A stretch of 64,000 nucleotides of DNA from Limnohabitans sp. Rim8 (lineage in GTDB: Bacteria; Pseudomonadota; Gammaproteobacteria; Burkholderiales; Burkholderiaceae_C), in NCBI GenBank assembly GCA_945897795.1, contig CAMDFT010000003.1, positions 23,578 through 87,577 of the forward strand. The letters run 5' to 3'. Shown in pieces: positions 1 through 64,000 of the stretch. Positions within the stretch are counted from its first letter, which is position 1. Every line of letters starts with the position of its first letter. The notes below the pieces were generated by a model that did no database searches, was not told the DNA's origin, and saw only the letters and a program-made list of their open reading frames with translations. Both the position numbers and the translations under genes were made by a program.

Positions 1-1203
1 TGGCCCTGGAGTTGCCGTCGTATCAGCGCAAAGAAAATTGGGGCGCTTCAGAAACTTTCTACCAACTGGTTCGTCACCTGGCTGCTCCCAAATCCGCCGA
101 ACAAAGGGCAGAACCTGCCAAGCCACGGTGCAACATCTTAGGCCCCACCGCCTTGGGATTCAGGCACCGCGATGACTTGGCAGAAATACGCAAGCTGCTG
201 ACCGACATGGGCGTAGAGATCAATGTGGTGGCCCCTTTGACGGCCACGCCTGACGATATCGCGCGCCTGGCCGATGCCGATTTCAATGTGGTTCTCTACC
301 CTGAAATTGCCCAATTGAGCGCGCAGTGGCTGCAACGAACTTTTCAACAGCCCTTCACCAAAACCATTCCGATTGGGCACAACGCAACCTGTGCATTTAT
401 TCGGGAAGTGGCGGAACTTGCCGGGTTCGATCCAGAGGCCACCTTGTCCAAGGCCGTGTCACGAGCCGCTTGGTACAGCCGATCGGTCGATTCCAACTAC
501 TTGACGGGCAAACGGGTTTTTGTGTTTGGCGATGCCACACATGCCGTGGCCGCCGCCAAAGTGGCAGCGCAAGAAATGGGCTTCACGGTGGTGGGCATTG
601 GCACTTACAGCCGAGAGTTTGCAAGGGAAGTGCGTGACGCCGCCAAGATTTACGGTGTGGAACCCTTGATCAGTGACGACTATTTGGAAATAGAAGCACA
701 CATCTCGCAGTTGAATCCTGAGTTGGTGCTGGGTACCCAAATGGAGCGCCACATTGCCAAGCGTTTGGGTGTGCCGTGTGCGGTCATTTCAGCGCCAGTG
801 CATGTGCAAGATTACCCTGCCCGCTACTCACCTCAAATGGGCTTTGAAGGCGCCAGCGTTCTTTTTGACACCTGGGTACACCCCCTGATGATGGGTCTGG
901 AAGAGCATCTGATTGGGATGTTCCGCGGCGACTCTGAGTTCCATGAAGATGCTGCGCCCTCCCACCTGGGTGGTGGCGTTCATGCGCAAAGCCTTCAAGA
1001 CACAACGAAAGCGATGCCCGTGGATCAGGCACAAAAGACCAATGCATCCACCATTTCAGAAAGCATCACCGTATCAGTTTGGGATGCAGGCGCAGAGAAA
1101 GAACTCAAAAAAATTCCATTTTTCGTCCGAGGCAAGGCCAGGCGGAATACCGAGAGATTTGCCACCGAACGGGGCATCTCGGTGATCACGACGGAGACAC
1201 TGT

Positions 1204-5906
<4,703 letters not shown>

Positions 5907-5917
5907 GGCTTTGAACC

Positions 5918-6616
5918 ATGAGTGACATCACTTACGAACAACGCCGCGGCCAAATCGAAAACTACTTCGATCGCACAGCCGCTGCCGCTTGGGAGAAATT
6001 GACCTCCGATGCGCCTGTAGGCCGCATTCGCGCCTCGGTGCGTGCAGGGCGCGACCAAATGCGCTCGACCTTGGTGTCATGGTTAGGTCAAGACCTCAAG
6101 GGCAAACGCATATTGGATGCAGGCTGTGGCACAGGTGCTTTGGCGGTTGAAGCAGCACGCTTGGGTGCTCAGGTGGTGGCCATTGATTTGTCCCCTACTC
6201 TGGTCGACTTGGCGCGGGAAAGAATTCCAGCCGACATCGCGCACTTGGTGGAATTTCACAGCGGTGACATGCTTGACAAAGGATTGGGGCACTTTGACCA
6301 TGTGGTGGCCATGGACTCCATCATTCACTATGACACTGAAGATGCTGTCCATGCACTGGCCCAGTTGGCCGAGCGCACAAGCAAATCGATTGTTTTTACA
6401 TTTGCACCGCGCACGCCCATGTTGGCCTTGATGATCTCTGTGGGTCGCTTGCTTCCAAGGGGCGACCGTGCCCCTTGGCTAGAACCGATGGCTGAGACAC
6501 GCATTGCTGAGTTGATGAAGACGCATCCATCGTTGAACGGCTGGCAATGTGCCCGCGCACACAAAGTGTCGAGCGGCTTTTACAAATCCAAAGCGATGGA
6601 GTGGATCCGCTCATGA
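5918..6616 (+). CDS. bchM: Magnesium protoporphyrin IX methyltransferase
   Basis: SAM-methyltransferase motif ILDAGCGTGALAVEAA; position between bchL and lhaA. Confidence 0.95.
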   Translation: MSDITYEQRRGQIENYFDRTAAAAWEKLTSDAPVGRIRASVRAGRDQMRSTLVSWLGQDLKGKRILDAGCGTGALAVEAARLGAQVVAIDLSPTLVDLARERIPADIAHLVEFHSGDMLDKGLGHFDHVVAMDSIIHYDTEDAVHALAQLAERTSKSIVFTFAPRTPMLALMISVGRLLPRGDRAPWLEPMAETRIAELMKTHPSLNGWQCARAHKVSSGFYKSKAMEWIRS

Positions 6617-8049
6617 GAGCCAAAACGTTTGCCAAGTTTGCCAAGCAAATGCCTGTGAATTGGCTGCCGTTTGCGGACGTGGCCAGCCCAGGCTTGCCGA
6701 TGGCGCGTTTGTTGCGCTTGTCACTGTTCAAGTTCACCATGGGCATCACCACCGCCTTGATGATCGGCACCCTGAACCGGGTCATGATTGTGGAATTGTT
6801 TGTCCCCGCTTGGTTGGTGGCATTGATGTTGGCCCTTCCCCTGCTGGTGGCACCGTTCAGGGCGGTCACGGGCTACCAATCCGATGTCCACATCTCCGCC
6901 TTTGGATGGCGCCGGGTGCCTTACATGTGGGGCGGTACATTGATTCAATTTTTAGGGCTGGCCGTCATGCCCTTTGCCTTGCTGGTTCTGTCGGGTGGCG
7001 GGCAAGTTCCTGTGCCTGACTGGGTGGGTCAAGGCGCTGCTGCCATCGCATTCTTGATGGTGGGTGCAGGTTTGCAAACATCGCAAACCGCAGGTCTGGC
7101 CTTGGCCACCGATCAAGCCAGTGAAGAGACCCGGCCACGGGTCGTGGCCCTGATGTACACCATGCTCTTGGTCGGCGCCGTCTTTGGCAGTTTGGCGTAC
7201 AGCTTTTTACTCGCCACCTTCACACCCGAAATTTTGGTTCAAGTCGTGCAAGGTACGGCGCTGGTGGTGTTGCTGCTCAACGGTATTGCGCTTTGGAAGC
7301 AAGAACCTCGCAATCACGAGCGTGTCAAGGCGATGAAAACCGAAATTCGCCGCCCATTCAAAGAGGTTTGGGCAGAATTTATTGCTTTACCCAACGCGAG
7401 GCGCTTCTTATGGGCCACGGCTTTGGGCACCATGGGATTCAACATGCAGGACATTGTTCTGGAGCCCTATGGCGGTGAAATTCTGAAATTGAGTGTGGGT
7501 GCGACCAGTGCACTGACAGCGATGTTGTCTGCGGGTGGCTTGTTGGGCTTTTATGTGGCTGGCCGCCAATTGGCCAAAGGCATAGACCCGATGCGGCTGG
7601 CAGCCTATGGCGCATTGGCAGGCTTGCCTGCATTTGCAGCCGTGATTTTTTCAGCGCCCCTGGATGCGGGTTGGCTGTTCAAGTTTGGCGCCATGGGCAT
7701 TGGCTTTGGTGGTGGCTTGTTTGCGGTCGGTACTTTGTTCACGGCCATGCGCATTGAGTCCAATTTCATAGGCTTGGCCTTGGGTGCTTGGGGGGCTGTG
7801 CAAGCGGCAGCCGCTGGCCTGTCCATGTTCTTTGGCGGTGCATTGCGAGACATCGTGAACACATTGGCCTCGCAAGGCGCTTTGGGCGAAGGTTTGACGG
7901 ACCCCTCGGTGGGGTACAGCATGGTCTACCACGTTGAAATGCTTTTGTTGTTTCTCACCCTGATTGCTGTGGGGCCCCTGGTCAAACGCAGCAGCTCTTT
8001 TTCAATCGCTGTTCCCTCAACCCTCGGCTTGACCGAGTCACGCATTTAA
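6613..8049 (+). CDS. lhaA: PucC/LhaA-family light-harvesting assembly protein (MFS fold)
   Basis: Multi-TM protein with FKFTMGITTALMIGTLNRVMIVEL, typical of the PucC/LhaA family; ATG at 6613 overlaps the bchM stop. Confidence 0.93.
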   Translation: MRAKTFAKFAKQMPVNWLPFADVASPGLPMARLLRLSLFKFTMGITTALMIGTLNRVMIVELFVPAWLVALMLALPLLVAPFRAVTGYQSDVHISAFGWRRVPYMWGGTLIQFLGLAVMPFALLVLSGGGQVPVPDWVGQGAAAIAFLMVGAGLQTSQTAGLALATDQASEETRPRVVALMYTMLLVGAVFGSLAYSFLLATFTPEILVQVVQGTALVVLLLNGIALWKQEPRNHERVKAMKTEIRRPFKEVWAEFIALPNARRFLWATALGTMGFNMQDIVLEPYGGEILKLSVGATSALTAMLSAGGLLGFYVAGRQLAKGIDPMRLAAYGALAGLPAFAAVIFSAPLDAGWLFKFGAMGIGFGGGLFAVGTLFTAMRIESNFIGLALGAWGAVQAAAAGLSMFFGGALRDIVNTLASQGALGEGLTDPSVGYSMVYHVEMLLLFLTLIAVGPLVKRSSSFSIAVPSTLGLTESRI

Positions 8050-8070
8050 TTGTTCAAAGGAGAAGACGTT

Positions 8071-8832
8071 ATGCAAACAGTTGGCAACATCACTGGTTAT
8101 ATCGATTTAGCCCAAATACTGCTTTATGTATTTTGGCTATTTTTTGCTGGCCTGATTTGGTACTTGGTCACCGAAAACCACCGCGAAGGCTATCCCATGG
8201 AGTCCAGCAGCAGCGGACGCGCTGTGGTCAAGGGCTTCCCCATTCCAGCCCCCAAAACTTTCTTGCTCGAAGGTGGCAAAACTGTCACGGTGCCTGACCT
8301 CACACGCAAAGAGCCGGCTTACAACGCCGTGGCAACCAGTCGCAGTTCTGGCTCCACCATTGAGCCCAAAGGGAACGCCATGACCGCAGCCGTCGGCCCA
8401 GGCGCTTACACGATGCGCGAGGATGTCCCCGAGCGGACATCCCATGGCGTGCCTCTGATTCAACCTTTGCGGATCGCCAGCGATTACACCGTCGCACCCC
8501 AAGACGTCGATCCACGCGGCCTGCCCGTCATGGCTGGCGATGGCAAACAAGGCGGCACGGTCAAGGACATTTGGATAGATTCTGCTGAAATGATGTTCCG
8601 ATATTTAGAAGTGGAAATCGCGGGTGGTCGTACTGTTTTGCTGCCCATCACGTTTTCCCTAATTCGCAGAAACCAAGTAGAAGTGCATGCTGTCTATGCT
8701 CGCCATTTCGCTGATGTGCCTGCCCTGAAAAATCCAGATCAGGTCACAAAATTGGAAGAAGAAAAAATCAGTGCTTACTACGGGGCCGGAACTTTGTATG
8801 CCGATGCCAAACGCAGTGAGCCGCTGATCTAA
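8071..8832 (+). CDS. puhA: Photosynthetic reaction centre H subunit
   Basis: N-terminal TM with GNITGYIDLAQILLYVFWLFFAGLIWYL, PRC-barrel region; ATG 8071 after an AGGAGAAG RBS. Confidence 0.96.
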   Translation: MQTVGNITGYIDLAQILLYVFWLFFAGLIWYLVTENHREGYPMESSSSGRAVVKGFPIPAPKTFLLEGGKTVTVPDLTRKEPAYNAVATSRSSGSTIEPKGNAMTAAVGPGAYTMREDVPERTSHGVPLIQPLRIASDYTVAPQDVDPRGLPVMAGDGKQGGTVKDIWIDSAEMMFRYLEVEIAGGRTVLLPITFSLIRRNQVEVHAVYARHFADVPALKNPDQVTKLEEEKISAYYGAGTLYADAKRSEPLI

Positions 8833-8878
8833 GGCTTCGCGGCCATGCGTGTTGAATGAACAGCTGAAGAGGAATCAA

Positions 8879-9550
8879 ATGCCCATCGAAAACCTTGGTC
8901 ATGAATACGAGTTTGAACCGCAGTACGGCCTGCCTGAAAGGTTGCCTTCTGATGAGTTCATAGTTTGGCAAGGCTCACCCGAAGTCGCAGCACTGGCCTC
9001 TTCGGCCTTTCACATCAAAAAGCTGGTCATCTATTTTGCGGTGCTCATTGTGGCCTGCGCATGGCCGGCTTTGGAAGAAGGTGCTGGTGTCATGGCGGTG
9101 CTGCTGTCCATCAAATGGATGACGCCACTGGCCCTCGTTGGCCTGGGTTCCGTGTGGATGATGGCTTACATGACTTCTCGCACGACGGTTTACACCTTGA
9201 CAAACAAGCGGGTGGTCATGCGTTTGGGCATCGTGTTCACCGTGTCGTTCAACTTCCCGTTGAAACAAGTGGCATCAGCGGATATTCGGACGCTGCAGAA
9301 CGGCTTTGGGGACATCACTTTGGCGTTGAAAGGTTCAGATCGCATTGCATGGATTCATTTATGGCCCAGTGTGAGGCCCTGGAAAATTAACAAACCAGAG
9401 CCCACCCTGCGCGCCATACCCCATGTTCAAGAGGTTTCCGCCAAATTGCGCGATGCATGGTCACAAAATACAGGTTTGCCTGCCCATGCGACTGCTTCCG
9501 TCTCGAGTGGAAAATCCAATTCAAATGAACTTCAAGTGAGTCTGACATGA
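8879..9550 (+). CDS. puhB: Photosynthetic complex assembly protein PuhB (PH-domain membrane protein)
   Basis: Sequence and position directly downstream of puhA; ATG 8879 preceded by AGAGGAA. Confidence 0.9.
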   Translation: MPIENLGHEYEFEPQYGLPERLPSDEFIVWQGSPEVAALASSAFHIKKLVIYFAVLIVACAWPALEEGAGVMAVLLSIKWMTPLALVGLGSVWMMAYMTSRTTVYTLTNKRVVMRLGIVFTVSFNFPLKQVASADIRTLQNGFGDITLALKGSDRIAWIHLWPSVRPWKINKPEPTLRAIPHVQEVSAKLRDAWSQNTGLPAHATASVSSGKSNSNELQVSLT

Positions 9551-10017
9551 GCGGATTGCAAGCATCAACCTTGACACGCAAAGCCACACCAGATCACTTC
9601 CCTCAGTGGGTTTTGTATTGCGCGGCGGGCATCATCGCGTTCTCGCTCATTTCTGTCGGCCTCGTTCGCATCACCGGCAACGGTCCAGACCAAAAAGCCG
9701 CAACCCCTACTGTCCAACGATCACTGGTTTTTCAGGATCACCATGACGGCGGTGTCCGTGTGGTGGACGGTTTGACTGGAAAAACCTTGACGGTTTTGCA
9801 CGGCGAGCAAGGCTTTGTGCGCGGCACTCTGCGTGCCTTGACGCGAGAGCGGTACTCAAGGGGCATTGGTTCTGAGTTGCCATTTGAATTGATTGCTCGC
9901 GTGGATGGCCGCGTCACTTTGTTTGACCCGAGCACTGGACAACGGGTGGACTTGGAGTCATTTGGGCCGACCAATACGGGTGAATTCGCACGGTTCTTAG
10001 CCATGCAGCCTGAATAA
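9547..10017 (+). CDS. puhC: Photosynthetic complex assembly protein PuhC
   Basis: Single N-terminal [19 protein letters not shown]...[42 protein letters not shown] pattern; between puhB and acsF. Confidence 0.9.
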
Positions 10018-10058
10018 AGACGCAACAGCTTTGTTTTAAGAAACTGGAATCTTCGTTT

Positions 10059-11135
10059 ATGCAAACCACCTCAACCATTGACAGCGCTGAAAAAGCCTCC
10101 CAAAAAGCCGTTGAGAGCACGATGCTCAGCCCACGCTTTTATACGACAGACTTTGCTGCCATGGACAAACTGGACGTGTCCCCCATGCGAGCGGAGTGGG
10201 ACAAAATGATGGCGGAATACGAGGGTGACAACAACCACGATCACTTTCAGCGTGATGAAGAGTTTGCCAAAGAAGTTGCCGAAAGATTCTCTCAAGTCAG
10301 TCCTGAGATGCGCCAAGAGTTTTTAGACTTTTTGATTTCATCACTCACTTCCGAGTTTTCGGGTTGCATTCTGTACAACGAAATTTTCAAAAATGTAGAG
10401 AACCCCGATATCAAACAGTTGATGCGTTACATGGCGCGAGATGAGTCTCGCCATGCCAGTTTCATCAACCAGTCTTTGAAGGACTTTGGCTTGGGTATCG
10501 ACTTGGGTAATTTGAAACGCACCAAGGCTTACACCTACTTCAAGCCCAAGTACATTTTTTACGCAACCTATTTGTCCGAGAAAATTGGCTACGCCCGTTA
10601 CATCACCATTTACCGTCAATTGGAAAAGAATCCAGACAAACGCTTCCACCCCATTTTCAGGTGGTTTGAGCGCTGGTGCAACGACGAGTTCCGCCATGGC
10701 GAATCTTTTGCCTTGATCATGCGCGCCAATCCGCATTTGCTGCAGGGCGGCAACGTGTATTGGATCCGCTTTTTCTTGGTGGCTGTTTATGCCACGATGT
10801 ACGTTCGTGATCACGCCCGCCCTATGCTTCACCAAGAGATGGGTTTGGAGTCGGGCACCTACGATTACGAAGTGTTCCGCATCACCAATGAAATCACCAA
10901 GCAAGTCTTTCCTGTCAGCTTGGACATCGACAACCCAGTCTTCAGGGATTGCTTATCCCAGTTGTTCCATGTGCAAACCCAAATGGATGCGGCCAAAGCC
11001 AAGGGTGGTTTGATGGGGAACCTACAGCGAGCGCGTTGGGCCATTTCGGGCGGTTTCACCTTCCTTCGCTTGTACTTTTTGCCGGTCAAACACCATGCGC
11101 TGCCCGCAGATGTTCGCATGGTGCCGGCCTGGTGA
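10059..11135 (+). CDS. acsF: Mg-protoporphyrin IX monomethyl ester (oxidative) cyclase
   Basis: Di-iron motifs including [13 protein letters not shown] and [17 protein letters not shown]; 358 aa. Confidence 0.96.
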
Positions 11136-11166
11136 TTTTGCAATCTACTGAATCTGAAAGCCAAGG

Positions 11167-11970
11167 ATGACCGACACCTTGATGGCATTGGGATTTGCGA
11201 TTTTTATCTGGTGGTTCAGCACGGGCATTGTGATTCTTTTAAATCGCATGTCACGCACTGCAATCACCTTAAGCTTGGTCATCTCTTCTGCTCTTGGCAT
11301 TGGCGCTTTGGTGGGTTTGTCCCACACAGCTCAGCAAACGGGTGTCACGGGCGCCTATTGCGCTTTCACCTGTGCCTTGCTGGCTTGGGGTTGGAACGAG
11401 TTGAGTTTTCTTACGGGTTGGATCACCGGTCCTCAAAAAACAGCCCTCTTAAAAAGTACAACAGGTTGGCCGCGATTTACGGCCTCCTTCAATGCCGTGG
11501 TTTGGCACGAATTGGCCATCCTCATCGTTGGCTTGGCCATTGTGGTCATCACCTGGGATGCGCCCAACCAAGTGGGAACAGGCACTTATTTGGTTTTGTG
11601 GACCATGCGCACCAGTGCCAAGCTGAACCTGTTTTTTGGTGTGCGCAACCTGAGTGAAGAATTCTTGCCTGTGCACTTGGCGTATTTGGAAAGTTTCTTC
11701 AAGCGCCGCCGCATGAACGCGTTTTTCCCCTTCGCAGTGGTCTCAGCCAGCGCCTGTTTGTGGTGGTTGGTTGACTTTGCAAATCAGCCCATGACCACAC
11801 CTGCGCAAGTGGTGGGCTCGGTTTTGGTGGGCACCATGTTGGCATTGGCCATTCTCGAACACCTGATGCTGGTGCTGCCACTGGACACCACGGCATTGTG
11901 GCGCTGGGCCATTCGCAAGCAGAACACAGAAACCCCTGCGCCCTACGCGGCGCATGTGCCGCCGGTTTAG
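11167..11970 (+). CDS. puhE: Putative photosynthetic complex assembly protein PuhE (DUF3623)
   Basis: Multi-TM ORF with LWTMRTSAKLNLFFGVRNLSEEFLPVHLAYLESFF, downstream of acsF. Confidence 0.9.
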   Translation: MTDTLMALGFAIFIWWFSTGIVILLNRMSRTAITLSLVISSALGIGALVGLSHTAQQTGVTGAYCAFTCALLAWGWNELSFLTGWITGPQKTALLKSTTGWPRFTASFNAVVWHELAILIVGLAIVVITWDAPNQVGTGTYLVLWTMRTSAKLNLFFGVRNLSEEFLPVHLAYLESFFKRRRMNAFFPFAVVSASACLWWLVDFANQPMTTPAQVVGSVLVGTMLALAILEHLMLVLPLDTTALWRWAIRKQNTETPAPYAAHVPPV

Positions 11971-11989
11971 CCTGCCCACTTGGACTCAC

Positions 11990-13573
11990 ATGACAAATCT
12001 CTTCAAATCCATCCATTCCGACGCGGGCTCAGAGGGCGGTGGTGGTCTTCAAAACCATCCCACCGGCTCAGCGTCAAATTTGGGAGATCGTCGACCGACG
12101 GCCATTGTGATTGGCACCGGTTTCGGTGGCTTGGCTGCCGCCATCCGTTTGAGCGTCAAAGGTTATCGCGTTCAAATGCTGGAAAAACTCGATGCACCGG
12201 GTGGCCGTGCGTATGTGCACAAGCAAGATGGTTTCACCTTTGACGCAGGCCCCACCATCATCACCTTGCCGCACCTGATTGCCGAGCTGTTCACGCTGTG
12301 TGGTCGAGAGATGAAAGACCACGTCGATCTGCGCTTGATGTCGCCCTTCTACCGCATCCGTTTTGACGATGGCACGCACTTTGACTACAGCAACAACGAT
12401 GTGCAGATGCTGGCGCAAATTGCCAAGTTCAGCCCCGAAGATGTGCAAGGGTTTAAAAACCTGATGGTGGCTTCTGAGAAGTGTTTCCAGCTGGGTTTTG
12501 TCGAGCTGGGCATGGTGCCCTTTGAAACCATTGGCGATGTGATCAAGGCCATGCCCAATTTGGCTCGCATGCAAGCTTGGCGCTCCATTTACAGCTTGGT
12601 GGCCCAGCACATCAAGCACCCCAAATTGCGCATCGTCATGAGCTTTCACCCCTTGCTCATTGGCGGCAATCCTTATTCAGTCACTTGCGTCTATTCCCTC
12701 ATCCATTCATTAGAGCGCCGCTGGGGCGTTCACTCTGCCATGGGCGGCACCGGCGCCATTGTCAAAGAACTGGTGAAGCTGCTCGATGAACGCCAAGTGC
12801 CCATTCGCTACAACGCGCCCGTCACACGCATCCGTGTTGAGGACGGCCGAGCCAAAGGCGTCGAGTTGGCCAATGGCGAATATTTGCCTGCCGACATTGT
12901 GGTGAGCAATGGCGATGCCTCTTGGACTTACCGTCACCTCATCGAACCACAGCACCGCAAACATTGGACCGACAAACGGATTGCCAAAGGCAAGTATTCG
13001 TCAGGCTTGTTCGTTTGGTATTTCGGCACGGATCGAAAGTACGAAGATGTGCCCCACCACATGATGGTCTTGGGCCCTCGCTACAAAGGCTTGCTGCAAG
13101 ATATTTTCAAAAACCACAAGCTGTCCAAAGATTTCAGTTTGTATTTGTACCGTCCAACGGCCACCGACCCTTCTTTGGCGCCTGAGGGCTGCGACAGTTT
13201 TTATGCACTATCGGTGGTCCCCAACTTGAGCAGTGAGACCGATTGGCCTGCCATCACTGAGCAGTACCGCGATGCCATTGCCACCGTGCTGCAAGAAAGT
13301 GTGTTGCCCGATCTGAAGCAGCACGTGGTGTCGTCCAAGGTCACTACGCCGCAAGATTTCCAAGACCGTTTGTGGTCCTACAAAGGGGCAGGTTTTGGTC
13401 TGGAGCCCATCTTGGTTCAAAGTGCATGGTTTCGGCCGCACAACAGATGCCAAGATGTTGAAGGTTTATTCATGGTGGGTGCCAGCAGCCAGCCCGGTGC
13501 AGGCGTGCCCAGTGTCTTGATGTCCGCAAAAATGCTTGAACAGGTGGTCCCCGATGTCAAATCATTTGTCTGA
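11990..13573 (+). CDS. crtI: Phytoene desaturase
   Basis: FAD-binding VIGTGFGGLAAAIRLSVKGYRVQMLEK; C-terminal GAGVPSVLMSAKMLEQ; followed by crtB. Confidence 0.94.
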   Translation: MTNLFKSIHSDAGSEGGGGLQNHPTGSASNLGDRRPTAIVIGTGFGGLAAAIRLSVKGYRVQMLEKLDAPGGRAYVHKQDGFTFDAGPTIITLPHLIAELFTLCGREMKDHVDLRLMSPFYRIRFDDGTHFDYSNNDVQMLAQIAKFSPEDVQGFKNLMVASEKCFQLGFVELGMVPFETIGDVIKAMPNLARMQAWRSIYSLVAQHIKHPKLRIVMSFHPLLIGGNPYSVTCVYSLIHSLERRWGVHSAMGGTGAIVKELVKLLDERQVPIRYNAPVTRIRVEDGRAKGVELANGEYLPADIVVSNGDASWTYRHLIEPQHRKHWTDKRIAKGKYSSGLFVWYFGTDRKYEDVPHHMMVLGPRYKGLLQDIFKNHKLSKDFSLYLYRPTATDPSLAPEGCDSFYALSVVPNLSSETDWPAITEQYRDAIATVLQESVLPDLKQHVVSSKVTTPQDFQDRLWSYKGAGFGLEPILVQSAWFRPHNRCQDVEGLFMVGASSQPGAGVPSVLMSAKMLEQVVPDVKSFV

Positions 13574-14633
13574 TGCAAGTTTGAAATCAGCGCCGGTGTC
13601 TTTGCCTTATGACCTAGAGGCTTGCACAGAACTGATGCGCGGTGGGTCTAAATCTTTTTTTGCAGCTTCCAGGTTGCTGCCAGCCCGTTTGCGGCCACCC
13701 GCGATTGCGCTTTACGCATTTTGCCGCTTGGCCGACGACGCAATTGACGATGGCGATGACCCGGTTTTGGCCATGGCCGATTTGAAGTCGCGCTTAGCGG
13801 CCATCTATGCTGGACGTCCTGGAGCAGAAGACGCCGACCGCGCTTTGACGGTGGTGGTTCATCGCTACGGTATTCCTTGTGGCTTGCTGGAGGCTTTGTT
13901 GGATGGTTTCTTGTGGGACTCTCAAGGTCGCCGTTACGAAACTCTGGCCGATGTGGAAGCCTATGGCGCCAGAGTTGCGGGCACTGTCGGTGCCATGATG
14001 TCCATCATCATGGGGGCGAGCACAGACACGGCCATTGCACGCGCCAGTGAGCTGGGCGTGGCCATGCAATTGACCAACATTGCCAGAGACATCGGCGACG
14101 ATGCACGCATGGGGCGCTTGTACATTCCGCGAGCATGGTTCCGTGAAATTGGCATGGACGCCGACGCTTGGTTGGCCAACCCTGTTTTCGATTCACGCAT
14201 TGCAGGTTTCACGCAGCGCTTGCTGTTGCGTGCGGACGCCCTTTACCGCAGAGGCGAGTTTGGTTTGGCTGAATTGCCCTGGGATTGCCGCCCGGCCATA
14301 CAGGCCGCTCGTTTGGTCTATGCCGAAATTGGCAAACAATTGGAACGCGAAGGCCTCAACTCTGTGAACCACCGCACGGTGGTTTCAACTGCGCGCAAAC
14401 TGGCCTTGATTGCCAAAGCAACCGCCGTGGCAGTCAAGGCACCTGTGTTGCCCGATGTCCCTTTGAGTCCCGTACCCGCCATCCATTATTTGGTGGACAT
14501 CGTGAGCTGCGAGCGGCATTCACTGTCCATCCAAAAACCTTGGACCGTGCCTTCTCGAAGCTTCGATCAACGCGTGGCGTGGATGTTGGACTTGTTCGGC
14601 CGCTTGGAGCAACGTGAAAGAGCGGAGCGCTGA
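13554..14633 (+). CDS. crtB: Phytoene synthase
   Basis: SKSFFAASRLLPARLRPPAIALYAFCRLADDAIDDGDD; ATG 13554 overlaps the crtI 3' end. Confidence 0.95.
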   Translation: MSNHLSDASLKSAPVSLPYDLEACTELMRGGSKSFFAASRLLPARLRPPAIALYAFCRLADDAIDDGDDPVLAMADLKSRLAAIYAGRPGAEDADRALTVVVHRYGIPCGLLEALLDGFLWDSQGRRYETLADVEAYGARVAGTVGAMMSIIMGASTDTAIARASELGVAMQLTNIARDIGDDARMGRLYIPRAWFREIGMDADAWLANPVFDSRIAGFTQRLLLRADALYRRGEFGLAELPWDCRPAIQAARLVYAEIGKQLEREGLNSVNHRTVVSTARKLALIAKATAVAVKAPVLPDVPLSPVPAIHYLVDIVSCERHSLSIQKPWTVPSRSFDQRVAWMLDLFGRLEQRERAER

Positions 14634-14639
14634 ACGGTC

Positions 14640-14849
14640 GTGTCACTGAAAGTCATTGAAGTCTTGGTGCTGCTGATCGCTGGCTTTTTGTTTTTCGCCT
14701 GGCAATGGCGCGATTTGAAAAAAGCCCGAGAAATCACGCGCCAGCAAAACGGAAAACAGGCTCGTTCAGAGCCCTCCTCCGCTACAAACAAGTCCGCTCA
14801 ACCGAGCACAGAACCTCCGGGCACTGAGAAAGGGTCAGATGGGGGTTAA
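14640..14849 (+). CDS. Small membrane-anchored hypothetical protein (69 aa, GTG start)
   Basis: One N-terminal TM followed by a charged, Ser/Pro-rich tail; fits between crtB and the next ORF with slight overlap; no family recognised. Confidence 0.5.
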   Translation: MSLKVIEVLVLLIAGFLFFAWQWRDLKKAREITRQQNGKQARSEPSSATNKSAQPSTEPPGTEKGSDGG

Positions 14850-15291
14850 TCTGAAAATTTTGCACTTGGTGTGTGCTTGCTTGTTTTTAGGCAATGTGAT
14901 CATCAGCGGCATTTGGGCCTTGTTGGCCGAACGCACGCGCAACCACACCATCATCAGCTTCAGCAACCGATTGGTGCTCATCACCGATGCTTTGTTCACC
15001 TTCACAGGTGCCGTGGGCGTGGTGTGGACAGGTCATCTGATGGCCCATTCTTTTGGTGGTGAGGCCAACCAACTTTGGATTCAATGGTCCTATGTTTTGC
15101 TCAGTTTTTCAGGGTTGATTTGGATCGGCGTCTTGGTCCCCATTCAACTCAAACAACGCACCTTGCTGCGCAAAAGCACCACACTGGGTGAAGACTATTG
15201 GCGTCTGTCACGCATCTGGCAAATTTCGGGGGCGATTGCCACCTTGTTGCCGCTGCCTATTGTTTACCTGATGGTCACCAAAGCTGCTTGA
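14839..15291 (+). CDS. DUF2269-like integral membrane protein
   Basis: Four predicted TM segments; NLKILHLVCACLFLGNVIISGIWALLAERT resembles DUF2269 proteins. Confidence 0.7.
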   Translation: MGVNLKILHLVCACLFLGNVIISGIWALLAERTRNHTIISFSNRLVLITDALFTFTGAVGVVWTGHLMAHSFGGEANQLWIQWSYVLLSFSGLIWIGVLVPIQLKQRTLLRKSTTLGEDYWRLSRIWQISGAIATLLPLPIVYLMVTKAA

Positions 15292-15304
15292 AGCAGTCCC
15301 TGGC

Positions 15305-16234
15305 ATGACCGCGACTGAACCCCCATTGAAGCCCTTTTGGGGCAAAAGCAAGCACGTGGTGTTGATCACAGGTGCCGCCTCTGGCATCGGCGCGGCCACG
15401 GCCTTGGAGGTGATGGCACAGGGGGGTACCCCAGTTTTAGTGGATTGCGATGCAGAGCCCTTGGCTGACATGGCACTGCGCTGCGGCCCCAACACCTTGT
15501 ATTGCGTGGCCGATGTCACACAGCTTGAGGCCATGCAGGAGGTGGTGGCCCAAACACTGTCGGTGCATGGCCAGATCGATGTGGTCTTTGCCAACGCGGG
15601 GGTAGCCGCTTTTGGGCCCTTGGCCCATGTCGACCCGAGCGCTTGGCGTCGATGTGTTGAGGTGAATGTGTTTGGTGTTTTCAACACCGTACGAGCGGCC
15701 TTGCCGGCCCTGATGCAGCAGCAAGGCTATGTGTTGATCAATGCTTCCGTGTCTTCGTTTGCGCACCCACCGGTGATGTCGGCCTATGCGGCCAGCAAAT
15801 CGGCCGTAGAAGCCATGGGCAATTCATGGCGCATTGAGCTGGCAGCGCACCGCGTCGGTGTGGGCGTCTTGCACGCCGGGTGGGTGAGCACCCCCTTAGT
15901 CACTGAAGGGGCCTTACACCCTGGTTTTGTTCGCTTGCGCGCCACCATGCCGGGCCCGTTGAACGGCGAATCATCGGCACCCGATGCAGCGCGTGCCATT
16001 GTGCGAGGCATGGCCAAGCGCGAGCGAAGGGTGTGGTTGCCCGGGTGGATGCGCATTTTGTTTGCATTGCGGGCCCTTTTGCACATGCCTTTTGCAGAGC
16101 GCCAATTGCTGCGTGCAGCCCCTGAAATTGAGGCCCTTTATTTGGAGGGTTTGGCCGCTGAAGGGGCATTGGCCTCCAGCTTTGGCCCCCGAGAGCGCGA
16201 GCGCACTTTGCAGCGGGCCCGGCAAAAAAGCTGA
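15305..16234 (+). CDS. Short-chain dehydrogenase/reductase
   Basis: Rossmann VLITGAASGIGAATALEV, NAGVAAFG, YAASKSAVEAM. Confidence 0.88.
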   Translation: MTATEPPLKPFWGKSKHVVLITGAASGIGAATALEVMAQGGTPVLVDCDAEPLADMALRCGPNTLYCVADVTQLEAMQEVVAQTLSVHGQIDVVFANAGVAAFGPLAHVDPSAWRRCVEVNVFGVFNTVRAALPALMQQQGYVLINASVSSFAHPPVMSAYAASKSAVEAMGNSWRIELAAHRVGVGVLHAGWVSTPLVTEGALHPGFVRLRATMPGPLNGESSAPDAARAIVRGMAKRERRVWLPGWMRILFALRALLHMPFAERQLLRAAPEIEALYLEGLAAEGALASSFGPRERERTLQRARQKS

Positions 16235-16239
16235 TGCCT

Positions 16240-17154
16240 TCACGCCCGTCTGGGCATTCGCCAAGGCAACATGAATCGCACCGGCCATGAAACCAGCCGG
16301 GGAATGTCCAAAGACTCGTGCACTGCAGTCACTGGCTCAGAATGCCATTGGGTGCGCAGCAATGAACGCACATAAAAAGGCGTGTCTTCCAAGGTGCTGA
16401 TGATTTCTGGCGGAGGACCCGCCTCGCTGGACATGCTGCGGGCAATGCGCCACCCCGATGACGGTAAAGCATGCCGCGGCGGCGCGTCGAAGGCCACGTG
16501 GCTGCCATCCGGCGAAAATCGTTGCGCCACCACCCGCCCAGGCCCCGTCAAAGGCCTGACGTCGTAGACGACATTGGTGTCGCCGTTGGCCATCTCTGCA
16601 CGCGCCCAATCCCAGTCTTTGAAACCGTTTTCTACCGGCTCATCGCCTTCATTGGAGTCCATGTAGGCGTGACCTCGCCAACTCAGGCCCGGGCTGCTCA
16701 TGTCCACCTCGATGCGCGAACAGGGGGCAATCGGACCCCAACGGTGACGCCCTGCGTTGTCCAAAGGCGTGACAAAACGGCATAGCCCCTCAGGGCGAAC
16801 CGTCACCCGACCGCGCACACGCATGGGCCATGGGACATTGATTTCATCAATGTCTATCGTCAGGGCTTGGCCATCCCAATGCAAGCTGCTGGGCCCAATG
16901 TTGAATTGCTGCGCACTGCGCGATGCGTGTTGACGCCCCCGCTCGGTCATGGTCCAGCGCTTGCCACCTTTGCCGTACAGCGCAACGTTCAAGGCGCAGA
17001 AATTTTCGGGATCGGCCACACCTCCGCCTTGGCGGCGCGCCCAGGCGTAGTAAGGCGAAAACACACTGCCCACAAAAGCGATGATGGTCAGGCCGTGTTG
17101 GCCATCATCACTCAACGCATCGACGTACCACCAGAGATAACCACCCGGCGCGAC
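16240..17154 (-). CDS. crtC: Acyclic carotenoid 1,2-hydratase (hydroxyneurosporene synthase); start codon unresolved
   Basis: VAPGGYLWWYVDALSDDGQHGLTIIAFVGSVFSPYYAWARR...CALNVALYGKGGKRWTMTER; the CrtC-like reading starts inside the crtD 3' end, and the nearest in-frame ATG/GTG/TTG choices are 17115, 17313 and 17460. Confidence 0.88.
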   Translation of the reverse strand, partial: VAPGGYLWWYVDALSDDGQHGLTIIAFVGSVFSPYYAWARRQGGGVADPENFCALNVALYGKGGKRWTMTERGRQHASRSAQQFNIGPSSLHWDGQALTIDIDEINVPWPMRVRGRVTVRPEGLCRFVTPLDNAGRHRWGPIAPCSRIEVDMSSPGLSWRGHAYMDSNEGDEPVENGFKDWDWARAEMANGDTNVVYDVRPLTGPGRVVAQRFSPDGSHVAFDAPPRHALPSSGWRIARSMSSEAGPPPEIISTLEDTPFYVRSLLRTQWHSEPVTAVHESLDIPRLVSWPVRFMLPWRMPRRA

Positions 17155-18665
17155 GGTTTGGTCAAACCGAGGTCCGCCATCAGCGTCGCGGCCGCCAGAC
17201 GCCCCGACATGGCTGCCATGGGCACGCCCGGCCCCGGGTGCACGCTGCCCCCCGCTGTATACAAGCCCGGTATTTTGCTGCGCGCACTGGGGCGCGAGAA
17301 GGCCGACATCCAACCGTGTGTCGCTTGGCCATAAAGTGCGCCCCCACTGCCTGGGAACAGGTGGGCAAAGTCCTGTGGCAAGGTGCGCACCACCTGCTGG
17401 GGCGAGGCTGTTATCTCCAAGCCACAGCGGCGCATCAGCGCCAAACTGTTCGATTCGCATGCTTGAACCTCCGAAGAATTGAATGTGCGCGCATCACCAT
17501 CCGCAGGCGCGTTGACCAAGCACAACAGCCTTTCCAAGCCTGGTTGGGCCAGACCGTGGTCGCTGCGGTCTTGTGCACAGACATAGACTGTTCCCTGTGT
17601 GGGTAAATTGCGTTTGTTGAAAATATCATCGAATTCGCGGCGGTAGTCTTGGTTGAAAAATACGTTGTGGCGCACCAAGTCGAAACCTTGGGTCTGCGCA
17701 TGCATGGACAAGGTGAAAGCCGACAAAGAACGCTGCGCTGGCGGCACAGGCGCAAAGCGGCCACTCAAGTCTTGACCCAAGAGACCTTGGGCCAGCGCCG
17801 CGACATCGCCATTGAAAACCACATGCTCGGCGGGTACCCGCTCACCCGATGCCAACTGCACGCCACTGACTCGGCCGCCGTCCGTCTCAATGCGCTCGCA
17901 GCGGCTGTTGTAGCGCAGCTTGACACCCCGGTTTTCAGCCAACTGAGCCAGCGCCTGCGCCACCCGGTGCATGCCGCCTGCGACCGACCAAACGCCGTCA
18001 AGCTCCACTTGCGCCACCAGCATCAAAGTGGCAGGGGCAGACCAGGGTGAAGAACCGCAATAAGTGGCGTAACGGCCAAACAGCTGCTGCAAACGCGGGT
18101 CGTGAAAGTGCCGCCCCAGGCTGCGCCACAAACTGGCAAATGGGCCCAAGCCCGTCAGTGTGGCCATGCCCTTCAAACCCAAATCACCCACCATGCTGAG
18201 CAGGTCGGGGCGTTCACTGCGGATGTAGGGTTTTTCCAGGGCGTTGTACAAATTTCGAGCTTGTTTGCAAAAGCCCAAAAAGCGCCTCGCCTCTTGGGGG
18301 CTGCTGAATTGGGCGATGGCATCGGCGGTGCGGGACGTGTCGGCATACAGATCGAGTGTGGGCGAACTGCCATCCCAAGCATGGCGCGCCAAAACCCCAA
18401 TGGGCTCGAGTTGCAAAATATCTTCCAGTGAAGTGCCTAACTCTTGCAGCATTTGGTCTAAGACCCAACGCATGGTGAACACCGTGGGGCCGGAATCAAC
18501 GCCGACACCGTCAACCTGTACTTGCCGAATTTTGCCGCCAGGGGTGCTGGCACTTTCAAGCAAAGTGACATCCAGCCCTCGGTGAGCCAAAACCAGCGCA
18601 CTCACCAGCCCCCCAATGCCGGCGCCCACCACCACCACACGCGGGGTTTGTACGGTCTTAAGCAT
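17112..18665 (-). CDS. crtD: Methoxyneurosporene (hydroxyneurosporene) dehydrogenase
   Basis: CrtI-family FAD motif VVVGAGIGGLVSALVLAHRGLDVTLLES; C-terminal GSVHPGPGVPMAAMSGRLAA; adjacent to crtC and crtA. Confidence 0.92.
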   Translation of the reverse strand: MLKTVQTPRVVVVGAGIGGLVSALVLAHRGLDVTLLESASTPGGKIRQVQVDGVGVDSGPTVFTMRWVLDQMLQELGTSLEDILQLEPIGVLARHAWDGSSPTLDLYADTSRTADAIAQFSSPQEARRFLGFCKQARNLYNALEKPYIRSERPDLLSMVGDLGLKGMATLTGLGPFASLWRSLGRHFHDPRLQQLFGRYATYCGSSPWSAPATLMLVAQVELDGVWSVAGGMHRVAQALAQLAENRGVKLRYNSRCERIETDGGRVSGVQLASGERVPAEHVVFNGDVAALAQGLLGQDLSGRFAPVPPAQRSLSAFTLSMHAQTQGFDLVRHNVFFNQDYRREFDDIFNKRNLPTQGTVYVCAQDRSDHGLAQPGLERLLCLVNAPADGDARTFNSSEVQACESNSLALMRRCGLEITASPQQVVRTLPQDFAHLFPGSGGALYGQATHGWMSAFSRPSARSKIPGLYTAGGSVHPGPGVPMAAMSGRLAAATLMADLGLTKPSRRVVISGGTSMR

Positions 18666-19368
18666 AGGATTTGCCTTGCCACTGGCCCTTTACCTGCAAA
18701 GGCACAAACCGGGCGAACATGGACTCGGCAAAATAGCCATGCTGTGCAGCCGCCTGAATGGCTTGCAAATGGGCGCCTGAGCGTGCGTAGGCGTTCATGT
18801 CGGCCACGCTGTCCCAAATGGTGAAGGTCGCTTGCCGGAGCAAAGGCGCCTCGCCAAGGCCTACGGCCAATTGACAGCCTTGGACCCCCTCCAAGGCACG
18901 CTCAGAAGGGGGCGCATGTCGCCAAAAAGCTGAGGCTTTGCCAAGCTTGATCGAAGCCCTTGTGAGGGCCGCTACCGGTCCATGGGTCGGTTCATTTGCG
19001 GGGGCACTCAGCGAAAAACCATCCCAAGTGCCACGACACGACCATGTTTGAAGTTTGACGCAGCAAAACTCGGCAGATCTTTGCTGGTATTTTTGCACCC
19101 ATTGGGCATGCGCCACGAAATCATCGGCTGTTTGTGCTGATTCAAACAAGGCAAACAAACCTTGTCGCGAGGCACTGGGCTTCAAGCCAAAGCCGCCTTC
19201 GTGGCCACTGCCCAGTAATTTGGCAAACAGCAAGCCTGGGACGTTGCGCAAAGCGGCGGAGCCCTGGACTATGCGCAACCAACCCCACCACCTTGAAGAC
19301 TGAACGATGTCAGCCAGCAATACAACGACCACTTGGCCTTTGACAAATTCTGATTGCCCCAGATGCAT
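18658..19368 (-). CDS. crtA: Spheroidene monooxygenase
   Basis: CrtA-like (FWRHAPPSERALEGVQGCQLAVGLGEAPLLRQATFTIWDSVADMNAYA); ATG 19368 lies downstream of the puf terminator (alternative 19383). Confidence 0.9.
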   Translation of the reverse strand: MHLGQSEFVKGQVVVVLLADIVQSSRWWGWLRIVQGSAALRNVPGLLFAKLLGSGHEGGFGLKPSASRQGLFALFESAQTADDFVAHAQWVQKYQQRSAEFCCVKLQTWSCRGTWDGFSLSAPANEPTHGPVAALTRASIKLGKASAFWRHAPPSERALEGVQGCQLAVGLGEAPLLRQATFTIWDSVADMNAYARSGAHLQAIQAAAQHGYFAESMFARFVPLQVKGQWQGKSYA

Positions 19369-19384
19369 GAGCCCTGTTTCCATG

Positions 19385-19416
19385 AAAAAAGGCCTGCACC
19401 GCAACGGGTGCAGGCC
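19385..19416 (-). terminator. Rho-independent terminator after pufC
   Basis: Minus-strand GGCCTGCACC-CGTTGC-GGTGCAGGCC followed by TTTTTT. Confidence 0.9.
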
Positions 19417-19432
19417 TGATGAGTTTCAGAGT

Positions 19433-20452
19433 TTAAGGCTTTGCCAAAACTTGGAGCTCAGGGTAGTCTTTGGCCATCTGCGCACCATAAAGTGGCTTGA
19501 AAGCACCCTGATGGCAGGTTGAGCAATTGACTTTGGCCACATCCCCTTTGGCACCTAAACGATGCGCTGGGAAGGTATCGGTCAGGGGTGTCATGAACTC
19601 ATTGTTCAATTCACGCGCCATCCGAATGCCATACCAAGAGGTTACCCGTTGCGGCCGGGACTCCTCCCAGGATTGGAAGTTGCGTGTGTTGTGGCAGTAA
19701 GTACAGTTCACACCCAAGGACTCGGACATGTGCACCATCAAGGAGTAGGTGTACTCAGCTTGCTTGGTCGATGCACGGTTGGCGTTGGAGCCCACACCTG
19801 CCATGGCTTCATTGCCGTTGACCCGGATGGGCGCAGCGTCTTTGAGGTAAGGCGTGAAAGGATCAAACGGCAGCGATGACAGTCCAGCCGCTTTGGTGGC
19901 AATGTTTTGCCCGGCCAAATCGCCCAACAAGCTGTTCGCATACTTGCGGTCTTTGGGCGCATTCCAAACTTGGGTGGGCACGTTGTTGCCACGGTGGCAG
20001 GTGTAACACGTCACACCCGTATCCGCCACGTGGGTTTTCCAGTCTTGATTGACTTTTTGGGTCATTTCAATCATTCGCCTGGCCACCACCTTGGTGTACA
20101 TGCTGTCATCTGCAAAGTTTTGAACGTTGTGGCAGTAAGCGCAGCCCTGATCGGGTGCGACCCATTGCGTGATGGCCGCCATTTGACGGTTGAATTGGCC
20201 CACACTCAAATCTCCCAGAACCTTCACGTTCTGATAAACCTCACTGGCTTTGGGACCCTCCGCCGAAGCGGCTTCTGCCGCGACAGGCGCTTGGTTCAAA
20301 GCGGCTTCCTTGGCCAAGGTTCTGGGGTTGTAGATTTGCTCCATGCCCGTTCCACGGTAACCTGTTTGGACCGTTTCAATCGGCGGCCGCTCACAGCCCG
20401 ACAGCAGCACGGCGGCACCTAGGCAAAGCGCTAATTTAGACAAAAATTTCAT
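19433..20452 (-). CDS. pufC: Photosynthetic reaction centre tetraheme cytochrome c subunit
   Basis: Four CxxCH motifs (CAYCH, CYTCH, CTYCH, CSTCH); lipobox LLSGC; ATGA overlap with pufM. Confidence 0.97.
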
Positions 20453-21423
20453 GGCTTCACTCCCATCAATGCAGGATCAAGGACGACTGGGCTGACCAAG
20501 GGATAGGCAGGGACCACATGGTGTTTGACCGACCACAGGTACCAGTTGTCCACCACGGGGCCAGTCAACAAGATACCTACGCCGCCGACCAAAGGACACA
20601 GCACGGCAAACCACCAGGCCCAACGGTGGATGGACTCCATCGTGGCGTTGAAGCCCATGGTCCAGCGCCAGAACAAGCCGGCACGCTCAGAGGCGGTCCC
20701 GCGGTCCACAATTTGCTCGATCTCGCGTTCTCCGCCATACCGCGTCACCGCCAAAATGGTGGCGCCGTGCATGGCAAACAGCAGAACCGAGCCGTACAAG
20801 AAGACGATCGACAGCGCATGGAATGGGTTGTAAAACAAATTGCCATGACGCAGCGACAAGGCAGACACCCAGTCCAGGTGAGGGAAGATGCCAAAGGGCA
20901 CCGCCTCGGACCAACTGCCCATCATGATCGGACGGAAAAAACCGCACACCAGATACAACCAAATGGCTGCCGCATAAGCCCACGCCACATGCGTTCCCAG
21001 GCCCAATTGACGAGCGCGTCGGTAGGTTCTCGCCCACCACAGCATGATGGACATGGTGAGCATGAAGCCAACAATGAGCCACCATCCACCCTGCTCAAGG
21101 GGCGGAATACCTAAACCATAAGCAGGAGGCGGTGGCTCCAGCGCAAGCCAAAACAACTGACGCACCAACTGAATGGGGTTCCAGTCAACGGACGCCAACA
21201 TATTGAAACCAATGATGTTGAAAGCGGCGATGCCGAAAATCAAGGAAGCAATACCCAGCGTTCCTAAATAAACAGGACCGATTTGGGCATTCCCGATGCG
21301 CCCCAAGAGGTGCACCAAAAATGGTTTACCCGTTCGCTTGTCGTCCCCGCGGGGCAATTCAACGCCGTCGTGCAAGGGCCCTACAGGCTGCACAGAGGTG
21401 AAAAGATTTTGATATTGAGACAT
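20449..21423 (-). CDS. pufM: Photosynthetic reaction centre M subunit
   Basis: 324 aa; [52 protein letters not shown]. Confidence 0.98.
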
Positions 21424-21444
21424 TTCAATTTCCTCTCTTTTTAA

Positions 21445-22272
21445 TTAAGTGCGCCAGATGGGCATGTTCAACCACCAGCCCCACCACTCGGGCCAAGCTC
21501 CGGTCCAAAATGGGCCGCTGACCACAATGCAGACAATGCCGAACCAAACACCTGCGAGCGCCAAAAACAAGCCCAACCGGTGAATGCCCAAGGTGCCCAC
21601 CGAGTACCCGATCAGGTCACGAAAGAACGTGTCTTCATGTTCCGGCGACTTCACGGTCTGGCCTTTTCCAGGGTTGGTGGCTGACAGCACCAAGCCACCG
21701 TGCATGGACAGCGCCAGCACCGTTGCAAAGAAAAAAGTCACAGCAATCATGTGCCATGGGTTGTAGTGAAAATGCAGGTACTGGTAAGCGGTGTTGCTCA
21801 CCCAATCCAAGTGGCTGTAGATACCGTAGGGGAAAGCATGTCCCCAAGCCCCCATGAGCACGGGACGCACCACTTGCAAGCTGAAATAGGCCAAGATGGC
21901 CATGGAAAAGGCCACAGGCACATGCAAGCCCATGCCCAATTTGCGGCAAATCTCAACTTCTCGAAGTGCCCACGAGACAAATGCGCCCAAGGCACACACC
22001 GTGATGATTTGCCATAAGCCGCCTTCCATCATGGGGGCAAAACGCAGCCCATAGGAGAGGTCTGGCGGTGCGATGTTGATTTGCCAGATATTCCAGGTCG
22101 GCCCCATGGCCGCGCCCCACAAAATCAACAGGGTGCCCGAAAGGGCAAAAAACAAGGTTGTGATTCCGAAAAATCCAACGTAAAAAGGACCGACCCAGAA
22201 ATCAAACAGGTCGCCCCCAAAAAGGGTACCGCCGCGCACACGGTATTTGCGTTCAAAACTTAACATGGACAT
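21445..22272 (-). CDS. pufL: Photosynthetic reaction centre L subunit
   Basis: [60 protein letters not shown]. Confidence 0.98.
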
Positions 22273-22328
22273 GGTTGCATCCTCCGACCGGGTGACTGTT
22301 TGTGAGGTCTTGTAGGCTTCAATTTTTT

Positions 22329-22375
22329 AAAAAAAGGACAGACGTACCGTTCAATGCGAGCGATGTACGTCTGTC
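22329..22375 (-). promoter_or_regulatory. pufA-pufL intercistronic hairpin with T-tract (partial terminator / mRNA stabiliser)
   Basis: 11-bp perfect stem GACAGACGTAC/GTACGTCTGTC at 22337-22347 and 22365-22375, followed in the minus direction by CTTTTTTT. Confidence 0.8.
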
Positions 22376-22395
22376 TGAATAAAGACCAAGGGTCC

Positions 22396-22593
22396 TTACT
22401 TTTGCGGCAAAGCCGCGTTCTGTGGCTGGACTCTCGCCGCTGCGGACTTGGCCGTATCGGGATGCCAGCTGTTGATGTTGTACCGATCGCCACTGATTTG
22501 AATCAGGTGAATCGATGTTGAAACAAAGGCAATCAACAGTCCAACTAGAACAATTGCCTTGCGGGGGTCTATAACACGCCACATGCGCCACAT
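22396..22593 (-). CDS. pufA: Light-harvesting 1 alpha polypeptide
   Basis: MWRMWRVIDPRKAIVLVGLL...SIHLIQISGDRYN, canonical LH1-alpha. Confidence 0.95.
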   Translation of the reverse strand: MWRMWRVIDPRKAIVLVGLLIAFVSTSIHLIQISGDRYNINSWHPDTAKSAAARVQPQNAALPQK

Positions 22594-22607
22594 AGTAATT
22601 TCCTTTC

Positions 22608-22832
22608 TTAACTCAATTGAGAAATAACGGTATAGACAGAAGACTTCACGCCGTCCAAAGTGCTCGTAGAACCTTCTGCGCCAGGAAGCCAGTTACGCCA
22701 GTCAAGGACCAGCAACTGCCCCGCCACAGCGAGCGCCATAAACACTAAAAACAACAAAACAAAAGTTATCCCATAACCATCAAAATGGTCATGAGCTTGA
22801 ACCGTTGTCATGCGATTGTTCGGGTGGGTCAT
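22608..22832 (-). CDS. Unassigned 74-aa single-TM protein encoded between pufB and pufA
   Basis: ATG 22832 preceded by GGAGATAAGC RBS; MTHPNNRMTTVQAHDHFDGYGITFVLLFLVFMALAVAGQLLVLDWRNWLPGAEGSTSTLDGVKSSVYTVISQLS; in-line with the operon, tight spacing on both sides. Confidence 0.85.
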   Translation of the reverse strand: MTHPNNRMTTVQAHDHFDGYGITFVLLFLVFMALAVAGQLLVLDWRNWLPGAEGSTSTLDGVKSSVYTVISQLS

Positions 22833-22855
22833 GCTTATCTCCGTTGAATGGTTTT

Positions 22856-22999
22856 TTAGAACCAGGGACGCCAGATCCACACCAAGCTGTGGGCGAAAAA
22901 AGCCCCGACAGCCCACAACAGGTAACCCTGTATGAAGTACTGGTGGAACTCTTGGGCCTCTTGGTCTGTCAGCCCTGACGGGTTAGCTGCATCAGTCAT
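22856..22999 (-). CDS. pufB: Light-harvesting 1 beta polypeptide
   Basis: MTDAANPSGLTDQEAQEFHQYFIQGYLLWAVGAFFAHSLVWIWRPWF, canonical LH1-beta with the ligand His and terminal WRPW. Confidence 0.95.
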   Translation of the reverse strand: MTDAANPSGLTDQEAQEFHQYFIQGYLLWAVGAFFAHSLVWIWRPWF

Positions 23000-23062
23000 A
23001 GTTTGTGCCTCTTTCAATATGCCTTTCGGCAATTCCCTGAACCCTTGCGAGCTCAGGACGGA

Positions 23063-23088
23063 CTGTTGCGGCTTTGACACCGCAACAG
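23063..23088 (-). promoter_or_regulatory. bchZ-pufB intercistronic hairpin
   Basis: 9-bp perfect stem CTGTTGCGG/CCGCAACAG with 8-nt loop, no T-tract. Confidence 0.65.
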
Positions 23089-23146
23089 GTGGACCCCCGG
23101 CCAGGCCGAAGGATTGAACGGGCCACCGAATTCATGCGCACATCTT

Positions 23147-24613
23147 TCATGCATGTGCTCCTTCATTCGCTTTTCCGAACAATTCTGTGAATCTTTCTGC
23201 TTCGACATGAGAGCGGCCGGTTTCCCGTGCATCTCGCTCCGCTTGATCGCGCATGCGTTTGGCTGCTGAAATTCGCACCAATACAGGTTGCTGTTCCAAC
23301 AAAGCATCTAACCTGTCTTGCGCCTCTGGCTCCCACGGCACGGTGGTGTTGGGCGCAGACCGGCCCAGGGTGCCTTCGATCTTGTCCATCTCTGTGCCCA
23401 AGGGCAAGATATGGAAAAGTGCATCGAAGAGACCGTTGCAAAACTCTTGGATGATGTAAGTCGCGCCTGCATAGCCCATGAACGGCGTGCCAGTGTGACG
23501 ACGAATGATTGGCAAGGGAAAACTGGCTGGGATGAAGCTGGTTTTCATCATCCCGCCACCGCCGCACTCGGCCAAATAGATACGCTCGTTGTAGCTGCCG
23601 TACAAAATGAGCGGCGTTTTTTCGGTGACCAGTTTGCGAACTTCTGCGTTGTCTGTTTTGGCACCCGCTATGCGCGCGATGGCAAAGTTGCAAGGCAGGC
23701 CCATCTCGTCTTCCAAGAAATGACGAATGCCGCGCGTGTAGGTTTCGTTGGCCACCACACCAAAGTTGGCGGTGCCAAAAAAGTCTTGCGTCACAGACCG
23801 CCACAAATCCCAAATGGGTTTGATGGTGCTGTGCTTTTCTCTTTCGATGAAAGGCTCTGGATCGAGGCCAAGCAACTCACCCAAAGAGCGCAGGAATTTG
23901 GTGGTACTGTGCAAACCGATGGGCGCTTGCAAATAAGGACGCTCTAAGGCTTCGCACAACATGCGGCCGAATTCGCGGTACATGCAAATGTTCACATCGG
24001 CCTCGACCAAACGCGACACGTCGGCAAGGTGTGAACCCAGCGGAAAGACCATGTTGACGTCTGCACCAATGCCTTGCACCAATCGGCGAATTTCAGCCAA
24101 ATCGCTGGGGCAGTTGAAGGTGCCGTAACTGGGCCCAATGATGTTGACGCGAGGACGCTCGCCCTCTTTGCGCTCACGCTTGGGCACATGCTTGATGCCG
24201 TACTGCTGCCAGAGCCAATACATGGCTCGGTTGGCGCATTGCCATTGGTCTTCGTCGATGGTGCGCGGCAAGAATCGTTGCAGGTTGGTGCCCTCGGGCG
24301 TGACGCCACCGCCAATCATTTCTGCAATCGAGCCCGTGACCACCACGGAGGGCAGATCGGGATTCAGTGTGGCGTGCGCACGGCGCATGGCGCCTTCGGT
24401 GCCTTCACGACCCAATTGTTCTTCTGCCAAACCCGTCACCACAATCGGCAGCTCATGGGGTGGCAGGGCATCGGTGTAATGCAGCACCGATGTGACAGGC
24501 AAGTTCTCGCAGCCCACGGGGCCGTCAATGACAACTTGCAAGCCTTTGATGGCGGTGAACACATACACCGCACCCCAATAGCCGCCTGCGCGATCGTGGT
24601 CAAGAACTAGCAT
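23147..24613 (-). CDS. bchZ: Chlorophyllide a reductase subunit Z
   Basis: [62 protein letters not shown]; overlaps bchY stop. Confidence 0.96.
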
Positions 24614-26178
24614 CAGATCATGGCCTCCGCTTTGCGTTTTTTGGCCAGCTTTTCAAGCTGTCTGCGTGTTTCGGCTTCAAACTCAGGGCGGTTTTGTGGC
24701 ACGCCATGAGAGGCTTCCCAAACACCTGCGGCATGGCCGGTACCGGTGTCGCCAAAGAAGGCTTTCATTTCATCAAAGCGCGATTTGTTGGCAATCGCGC
24801 CATTGATCACTTGTGCCAAAGAACCCGCACCCGCTGGCCCCATCAAGGGGCGTGCAGAAATCAGGTTGGTGAAATACAGGCTTGGAATACTGAGCTCTTT
24901 GGCCGCCTGGACCACAGGTGTGGTGCCAATCGCCAAATCGGGCTTCCACTCGTGCATGGCAGCCAGGTCTTGCTCCAGCGATGCACGGTATTGAACGTGG
25001 ACGCCGCGTGCCTGCAGCCACTCACAGTCAGCTGCGCTCCAAGGCGTTTTGGGACAGGCCGTGCCGACGTAACGCAAATCGGCACCGCTCTCCACCAGCA
25101 AACGCGCCACCAACAACTCAGAGCCTTCATAGCCACTGAGCGTGATGCGACCTTTAATGGGTGACTTGGCCAGGGCGCCTTTGATGGCACCCAACATGAT
25201 GTTTTTGACCATGTCAATTTGGGCTTGCGGCACATTGGCCGCATTGCCAATGGCTTGCAACCAAGCTTCTGTGCCGTCGTGGCCCACCGGAGCTGAACCC
25301 ACAATGGGGCGTCCTGCCGCTTCAAATTCGCGGACGCTCGCGGTGTAGAAAGGGTGGATGGCCGCAACCGCTGCGCAGTCGAGCGCGGCATAGAGTTCGC
25401 GCCATTCGCGTGTGGGCACCACGGGGCCAGCAGCAAGGCCCATGGGTTCCAGCATGCGGCCAATGATCATGGGGTCGGCGGGGAACATTTCACCAATCAT
25501 GGTGATGGTGGGTTTGTCGGAGCGGCCGGTGCGAGGTGCTTGAACGGGACCCGCCACAATTTCTTCGCGTGCATATTTCAGCATGGCGCCAGCCAAAACA
25601 TCTTTGGCTTCTGCGTGCGTGGGCACGCCAAAGCCTGGCACATCGACACCAATGATGCGAACACCATTGATCTCTTTGGGCAGCAACTGCAAGGGCACGC
25701 CACTGGCTGTGGGCACGCACAAATTGATGATCACAATGGCGTCGTATTTCTCAGGATCGGCCTGGTCGTAAACCGACTCGCGAATGTCTTCAAACAACTT
25801 GCCCGTCACCAAGGACTCTGAGTTGAAAGGCACGTAGCCGACACTGCGCCGAGCGCCATAAAAATGCGAAGTGAATGTCAGGCCATACACGCAGCAAGCA
25901 GAGCCCGACAAAATGGTGGCGGTGCGGCGCATGCGAAGGCCCACCCGCAATGAGCCAAATGCAGGGCACATGCTTTGTGGCTGATCGTGCGGACCCGCTT
26001 TAGGATCCACCGGATAGTCCTTGGCATATTGCGCCAGCACTTCAGACTTGCCAGAGGCTTTGGCTGCTGCCAGCATTTTTTCGCCGCCCGAGTGGCAACC
26101 CATGCCATCACCCTCGATGGTGGTGCTCATGCCCACTGGGGCTTGAGAAGCTGGGACGATAGGGATCGTTTTGCTCAT
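24613..26178 (-). CDS. bchY: Chlorophyllide a reductase subunit Y
   Basis: [14 protein letters not shown]..., [37 protein letters not shown] 26178. Confidence 0.95.
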
Positions 26179-26182
26179 GGTG

Positions 26183-27193
26183 TCAGACTTCGTCGTACAC
26201 AACTTCAAGCGTGGGCTTGCTGGTGTCTGTCTTGCCGCACATGTCAAATTGGGTGGCCGGCTCCAGCACGACATCGCGACCGACAGCTGAAGCTGCAAAC
26301 AAGCCCAACAGCTGGTCTTGCGTCATGGGGTTGGGACGGATCGGGACCGACGTGGCCACGTTGGCAGCCAACTCTGCAAACATCGGGCCCCACACAGATT
26401 CGGGGCGGCCAATGATTTCGTAGCTGGCGCTCTTTCTGCGAATGTCTTCATTGGCAGGGATGGTGGACAACACAGGAATGCCGACCTTCTCGGCAAAGTT
26501 GGCAGCCTCGCCCGTGCCGTCGTCGCGGTTGATCACCATGCCGGCGACGCCCACATTGCCACCGAGCTTGCGGAAATATTCAACCGCAGAGCACACGTTG
26601 TTGGCCACATACAGTGACTGCAAATCGTTGCTGGCCACCACAATCACTTTTTGGCACATGTCGCGTGCAATGGGCAAACCAAAACCGCCACAGACCACGT
26701 CACCCAAGAAGTCGAGCAGCACATAGTCAAAGCCCCACTCGTGAAAGCCCAGCTTCTCTAGCAACTCAAAGCCGTGGATGATGCCGCGACCACCGCAGCC
26801 TCGACCCACCTCGGGCCCGCCCAATTCCATGGCGTACACGCCATCGCGCTTGAAGCAAACATCGCCAATGGCCACCGCCTCACCCGCCAATTTTTTCTTG
26901 GAAGATGTCTCAATGATGGTGGGGCATGCGCGGCCACCAAACAACAAACTGGTGGTATCACTTTTTGGATCGCAACCGATCAGCAAAACCTTTTTGCCTT
27001 GCTGCGCCATCATGTAACTCAAGTTGGCCAAGGTGAAGCTCTTGCCAATACCGCCTTTGCCGTAAATGGCAATGATTTGTGTCTCTTTGGTGGGCGCTTG
27101 GGTGCTGACAGTCTCAACAGGCAAGGCCGCCTCTTGGCGAAGGCGATCCACAAATTGAATGGTTTTCTCTGTTGATGTTGATTGTGTTTTCAT
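26183..27193 (-). CDS. bchX: Chlorophyllide a reductase iron protein subunit X
   Basis: NifH-like [47 protein letters not shown] 27193 overlaps bchC stop. Confidence 0.96.
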   Translation of the reverse strand: MKTQSTSTEKTIQFVDRLRQEAALPVETVSTQAPTKETQIIAIYGKGGIGKSFTLANLSYMMAQQGKKVLLIGCDPKSDTTSLLFGGRACPTIIETSSKKKLAGEAVAIGDVCFKRDGVYAMELGGPEVGRGCGGRGIIHGFELLEKLGFHEWGFDYVLLDFLGDVVCGGFGLPIARDMCQKVIVVASNDLQSLYVANNVCSAVEYFRKLGGNVGVAGMVINRDDGTGEAANFAEKVGIPVLSTIPANEDIRRKSASYEIIGRPESVWGPMFAELAANVATSVPIRPNPMTQDQLLGLFAASAVGRDVVLEPATQFDMCGKTDTSKPTLEVVYDEV

Positions 27194-28143
27194 GCGTGAG
27201 CGCTCCAGTCCAGGACCATTTTTAGACAAGCAACATCACCGAATGCTGTTTCGTAAGCAGCGGTGGCAGATTCGGCGGTTTGAACATGCGTGATCAAACC
27301 TTTGAGAGACAGTTGACCGTTGTCGACCAACTGGTTAACCGCCAATAAATCAGGACGCCTCCATTCACCGGACAAGCGAATTCGGGCTTCGCGCAAAACG
27401 GCTTGAGCTGACGAGAATTGCAAGTTTTGATTGAATAAACCTGCCAACACCACCTCACCACCTGGGCGAATTCTTTGGATCAGCGTGTCCAAGAGCAGGG
27501 TGTCCCCACTGACGTCATAAATGGCTTGGTAAGCCCTGTGGTCATCGTCTTCTGGCCGAACGACGTTGTAGCCTTCAGCACCCTGCGCGCGCTCAGGCTG
27601 CGTTTCCCAAACCGTGGGGGGAGCAAAACCAGCAGCCACAGTCAGGCGTGCCAGCAAGCGGCCCATCACACCATGACCCACGATCAAATCGGGCGGGGTG
27701 AAAGGCTCTTGCCCACCACCACCCGAGACGGCGTGGTAAGCCGTTGCAGCCAGTGCCAACAAAACAGCATCTGGCCCCCGTTGGTCAGCGATGGGGAAAA
27801 TCTTCTGATCTGACACGACCAAACGAGAGGCCGCTCCTCCGAACAAGCTTTTCACCCCGGTGAAGCAATTGGCACCCGGAACGAAAACCGTTTGACCTTC
27901 TTTGAGTTTCGCGCCGAGTGGCGCTTTGACCACTTGACCCACGGTCTCATAGCCGGGCACCAGCGGATAGGTGCTGCCCATGAATGCAGGCATGCTGCCG
28001 TCCCACAACATCCGCTCAGTCCCGGTGCTGATGCCGCTGTACTGCACGGCGACTTCCACTTCACCCGCTTGCAGTTGCGGCAGGGCCAAGGCCTGCAAGG
28101 ACAACTGTCTGGGTTGGTCAAAAACGACGGCGGTTGATTTCAT
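27190..28143 (-). CDS. bchC: 3-hydroxyethyl bacteriochlorophyllide a dehydrogenase (copy 1, bchCXYZ operon)
   Basis: GISTGTERMLWDGSMPAF, YPLVPGYETVG, IVGHGVMGRLLAR; first gene of bchCXYZ. Confidence 0.95.
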   Translation of the reverse strand: MKSTAVVFDQPRQLSLQALALPQLQAGEVEVAVQYSGISTGTERMLWDGSMPAFMGSTYPLVPGYETVGQVVKAPLGAKLKEGQTVFVPGANCFTGVKSLFGGAASRLVVSDQKIFPIADQRGPDAVLLALAATAYHAVSGGGGQEPFTPPDLIVGHGVMGRLLARLTVAAGFAPPTVWETQPERAQGAEGYNVVRPEDDDHRAYQAIYDVSGDTLLLDTLIQRIRPGGEVVLAGLFNQNLQFSSAQAVLREARIRLSGEWRRPDLLAVNQLVDNGQLSLKGLITHVQTAESATAAYETAFGDVACLKMVLDWSAHA

Positions 28144-28146
28144 GAT

Positions 28147-28190
28147 TGTATTGTTGGGCTTACACTAGCTTGTGTCAAATTAGATTTACA
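28147..28190. promoter_or_regulatory. Two PpsR/CrtJ-like palindromes (TGT-N12-ACA) separated by 8 bp, upstream of bchC
   Basis: TGTATTGTTGGGCTTACA (28147-28164) and TGTCAAATTAGATTTACA (28173-28190). Confidence 0.8.
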
Positions 28191-28204
28191 TAAATGGTCG
28201 AATT

Positions 28205-29392
28205 TTAGGGTAAACACTGATGCTTGCGCCCCACCAGAATCTGCGCATGGATGGGCATGGTGTTGGGAACGCGCTCGATTTGTGCGAATCCAGCCTCTTG
28301 CATCAAACGCATCAACTCTTCTGGGGTCCGCAGGCGACCTGCCCCCATGGCCAAAAGGTAAAAGTGGAAATAGGCATCTGACTGTGTGTAGCCATCCTGT
28401 GCGCCTGACTGTGTTTGGGCCATGGGCTCAGCCAAAAGTAAGACGCCTCCCACGGGGAGTGCGGTGTGGATTTTTTTGAGCAAAAGTTTGACCACCTCAT
28501 CGGGATGGTCGTGGGCCACTCGAACCAAGGTCACCAGGTCGGCGCCTTGGGGCAAGGGGTCGTGCAGGAAACTGCCTGGACACAAGCGCATCCGGTCGAG
28601 CAAGCCCTGTGCAGTGACATGGGCTTTGGCCAAGGCCAAAACCGGAGGCAAGTCAAACAACTGGAGGGACAGGTGTGGCGCGTGGTTGGCCAGCTCGCTG
28701 GCAAACCGCCCCTTGCCAGCCCCCACGTCCAGCACACACTTGTGTTCATCAAAAGCATAGGACGACAAAATTTCTTGGACCACAAAACCTTGCGATGCGG
28801 CCATCAAGTCGGAATACCGACTGAACTTGTCTTGCGCTGCACGGTCAGCGGCCTGTTCGTCGTGCGCATAAGGCCAATACTCTGCCATCCCACCCTGCCA
28901 AGCGTTCTTCAAGAAACCCACGGGGTCTTGCATGTCGCCATAGAGCAAGTGGTTGTGCTCAATCATGGCGCCAATACCGGGATGGGTCGCCAAGGGCACG
29001 CCCAGCGGGCCCAGTCCATAGCGGGATTGGCTTCTGAACTCCAACAATCCCAAAGACACTGCCGACAGCAACAAGCGCTGCAAGACGGCTTCGGGAACGC
29101 CAACGCGATGCGAGATTTGCTTCAAATCAGCCGGTGATTGCTGCAGCATTTTGAACAAATCCAAGCGTACACAGCCCAGCAAAACCTGCGAATAAACAAA
29201 GCCCGACATCAAATCAAACAACTTTTGTGTGCGACGCCGCGGGATCCAACGCGTCAAAGGGTTGCTCATCGACCATTGGTAAAGCTTGGGGCTGGTATAT
29301 ATGCGTTCAAGCCATTGGAGAAAACGGTCATGCCAGGTCGTCACGTCAGGCAAGGAGTAAGGCGTATGGGTGATGTCCGCAGGCTGAGTCAT
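28205..29392 (-). CDS. crtF: Hydroxyneurosporene O-methyltransferase
   Basis: SAM O-methyltransferase fold (VLDVGAGKGRFASELA); N-terminal LTRWIPRRRTQKLFDLMSGFVYSQVL typical of CrtF; next to crtE. Confidence 0.93.
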   Translation of the reverse strand: MTQPADITHTPYSLPDVTTWHDRFLQWLERIYTSPKLYQWSMSNPLTRWIPRRRTQKLFDLMSGFVYSQVLLGCVRLDLFKMLQQSPADLKQISHRVGVPEAVLQRLLLSAVSLGLLEFRSQSRYGLGPLGVPLATHPGIGAMIEHNHLLYGDMQDPVGFLKNAWQGGMAEYWPYAHDEQAADRAAQDKFSRYSDLMAASQGFVVQEILSSYAFDEHKCVLDVGAGKGRFASELANHAPHLSLQLFDLPPVLALAKAHVTAQGLLDRMRLCPGSFLHDPLPQGADLVTLVRVAHDHPDEVVKLLLKKIHTALPVGGVLLLAEPMAQTQSGAQDGYTQSDAYFHFYLLAMGAGRLRTPEELMRLMQEAGFAQIERVPNTMPIHAQILVGRKHQCLP

Positions 29393-29410
29393 GGCAGGCT
29401 TGAGTGAGGG

Positions 29411-30340
29411 TTAACGGGTCAAGGCAGAGGATGATTTTTTGGCTTTGGGACGTTGCAAGTTCAAAGCCTTTTTCCGATAGCTCTCGCACATGGACTTGGG
29501 CACCAAGCGCTCGGACTCCAGCATCACCAATTGACGGAGCATGTCGCGGCAAGAGCAATCCGGAATGGCTTGGGCAGCTTGCGCGATGAGCCCATCAAAG
29601 TGCAGGATGGCGCCGTCCAAACCCAAGGCCTGGGCAGAACTGGGGCGCTCGTTCAGCGTGTCTTGCCCCACAGGTTTGCCCAAACTGGCCACGTCACCCA
29701 GCACATCGCGAATGTCATCGGCCACCTGATAGGCCTCCCCCAAGAAGGCCCCCAAAGGTGCCCAAGGCTCAGGCGCATGTCCGCTGGCAATGGCGCCAGC
29801 ACAGGTTGCAGAGACAAACAGAGACCCAGTTTTGGCACGTTGGTATTGGGCCAAATCAGCGGTGGTTTCGCACTCCCAAGCCTGTCCCGCCACAATGCCG
29901 TAGGGCAAACCCACACCGCGCGAGAGGTTGTCCATCAAGTCCAACAAGCGCTCAGGGTGCTGGCGTCCCGCCCGCAACAAAACTTGGTAAGCCATCACGA
30001 TCAAGCCGTCGCCAGCCAACAAGGCCAACGGTTCGTTGAAGGCCTTGTGCACCGTGGGTTGGCCGCGCCGAAAATCGGCATTGTCAAAGATGGGCATGTC
30101 GTCGTGCACCAGCGAAGCGCAGTGCATGAACTCCAAGGCCACGGCGGCGGCATTGGTCAATTCCGGGGCGTCATCCCCACAAGCGGTGGCCACGGCCAAA
30201 CACAGTTGCGGCCGAATCCGTGCACCGCCAGAAAAAACGGCATGCGCCATGGCGGCCTGTAACCTGGGCGGTGCCCCCACCCCGGCCGCAGCGTTAAAGT
30301 GAAACTTAAGCGCCTCTTCTGCTCGCTTCATCAGACCCAT
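29411..30340 (-). CDS. crtE: Geranylgeranyl diphosphate synthase
   Basis: LVHDDMPIFDNADFRRG and DDIRDVLGD aspartate-rich motifs; ATG 30340 preceded by AAGGGGGA. Confidence 0.94.
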   Translation of the reverse strand: MGLMKRAEEALKFHFNAAAGVGAPPRLQAAMAHAVFSGGARIRPQLCLAVATACGDDAPELTNAAAVALEFMHCASLVHDDMPIFDNADFRRGQPTVHKAFNEPLALLAGDGLIVMAYQVLLRAGRQHPERLLDLMDNLSRGVGLPYGIVAGQAWECETTADLAQYQRAKTGSLFVSATCAGAIASGHAPEPWAPLGAFLGEAYQVADDIRDVLGDVASLGKPVGQDTLNERPSSAQALGLDGAILHFDGLIAQAAQAIPDCSCRDMLRQLVMLESERLVPKSMCESYRKKALNLQRPKAKKSSSALTR

Positions 30341-30363
30341 ACATCCCCCTTGTTTCAGGAGTC

Positions 30364-30433
30364 TGTCAATGAAACATGACATACCCAGATGTCAATATAA
30401 CAAGACTGAACGGGTTGTCAATACATGTTGACA
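30364..30433. promoter_or_regulatory. Three tandem PpsR/CrtJ-like palindromes upstream of crtE, each separated by 8 bp
   Basis: TGTCAATGAAACATGACA (30364-30381), degenerate TGTCAATATAACAAGACT (30390-30407), TGTCAATACATGTTGACA (30416-30433). Confidence 0.8.
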
Positions 30434-30656
30434 CTCAGCTTTGCACCAGACTTTGCTGGCCTGGACTGTCGAAACGGCCCAACTGCACAAGCCGCTTGGA
30501 CCTGCAGGCGCACGGTGCACAGGGCTACGGGATGTTTTTTCAGGCGGGTGGGCGGTACAAGCGCATCCCAACTGATGCGTGGCGCCCACACCACGTCGGC
30601 GCCGCCTAGTTTCTCAAGCCTTGTGACGGGGCTCAAGAAATGGCCCCCAAAGCCGT

Positions 30657-31592
30657 TTATTTCACCGCTTGCAGGTTTTTGCTAAGAAATTGGGTGACTT
30701 GGGCCAAGCCAAGGTGCGACTGCTCTTCTTGCAGCAAATGTCCCAGATGGGGCAGCAACACGGTTTGGGCGTCCGCCAAAACACCCGCATAGCTTTGGGC
30801 GTTGCTGCTAGGGATCATGAGATCGTCTTGCCCCCAAAGGAGCAATGTCGGGGCGGTGATTTTTTTCAAACGGGTCACGGGGTCGGTGTAAATCGTCTGT
30901 TGGCCGCGCTCCAAAATGGCCCCTCGAACACCCGGCGCTCTGAGCATGTCGTGGTAGCGTTCGACCAAGCGCTCATCCAAGGCCGCGGCATTGAAAAAGG
31001 CAGGCTCCAATGATTTTCGAACCAAGTACTTGGGTAGGAAAAACTTCATCAAACCCATGACCGCTGGCATGGCATAGGGTCTGGAACCTATGTCTTCGGC
31101 TTGGGGGTAGCCGTCCGGTGCCATCAAGACCAAGGCTTTGACACGTGGCCCTTGGTCGGCCGCGAACATCCAGGCCATTTTGCCGCCCATAGAGTGGCCA
31201 ATGACCGACAGCTCGGCGATCCCCAGCTTGTCCACGAAATGGGTCAAGGTGGCCAAATCTTTTGCTTCTGAGTAATCGTTCAACGGGCTGGGGCCAGTTA
31301 ACCCGAAGCCCGGCAAATCGAGCCTGATCACACGGTAATGCTTGTCCAGCTGGGCGGCCCAATCGTCCCAAGTTTGCAAACTGGAGCCAAAGCCGTGCAA
31401 CAACAACAGGACCGGTGCGATCTTGGGGCCAGTGTCTTTGTAGTGGATGTTCAAACCATCGACTTCGAGCACCTCCATCGACGGCTTGGCGTACCGTTTG
31501 TCAAGATCAGATGCGGACATGTCTGGCGTCCAAAATGCGAACACCACGGCGGCCAAAATAAAAACACCCATAAACACCCACTTCATCGTCAT
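30657..31592 (-). CDS. Alpha/beta-fold hydrolase, membrane-anchored
   Basis: N-terminal TM; LLLLHGFGSSLQTWDDW, GHSMGGKMAW, PTLLLWGQDD. Confidence 0.9.
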   Translation of the reverse strand: MTMKWVFMGVFILAAVVFAFWTPDMSASDLDKRYAKPSMEVLEVDGLNIHYKDTGPKIAPVLLLLHGFGSSLQTWDDWAAQLDKHYRVIRLDLPGFGLTGPSPLNDYSEAKDLATLTHFVDKLGIAELSVIGHSMGGKMAWMFAADQGPRVKALVLMAPDGYPQAEDIGSRPYAMPAVMGLMKFFLPKYLVRKSLEPAFFNAAALDERLVERYHDMLRAPGVRGAILERGQQTIYTDPVTRLKKITAPTLLLWGQDDLMIPSSNAQSYAGVLADAQTVLLPHLGHLLQEEQSHLGLAQVTQFLSKNLQAVK

Positions 31593-31773
31593 GCGGTCAA
31601 CCTGTCCGTCTGCTGTTCACGCCCCATTATGTGAGCTAAAAAATGGGGCACTCACGGCCCCTTGGCCAGCGCAATGATGCCACTGTGCGGTGAACTTCGC
31701 GACCTTGTGTCATACATGCAGACGAGTATGGTCTTGCACGCGACAAATTTTCAAGTACGTCAAAATATCCCCC

Positions 31774-32721
31774 ATGAAATCCAAAGCCATTGTTTTTGAA
31801 GCGCCCCACTCCTTGAGTGTTCGTGAATTGGAACTCGCCCCCATGGGGCCCCGCGACCTGGAGGTGGCGGTGTCGTTCAGCGGCATCAGCACCGGCACCG
31901 AACGCTTGCTGTGGGAGGGCACCATGCCGCCCTTTCCGGGCTTGTCCTACCCCTTGGTGCCGGGCTACGAAACTGTGGGCACCATTGAAAAAATAGGCGC
32001 CGACGTCACGGGCTTGGCCGTCGGTGACGTGGTGTTTTTACCCGGCTCTTACGCATTTCAAGGGGTGCAAAACATCTTTGGCGGATCGGGCGAGCGTTTG
32101 GTGGTGCCGCATGAACGGGCTGTCAAGTTGGACCCGGCCCTGGGTGCCAAGGGCGTGCTGCTGGCCTTGGCCGCCACTGCGCACCATGTGTTCACCGTGG
32201 GGCGCGAGGCCATGCCGTTGGCTTACCCCGACCTCATCATTGGCCACGGCATCATGGGCCGACTGTTGGCGCGCATGGTGGTGGCCGCAGGCCGGCCTGC
32301 GCCGGTGGTCTGGGAAACGCAATCAGTCAGGCAAGAAGGCGCGCTGGGCTACGACGTCATCCACCCCGACCAAGATGTGCGCAAGGACTACCGCTGCATT
32401 TGCGATGTCAGCGGGGACGCCAGTATTTTGAACAAAGTGATTGCCAAAATGGCCCCGGGCGGCGAAGTGGTGTTGGCTGGTTTTTACAAACAAGACTTGT
32501 CCTTTGCCTACGCCCCCGCCTTCATGCGCGAAGCCACGGTGCGTGTCGCCGCGCAATGGAAAAAACACGACCTCGACGCGGTGGTCGCCATGTTCCACGA
32601 TGGCTCCTTGCCCCTGGACGGCTTGCTGACCCACACCGAAACGGCCGAGCATGCACAACGCGCTTATGAGGTGGCCTTTGGCGACCCTGAGTGCTTGAAG
32701 ATGGTGATCGACTGGCGATGA
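31774..32721 (+). CDS. bchC: Second BchC-like dehydrogenase (3-hydroxyethyl bacteriochlorophyllide a dehydrogenase family)
   Basis: Shares GISTGTER(L/M)LW, YPLVPGYETVG, GHG(I/V)MGRLLAR, PGGEVVLAG with copy 1 but clearly divergent; MKSKAIVFEAP start at 31774. Confidence 0.88.
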   Translation: MKSKAIVFEAPHSLSVRELELAPMGPRDLEVAVSFSGISTGTERLLWEGTMPPFPGLSYPLVPGYETVGTIEKIGADVTGLAVGDVVFLPGSYAFQGVQNIFGGSGERLVVPHERAVKLDPALGAKGVLLALAATAHHVFTVGREAMPLAYPDLIIGHGIMGRLLARMVVAAGRPAPVVWETQSVRQEGALGYDVIHPDQDVRKDYRCICDVSGDASILNKVIAKMAPGGEVVLAGFYKQDLSFAYAPAFMREATVRVAAQWKKHDLDAVVAMFHDGSLPLDGLLTHTETAEHAQRAYEVAFGDPECLKMVIDWR

Positions 32722-32840
32722 ACATGCGCGTCGCACCTTCCCTCAAAGCCAGTGAACAAGCCAATCAGCCCCCATTGGATCGTCAACGTTACAACTGCAT
32801 GACTTGGCTCGCCACATCATGAGCTGCAAAAGAACGGCGC

Positions 32841-33848
32841 TTAAAAAACGGCGTGCTCCCCTCTGTCGGGCGCGCCCTCCCCTTTGACCCAACGGGCATA
32901 GGCATCCAACAGCGTTTGTGAACCGTGTGAGGGTGTGGCCTGCTCATCGTAACGCTGCGCCTGAGCGTCCCACACCAACATGGACTCGGTGGCGTAATAC
33001 CGCCCAATGCGGGCCAACTCGGCCTTGTCCGCAGCAGCGGGAATGATCTTGCCCAACACGCTCAAAACACCCACGATGGCGTCCATCAGGCCCACCGGAA
33101 CACGCTTGAAACGCGGCGGCATTCCCAGCAAAGCAAACAAATGCTCGCCTTGCGCCAGCGGCGTGATGGCCGGCCCCGGCCCGCCGATGGGCAAGATCTG
33201 GTTGTGCCGCGACACATCGTCCAGGCATCCCACCAGAAAATCGGCCAAATCATCGTCACTGATGGGTTTGCAGGCGGTCAATTGCCCGTCGCCAAAAATC
33301 AAAAAGGGCTTGCCTTTTTTGACCCGCTCCAATTGGCCCGACAGCGATTTGAAAAAAGCAGTGGGGCGCACGATGGAATAGGTCATGCCTGATTCGATCA
33401 AGGTTTTTTCAAAGGCCAACTTGGCATGTTGAAACGCCAACAAGGGCTTTTGCACACAGATAGCCGACAGTTGCACAAAATGCCTCACACCCGCCGTTTG
33501 TGCCGCTTGCAGCGCCCACACATGGGCCTGGTGATCAACGCGCCACGCGTCTTGAGGAGAACCGGTGCGCGAGGCCATGCAAGAGACCACCGCATCAAAA
33601 CCAGCACCTGTAAAAGACGGCTGGGTCCAAACTTCTGGATCGGACGCATCCCCCCACATAACCTTGACCCCGGCCAAGCTTTCTGGCGGCGACGCATTGG
33701 CTTGCAGATGTTGATCACTTCGGCGCGGCCTGAGCAGACACACCACTTGGTGACCCCGTTGAACCAGCGACCGCGCGGTGGCCATGCCGATCGTGCCCGT
33801 CGCCCCCAACAAAAGCACGCGCTTAGGGTAATGGACTTCCTCACCCAT
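32841..33848 (-). CDS. bciA: Divinyl (proto)chlorophyllide 8-vinyl reductase, BciA/DVR type
   Basis: NmrA-like VLLLGATGTIGMATARSLVQRGHQVVCLLRP, VRPTAFFKSLSGQLERVKKGKPFLIFGDGQLTACKPISDDDLA typical of DVR/BciA; ATG 33848 chosen, ORF extends to 33947. Confidence 0.88.
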   Translation of the reverse strand: MGEEVHYPKRVLLLGATGTIGMATARSLVQRGHQVVCLLRPRRSDQHLQANASPPESLAGVKVMWGDASDPEVWTQPSFTGAGFDAVVSCMASRTGSPQDAWRVDHQAHVWALQAAQTAGVRHFVQLSAICVQKPLLAFQHAKLAFEKTLIESGMTYSIVRPTAFFKSLSGQLERVKKGKPFLIFGDGQLTACKPISDDDLADFLVGCLDDVSRHNQILPIGGPGPAITPLAQGEHLFALLGMPPRFKRVPVGLMDAIVGVLSVLGKIIPAAADKAELARIGRYYATESMLVWDAQAQRYDEQATPSHGSQTLLDAYARWVKGEGAPDRGEHAVF

Positions 33849-34244
33849 CAAAGGGCCGTGAACGGGCCATGGCGCATGGGTGGTAGAACGCCATTCAGAG
33901 CCCGAAGTTTCATCGATGGTCACGCCGTGAACTCCCAACAGGGTCAAAAAGTAATTGCCTTTGAATCTTGCCGATGCGCTTCGTCGTGCCAGCAGGCCAG
34001 CTCAAAAAATCAAACCATTATGACCAAACTGTGTCCATCGAGCCCTCGTAGCAGTTCGACCAAAACGCAGCATGGACGCGAGCATCAAGCACCCACATCG
34101 GGGTTCAGGGAAATGCAGGGGCCGTGATTGTCCTTGCCATGTGCAGGGCTTGGGTTGCACAGGGAAGCGTGCCCCACGGGCTGGTCTATAAAGGCTCATG
34201 CACAAAGCCACGACAATGCGTGCATCAAAACAGAAAGGACAGGC

Positions 34245-34664
34245 ATGAACGACACAACGATGTGGTGGGTTCTGGCGGGCGCCTTGGTGGCATTGGAGCT
34301 GGTGACTGGCACGTTTTACCTGCTGATGCTGGGCTTGGGCGCTGTGGCGGGAGCACTGGCCGCCATGGCGGGTTACAACATCAGCACGCAGCTGGTGGCG
34401 GCCGCCCTCGTCGGTGGCGCAGGCGCGTTGCTGCTGGGCCAATGGCGTCAACGACAGGTGACCACCGACACGCAAGCCCATGACCAACATCTGGACCTGG
34501 GTGCCACCGTAGAAGTCGAGGCATGGGATGCCATGGGCACGGCGCAAGTCAAGCACCGTGGTGCGGCTTGGACTGCGGTGCTGGCACCGGGCCAGACCGC
34601 GACCCCAGGCGTTTACCGAATTCAGGCCATGGCGGGTAACCGCTTGGTGCTTGAGAAAACATGA
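34245..34664 (+). CDS. NfeD-family membrane protein
   Basis: Hydrophobic N-terminus, C-terminal OB-like domain (GATVEVEAWDAMGTAQVKHRGAAWTA); upstream of an SPFH gene. Confidence 0.85.
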   Translation: MNDTTMWWVLAGALVALELVTGTFYLLMLGLGAVAGALAAMAGYNISTQLVAAALVGGAGALLLGQWRQRQVTTDTQAHDQHLDLGATVEVEAWDAMGTAQVKHRGAAWTAVLAPGQTATPGVYRIQAMAGNRLVLEKT

Positions 34665-34700
34665 GCATGTCGCTCTAACCACTTCAAAGGGAATCCCTCC

Positions 34701-35621
34701 ATGGAAATCGCTGCCATTCTCGTGATCATCGCGGTCCTGTTCATCGTCAAGACCGTCAAGGTCGTGCCCCAGCAGCAGGCTTGGGTGGTCGAGCGTTTGG
34801 GCAAGTTCCACGCCAGCCTGACCCCGGGGCTGAACTTTGTCGTGCCCTTCGTCGACAAGGTGATTCAAAAACACAGCCTCAAAGAAGTGCCCCTGGACGT
34901 GCCCAGCCAGATTTGCATCACAAGGGACAACACGCAACTGCAGGTCGACGGCATCTTGTACTTCCAGGTGACCGACCCCAAACTGGCCAGCTATGGCGCG
35001 TCGGACTACATCATGGCGGTGACGCAGCTGGCGCAAACCAGCTTGCGCAGCGTGATCGGCAAACTGGAGCTGGACAAAACCTTTGAAGAGCGCAGCATCA
35101 TCAACGCACAGGTGGTCCAAGCCATTGACGAAGCCGCCCTGAACTGGGGCGTGAAGGTCTTGCGCTACGAAATCAAGGACCTGACACCACCCAAAGAAAT
35201 TTTGCTGGCCATGCAGTCGCAAATCACCGCCGAGCGCGAAAAGCGTGCGCTGATCGCCGCCTCCGAAGGCCGCCGCCAAGAACAAATCAACATCGCTACC
35301 GGCGAGCGCGAGGCCTTCATCGCCCGATCCGAGGGCGAAAAGCAAGCGGCCATCAACAAAGCCCAAGGCGATGCCGCCGCCATCACCGAAATGGCCAATG
35401 CCACAGCGCAAGCCATTGAGCGCATTGCCAGCGCCATTCGCCAACCCGGCGGTGAAATGGCGGTGCAGTTGAAGGTGGCCGAGCAAGCCGTGCAGGCCTA
35501 CAGCAAGGTGGCGCAAGACGCCAAAACCACCCTCATCGTTCCAGGCAATATGACCGAGGTGTCTGGGTTGATCGCCTCAGCCATGCAAATGGTGGGCACA
35601 GGGAAACAAGTGGGCAATTGA
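34701..35621 (+). CDS. SPFH/Band 7 (stomatin/QmcA-like) protein
   Basis: VVPQQQAWVVERLGKFHASLTPGLNFVVPFVDKV. Confidence 0.93.
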   Translation: MEIAAILVIIAVLFIVKTVKVVPQQQAWVVERLGKFHASLTPGLNFVVPFVDKVIQKHSLKEVPLDVPSQICITRDNTQLQVDGILYFQVTDPKLASYGASDYIMAVTQLAQTSLRSVIGKLELDKTFEERSIINAQVVQAIDEAALNWGVKVLRYEIKDLTPPKEILLAMQSQITAEREKRALIAASEGRRQEQINIATGEREAFIARSEGEKQAAINKAQGDAAAITEMANATAQAIERIASAIRQPGGEMAVQLKVAEQAVQAYSKVAQDAKTTLIVPGNMTEVSGLIASAMQMVGTGKQVGN

Positions 35622-35642
35622 CCTCAGTGCACACGCAGGTGC

Positions 35643-35669
35643 AAAAAACCCGCCAAGGCGGGTTTTTTT
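35643..35669. terminator. Bidirectional rho-independent terminator
   Basis: AAAAAACCCGCCAAGGCGGGTTTTTTT between convergent genes. Confidence 0.93.
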
Positions 35670-35704
35670 GTGGGCCATAAGCCCTGTCTTGTCGCCCAAG
35701 GGCA

Positions 35705-36442
35705 TCAACCCATGTGCAAACCACCGTTGACCGCGAAGTCAGCGCCGGTGGTGTAACCACCGTCTTCGCTGGCCATCCAGGCAATGATGGAAGCGATCTC
35801 GCTGGGCTTGCCTAAGCGCTTAACGGGCACGGTGGCCACGATCTTTTCCAACACATCAGGACGAATGGCATTGACCATGTCGGTGCCGATGTAGCCAGGG
35901 CTCACGGTGTTGACCGTCACACCCTTGGTGGCCATCTCTTGGGCCAAGGCCATTGAGAAACCGTGCATACCGGCTTTGGCAGCCGAGTAGTTGGTCTGAC
36001 CGGCCTGGCCTTTTTCACCGTTGACCGAGCTGATGTTGATGATGCGGCCCCAGCCTTTTTCGACCATGTCGGCGACCACTTGCTTGGTCACGTTGAACAT
36101 GGAGTCCAGGTTGGTGTTCATCACGGCTTGCCAGTCTTCACGGCTCATCTTCAGGAACATGCGGTCCTTGGTGATGCCGGCGTTGTTGACCAGCACGTCG
36201 ATGGGGCCGTGCTCGGCCTTGGTTTTGGCAAAGGCTTCCACAGTGGAGTCCCAGTCGCCCACGTTGCCGACCGAGGCGTAAAAGGTGAAGCCCAAGGCTT
36301 TTTGCTCGTCCAGCCATTTGTTGAAGTCACGTGTGGGGCCGCAACCGGCGATGACCTTGAAGCCTTCTTGGTGCAGGCGCTGGCAGATTGCGGTTCCGAT
36401 GCCGCCCATGCCGCCTGTGACGTACGCTACTTTTTGACTCAT
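35705..36442 (-). CDS. phaB: Acetoacetyl-CoA reductase
   Basis: SDR VTGGMGGIGTAICQRLHQEGF; SAAKAGMHGFSMALAQE; adjacent to phaA/phaC. Confidence 0.94.
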   Translation of the reverse strand: MSQKVAYVTGGMGGIGTAICQRLHQEGFKVIAGCGPTRDFNKWLDEQKALGFTFYASVGNVGDWDSTVEAFAKTKAEHGPIDVLVNNAGITKDRMFLKMSREDWQAVMNTNLDSMFNVTKQVVADMVEKGWGRIINISSVNGEKGQAGQTNYSAAKAGMHGFSMALAQEMATKGVTVNTVSPGYIGTDMVNAIRPDVLEKIVATVPVKRLGKPSEIASIIAWMASEDGGYTTGADFAVNGGLHMG

Positions 36443-36559
36443 GATTGTCTCCTTGTTATGAGTGAAGTGAAATGAAGTAAGCCCACTCAAATCCTCCAGG
36501 TTGGCTGCCCTTATACCGCTGGGCAGTGCGCCAATCCATGGGGTCTGAGCGGCTTTGGG

Positions 36560-37741
36560 TTAAACGCGTTCGATGGCCAGTGACACGCCCATGCCGCCGC
36601 CAATGCACAAAGCGGCCAGACCTTTTTGGGCCTGTGTGCGCTGCATTTCATGCAGCAAGGTCACCAGAATGCGGCAACCAGACGCACCGATGGGGTGACC
36701 AATGGCAATGGCACCGCCGTTGACGTTGACCTTGGCAGGATCAATGTCCAGCGCCTGGTTGACGGCGCAAGCTTGTGCAGCAAAGGCTTCGTTCAGCTCA
36801 AACAGGTCCACGTCTTGGGCTTTCCAGCCCGCGCGGGCCAGCGCTTTTTGCGACGCAGGCACGGGGCCCATGCCCATGGTGGCAGGGTCCAGGCCACTGG
36901 TGCCAAAGGCGACAATGCGGGCCAGCGGCTTGAGGCCCAGAGCAGCGGCCTTCTTGGCGCTCATGACCATCACGGCGGCTGCGCCGTCGTTGATGCCTGA
37001 AGCGTTACCAGCAGTCACACTGCCCGCCTTGTCAAAGGCTGGGCGCAAACCTGCTAACACGTCCACGGTGGTTTTCTTGTTGATGAACTCGTCGGTGTTG
37101 AACACCAGCGCATCGCCCTTGCGCTGAGGGATCAGCACGTCAACGATTTCATCTTTGAATTTGCCCGCTTCTTGCGCGGCCGCAGCCTTGCGCTGGCTGC
37201 CTGCCGCCAAGGCGTCTTGCATGTCACGGGTGATGCCGTGGGCCTTGGCCACGTTCTCAGCAGTGATGCCCATGTGGTATTGGTTGTACACGTCCCACAG
37301 GCCGTCGACGATCATGGTGTCGGTCATTTTCCAGTCGCCCATGCGCTGGCCGTCGCGGCTGCCGTTCAACACATGCGGGCTGGCGCTCATGTTTTCCTGA
37401 CCGCCAGCGATGACGATTTCGCTGTCACCCCAAGCCACAGCTTGCGCAGCCAGCATCACGGCCTTGAGGCCCGATCCGCACACGGCGTTGATGGTCAGTG
37501 CCGGGGTTTCCTTGGCCACACCGGCTTTCATCATGGCCTGGCGGGCGGGGTTTTGGCCCACGCCTGCGGCCAGCACCTGGCCCATGATGACTTCACCAAT
37601 GGCGTCCACGGGCAGGCCACTGCGCTCCAGCAAACCCTTGATGACGATGCTGCCCAGCTCGGTGGCAGGGGTTTTGGCGAGCGAGCCGCCAAATTTACCC
37701 ACGGCGGTGCGTGCGGCTGCAACGATGACGATGTCTTCCAT
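36560..37741 (-). CDS. phaA: Acetyl-CoA acetyltransferase (beta-ketothiolase)
   Basis: NAVCGSGLKAVMLAAQ, NVNGGAIAIGHPIGASGCRILVTL, CIGGGMGVSLAIE. Confidence 0.95.
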   Translation of the reverse strand: MEDIVIVAAARTAVGKFGGSLAKTPATELGSIVIKGLLERSGLPVDAIGEVIMGQVLAAGVGQNPARQAMMKAGVAKETPALTINAVCGSGLKAVMLAAQAVAWGDSEIVIAGGQENMSASPHVLNGSRDGQRMGDWKMTDTMIVDGLWDVYNQYHMGITAENVAKAHGITRDMQDALAAGSQRKAAAAQEAGKFKDEIVDVLIPQRKGDALVFNTDEFINKKTTVDVLAGLRPAFDKAGSVTAGNASGINDGAAAVMVMSAKKAAALGLKPLARIVAFGTSGLDPATMGMGPVPASQKALARAGWKAQDVDLFELNEAFAAQACAVNQALDIDPAKVNVNGGAIAIGHPIGASGCRILVTLLHEMQRTQAQKGLAALCIGGGMGVSLAIERV

Positions 37742-37763
37742 TTTTTTCTCCAGTAAAAATCAA

Positions 37764-39482
37764 TCAGGCTTTGGCTTTGACGTAACGGCCAGGGGCCGCT
37801 TCGATGGCTTTGTATTTGGCCGCCTTACCATAGGTTTTGGGTGCGGCAATTTGCTTGCCCGCATGACCCTTGAGCCAGTCCGACCAATCGGTCCACCAGC
37901 TGCCAGGCACCTCTTTGGCCTTGGCGATCCAGCCGTTTACATCGGCTGGGAATTGGGTGCCTTCGCTCAACCAGTGGCTGCGCTTTTTGGCCGCAGGCGG
38001 GTTGATCACACCCGCGATATGGCCCGAGGCCCCCATCACAAAACGCTTTTTACCGGGCAGCACTTGGGTGCTGGCATAGGCCCCCCCGATGGGCACGATG
38101 TGGTCTTCGCGCGAGCCATAAATGTAGACCGGCATGTCGACCTTGCCCAGGTCAATCGACTCACCACACACGGTGACTTTGCCGGGTTGGACCAGGTTAT
38201 TTTCGAGGTAAGTGTTGCGCAGGTACCAAGCGTAAAACGGCCCAGGCAAGTTGGTCGAGTCGCTGTTCCAGTAGAGCAAGTCGAATGGCGGAGGCGTCTC
38301 GCCCTTGAGGTAGTTGCCCACCACATAGTTCCAGACCAAGTCGTTGGGACGCAGAAAGCTGAAGGTGGACGCCAGGTCCTGACCTTTGAGCAAACCGCCC
38401 TTGCCCAATTGCTGCTCTCGGAATTTGACGAAGTTCTCGTCAATGAACACATCCAGAATGCCGGTGTCGGTGAAGTTGATCAGGGTAGTGAGGAAGGTGG
38501 CACTGGCCACCGGCTTTTCACCCCGCGCAGCCAGCACAGCCAGCGCGGTGGACAAGATGGTGCCGCCCACACAAAAACCCAGCGCGTTGATTTTGGGTGC
38601 CCCGGTGATGGCCTGCACGGTGTGGATGGCCTCAATGGCCGCGTGCTCAATGTAGTCGTCCCAGGTCTTTTGCGCCATGGACTCGTCGGGGTTGCGCCAG
38701 CTGACCACAAAAGTGCGGTGGCCTTGGCTGACGGCATAGCGGATCAGCGAATTTTCAGGCTGCAGGTCGAGGATGTAGAACTTGTTGATGCAAGGGGGCA
38801 CCAGCAAGAACGGTTTTTCATAGACCTTGGCCGTGAGCGGTTTGTATTCGATGAGCTGGAAAAAATCGTTTTCAAAAACCACCGCACCTTCGGTGGTGGC
38901 CACGTTCTTGCCCACTTCAAACAGGCTTTCGTCAGTCATAGACACGTGCCCTTGCTGCAGGTCATGCACCAGGTTTTGCACGCCCTTGGCGATGCTCTCG
39001 CCTTGTGTGTCGATGGCTTTCTTTTGCGCCTCGGCATTGAAAGCCAAAAAATTGCTGGGCGCAGCTGCGGCCACCCATTGCTCGATGGCAAAACGGATGC
39101 GGGTGCGTGTTTTCTCGTCGGCTTCCACCGCATCGGCCAGCCCCATCAGGGTTCGGGCATTGAGCAAGTAAGAAGCGGCATTGAAGGCGGCCATGGGGTT
39201 AGCGGCCCAGGCTTCGCCCGAAAAACGTCGGTCTTTGACCTGCAAACTGTTGTGCAAGCTCTGATTCCACATTTCAGAGGCGTCTTTGAAGTACTGGCCT
39301 TGCAGGGTCTGGAGCTTTTCAGGCGAGAATTTGAGCTGAGGCACGGCCGCATCGGCCGATGGCTTCAAGCCACCGAGATCCATGGTCTGCAAATGCTGCA
39401 TGGCCTGACCCCAGCTTTTGCTCAGGTCTTGCTGAAAGCCTGCGCTCATTTGGGACCAAAAATCCGGCGTGGATGTGCTCAT
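37764..39482 (-). CDS. phaC: Class I poly(3-hydroxyalkanoate) synthase
   Basis: Lipase-like box GFCVGGTILSTALA; 572 aa; phaCAB arrangement. Confidence 0.95.
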   Translation of the reverse strand: MSTSTPDFWSQMSAGFQQDLSKSWGQAMQHLQTMDLGGLKPSADAAVPQLKFSPEKLQTLQGQYFKDASEMWNQSLHNSLQVKDRRFSGEAWAANPMAAFNAASYLLNARTLMGLADAVEADEKTRTRIRFAIEQWVAAAAPSNFLAFNAEAQKKAIDTQGESIAKGVQNLVHDLQQGHVSMTDESLFEVGKNVATTEGAVVFENDFFQLIEYKPLTAKVYEKPFLLVPPCINKFYILDLQPENSLIRYAVSQGHRTFVVSWRNPDESMAQKTWDDYIEHAAIEAIHTVQAITGAPKINALGFCVGGTILSTALAVLAARGEKPVASATFLTTLINFTDTGILDVFIDENFVKFREQQLGKGGLLKGQDLASTFSFLRPNDLVWNYVVGNYLKGETPPPFDLLYWNSDSTNLPGPFYAWYLRNTYLENNLVQPGKVTVCGESIDLGKVDMPVYIYGSREDHIVPIGGAYASTQVLPGKKRFVMGASGHIAGVINPPAAKKRSHWLSEGTQFPADVNGWIAKAKEVPGSWWTDWSDWLKGHAGKQIAAPKTYGKAAKYKAIEAAPGRYVKAKA

Positions 39483-39574
39483 CTTTTTTCTCCTGAATCG
39501 GTCGTTTTTCTCAAATCTCTTGTTCCGAGTATCTTTCAGTTTGTTGTCACCTAAATTACAAGGGCTAAATATTT

Positions 39575-39892
39575 ATGTATTTGATCGTGATCGGCTGGCT
39601 TTACGTGACCCTGCTCATGGCCTTGGCTGAAGCCTTTAGCTCACAAGGCAGTGTATTGGGGGCCATCATCACCTTTGTGTTCTATGGTTTGCTGCCCATG
39701 GCCTTGGTGGTTTACTTGATGGGCACACCCCTGCGCCGCAAGGCCATTCGCCAACAGGAACAACAGGCCAGGCAAGAGGCTTCGGAGGGTTCAATCCCGC
39801 CCGACTCAGCGGTCCAGCCAGATGCAGGCAACCATGCGGCCGCTTTGCCCGAGGTTGCGGCTGTCCCTGCGGTGGGAAAAAAAGAACTCTGA
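39575..39892 (+). CDS. Small hypothetical membrane protein
   Basis: 105 aa with two TM segments and a Gln/Ala-rich tail; its 3' end overlaps the convergent pgeF-like gene. Confidence 0.6.
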   Translation: MYLIVIGWLYVTLLMALAEAFSSQGSVLGAIITFVFYGLLPMALVVYLMGTPLRRKAIRQQEQQARQEASEGSIPPDSAVQPDAGNHAAALPEVAAVPAVGKKEL

Positions 39893-40624
39893 CCCTGTGA
39901 CCGTGCACCAAGGCGGGGTACTGTCGTTGCCAAACACGCGCGAAATACCCAAACCTTGCAACCTTACGCGGGCCAGACCGGCCAGATCGGCCATGTACTT
40001 TCCTTGGGCTGTCGGCGTGAACAGCGCCTGTACCTCGGGCGAGCCATTGTCGAAAGCGGCCCGAACTTCGGGCCCCACTTCAAAAGCTTGCGGCCCAATG
40101 CAGGGCCCGAGCCACGCCAGCACGTCCGACACATCGACCCCCGCACGCTTCAAGTTGGCCCACAGGCTCTCCAGCACGCCCTGCCCTTTTGACGGGCTGT
40201 CCACAACTGGCCCCGCCAGTCCACGCCAGCCCGCATGGGCGGCAGCCACCCAACGTCCGGCTGCATCCGCCAGCAAGACTGGCAAACAATCGGCCACCAC
40301 GATGGTGCAGGCCACACCCGGATCAAGGCTCCAGCAGGCATCGGCCACCAGCCCCTGGGGCGTGGTCGCGTTCAGTTGCAGACTGGCCACCCCGTGAACT
40401 TGTTGCAAAAATACCGGCCTCTGCCCAATCTGCGCCGCCAGGCGCTCGCGGTTGGTGTGCACATCGGCCGACCGGTCACCCACATGGTCACCCAGGTTCA
40501 TACTGTCCCAAGGGGCGACCGAAACCCCGCCCTGGCGACTGGTCATGAGCGCACGCACGCGGTTGGGGGTCGGCCAATCGGGTTGTATCCAGTGAGCGGG
40601 CAGGTTTTGCATCCACAAAATCAT
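39806..40624 (-). CDS. pgeF: Multicopper polyphenol oxidase / YfiH (LACC1)-family protein
   Basis: QVHGVASLQLN, CTIVVADCLPVLLAD, AAAHAGWRGLAGPVV, WLGPCIGPQAFEVG. Confidence 0.9.
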   Translation of the reverse strand: MILWMQNLPAHWIQPDWPTPNRVRALMTSRQGGVSVAPWDSMNLGDHVGDRSADVHTNRERLAAQIGQRPVFLQQVHGVASLQLNATTPQGLVADACWSLDPGVACTIVVADCLPVLLADAAGRWVAAAHAGWRGLAGPVVDSPSKGQGVLESLWANLKRAGVDVSDVLAWLGPCIGPQAFEVGPEVRAAFDNGSPEVQALFTPTAQGKYMADLAGLARVRLQGLGISRVFGNDSTPPWCTVTGSEFFFSHRRDSRNLGQSGRMVACIWLDR

Positions 40625-40665
40625 AGCGCCACGCCGCACTGCTGCTTTTATTGTGTAATTGCGCC

Positions 40666-41448
40666 ATGACAAGCGAAGCCGAAGCAAACGCCCATGCCCC
40701 TGAACTGCCCTGGATTGTGGAAGGCCAGGCCCTTCCGCCGGTCAGCCAGGCTTGGGGGGCTTCATCGCCCGCGCCAGGCCTGCTGGCCGCCAGCAACGAT
40801 GTGTCTGCCCCGCGTTTGATGGAAGCGTATGCCGCTGGCGTTTTCCCCTGGTTCAACGTGGGTCAGCCTGTCCTTTGGTGGAGCCCCGACCCCCGCATGG
40901 TGCTGAAAACGCGAGATTTCCGCTTTCACAGATCGCTGCAGCAAAGCCTCAAACGTTGGAGCCTGACACCCCACTTTGAAATGTGCTTTGACCGCGACTT
41001 TTCGCAGGTTATCCAACGCTGCGCCTCATCGCCCCGCCCTGGCCAGAAAGGCACTTGGATCGTGCCCCAGATGGTGGATGCCTACGAAGAACTGCACCGC
41101 ATGGGCTTGGCCCACAGCTGTGAATTGCGCATCGATGGCGCACTCGTGGCTGGCCTGTACTTCGTGGCCTTGGGCCGCGCTGTGTTTGGCGAGTCCATGT
41201 TCACCACGGTCAGCGATGGCTCCAAGATGGCGCTGGCCTGCTTGGTCAGTGTCTGCTTGCAACACGGGGTCAAAGCGATTGATTGCCAGCAAAACACCCG
41301 GCACCTGGGCTCGATGGGCGCGCGTGAAATACCGCGCAGCGATTTTGTGCGCGGCGTGCTCGAAGGGCGGGAACAAGGCCCCATTGACTGGGCGTGTCAG
41401 TCCCTGAGTTGGCCGGCTCTGGCCTCATTGGCGGCCCCCACTAAATGA
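40666..41448 (+). CDS. aat: Leucyl/phenylalanyl-tRNA--protein transferase
   Basis: [47 protein letters not shown]. Confidence 0.95.
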
Positions 41449-42182
41449 CCCAACTCAAAGAACTTCCGCTGCAGGCACTGCAGTTTTACGCCACAGCCCC
41501 TTATGCGTGCAGCTACCTGCCCAACCGCGCCGCCCGCTCCCAAGTCGCCACCCCCAGCCACCTGATCCACAACGAGGTCTATGCCGATCTGGTGGAGCAA
41601 GGCTTTCGGCGCAGCGGCCTGTTCACCTACCGCCCTTATTGCGATGGCTGCCAAGCCTGTCAGCCTTTGCGCGTGCGGGTGGACGCTTTCAAACCCGACC
41701 GCAGCCAGCGTCGCGCTTGGCAAGCGCACCGAGATTTGCGGGTGCGTGTGCTCGACTTGCATTACGACCCAGACCATTACGCGCTGTACTTGCGTTACCA
41801 GAACGCGCGTCACCCGGGCGGCGGCATGGACCACGACAGCGTCGACCAGTACACCCAGTTCCTGCTGCAAAGCCGTGTCAACTCGCGTATTGTGGAATTC
41901 AGAGCCCCAGGCGTTGGCGAGGCGCTCGGTGAACTGAAGATGGTCAGCATCGTCGATGTGCTCAACCACGGTTTATCGGCGGTTTACACCTTTTACGAAC
42001 CCGAGGAAGCGGCCAGCTTTGGCACCTTCGGGGTACTCTGGCAAATCCAGCAAGCGGCCCAACTGGGTCTGCCCTATGTTTACCTCGGTTACTGGATCGA
42101 TGGCAGCCCCAAAATGAATTACAAATCCCGCTTCAAGCCCTGCGAGCTCAGAGTGCAGGGCCAATGGCAGGCTTTTGACTAA
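41445..42182 (+). CDS. bpt: Aspartate/glutamate leucyltransferase (arginyltransferase family)
   Basis: [53 protein letters not shown] overlap with aat. Confidence 0.95.
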
Positions 42183-42244
42183 GGTGTCTGTTTGACCCTT
42201 TTGTCGATGGGCATTTGTTTGATCCCACAACTGTACAGACCCCC

Positions 42245-42267
42245 TTCATTTCACTGTGTAAAATGAA
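42245..42267. promoter_or_regulatory. Inverted repeat upstream of the iclR-family gene
   Basis: TTCATTT-N9-AAATGAA, 18 bp upstream of the ATG at 42286. Confidence 0.45.
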
Positions 42268-42285
42268 ACGCATTGGCATGACACA

Positions 42286-43065
42286 ATGAAAAAAGACCCC
42301 GCCCTCACGACCGTGCCCACCATCCAGGTGATTGAACGCATGTTCAGCCTGATCGACGTGCTGGCGTCCCGCGAAGAAGCCATCTCGCTCAAGGAAATCA
42401 GCCAAAAAACCGGGCTGCACCCCTCTACGGCGCACCGCATCCTGAACGACCTGGCCACCGGCCGCTTTGTAGACCGCCCAGAGGCTGGCCACTATCGTCT
42501 GGGCATGCGTTTGCTGGAATTGGGCAACATGGTCAAGGGCCGGCTCAATGTGCGCGATGCGGCCCTGGCCCCCATGCGTGACCTGCACAAACTCATTCAA
42601 CAACCCGTCAACTTGAGCATGCGCCAAGGTGACGAAATCGTTTACATCGAACGCGCCTACAGCGAACGCTCGGGCATGCAGGTGGTCCGCGCCATTGGTG
42701 GTCGCGCCCCTTTGCACCTGACGTCGGTGGGCAAGCTTTTCCTAGCCGCAGACGACCCTTTGCGAGTACGCTCTTATGCCACGCGCACCGGCTTGGCTGG
42801 CCAGACACGCAACAGCATCACGCAACTACAAGTCCTGGAAAGAGAGCTCTCGCGCGTCAACCAGTCCGGCTTTGCGCGTGACAATGAAGAGCTGGAGTTG
42901 GGGGTGCGCTGCATCGCAGCGGGTATCTACGACGATCAGGGGAAGCTTCTGGCAGGCCTGTCTATCTCTGCCCCGGCCGATCGGCTGGATGAAAGCTGGC
43001 TGCCCAAGCTACAAGAAACCGCCAAAGCGATATCCGAGACTTTGGGTCACCAAGAATCACACTGA
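42286..43065 (+). CDS. IclR-family transcriptional regulator
   Basis: N-terminal wHTH (EAISLKEISQKTGLHPSTAHRILNDLATGRFV) plus IclR effector domain. Confidence 0.93.
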   Translation: MKKDPALTTVPTIQVIERMFSLIDVLASREEAISLKEISQKTGLHPSTAHRILNDLATGRFVDRPEAGHYRLGMRLLELGNMVKGRLNVRDAALAPMRDLHKLIQQPVNLSMRQGDEIVYIERAYSERSGMQVVRAIGGRAPLHLTSVGKLFLAADDPLRVRSYATRTGLAGQTRNSITQLQVLERELSRVNQSGFARDNEELELGVRCIAAGIYDDQGKLLAGLSISAPADRLDESWLPKLQETAKAISETLGHQESH

Positions 43066-43096
43066 AGGCCGGTCCTGTGCCTTAACTTGGCAGCTT

Positions 43097-44248
43097 TCAG
43101 CTGGGCATCTGAACTGCAGATGCCAAAGAGCGCCGGTCCATGGGCGATTTTTGCTCAAGCCACTTGCGCACCCGCTCGGCGTCACCCATTCGGCTGAACT
43201 TTCCCGTCGAATCGAGAAAAACCATGATCAACTTTCGACCTGCCACCTGGGCTTGCATGACCAAGCAACGACCGGCCTCCGAGATGTAACCGGTCTTTTG
43301 CAGACCAATGTCCCATTGAGGATTTTTGATCAATCCGTTGGTGTTGTTGTACTGCAATGTTCTGCTGCCCACCGCGACCTCACGACCTTGCGAAGTGGAC
43401 AACTCTCGCAGCATGGGCTCGTTGTAGGCCTTGGCGGCTAAAACGGCCAAATCGTTGGCACTTGACTGGTTTTGGCTGGACAGACCCGTTGGCTCGACAT
43501 AACGAGTGTCCGTCATGCCCAATGAACGGGCACGCTGGTTCATTCGACTGATGAACAGATCAATGCCGCCCGGGAAAGTGCGTCCCAGTGCATGCGCTGC
43601 GCGGTTTTCGCTCGACATCAAGGACAAGTGCATCAAGTCACCACGGCTGAGCACTGTGCCTACGGCCAGGCGGGAAGAGCTCCCTTTTTCGGTGTCCACA
43701 TCGGCCTGGGTGATGCGGATGCGTTCGTCCATGGGCAAATTGGCCTCAGCGATGACCAATCCCGTCATCAGTTTGGTCAAGGATGCAATAGGCAAAACCA
43801 CATGGTCATTCTTGCTGTAGAGGACTTCCTGCGTCTCTTGGTCCACCACCAAGGCGACGCTGGAGTGCAAGCCCAGCGCGTCGGAAGTGGCATGCAGGCC
43901 CGCCATTTGGCCAAAAGATGCGCGAATAGGGCGCGCGTTTGGCCTAGCTTTCAGATTTTTAGCGTTCAGGGTCGCTTTGGACGTTTGCCTTTTCTGACCT
44001 GAAGACTTAGCGACTTGATTTTTTCTTGCCGATGCGCTTTGACCCGTTTGAGCTTTCCGGGGTCCGACCGATTTTTCGACACTTTTTTGGTTCTTTTGCG
44101 CTTTGGCGGGTGTCTGCTGGCTGTTTTGCGCATAAACCAGATTCAACTGGCCCGACACGACGGTAACCAAACCCACCACCATGGCCAATACAGCGATGCG
44201 CAACCAGGATTTGGGCACAGGAAAAATGGGAGCTGATTTCAATGGCAT
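43097..44248 (-). CDS. D-alanyl-D-alanine endopeptidase (S11 peptidase, PbpG-like)
   Basis: SxxK (PIASLTKLMTGLV), SSENRAAHALGR, QKTGYISEAGRCLVM. Confidence 0.9.
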   Translation of the reverse strand: MPLKSAPIFPVPKSWLRIAVLAMVVGLVTVVSGQLNLVYAQNSQQTPAKAQKNQKSVEKSVGPRKAQTGQSASARKNQVAKSSGQKRQTSKATLNAKNLKARPNARPIRASFGQMAGLHATSDALGLHSSVALVVDQETQEVLYSKNDHVVLPIASLTKLMTGLVIAEANLPMDERIRITQADVDTEKGSSSRLAVGTVLSRGDLMHLSLMSSENRAAHALGRTFPGGIDLFISRMNQRARSLGMTDTRYVEPTGLSSQNQSSANDLAVLAAKAYNEPMLRELSTSQGREVAVGSRTLQYNNTNGLIKNPQWDIGLQKTGYISEAGRCLVMQAQVAGRKLIMVFLDSTGKFSRMGDAERVRKWLEQKSPMDRRSLASAVQMPS

Positions 44249-44367
44249 GTCCTGATGGTCTGATTTTTCAAAAGTAAGTGCCAGTGTATAGAAATAAAAA
44301 AAGTCACGCAAGAACAATAACTTACGTGACTTTTATAAAGCAAATAATTACTTATTTAGAATTCATT

Positions 44368-45912
44368 TTACCCTTGCGCAGCGACCCGATCGGCTTTGCT
44401 CTGCAATTTATTCAATGCATTCAGGTAAGCCTTGGCCGAAGCCACCACGATGTCCGGATCGGACCCGACACCGTTGACCACCCGCCCGCTGTTTTGCAAA
44501 CGCACAGTCACCTCCCCCTGACTTTCGGTGGAGCCACTGATGGCGTTGACCGAATACAGCACCATTTCTGCGCCACTTTTGACATACGACTCGATCGCCT
44601 TGAGGGAGGCATCCACCGGGCCATTGCCATCCGACTCGGTGCTCACTTCCTTGCCCTGCACGGTGAAGACCACGGCCGCATGCGGGCGCTCGCCGGTTTC
44701 GCTGTGCTGGGACATCGAGACAAAGCCGTACTGCTCTTTTTCGGTGCTGACGCTTTCGTCACTGACCAAGGCCAGGATGTCCTCGTCAAAGATCTCACTC
44801 TTGCGATCGGCCAACTCCTTGAACTTGGCAAAAGCGTTGTTGATTTCGGTTTCACTGTCCAGGGTCACGCCCAAATCTTGCAAACGTTGTTTGAAGGCGT
44901 TGCGGCCGCTGAGTTTGCCCAACACGATTTTGTTGTTGGACCAGCCCACATCTTCCGCACGCATGATTTCGTAGGTATCGCGGGCCTTGAGGACGCCATC
45001 TTGGTGGATGCCCGAGGCGTGGGCAAAAGCGTTCGCACCCACCACCGCTTTGTTGGGCTGGACCACAAAACCGGTGGTTTGACTGACCATGCGGCTGGCG
45101 GCCAAGATGTGGCTCGCATCGATGCCCACATCCAGACCAAAGTAATCGCGGCGCGTCTTCACGGCCATGACCACTTCTTCGAGCGAGCAATTGCCTGCGC
45201 GCTCGCCCAGCCCATTGATGGTGCACTCGACCTGGCGGGCGCCGCCGATCTTCACGCCGGCCAGCGAATTTGCAACCGCCATGCCCAAATCATTGTGGCA
45301 ATGCACCGACCAAATGGCTTTGTCGGAGTTGGGAATGCGCTCGCGCAAAGTGCGGATGAATTCACCATAGAGCTCGGGCACCGCGTAACCCACCGTGTCG
45401 GGCACGTTGATGGTGCTGGCCCCTTCAGCAATCACGGCCTCCAGGATGCGGCACAGGAAATCCATGTCGCTGCGGTAACCATCTTCCGGGCTGAACTCGA
45501 CATCGCTCACCAGGTTGCGGGCAAAGCGCACCGACTGCTTGGCCTGCTCAAACACCTGGTCGGGCGTCATGCGCAGCTTCTTTTCCATGTGTAAGGGCGA
45601 AGTGGCAATGAAGGTGTGAATACGTCCGTTGTTAGCCCCTTTGAGAGCCTCAGCAGCGCGCGAAATGTCGCGGTCATTGGCACGTGACAAAGAGCAAATG
45701 GTGGAATCCTTGATCGCATCGGCAATGGCTTTCACCGCCTCAAAGTCGCCATTGGAGCTGGCCGCAAAACCGGCTTCGATCACGTCCACACGCAGACGCT
45801 CCAGTTGGCGGGCAATGCGCAGCTTCTCATCGCGGGTCATGGAGGCACCGGGCGATTGCTCGCCGTCGCGCAAGGTGGTGTCGAAAATAATCAGTTTGTC
45901 AGCCATGTTCAC
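44368..45912 (-). CDS. leuA: 2-isopropylmalate synthase
   Basis: [43 protein letters not shown]. Confidence 0.96.
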
Positions 45913-45948
45913 TCCTGGTCAAAAACCCGCAAGTCCAAGCAAAAATGC

Positions 45949-45982
45949 AAAAGGCCCGTTGCGGATGGCATACGGGCCTTTT
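45949..45982 (-). terminator. leu attenuator hairpin upstream of leuA
   Basis: AAAAGGCCCGT/ACGGGCCTTTT perfect 11-bp stem followed by T-rich sequence in the minus direction. Confidence 0.8.
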
Positions 45983-46001
45983 GGGAAAATGTTTGCGTGC
46001 G

Positions 46002-46055
46002 CTACACATCCCGCCCGTGGGGCGCTAGCAGTAGAACAAACAAAGAAAAATTCAT
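46002..46055 (-). CDS. leuL: Putative leu operon leader peptide MNFSLFVLLLAPHGRDV
   Basis: 17 codons with VLLL run (GTT CTA CTG CTA), upstream of an attenuator hairpin and leuA. Confidence 0.7.
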   Translation of the reverse strand: MNFSLFVLLLAPHGRDV

Positions 46056-46103
46056 ACAAATACTGTAGCACAGTTCAAAACCCGAACTGTCGTGCAGTTG
46101 ACA

Positions 46104-46919
46104 TCACTGGTGCAAACCCCGCTCGTCGGGCTCGTCAGTGGAGGTGCTGATCATGCTGGTGGGCTGACCTTTGGCCTTGCGCCAGACATAAATCACATAG
46201 CCGCTCAAGCCGTAAGCCACAAACGCGCCAAACAAGACGGTGGGCGGATCGATGTTCACGGCCGCAATGCCCAAAGCCACCAGCACCAGCGTGGCAAAAG
46301 GCACGCTCTTTTTCATGTGCATGTCCTTGAAACTGTAAAACGGCACATTGGTCACCATGGTCAGGCCTGCAAACAGGCACACGGCAAACATGCCCCAAGA
46401 CACGGCTTTGGCGGGCACGGCGTTGTCGAACATGATCCACACAAAGCCCATCACCAAGGCTGCTGCTGCAGGCGAGGGCAGGCCCTGAAAATAACGCTTG
46501 TCGACCACACCCGTGTTGACGTTGAAGCGCGCCAAGCGCAACGCCGCGCAAGCACAGTAAACAAAGGCCGCAATCCAACCCCAACGGCCCAACTCCTTGA
46601 GCGTCCAGACATAGGCGATCAGCGCGGGTGCCGCGCCAAAGGACACCATGTCCGACAGCGAATCCATTTGCTCGCCAAAGGCACTTTGGGTGTTGGTCAT
46701 GCGGGCTACGCGGCCGTCCAAGCTGTCGAGCACCATGGCGCTGAAGATGCCCACGGTGGCCAGGTCAAACCGGCCATTGATGGCCATGACGACGGCATAA
46801 AAACCGGCAAACAGGGCCGCCAAAGTGATCATGTTGGGCAGCATGTAAATGCCTTTGGAGGGCTTACGCACTGGCGCAGGGCCTTCTGCGTCTTCAGTGG
46901 TGTCGGTGGTTTTGTTCAT
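46104..46919 (-). CDS. pssA: CDP-diacylglycerol--serine O-phosphatidyltransferase
   Basis: CDP-alcohol phosphatidyltransferase motif DSLDGRVARMTNTQSAFGEQMDSLSDMVSFG. Confidence 0.93.
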   Translation of the reverse strand: MNKTTDTTEDAEGPAPVRKPSKGIYMLPNMITLAALFAGFYAVVMAINGRFDLATVGIFSAMVLDSLDGRVARMTNTQSAFGEQMDSLSDMVSFGAAPALIAYVWTLKELGRWGWIAAFVYCACAALRLARFNVNTGVVDKRYFQGLPSPAAAALVMGFVWIMFDNAVPAKAVSWGMFAVCLFAGLTMVTNVPFYSFKDMHMKKSVPFATLVLVALGIAAVNIDPPTVLFGAFVAYGLSGYVIYVWRKAKGQPTSMISTSTDEPDERGLHQ

Positions 46920-46990
46920 CGTCCATTCCTGTTGCGGTTTTTCGGATTCATACCGTAGTAACCGAGTTTAAGGCAGACCCAGCGCCCAAG

Positions 46991-47015
46991 AAAAAGGCCA
47001 CCGCAGTGGCCTTTT
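46991..47015. terminator. Rho-independent terminator downstream of ilvC
   Basis: AAAAAGGCCACCGCAGTGGCCTTTT. Confidence 0.85.
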
Positions 47016-47037
47016 CCATTCTTGCCCAAGGGCCAGA

Positions 47038-48586
<1,549 letters not shown>

Positions 48587-48669
48587 GTGTGATTCCTCTT
48601 TTTGCCGCCCTCCCCTGCGCACGGTAATGCGCAGGCTTGGCGGGCAATAGATTCGTCCAGTGGGATTTA

Positions 48670-50442
48670 TTAAAGATCTTCAGCGCCCATCAGCATCTCG
48701 GTGATGCCTTTGCCAGCCTTGACCATGGGGAACACGTTTTCAGTCGGGTCCGTACGGATATCCAAGAAAACCGTGCGGTCCTTGAGCCTGCGTGCTTCGC
48801 GCAAAGCAGGCTCCACATCCTCGGGCTTTTCCACCAAGATGCCGACGTGGCCATAGGCCTCGGCCAACTTCACGAAGTTGGGCAGCGCATCCATGTAACT
48901 GTGGCTGTAACGACCGGAGTAATCAATCTCCTGCCACTGCCGCACCATGCCCAAGTAACCGTTGTTCAGGGCCACGACTTTGATGGGCGTGTTGTATTGC
49001 AGGCAAGTCGAGAGCTCTTGAATGCACATTTGCACCGAGCCTTCACCCGTCACGCAATACACCTCGCTGTCAGGCTTGGCCAGTTTGATGCCCATGGCGT
49101 AAGGAATGCCCACGCCCATGGTGCCCAAGCCACCGGAGTTGATCCAGCGGCGCGGCTCATTGAACTTGTAATACTGGGCGGCCCACATCTGGTGCTGGCC
49201 CACATCGGAGGTGATGTACGCGTCGGCGTCCTTGGTCATTTCCCACAAGGTCTCGATGACCTTTTGCGGCTTGATGACCAAGCTGTTGTTGCTGTCGTAC
49301 TTCATGCAATCGCGGCTGCGCCAGCCTTCGACCGTTTCCCACCACTGCGCCAGCGCCTGGCTGTCGGGCTTGAGACCGGATTCGCGGATCATGCCCATCA
49401 GTTCGATCAGCACGTCTTTGACGTCGCCCACGATCGGCACATCCACCTTGACGCGCTTGGAAATGCTGGACGGGTCGATGTCGATGTGGATGATCTTGCG
49501 CTCGTTTTGCGCAAAGTGCTTGGGGTTGCCAATGACGCGGTCGTCAAAGCGTGCGCCCACGGCCAGCAAGACGTCGCAGTTTTGCATCGCGTTATTGGCC
49601 TCCAGCGTGCCGTGCATGCCCAGCATCCCCAAGAAGCGGCGGTCATTGGCCGGAAACGCGCCCAAACCCATCAAGGTGTTGGTGACCGGAAAGTTCAGCA
49701 TGTCGACCAGCGCGCGCAACTCGGGGCTGGCGTTGCTCAGCAGCACACCGCCGCCGGTGTAGATGTACGGGCGCTTGGCCGACATCAGCAGCTGCATGGC
49801 CTTGCGGATCTGGCCGCCGTGGCCCTTGCGCACCGGGTTGTACGAGCGCATCTCGACCTTGTCGGGGTAGCCGGTGTACAGGGTTTTATTGAAAGACACG
49901 TCCTTGGGCACATCCACCACGACCGGGCCAGGGCGGCCGGTGCGCGCAATGTGAAAGGCCTTTTTCATGACCTCGGCCATGTCCTTGGCGTCTTTGACCA
50001 AGAAGTTGTGTTTGACGATGGGGCGGGTGATGCCCACGGTGTCGCACTCCTGAAAGGCATCGAGACCAATGGCCGCAGTGGGCACCTGCCCGCTGATGAT
50101 GACCATGGGGATGCTGTCCATGTAGGCGGTGGCGATGCCGGTCACGGCATTGGTCAGGCCGGGGCCCGAAGTGACCAAGGCCACACCCACCTCACCCGTG
50201 GCACGGGCGTAACCATCGGCCGCGTGCACCGCCGCTTGCTCGTGGCGTACCAGCACGTGCTGAATGGTTTCTTGTTTATAGAAGGCGTCATAGATGTGGA
50301 GCACGGCTCCACCGGGGTAGCCCCAAACGAACTGCACGTTTTCGGCTTGCAGCGCTTTGACCAGAATTTCGGCCCCACGCAACTCTTGACCAGAAGAAGC
50401 GACGGACGCAGCGGATGCCATTTCGGCTTTATTGATTTCCAT
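48670..50442 (-). CDS. ilvB: Acetolactate synthase large subunit
   Basis: TPP enzyme; FVWGYPGGAVLHIYDAFY, HEQAAVHAADGYARATG. Confidence 0.95.
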   Translation of the reverse strand: MEINKAEMASAASVASSGQELRGAEILVKALQAENVQFVWGYPGGAVLHIYDAFYKQETIQHVLVRHEQAAVHAADGYARATGEVGVALVTSGPGLTNAVTGIATAYMDSIPMVIISGQVPTAAIGLDAFQECDTVGITRPIVKHNFLVKDAKDMAEVMKKAFHIARTGRPGPVVVDVPKDVSFNKTLYTGYPDKVEMRSYNPVRKGHGGQIRKAMQLLMSAKRPYIYTGGGVLLSNASPELRALVDMLNFPVTNTLMGLGAFPANDRRFLGMLGMHGTLEANNAMQNCDVLLAVGARFDDRVIGNPKHFAQNERKIIHIDIDPSSISKRVKVDVPIVGDVKDVLIELMGMIRESGLKPDSQALAQWWETVEGWRSRDCMKYDSNNSLVIKPQKVIETLWEMTKDADAYITSDVGQHQMWAAQYYKFNEPRRWINSGGLGTMGVGIPYAMGIKLAKPDSEVYCVTGEGSVQMCIQELSTCLQYNTPIKVVALNNGYLGMVRQWQEIDYSGRYSHSYMDALPNFVKLAEAYGHVGILVEKPEDVEPALREARRLKDRTVFLDIRTDPTENVFPMVKAGKGITEMLMGAEDL

Positions 50443-50664
50443 ATATTCAACCTTTGTGAATTTCTCTAACGAAAAACCTTGGGTGCCCCTTGGCTCGACT
50501 CTTGTGAAGTGGCTTTGGGACTTGAGACCACAGACATGGGCACCTCACTGTAAAAGTGCCGGACTGTGATCCGTTTGCTTTTTTTCAATTGCAACCCAGT
50601 ATTATTGCACCGTTGACGGCGGGCCTGTAAAAACAGATCGCCCACATTTGGGTAAATGACATAA

Positions 50665-51297
50665 TTGTCAGTCTCCCTACTCGCAATCTCATCTCGCCTA
50701 CACAGGACACAGCCCGCCGCTGCAAGCAACTTGGCCTCGGACACCGACATTTCTGACTTTCTCAAAAGCGTGGAGAAAAAAGCTTTTAAACGGGCTTACT
50801 ACCACGTGGGCGATGAAGAAGGGGCCCTGGACATCGTGCAAGACAGCATGATCAAGTTGTGCACCCACTACTCTGACAAACCGGCACCAGAGCTGCCTTT
50901 GCTTTTCCAGCGGATATTGTCCAATACCGTGCTCGACTGGTTTCGCCGTCGCAAGACGCGCAACGCCTTGTTTTCCAACCTGGACGATTTTGACCACCGC
51001 GACGACCTGGACGACTTTGACCTGCTCGAAGTCACCGCGGGTGCGGCCGACGCCCCCACCAATCAAAGCGCTGAGCAATGGTTGGGGCGGGTGCAAACCC
51101 TGGAACACATTGAAAAAGCCATCATGAGCCTGCCTGCACGTCAACGAGAAGCCTTCCTGCTGCGTTATTGGGAGGAGTTGGACGTGGCTGAAACTGCCGC
51201 CGTGATGGGCTGCTCTGAAGGCAGCGTCAAAACCCATTGCTCCCGCGCCATCCAGGCCTTGAGTAAAACCTTGGCCCAACAAGGCATGAAACCATGA
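50665..51297 (+). CDS. RNA polymerase sigma factor, ECF type (start uncertain)
   Basis: Region 2 YHVGDEEGALDIVQDSMIKL and region 4 SLPARQREAFLLRYWEELDVAETAAVMGCSEGSVKTHCSRA. Confidence 0.9.
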   Translation: MSVSLLAISSRLHRTQPAAASNLASDTDISDFLKSVEKKAFKRAYYHVGDEEGALDIVQDSMIKLCTHYSDKPAPELPLLFQRILSNTVLDWFRRRKTRNALFSNLDDFDHRDDLDDFDLLEVTAGAADAPTNQSAEQWLGRVQTLEHIEKAIMSLPARQREAFLLRYWEELDVAETAAVMGCSEGSVKTHCSRAIQALSKTLAQQGMKP

Positions 51298-51746
51298 ATA
51301 ATTCCCAGTCATCCGCCACTGCAACCACCGCCGACATGGACCTTTGGGGTCGAAACTTGGCCGCGCAATTGGACGTGGCCTCGCAGGATTTGGGGCATGA
51401 CATCGGCGAGCGGCTGCGCGTGGCCCGCCAAATGGCTTTGAAGACACGCCCCATGCCGCAACGCCTGCTGCGCCACAGCCTGGCCTTGCAAGCCAACGGC
51501 ACGCTCAGCGGGCCACCCGACGAGGGCCTTAACCTTTGGCGCATCCTGGCCTCGGCCCTGCCTTTGTTGGCACTGGTGTCGGGCCTGATGTTCATCCAGG
51601 CCCTGCAACAAGATTTGGCCGAGTCCGACATCGCATCCCTTGACTCGGCCTTGCTGCTCGACGAATTGCCACCAGACGCCTACACCGACCCAGGTTTTGT
51701 GCAATTCCTCAAAATCCAGCTCCATCAAAACGCGCGGCATGACTGA
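51294..51746 (+). CDS. DUF3619-family membrane protein
   Basis: One TM; context downstream of an ECF sigma gene; ATGA overlap. Confidence 0.7.
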   Translation: MNNSQSSATATTADMDLWGRNLAAQLDVASQDLGHDIGERLRVARQMALKTRPMPQRLLRHSLALQANGTLSGPPDEGLNLWRILASALPLLALVSGLMFIQALQQDLAESDIASLDSALLLDELPPDAYTDPGFVQFLKIQLHQNARHD

Positions 51747-52551
51747 AACGGGTTGGAAATTTGGCCTTGATTGCAATGCCGAGCCGACTGCTTGTCGGCC
51801 TGGCACGCCATGTCTCAGACCTGGACTGAGCCAATGGTGCCTGAGTGTTCTTGCACTGAGCTTGAGCATGCAGCTTGGGGCTCAAACACCAACGGCCCCC
51901 TCCGCGACTGCCCCAACCTCGGCTGAGCAACAGAGTTCTTTGCCCAGCGCGTCCGCGTCTGACAGTGCCCATTCTGGCGTACCATCTGATCCGACTTTAC
52001 TGGCCATACCGGCACTGGGACACAGTGTGCACCTCCCGTCGGCATCCAACGCCTCCAATACCCACCCCGCCCCCGACTCGGGTGCTTGGCAGTCCTTGAG
52101 CAAACGTCAAAAACTGGCCCTTGCACCTTTGGCAGCGGATTGGCATGAGCTGACGGCTCAGCAACGCCAAAAATGGCTGACCCTGTCCACAAACTTTTTC
52201 CAACTGAGTGACGAGGAGCAGATGACCCTGCACAGCCGCATGCGGGAATGGGCGGCGCTCAGTCCTCGCCAACGCAGCCAAGCGCGCTTTCACTTCAACA
52301 CCACCCAATCCCTGTCTGCGCAAGACAAGCGGGCCCAGTGGGAGGCCTACCAGGCGTTGTCCGATCAGGAAAAACACAAGCTGTCTTCGGGCCCCAAACC
52401 GCCCGCCAAAAGTGCCGCCCGCAGTTTCGCAACGCCCAGCACCCGCTTGGTCAGCCCCCCCCTGCTGCCCGTCAATGCCACACGGGCAATTCAGCGTGTG
52501 GCGCCTTCAAAACCGATCCACCCCAAAACCTTGTTGCCTCAGCCCTCTTGA
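51739..52551 (+). CDS. DUF3106-family protein
   Basis: SKRQKLALAPLAADWHELTAQQRQKWLTLSTNFFQLSDEEQ typical of DUF3106; ATG 51739 chosen. Confidence 0.75.
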   Translation: MTETGWKFGLDCNAEPTACRPGTPCLRPGLSQWCLSVLALSLSMQLGAQTPTAPSATAPTSAEQQSSLPSASASDSAHSGVPSDPTLLAIPALGHSVHLPSASNASNTHPAPDSGAWQSLSKRQKLALAPLAADWHELTAQQRQKWLTLSTNFFQLSDEEQMTLHSRMREWAALSPRQRSQARFHFNTTQSLSAQDKRAQWEAYQALSDQEKHKLSSGPKPPAKSAARSFATPSTRLVSPPLLPVNATRAIQRVAPSKPIHPKTLLPQPS

Positions 52552-52706
52552 TCCATGCAGCGCGGCTCATTCGCGCATTTGAGCCACAATGGGTGCGACT
52601 GACCAACGCTCAGTCCCTCACGCTGTGGCGAACAAACCCTCCGGCCTGCGCCTGCTGGCAGCGCTGAACCCTTTTGCCATTCAATCTTCAATCATCTATT
52701 GCTGCC

Positions 52707-53234
52707 ATGACCCAGCGCGTGCCCGCCTCACCGACACACCCCGTACAGCCTGCCGCCGACCCGCTGGCCGCCCCATCGCTCAAACGGCGCATGGCCTGCT
52801 GGCTTTACGAAGGCATGCTGCTCTTCGGTGTCGTGTTCATTGCGGGCTACTTGTTTGGCACGCTGAGCCAGACCCGCCACGCCTTGGACAACCGTCCAGG
52901 CTTGCAGGCCTTTCTGTTTCTGATAATCGGGATTTACTTCACCTGGTTTTGGCACCGGGGCCAAACCCTGGCCATGAAAACCTGGCATGTCAAAGTCGTC
53001 AGTGCGCAAGGTCTGCCCCTGAGCCAAAGCCGCGCCCTGCTGCGCTACCTGCTAAGTTGGATGTGGTTTTTGCCGCCGCTGCTGCTGACCATTCCTTTAG
53101 GCCTGCCACCCGGCTCGATGGGTCTGCTCTGTTTTGTCTGGGTGCTGATCTGGGCCTTGCTCAGCCGCTTTCACCCCCAGCGCCAGTTCTGGCACGACGC
53201 CTGGGCTGGCACCCGGCTGGTTTCTGCCAAATGA
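52707..53234 (+). CDS. RDD-family membrane protein
   Basis: LKRRMACWLYEGMLLFGVVFIAGYL...RGQTLAMKTWHVKVV. Confidence 0.88.
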   Translation: MTQRVPASPTHPVQPAADPLAAPSLKRRMACWLYEGMLLFGVVFIAGYLFGTLSQTRHALDNRPGLQAFLFLIIGIYFTWFWHRGQTLAMKTWHVKVVSAQGLPLSQSRALLRYLLSWMWFLPPLLLTIPLGLPPGSMGLLCFVWVLIWALLSRFHPQRQFWHDAWAGTRLVSAK

Positions 53235-53842
53235 ACAAGCCCCACCCTCTCCAGGCTGCAAAACCCGCCTTCTCGGTTTGCGTTTACTGCGGCTCCAAGC
53301 CCGGAAACAAGACCGAGTTTGCGCAAATCGCGGTGCAAGTGGGGACCTGGATCGGCGCGCACGGCGGTCAGCTGGTCTATGGTGGGGGGCGCAACGGCCT
53401 GATGGGCTTGGTGGCCGAAGCCACGCTGGCCGCAGGCGGCACGGTGGTCGGCATCATCCCCAAAGCCTTGGTCGAAAAAGAATGGGCGCACCATGGTTGC
53501 ACCGAGCTGCATGTGGTGGACACCATGCACGAGCGCAAACGCCTCATGGCCGACAAGGCCGACGCTTTTTTGGCCCTGCCCGGCGGCATCGGCACGTTTG
53601 AAGAATTGTTTGAGGTCTGGACTTGGCGTCAGCTGGGTTACCACGACAAGCCGGTCGGCATCCTGAACAGCTTGGGTTATTACGATGGCTTGATGGCCTT
53701 CATTGGCCAAGTGGTGCAAGACGGTTTCATGGGCGATTGGCAAACCGATCTGGTCACCCTGGGCAACGAACCCGAAGTACTGCTGCAAAACTTGGTGCAA
53801 AAAGCAGGCTTTTCACCCAAGGCCAAAATCGAACTGATCTGA
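53231..53842 (+). CDS. LOG-family (cytokinin riboside 5'-monophosphate phosphoribohydrolase-like) protein
   Basis: LVYGGGRNGLMGLVAEA and LPGGIGTFEELFEVWTWRQLG. Confidence 0.93.
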   Translation: MNKPHPLQAAKPAFSVCVYCGSKPGNKTEFAQIAVQVGTWIGAHGGQLVYGGGRNGLMGLVAEATLAAGGTVVGIIPKALVEKEWAHHGCTELHVVDTMHERKRLMADKADAFLALPGGIGTFEELFEVWTWRQLGYHDKPVGILNSLGYYDGLMAFIGQVVQDGFMGDWQTDLVTLGNEPEVLLQNLVQKAGFSPKAKIELI

Positions 53843-53858
53843 CCTTTGACGCGAGCTG

Positions 53859-53880
53859 AGCCGGGCTGCGCAGCCCGGCT
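53859..53880. terminator. Probable terminator palindrome
   Basis: AGCCGGGCTGCGCAGCCCGGCT between convergent genes, short T-tract. Confidence 0.65.
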
Positions 53881-53886
53881 TTCCCA

Positions 53887-55934
<2,048 letters not shown>

Positions 55935-55938
55935 ACAG

Positions 55939-57138
55939 GTGCTGGAAAATGTGAGCTTGAATTATGTCACCCGGGTGCAGGATGACCTGCGCGCTATCGC
56001 GCCTGAAGCCTGGGACAGCTTGCTTGCCCAGCAAGACGCCCCATCCCCCTTCATGCTGCATGCCTATTTGTCGGCCATGCAGACCAGCCAATCGGCCGCG
56101 CCCGAGACCGGCTGGACGCTGCAAGTCATCAGCCTGTGGCGCAGCACCCCGCAAGGCGATGTGTTGGCCGCCGCCTGCCCGCTGTACATCAAGACGCATT
56201 CACGCGGCGAATACGTGTTTGACCACGCCTGGGCCGACGCCTACCAGCGCCACGGCCTGGACTATTACCCCAAAGCCTTGGTCGCCCCGCCCTTCACCCC
56301 AGTGCCCGGCAGCCGCTTGCTGGCCGAAACCGACGAGGCCCGCCGGGCCCTGCTGGCCGCCTTGCTGGACATTTGCCAAACCAACGGCATCCCGTCCCTG
56401 CACATTCTGTTTGCCAGCCCGCACGACCTGCAGGCCTGCGAACAAGCCGGGCTGCTGCAACGCGACCAAGTGCAGTTCCACTGGCAAAACCAAGGCTGGC
56501 GCGACTTCGATGACTTTTTGGCCAGCCTGACCCAAGAAAAGCGCAAAAAAATCCGGCAAGAACGCCGCAAAGTGGCCGATGCAGGCGTGACCTTTCGCGC
56601 CGTGCGCGGCCCCGACATGATGGAAGGCGACTGGGCCGTGCTGCTGCGCTGCTACCAGCAAACCTATTGGGAACACGGCAACCCGCCCTATTTGACCCCG
56701 GCGTTTTTTGAGTCCATGCGCACCGACATGGCCGCCAACTGGCTTCTGTTTGTGGCCGAACACGCGGGCCTGCCGATTGGCATCAGCCTGATCGGCCTGC
56801 ACCTGGACGCCCAAGGCCAGCCCGAAGTGGCCTATGGACGCTATTGGGGGGCCCTTGCCCGGGTGGACTGCCTGCACTTTGAAGCCTGCTACTACCAACC
56901 TATCGCATGGTGCATCCAGCACGGCCTCAAACGATTTGAAGGCGGCGCGCAAGGCGAACACAAAATGGCCCGCGCCCTGCTGCCCACCCCCACCCACAGC
57001 GCGCATTGGCTGGCACACCCGGCGTTTTCTGAGGCCGTGGCCCGGTTTTTAGAGCGGGAAAAAGCGGGGGTGGAGAACTACCTGGAAGCGCTTAACCAGC
57101 ACTCGCCGCTCAAACAAACGCCCCAGTCCAACTTGTAG
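55939..57138 (+). CDS. GNAT-fold family protein (COG3146-like)
   Basis: FDDFLASLTQEKRKKIRQERRKV..., YGRYWGALARVDCLHFEACYYQPIAWCI; GTG start 55939 chosen. Confidence 0.85.
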   Translation: MLENVSLNYVTRVQDDLRAIAPEAWDSLLAQQDAPSPFMLHAYLSAMQTSQSAAPETGWTLQVISLWRSTPQGDVLAAACPLYIKTHSRGEYVFDHAWADAYQRHGLDYYPKALVAPPFTPVPGSRLLAETDEARRALLAALLDICQTNGIPSLHILFASPHDLQACEQAGLLQRDQVQFHWQNQGWRDFDDFLASLTQEKRKKIRQERRKVADAGVTFRAVRGPDMMEGDWAVLLRCYQQTYWEHGNPPYLTPAFFESMRTDMAANWLLFVAEHAGLPIGISLIGLHLDAQGQPEVAYGRYWGALARVDCLHFEACYYQPIAWCIQHGLKRFEGGAQGEHKMARALLPTPTHSAHWLAHPAFSEAVARFLEREKAGVENYLEALNQHSPLKQTPQSNL

Positions 57139-57344
57139 GCCGGCACCTTCAGGTCCGACATGAAGCCTTGTGCGCCATCGCCATCCGCGATGTCACACCA
57201 CGAGAACAATTCTTACGGCCAAACCACAGCCTGCGCCCCCTCCAGAGAAATTCTGTCTCAGTCCGGCGAATGAATCGCCTTGCGGGGGCTTGATTTTTGA
57301 CACGTTCAGTGGCTCACTGGCTGGCATAAAAATGCATCGGGAGG

Positions 57345-57360
57345 GTAGCTTTAAAGCTAC
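57345..57360. promoter_or_regulatory. Perfect 16-bp palindrome upstream of the toxin-antitoxin genes
   Basis: GTAGCTTTAAAGCTAC, 7 bp upstream of the toxin ATG. Confidence 0.6.
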
Positions 57361-57367
57361 AATTGGC

Positions 57368-57694
57368 ATGTTTCTTTTAAAGCACTACGTCAGCCCTCAG
57401 GGGGTGGACCTGTTTGGTTTGTGGCTGGATGAACTGCGAGACAAACAAGCAAGAGCCAGAGTTTCTGCACGCCTGCTGCGTCTGCAAAACGGGAATTTTG
57501 GTGATTGCAAGCCTGTTGGGGCGGGAGTTTGGGAGCTGCGGATTGATTGGGGTCCGGGCTACCGCGTCTATTACGCCTTGGCCGACAAAAAAGTCGTCTT
57601 GCTGTGCCAAGGAGGAGACAAGCGCTCGCAGCAAGCCGATATCGACCGAGCAATGCAGCGTTGGTTGGAATGGCAAACAAGGAGTTCAACATGA
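57368..57694 (+). CDS. RelE/HigB-type toxin of a type II TA module
   Basis: ARARVSARLLRLQNGNFGDCKPVGAGVWELRIDWGPGYRVYYALADKKVVLLCQGGDKRSQQADIDRA. Confidence 0.88.
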   Translation: MFLLKHYVSPQGVDLFGLWLDELRDKQARARVSARLLRLQNGNFGDCKPVGAGVWELRIDWGPGYRVYYALADKKVVLLCQGGDKRSQQADIDRAMQRWLEWQTRSST

Positions 57695-57984
57695 ATGAAA
57701 CCGCAAAACACGATGACTGGCTTTTTCAACAACTCCAAGATGCCGAATTTGCCGCCGAATACCTGAATGCGGCCAATGAGGATGACGATCCCAAGACTTA
57801 TTTGGCCGCTTTGCGCAAAGTGGTTGAGGCGCGCTGCGGCATGACAGCTTTGGCTGCGCAGACCCAGCTGTCACGCGAAACGCTTTACCGAACCTTGTCG
57901 GCCCGGGGCAATCCCACGATCAAAACATTGGCGGCTGTGCTCAAAGCCACGGGCCTGCGAATATCCATCGCGCCAGTCCCATAA
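57691..57984 (+). CDS. HTH antitoxin of a type II TA module
   Basis: FAAEYLNAANEDDDPKTYLAALRKVVEARCGMTALAAQTQLSRETLYRTLSARGNPTIKTLAAVLKATGLRISI; ATGA overlap with the toxin. Confidence 0.9.
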   Translation: MNETAKHDDWLFQQLQDAEFAAEYLNAANEDDDPKTYLAALRKVVEARCGMTALAAQTQLSRETLYRTLSARGNPTIKTLAAVLKATGLRISIAPVP

Positions 57985-58021
57985 AAAACGCCTGGGCGGC
58001 GCAAACCGGGCAGGCGTTTTT
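57983..58021. terminator. Bidirectional terminator between the antitoxin gene and ppa
   Basis: AAAAAACGCCTG...CAGGCGTTTTT. Confidence 0.8.
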
Positions 58022-58063
58022 GGGGGTTCAATGGCTTCCAATAGAAGCCATTGAGCCAGGCGC

Positions 58064-58600
58064 TCAGGCCTTGGTTTTGTTGTAAGCCGCGATGCCGTCC
58101 AGGATTTCCTTGTGGGCGGATTCTTTGCCTTCCCATCCCAGCACTTTGACCCACTTGCCTTTTTCGAGGTCTTTGTAGTGCTCAAAGAAGTGGGCGATCG
58201 CGTTGCGGCGCATCGCGTTCACATCCGAGATGTCTTGCCAGTGGTCGTACATCGGCAAAATTTTGCTGGTCGGCACAGCAACCACCTTGCCATCCACACC
58301 GGCCTCGTCTTCCATCATCAAAATGCCCAAGGCTCGGCAGGGCACGACCACACCGGGGTGCAAGGCGTAAGGGGTGATCACCAACACGTCCACCGGGTCT
58401 CCGTCGCCAGACAGGGTTTGGGGCACGTAGCCGTAATTGGTGGGGTAGTGCATGGCCGTGGTCATGAAACGGTCCACGAACAAGGCGCCGGTTTCCTTGT
58501 CCACTTCGTACTTGATCGGATCGGCGTTCATCGGGATTTCGATGATCACGTTGAAAGTTTCGGGCGCTTGTTTGCCGGGGGTCACGTTGTCGAGGGACAT
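58064..58600 (-). CDS. ppa: Inorganic pyrophosphatase
   Basis: [60 protein letters not shown]. Confidence 0.95.
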
Positions 58601-58817
58601 CTTGCAGGTCTCGGGGTGAAAAGTTAAAGAAAAACGAAGATCTCTAGGGATTAACCCCGATTTTACTTTCACAAGGCTTGCGCTGATCGTGTCCCAGCCT
58701 CTTTAATGTGCCGTTGGCCAATCGTTCTCCGGTTTCGGTGATCGAGGAAGCAACGCCATGGAGGGGTCTCCGGTGCGTTGCCCCTCTGTTCAGCGACAAC
58801 CATCGAGGAGTACAACG

Positions 58818-60887
58818 ATGACAGGAAATTCAGCGCTCGTTCTGGCGCTCGTATGTGGTTTGATTGCCGTGGCTTACGGCATTTGGGCCCGAGGGTGGAT
58901 CCTTTCTCAAGATGCCGGCAATGCCCGGATGCAGGAAATTGCAGCGGCCATTCAGGATGGTGCTGCGGCCTATCTGGCCCGGCAATACAAAACCATCGCC
59001 ATCGTTGGCGTGGTGCTGGCCATCCTGATGGGCATCTTTCTGGATGGCATCACCGCCATCGGTTTCGTGATTGGCGCGGTGCTTTCGGGCGCGTGCGGCT
59101 TTATCGGCATGAATGTGTCGGTCAAAGCCAACGTGCGCACGGCCCAGGCCGCCACCAAAGGCATTGGCCCGGCGCTGGACGTGGCGTTTCGGGGTGGTGC
59201 CATCACCGGCATGCTGGTGGTGGGCTTGGGTCTGTTGGGTGTGTCCGGTTTTTACTGGTTTTTGGTGGGCAACGGCAACCTCACGCCTGACAAAAATCTG
59301 GCTACCTTGCTTAACCCCCTGATCGGCTTTGCCTTCGGCTCCTCGCTGATCTCCATTTTTGCCCGACTGGGCGGTGGCATTTTCACCAAGGGCGCTGACG
59401 TGGGCGCCGACCTGGTGGGCAAAGTGGAAGCGGGCATTCCCGAGGACGATCCGCGCAACCCGGCCGTGATTGCCGACAACGTGGGCGACAACGTGGGCGA
59501 CTGCGCCGGCATGGCCGCCGACCTGTTCGAGACGTATGCCGTGACCTTGATCGCGACCATGGTGCTGGGGGCCTTGCTGATTTCGGCGGCCCCAGGTCAG
59601 GCCGTGCTGTACCCACTGGCCCTGGGCGCGGTATCCATCATCGCCTCCATCATTGGCTGCTTCTTCGTCAAGGCCTCTCCGGGCATGACCAATGTGATGC
59701 CCGCGCTCTACAAAGGCCTGGCCATCTCGGGCGTGCTGTCCTTGATTGCCTTTTACTTTGTCACCACCTGGCTGATGCCTGACAACGCCCTGGGCGCTGC
59801 GGGCAGCCAGATGAAGCTGTTTGGTGCCTGCGCCGTGGGGCTGGTGCTCACGGCCGCCTTGGTCTGGATCACCGAGTTCTACACCGGCACGCAATACGCC
59901 CCGGTGCAGCACATCGCGCAAGCCTCGACCACCGGCCACGGCACCAACATCATCGCTGGTCTGGGCGTGTCCATGCGCTCCACCGCATGGCCAGTGATGT
60001 TCGTCTGTCTGGCCATCTGGACAGCTTATGCGCTGGGTGGCTTGTACGGCATCGCCGTGGCGGCTACCTCCATGCTGAGCATGGCGGGCATCGTGGTGGC
60101 GCTGGACGCTTATGGCCCCATCACCGACAACGCGGGCGGCATTGCCGAAATGGCCGAAATGCCCAGCAGCGTGCGCGACGTCACCGACCCGCTGGATGCC
60201 GTGGGCAACACCACCAAGGCTGTGACCAAGGGTTACGCCATTGGCTCAGCAGGCCTGGCCTCGCTGGTGCTGTTTGCCGACTACACGCACAAACTGGAGG
60301 CCTACGGCAAGGCCATCAGCTTTGACCTGTCCGACCCTCTGGTCATCATTGGCCTGTTCATTGGCGGGCTGATCCCCTACCTGTTCGGGGCCATGGCCAT
60401 GGAAGCGGTGGGCCGGGCTGCAGGCAGCGTGGTGGTTGAAGTGCGCCGCCAGTTCAAGGAGATCCCCGGCATCATGGAAGGCACGGCCAAGCCCGAATAC
60501 GGCAAAGCCGTTGACATGCTGACCACAGCCGCCATCAAGGAAATGGTCATCCCAAGCCTGTTGCCCGTGGTGGTGCCGGTGCTGGTGGGCCTGATTCTGG
60601 GGCCCAAGGCGCTGGGCGGTTTGCTGATGGGCACCATCATCACCGGCCTGTTTGTGGCGATTTCCATGTGCACTGGGGGTGGTGCTTGGGACAACGCCAA
60701 GAAATACATCGAAGACGGCCACCACGGCGGCAAGGGCTCAGACGCCCACAAGGCAGCCGTGACCGGTGATACGGTGGGTGACCCTTACAAGGACACCGCT
60801 GGCCCGGCCATCAACCCGCTGATCAAGATCATCAACATCGTGGCGCTTTTGATCGTGCCGCTGGTGATGCAGGTTCACGGTACCTGA
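58818..60887 (+). CDS. hppA: Membrane-bound proton-translocating pyrophosphatase
   Basis: Multi-[52 protein letters not shown]. Confidence 0.96.
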
Positions 60888-60906
60888 TCTTCTTTGCAAG
60901 GTCTGA

Positions 60907-60934
60907 AAGGCCCGCTTTGGCGGGCCTTTTTTTG
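60907..60934 (+). terminator. Rho-independent terminator after hppA
   Basis: AAGGCCCGCTTTGGCGGGCCTTTTTTT. Confidence 0.9.
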
Positions 60935-61007
60935 TGCTCGGCTGAGCCGCAAAGGTCGATGTCCCGTGGGTGATTTTCAAAATCCTGCCCGGGTTCACAA
61001 TAGGCCC

Positions 61008-62441
61008 ATGCAAATGAATTTCATCGCCAACCAATCCATCCCCGCCCTGGCAGGCCAAACCATTGATGTGCTCGACCCGTCTGACGGGCTGGTGTTTGAG
61101 CAGATCCCGCGCAGCCAAGAGGCCGACATCGATGCTGCTGTTGTGGCGGCCCGAGCGGCCTTCAACGGCCCTTGGGGCAAGCTGACGGCTGTAGAGCGCG
61201 GGCGCTTGCTCATGAAGCTGTCGCAAAAAGTGAGCGAGCACGCCGCCGAACTGGCCGCCCTGGAGCAGCGCGATTGCGGCAAGCCCACCAAACAGGCCGC
61301 CGCCGATTCGGTGGCCTTGGCGCGTTACTTTGAGTTTTATGCCGGGGCCTGCGACAAGCTGCACGGCGAGACCCTGCCCTACCAAAACGGCTACAGCGTG
61401 CTGACTTGGCGCGAGCCGCATGGCGTGACGGGCCATGTGATCCCCTGGAACTACCCGATGCAGATTTTTGGGCGCAGCGTGGGCGGCGCTTTGGCTGCGG
61501 GCAACGCCTGCGTGGTCAAACCGGCCGAAGACGCTTGCCTGTCGCTCATTCGCGTGGCGCAGCTGGCCGCCGAGGTGGGTTTCCCGCCCGGGGCCATCAA
61601 CATCGTCACCGGTTACGGCCACGAAGTGGGCGATGCGCTGGCGCGTCACCCCGGCATTGACCACATCAGCTTCACCGGCAGCCCCCGCGTGGGCACGCTC
61701 ATCCAGCAAGTGGCGGCTGAGCGGCATTGTCCCGTGACGCTGGAGCTGGGTGGCAAGAGCCCGCAGATTATTTTTGACGATGCCGACCTGGACGCGGCCA
61801 TTCCGGTGGTGGTGAACGCCATCGTGCAAAACTCGGGGCAGACCTGCAGCGCAGGCTCACGCGTTCTGATTCAACAAGGCATTTACGAACCGCTATTGAA
61901 GCGCCTGGGCGAAGCCTTTGGCCGCCTGCAGGTGGGCTCGGCCGCGATGAACCTGGACCTGGGGCCTTTGATACGCGCCAGCCAGTTGGAGCGAGTGACG
62001 GGTTTCTTGGACCAAGCCCGCGCAGACGGCATTGCCACGGTGGCCCAAGGGCAAATTGCGGCAGGTGTGCCTGCGGGCGGCTTTTACCAAGCCCCCACTT
62101 TGCTGCGCGATGTGCCGGTGATGCACCGCCTGGCGCAAGAAGAAGTGTTTGGCCCGGTGCTGTCGGCCATGTCCTTCACCGACGAAGACCACGCCGTCGA
62201 ATTGGCCAATGCCACCGAGTTCGGTTTGGTGGCCGGTATCTGGACACGCGATGGTGGCCGCCAATTCCGCATGGCCAAGCGCGTGCGCAGCGGCCAGGTG
62301 TTCATCAACAACTACGGCGCAGGCGGAGGTGTGGAACTGCCCTTTGGCGGCGTCAAGTCCTCGGGCTATGGCCGCGAAAAAGGCTTTGAAGCCTTGCTGG
62401 GCTTCACCACCCTCAAGACGGTGGCGATCCAGCACGGTTGA
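61008..62441 (+). CDS. Aldehyde dehydrogenase family protein
   Basis: VIPWNYPMQIFGRSVGGALAAGNACVVKPAE, LELGGKSPQIIFDDADLD, NSGQTCSAGSR. Confidence 0.92.
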   Translation: MQMNFIANQSIPALAGQTIDVLDPSDGLVFEQIPRSQEADIDAAVVAARAAFNGPWGKLTAVERGRLLMKLSQKVSEHAAELAALEQRDCGKPTKQAAADSVALARYFEFYAGACDKLHGETLPYQNGYSVLTWREPHGVTGHVIPWNYPMQIFGRSVGGALAAGNACVVKPAEDACLSLIRVAQLAAEVGFPPGAINIVTGYGHEVGDALARHPGIDHISFTGSPRVGTLIQQVAAERHCPVTLELGGKSPQIIFDDADLDAAIPVVVNAIVQNSGQTCSAGSRVLIQQGIYEPLLKRLGEAFGRLQVGSAAMNLDLGPLIRASQLERVTGFLDQARADGIATVAQGQIAAGVPAGGFYQAPTLLRDVPVMHRLAQEEVFGPVLSAMSFTDEDHAVELANATEFGLVAGIWTRDGGRQFRMAKRVRSGQVFINNYGAGGGVELPFGGVKSSGYGREKGFEALLGFTTLKTVAIQHG

Positions 62442-62517
62442 GGCACCCGCATGCGGGGCTCTGCGGTCTTGACCATGTTGTCTGCAAGGCGTGGCGGCTC
62501 GGGCACAATCAACCCCC

Positions 62518-63660
62518 ATGTCTGAACGCGTCATTCCGCTGGTTGACCAGCGCCATCCCAGCTTGCCTTTGCCCACGTTGTTGGCGGGCCAAGACTTGAA
62601 CGCCCTGCCCTTGGACGGCCTGCGCCGCCCGCTGACCGATTTGCGCATCAGCGTGACCGACCGCTGCAACTTCAGGTGCAGCTATTGCATGCCCAAGGAA
62701 GTCTTTGACAAGGACTACGCCTACCTGCCGCACAGCCATCTGCTGAGCTTTGAGGAAATCACCCGAATCGCCACTGTGTTCGTGGGCCGTGGGGTGCGCA
62801 AGATCCGCTTGACGGGTGGTGAGCCGCTGCTGCGAAAGAACATCGAAATACTGATTGAGCAACTGGCCGCGCTGCGCACCCCTGACGGCCAGCCGCTTGA
62901 TTTGACCCTGACCACCAACGGTTCGCTGCTGGCGCGCAAAGCCCAAAGCCTGAAAGGCGCCGGGCTGCAACGCGTGACGGTGAGTCTCGATGGCCTGGAC
63001 GATGCGGTGTTCAGAAGCATGAACGATGTGGACTTTCCGGTGGCCGATGTGCTGGCCGGGATCGAAGCCGCGAGGGCTGCGGGCCTGGGGCCAATCAAGG
63101 TCAACATGGTGGTCAAGCGCGGCACCAATGACCACGAAATTTTGCCCATGGCCCGGCACTTCCAGGGCACAGGCATTGTGCTGCGCTTCATCGAATACAT
63201 GGACGTGGGCGCGACGAACGGTTGGTGCATGGACGAAGTCTTGCCCAGCGCCGAGGTGGTTCGCCGCCTGCATGCCGAGCTGCCGCTGGTGCAGCTGGAC
63301 CCAGCCGCCCCCGGTGAGACCGCCGAGCGCTGGGGCTACGCCAACGCCCAAGGCGAGCATGACCCATTGCTGGGCGAGGTGGGTGTCATCAGCAGCGTGA
63401 CGCAGGCCTTTTGCGGCGACTGCAACCGCGCCCGCCTGTCCACCGAAGGCCGCTTGTATTTGTGCTTGTTTGCCAGTCAAGGCTACGACCTGCGCCAGCT
63501 GCTGCGCGACCCGGCGCAAAGCGACAACGCACTGGCCCAGACGGTGGACGCCATCTGGCGCGGACGGACTGACCAATATTCGGTGCTGCGCAGCCTGCGC
63601 GGGCCGGACACCGCCAGCGGCCCCGGCCACCGAGTGGAAATGAGCTACATCGGAGGCTGA
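62518..63660 (+). CDS. moaA: GTP 3',8-cyclase (molybdenum cofactor biosynthesis protein A)
   Basis: Radical-SAM [22 protein letters not shown]-terminal [22 protein letters not shown]. Confidence 0.95.
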
Positions 63661-63665
63661 AGGCC

Positions 63666-64000
63666 ATGAACCCCCATACCCAGAATGCACCGGGCATCAC
63701 CGGCCTCATCCTCGCAGGCGGTCGCGGCTCGCGCATGGGCGGCGTTGACAAGGGCCTGCAGAACTTTCGCGGCCTGCCGCTGGCGCTGCAAACCCTGATG
63801 CGCCTGCAGCTGCAAAGCCTGCCGCCCCAGGAAATTCTGATCAACGCCAACCGCAACCTGGCCGCTTACGAGTCGCTGGGCGTGCCGGTTTGGCCCGACA
63901 GCATCGACGGCTTTGCCGGACCTTTGGCGGGCTTTCTCACGGGCCTGGAGCACTGCGAAACGCCGCTCTTGCTCACCGTGCCTTGCGACTCGCCGCTGTT
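63666..64000 (+). CDS. mobA: Molybdenum cofactor guanylyltransferase, 3'-truncated by the window edge
   Basis: [32 protein letters not shown]; follows moaA. Confidence 0.9.

Follow-up and report, generated by a model that had tools for sequence, protein, structure and literature searches.

A histidine-less protein encoded between pufB and pufA in phototrophic Burkholderiales, probably a divergent LH1 beta paralogue

The stretch of DNA analysed in the present study (hereafter the window) comprises 64,000 nucleotides from Limnohabitans sp. Rim8 and carries a puf operon on the minus strand, in the order bchZ, pufB, ORF74, pufA, pufL, pufM and pufC (Table 1). An earlier reading made from the sequence alone had drawn attention to ORF74, and the coordinates, start codon, ribosome-binding site and gene order from pufB to pufC that it gave all agree with the window sequence. 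ORF74 lies 23 bases from pufB and 14 bases from pufA, bchZ ends at 23147, and the Shine-Dalgarno (SD) sequence of ORF74 is no weaker than those of pufB and pufA (anti-SD energies of -5.8 and -5.6 kcal/mol, respectively). The PufB of the window scored 38.8 bits with Pfam LHC and 71.8 bits with NCBIfam pufB_517_ASD. The translation of ORF74 bears out a single transmembrane (TM) segment without histidine: one hydrophobic segment was observed, no His lies inside it, and Gln39 stands at the ligand position. The AlphaFold2 monomer, a model of low confidence (pLDDT 64), consists of a long helix at residues 8-47 and a low-confidence helix at 62-73, and a Foldseek search with this uninformative single helix gave no matches. 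The C-terminus, previously described as amphipathic-looking, is so only weakly (hydrophobic moment 0.3-0.4, with the low-confidence helix) and not strongly. In the 87%-complete assembly (G000), whose puf region corresponds to 19433-23000 of the window, no second LHC gene was observed above the Pfam cut-off, and for this reason no LH2 genes were seen there. A peripheral antenna has been reported for Limnohabitans planktonicus (PMC12654162).

Table 1. Features of the puf operon in the window (positions of the window, 5' to 3' on the forward strand).
Feature	Position	Strand	Remarks
ORF74-type gene, 74-aa His-less LH1-beta-like protein	22608..22832	(-)	74 codons; translation MTHPNNRMTTVQAHDHFDGYGITFVLLFLVFMALAVAGQLLVLDWRNWLPGAEGSTSTLDGVKSSVYTVISQLS
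ORF74 protein parts			TM spanning roughly residues 21-44; residues 45-74 form the conserved C-terminal segment WRxWLPGAE..GVK..VYT.IS
ORF74 Shine-Dalgarno region CATTCAACGGAGATAAGC, 5' of the ATG	22833..22850	(-)	anti-SD energy -6.6 kcal/mol
pufB, LH1 beta	22856..22999	(-)	47 aa; short, with no C-terminal extension; carries the His ligand
pufA, LH1 alpha	22396..22593	(-)	65 aa
pufL, reaction-centre L	21445..22272	(-)	
pufM, reaction-centre M	20449..21423	(-)	
pufC, tetrahaem cytochrome subunit, in place of pufX	19433..20452	(-)	four CxxCH motifs
bchZ-pufB gap, where other purple bacteria have pufQ	23000..23146	(-)	147 bases; without PufQ-like ORF

ORF74 recurs in the same slot among the close relatives of the window, at 30-96% identity. 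A profile built from eleven members was used for a search of GTDB genomes, which gave 253 encoding stretches; 80 of these were examined, with records named Limnohabitans, Rhodoferax, Rubrivivax, Piscinibacter, Hydrogenophaga and Polaromonas among them, and the family considered herein comprises 118 distinct sequences. Plasmid homologues were also searched for, and none were found. In a survey of 400 Burkholderiales genomes, 49 encoded reaction-centre proteins, and 48 were assessable after one that ends at a contig edge had been set aside. The order pufB-ORF74-pufA was observed in 40 of the 48. Three others (G093, G213 and G244, all of one genus and with a short beta) lack ORF74 and have a PufQ-like ORF upstream of pufB, and the remaining five (L137, L138, L140, L141 and L147) carry a single extended, His-bearing PufB and neither ORF74 nor a PufQ-like gene. 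Genus g38 has members in the extended-beta state as well as members in the ORF74 state. The tails of the five extended PufB proteins (e.g. GVKAAVNSFMPYVFMA) resemble ORF74 and, weakly, PufQ-like tails. A very divergent ORF74-like protein with a PufQ-like end (RKAANSVIPLMFM) occupies the pufB-pufA slot of G076 (L139, 479-712) and forms a long branch in the tree described below.

Several features of the 118 sequences, together with the conserved slot, show that this is a conserved gene, well beyond what chance would give. First, residues W45, R46, P50, G51, A52, E53, V62, V66, S71 and F28 are near-invariant, the length is 74 aa in most members, and the C-terminus follows the near-invariant pattern WRxWLPGAE...GVK..VYT.(I/M)S. 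Second, the median pairwise dN/dS is 0.32 for ORF74, compared with 0.11 for pufB and 0.08 for pufA, and it falls along the protein from the N-terminus (0.44) through the TM (0.29) to the C-terminus (0.24); ORF74 is under purifying selection, weaker than that on the antenna subunits. Third, all 108 distinct loci scored begin with ATG, and the SD sequences are strong on the whole, with medians of -9.1 for ORF74, -8.0 for pufB and -5.6 for pufA. The conserved residues, length, dN/dS and initiation signals therefore indicate a protein gene whose C-terminal half is the most important. A decaying pufB duplicate or a non-coding spacer with no present function might be proposed instead, given a dN/dS roughly threefold that of pufB and the lack of any function assigned in the literature; this reading is largely refuted by the length of 74 aa in most members, the C-terminus kept near-invariant over many families at a dN/dS of 0.24, and the strong SD sequences of the 108 loci, and we consider it extremely improbable.

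The sequence-only reading found no convincing match to a named family, and in this respect it has to be revised. The single ORF74 sequence matched LH1 betas among PDB chains (8z81_B, E 9e-9; 7xxf_B, 3e-7), and the ORF74 profile matched the extended betas 8z81_B (E 6e-15), 7xxf_B (1e-12) and 9m8m_B (6e-12) in phmmer/hmmsearch comparisons; the alignments run through the tail and place Gln39 opposite the His ligand of beta. No PDB chain closer to ORF74 than ordinary betas was found in the profile search. In profile-profile comparison, ORF74 scored 99.3% against the extended beta (E 5e-20, full length), 96% against the short beta and 0.3% against LH1 alpha (hhalign), which excludes a duplicate of PufA. 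The homology to LH1 beta over the TM and the C-terminal WRPW region holds at the profile level; the single sequence reached 10.6 bits, below the cut-off, with Pfam LHC (PF00556), and a search of NCBIfam, including pufB_517_ASD, gave no match. In a maximum-likelihood tree of 75 columns, ORF74 forms one clade (100/99), except for one long-branch row, and this clade stands beside the extended betas of Burkholderiales that have no ORF74 (85/79), a placement that leans partly on the shared tail. The ORF74 tail profile gave 13-27 bits with Burkholderiales extended betas, at most 11 with other extended betas and at most 8 with shuffled tails. The tree and the tail scores therefore point to a product of extended-beta duplication in Burkholderiales and not to a moved pufQ. 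We are confident, from these sequence comparisons, that ORF74 is a divergent paralogue of LH1 beta from the extended (about 75-aa) beta lineage. It has kept the beta TM and the C-terminal extension and has lost the BChl-ligating His, with the co-encoded pufB as the short, pigment-binding form. Like the extended LH1 betas of Rhodopila globiformis (7xxf_B) and 8z81_B, ORF74 shows full-length homology, the same TM frame, the WR-W-P motif and the tail; unlike them, it has lost the ligand His and the N-terminal EFH motif, is far more divergent and is encoded beside a normal short PufB. A strong match to a characterised puf-encoded family, which had been named as evidence against a new subunit, was thus half found, since the protein is homologous to PufB and is without the ligand that defines PufB.

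The residue at position 39 bears on whether ORF74 could still bind pigment. Among the 118 members, 95 (about 80%) have Gln, 8 have Lys, 6 have Thr and 2 have His, and Asn in a few as well as Leu, Ser and Gly were also observed. The two His-bearing sequences come from loci under the name Curvibacter (L068 and L070), in which the ligand has been retained or regained. W48, which we take to be the beta Trp at +9 beside the pigment in standard LH1 numbering, is retained in 105 of 118. Gln and Asn are able to ligate the Mg of (B)Chl in other proteins, and together with this Trp the predominance of Gln, with Asn or His in some members, would agree with an auxiliary beta whose residue 39 coordinates BChl in a small number of alpha-ORF74 pairs with altered absorption. 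However, in the remaining members the site is occupied by Lys, Thr, Leu, Ser or Gly, so that ligation is not a conserved function of ORF74, and the EFH motif conserved at the N-terminus of beta is lost as well. An auxiliary antenna function is accordingly improbable.

A relation to PufQ also has to be considered. With the ORF74 profile, small His-less ORFs were also recovered from other purple bacteria, in which they sit in the pufQ slot, and a PufQ-like profile found further ORFs, for example in Candidatus Thiodictyon, where it is annotated as hypothetical, and in many other genomes; one PufQ-like ORF matches Pfam PufQ below the cut-off. Such ORFs lie upstream of pufB in several lineages, namely in L134 (445-678) and L204 (2120-2344) and, on the minus strand, in L166 (1060-1347) and L178 (1501-1731; both with coordinates on the reverse complement). 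By profile comparison the PufQ-like group scored 90% (2e-7) against true PufQ, 98% (1e-13) against the extended beta and 98.3% (1e-13, full length) against ORF74, similarities that are partly selected because most PufQ-like ORFs were found with the ORF74 profile. Neither PufQ nor a PufQ-like gene accompanied ORF74 in any of the 107 distinct ORF74 loci with a visible upstream slot, and this mutual exclusion suggests either overlapping roles or simply lineage replacement. Strict compensation, in which an extended beta dispenses with any His-less protein, holds in the Burkholderiales sample and fails outside it, where extended betas occur alongside PufQ-like genes.

PufQ binds ferrochelatase (PMC5725709), and ORF74 might be its equivalent: a protein with one TM that directs porphyrin towards BChl or hands over pigment while LH is being assembled, without being a stoichiometric ring subunit. 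This explanation would account for the mutual exclusion and for the PufQ-like ORF in the three short-beta Burkholderiales without ORF74, and it draws further on the chain of profile matches from ORF74 through the PufQ-like group to true PufQ. PufQ and the PufQ-like ORFs also resemble ORF74 in being puf-encoded, of similar size, with one TM and without a ligand His, and the C-terminus is the most conserved part, as reported for PufQ (PMC5725709). Nevertheless, the true PufQ of Rhodobacteraceae gave 1.3% against the ORF74 profile (hhalign), no direct match, and Pfam PufQ (PF05398) matched none of 11 ORF74 members; the match between ORF74 and the PufQ-like group is biased by the way in which the PufQ-like set was found; the tree separates the PufQ-like proteins from the betas and ORF74 (99/98), with ORF74 in a clade of its own; five Burkholderiales have neither gene; and the slot differs, being inside the pufBA segment and not between bchZ and pufB. 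Simple orthology with a relocated PufQ was rejected on the tree and the lack of a direct match, and the wider proposal of a PufQ-type function is one that we entertain and lean against. Scored with the PufQ-like tail profile, ORF74 tails reach a median of -0.5 bits and are hardly detected, so that it is only through the extended betas of Burkholderiales that the data suggest a tail module common to PufQ, ORF74 and beta. With the PufQ-like ORFs as a bridge in profile comparison, PufQ may belong to the LH beta superfamily.

The ORF itself is not new and is already on record, although as an ORF only. In Roseateles depolymerans, ORF74 (RD2015_RS05155) sits between pufB (RS05150) and pufA (RS05160), is co-transcribed with both in the major 1-kb puf transcript, in line with the co-expression that the sequence-only reading had predicted for the window gene, and is with them one of the three loci most dependent on the sigma factor SP70 (PMC10037100). 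In Rubrivivax gelatinosus, ORF2 lies directly upstream of pufA without an assigned function; after a comparison with alpha (PufA2), its authors decided against a derivation from that subunit (PMC12817894). Family members of about 74 codons were observed between pufB and pufA in loci named Rubrivivax or Piscinibacter (L098, L101, L099 and L102). From the slot, the length and these members we identify the window ORF with the Roseateles ORF74, and from the slot and the Rubrivivax-named members it is probably also ORF2. In both reports the gene is named merely as an ORF, whereas here it is recognised as beta-like. ORF74 shares with PufX, protein W and PufY (protein U) the logic of a small, single-TM, non-antenna subunit of RC-LH1, a comparison that the sequence-only reading had drawn while seeing no convincing sequence match. 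PufX is indeed excluded, since there was no Pfam match at E<=10 and pufC, not pufX, follows pufM; no chain of protein W or PufY/protein U was among the PDB matches of ORF74 in a PDB search, which was the comparison made for these proteins. As far as the literature consulted shows, it is new that ORF74 can be assigned to beta, that it has lost the ligand, that it is nearly ubiquitous among phototrophic Burkholderiales, that it and PufQ are mutually exclusive, and that it derives from an extended beta.

A role of ORF74 in RC-LH1 is plausible. The most likely reading, at about even odds, is that ORF74 serves the RC-LH1 core as a pigment-poor "odd beta" with a structural or assembly role; a PufQ-type role is the main rival. 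As an odd beta, ORF74 would be made together with beta and alpha from one abundant mRNA, probably at the level of LH1 synthesis, would insert N-in/C-out in the manner of beta, and would take up, or bind next to, one or a few of the beta positions of RC-LH1. Its tail (WR-WLPGAE and GVK-AVYT-S) would contact the neighbouring alpha/beta or the RC-cytochrome, and these contacts would set ring closure, the quinone gap or the assembly of the ring. A tail of the same kind is present on all betas of a solved 16-member ring (16 chains, 7xxf) and is therefore compatible with a ring position. The higher dN/dS of ORF74 relative to pufB and pufA counts against the odd-beta reading, as does the fact that, to our knowledge, closed LH1 rings need no subunit of the ORF74 type, and a PufQ-like role would explain just as well why ORF74 and PufQ-like genes exclude each other. 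Herein, we also put forward a more specific and decidedly tentative proposal, which we think rather doubtful as a whole: ORF74 would be a stoichiometric, low-copy "blank beta" in the LH1 ring of Burkholderiales and the first beta-derived ring-organising subunit, having arisen when an extended beta was split into a short pigment-binding beta and a His-less tail carrier, with PufQ having branched off earlier within this beta superfamily.

If the odd-beta or assembly reading holds, an unassigned subunit of the core complex or of its assembly, listed only as an ORF since 1994, is present in most phototrophic Burkholderiales, abundant freshwater genera among them. Identity as a blank beta would give concrete questions, namely whether ORF74 is in the ring and whether the ring is opened by it. 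Moreover, the role of PufQ is disputed, and a place for PufQ in the beta superfamily would bear on the evolution of pigment delivery and antenna assembly.
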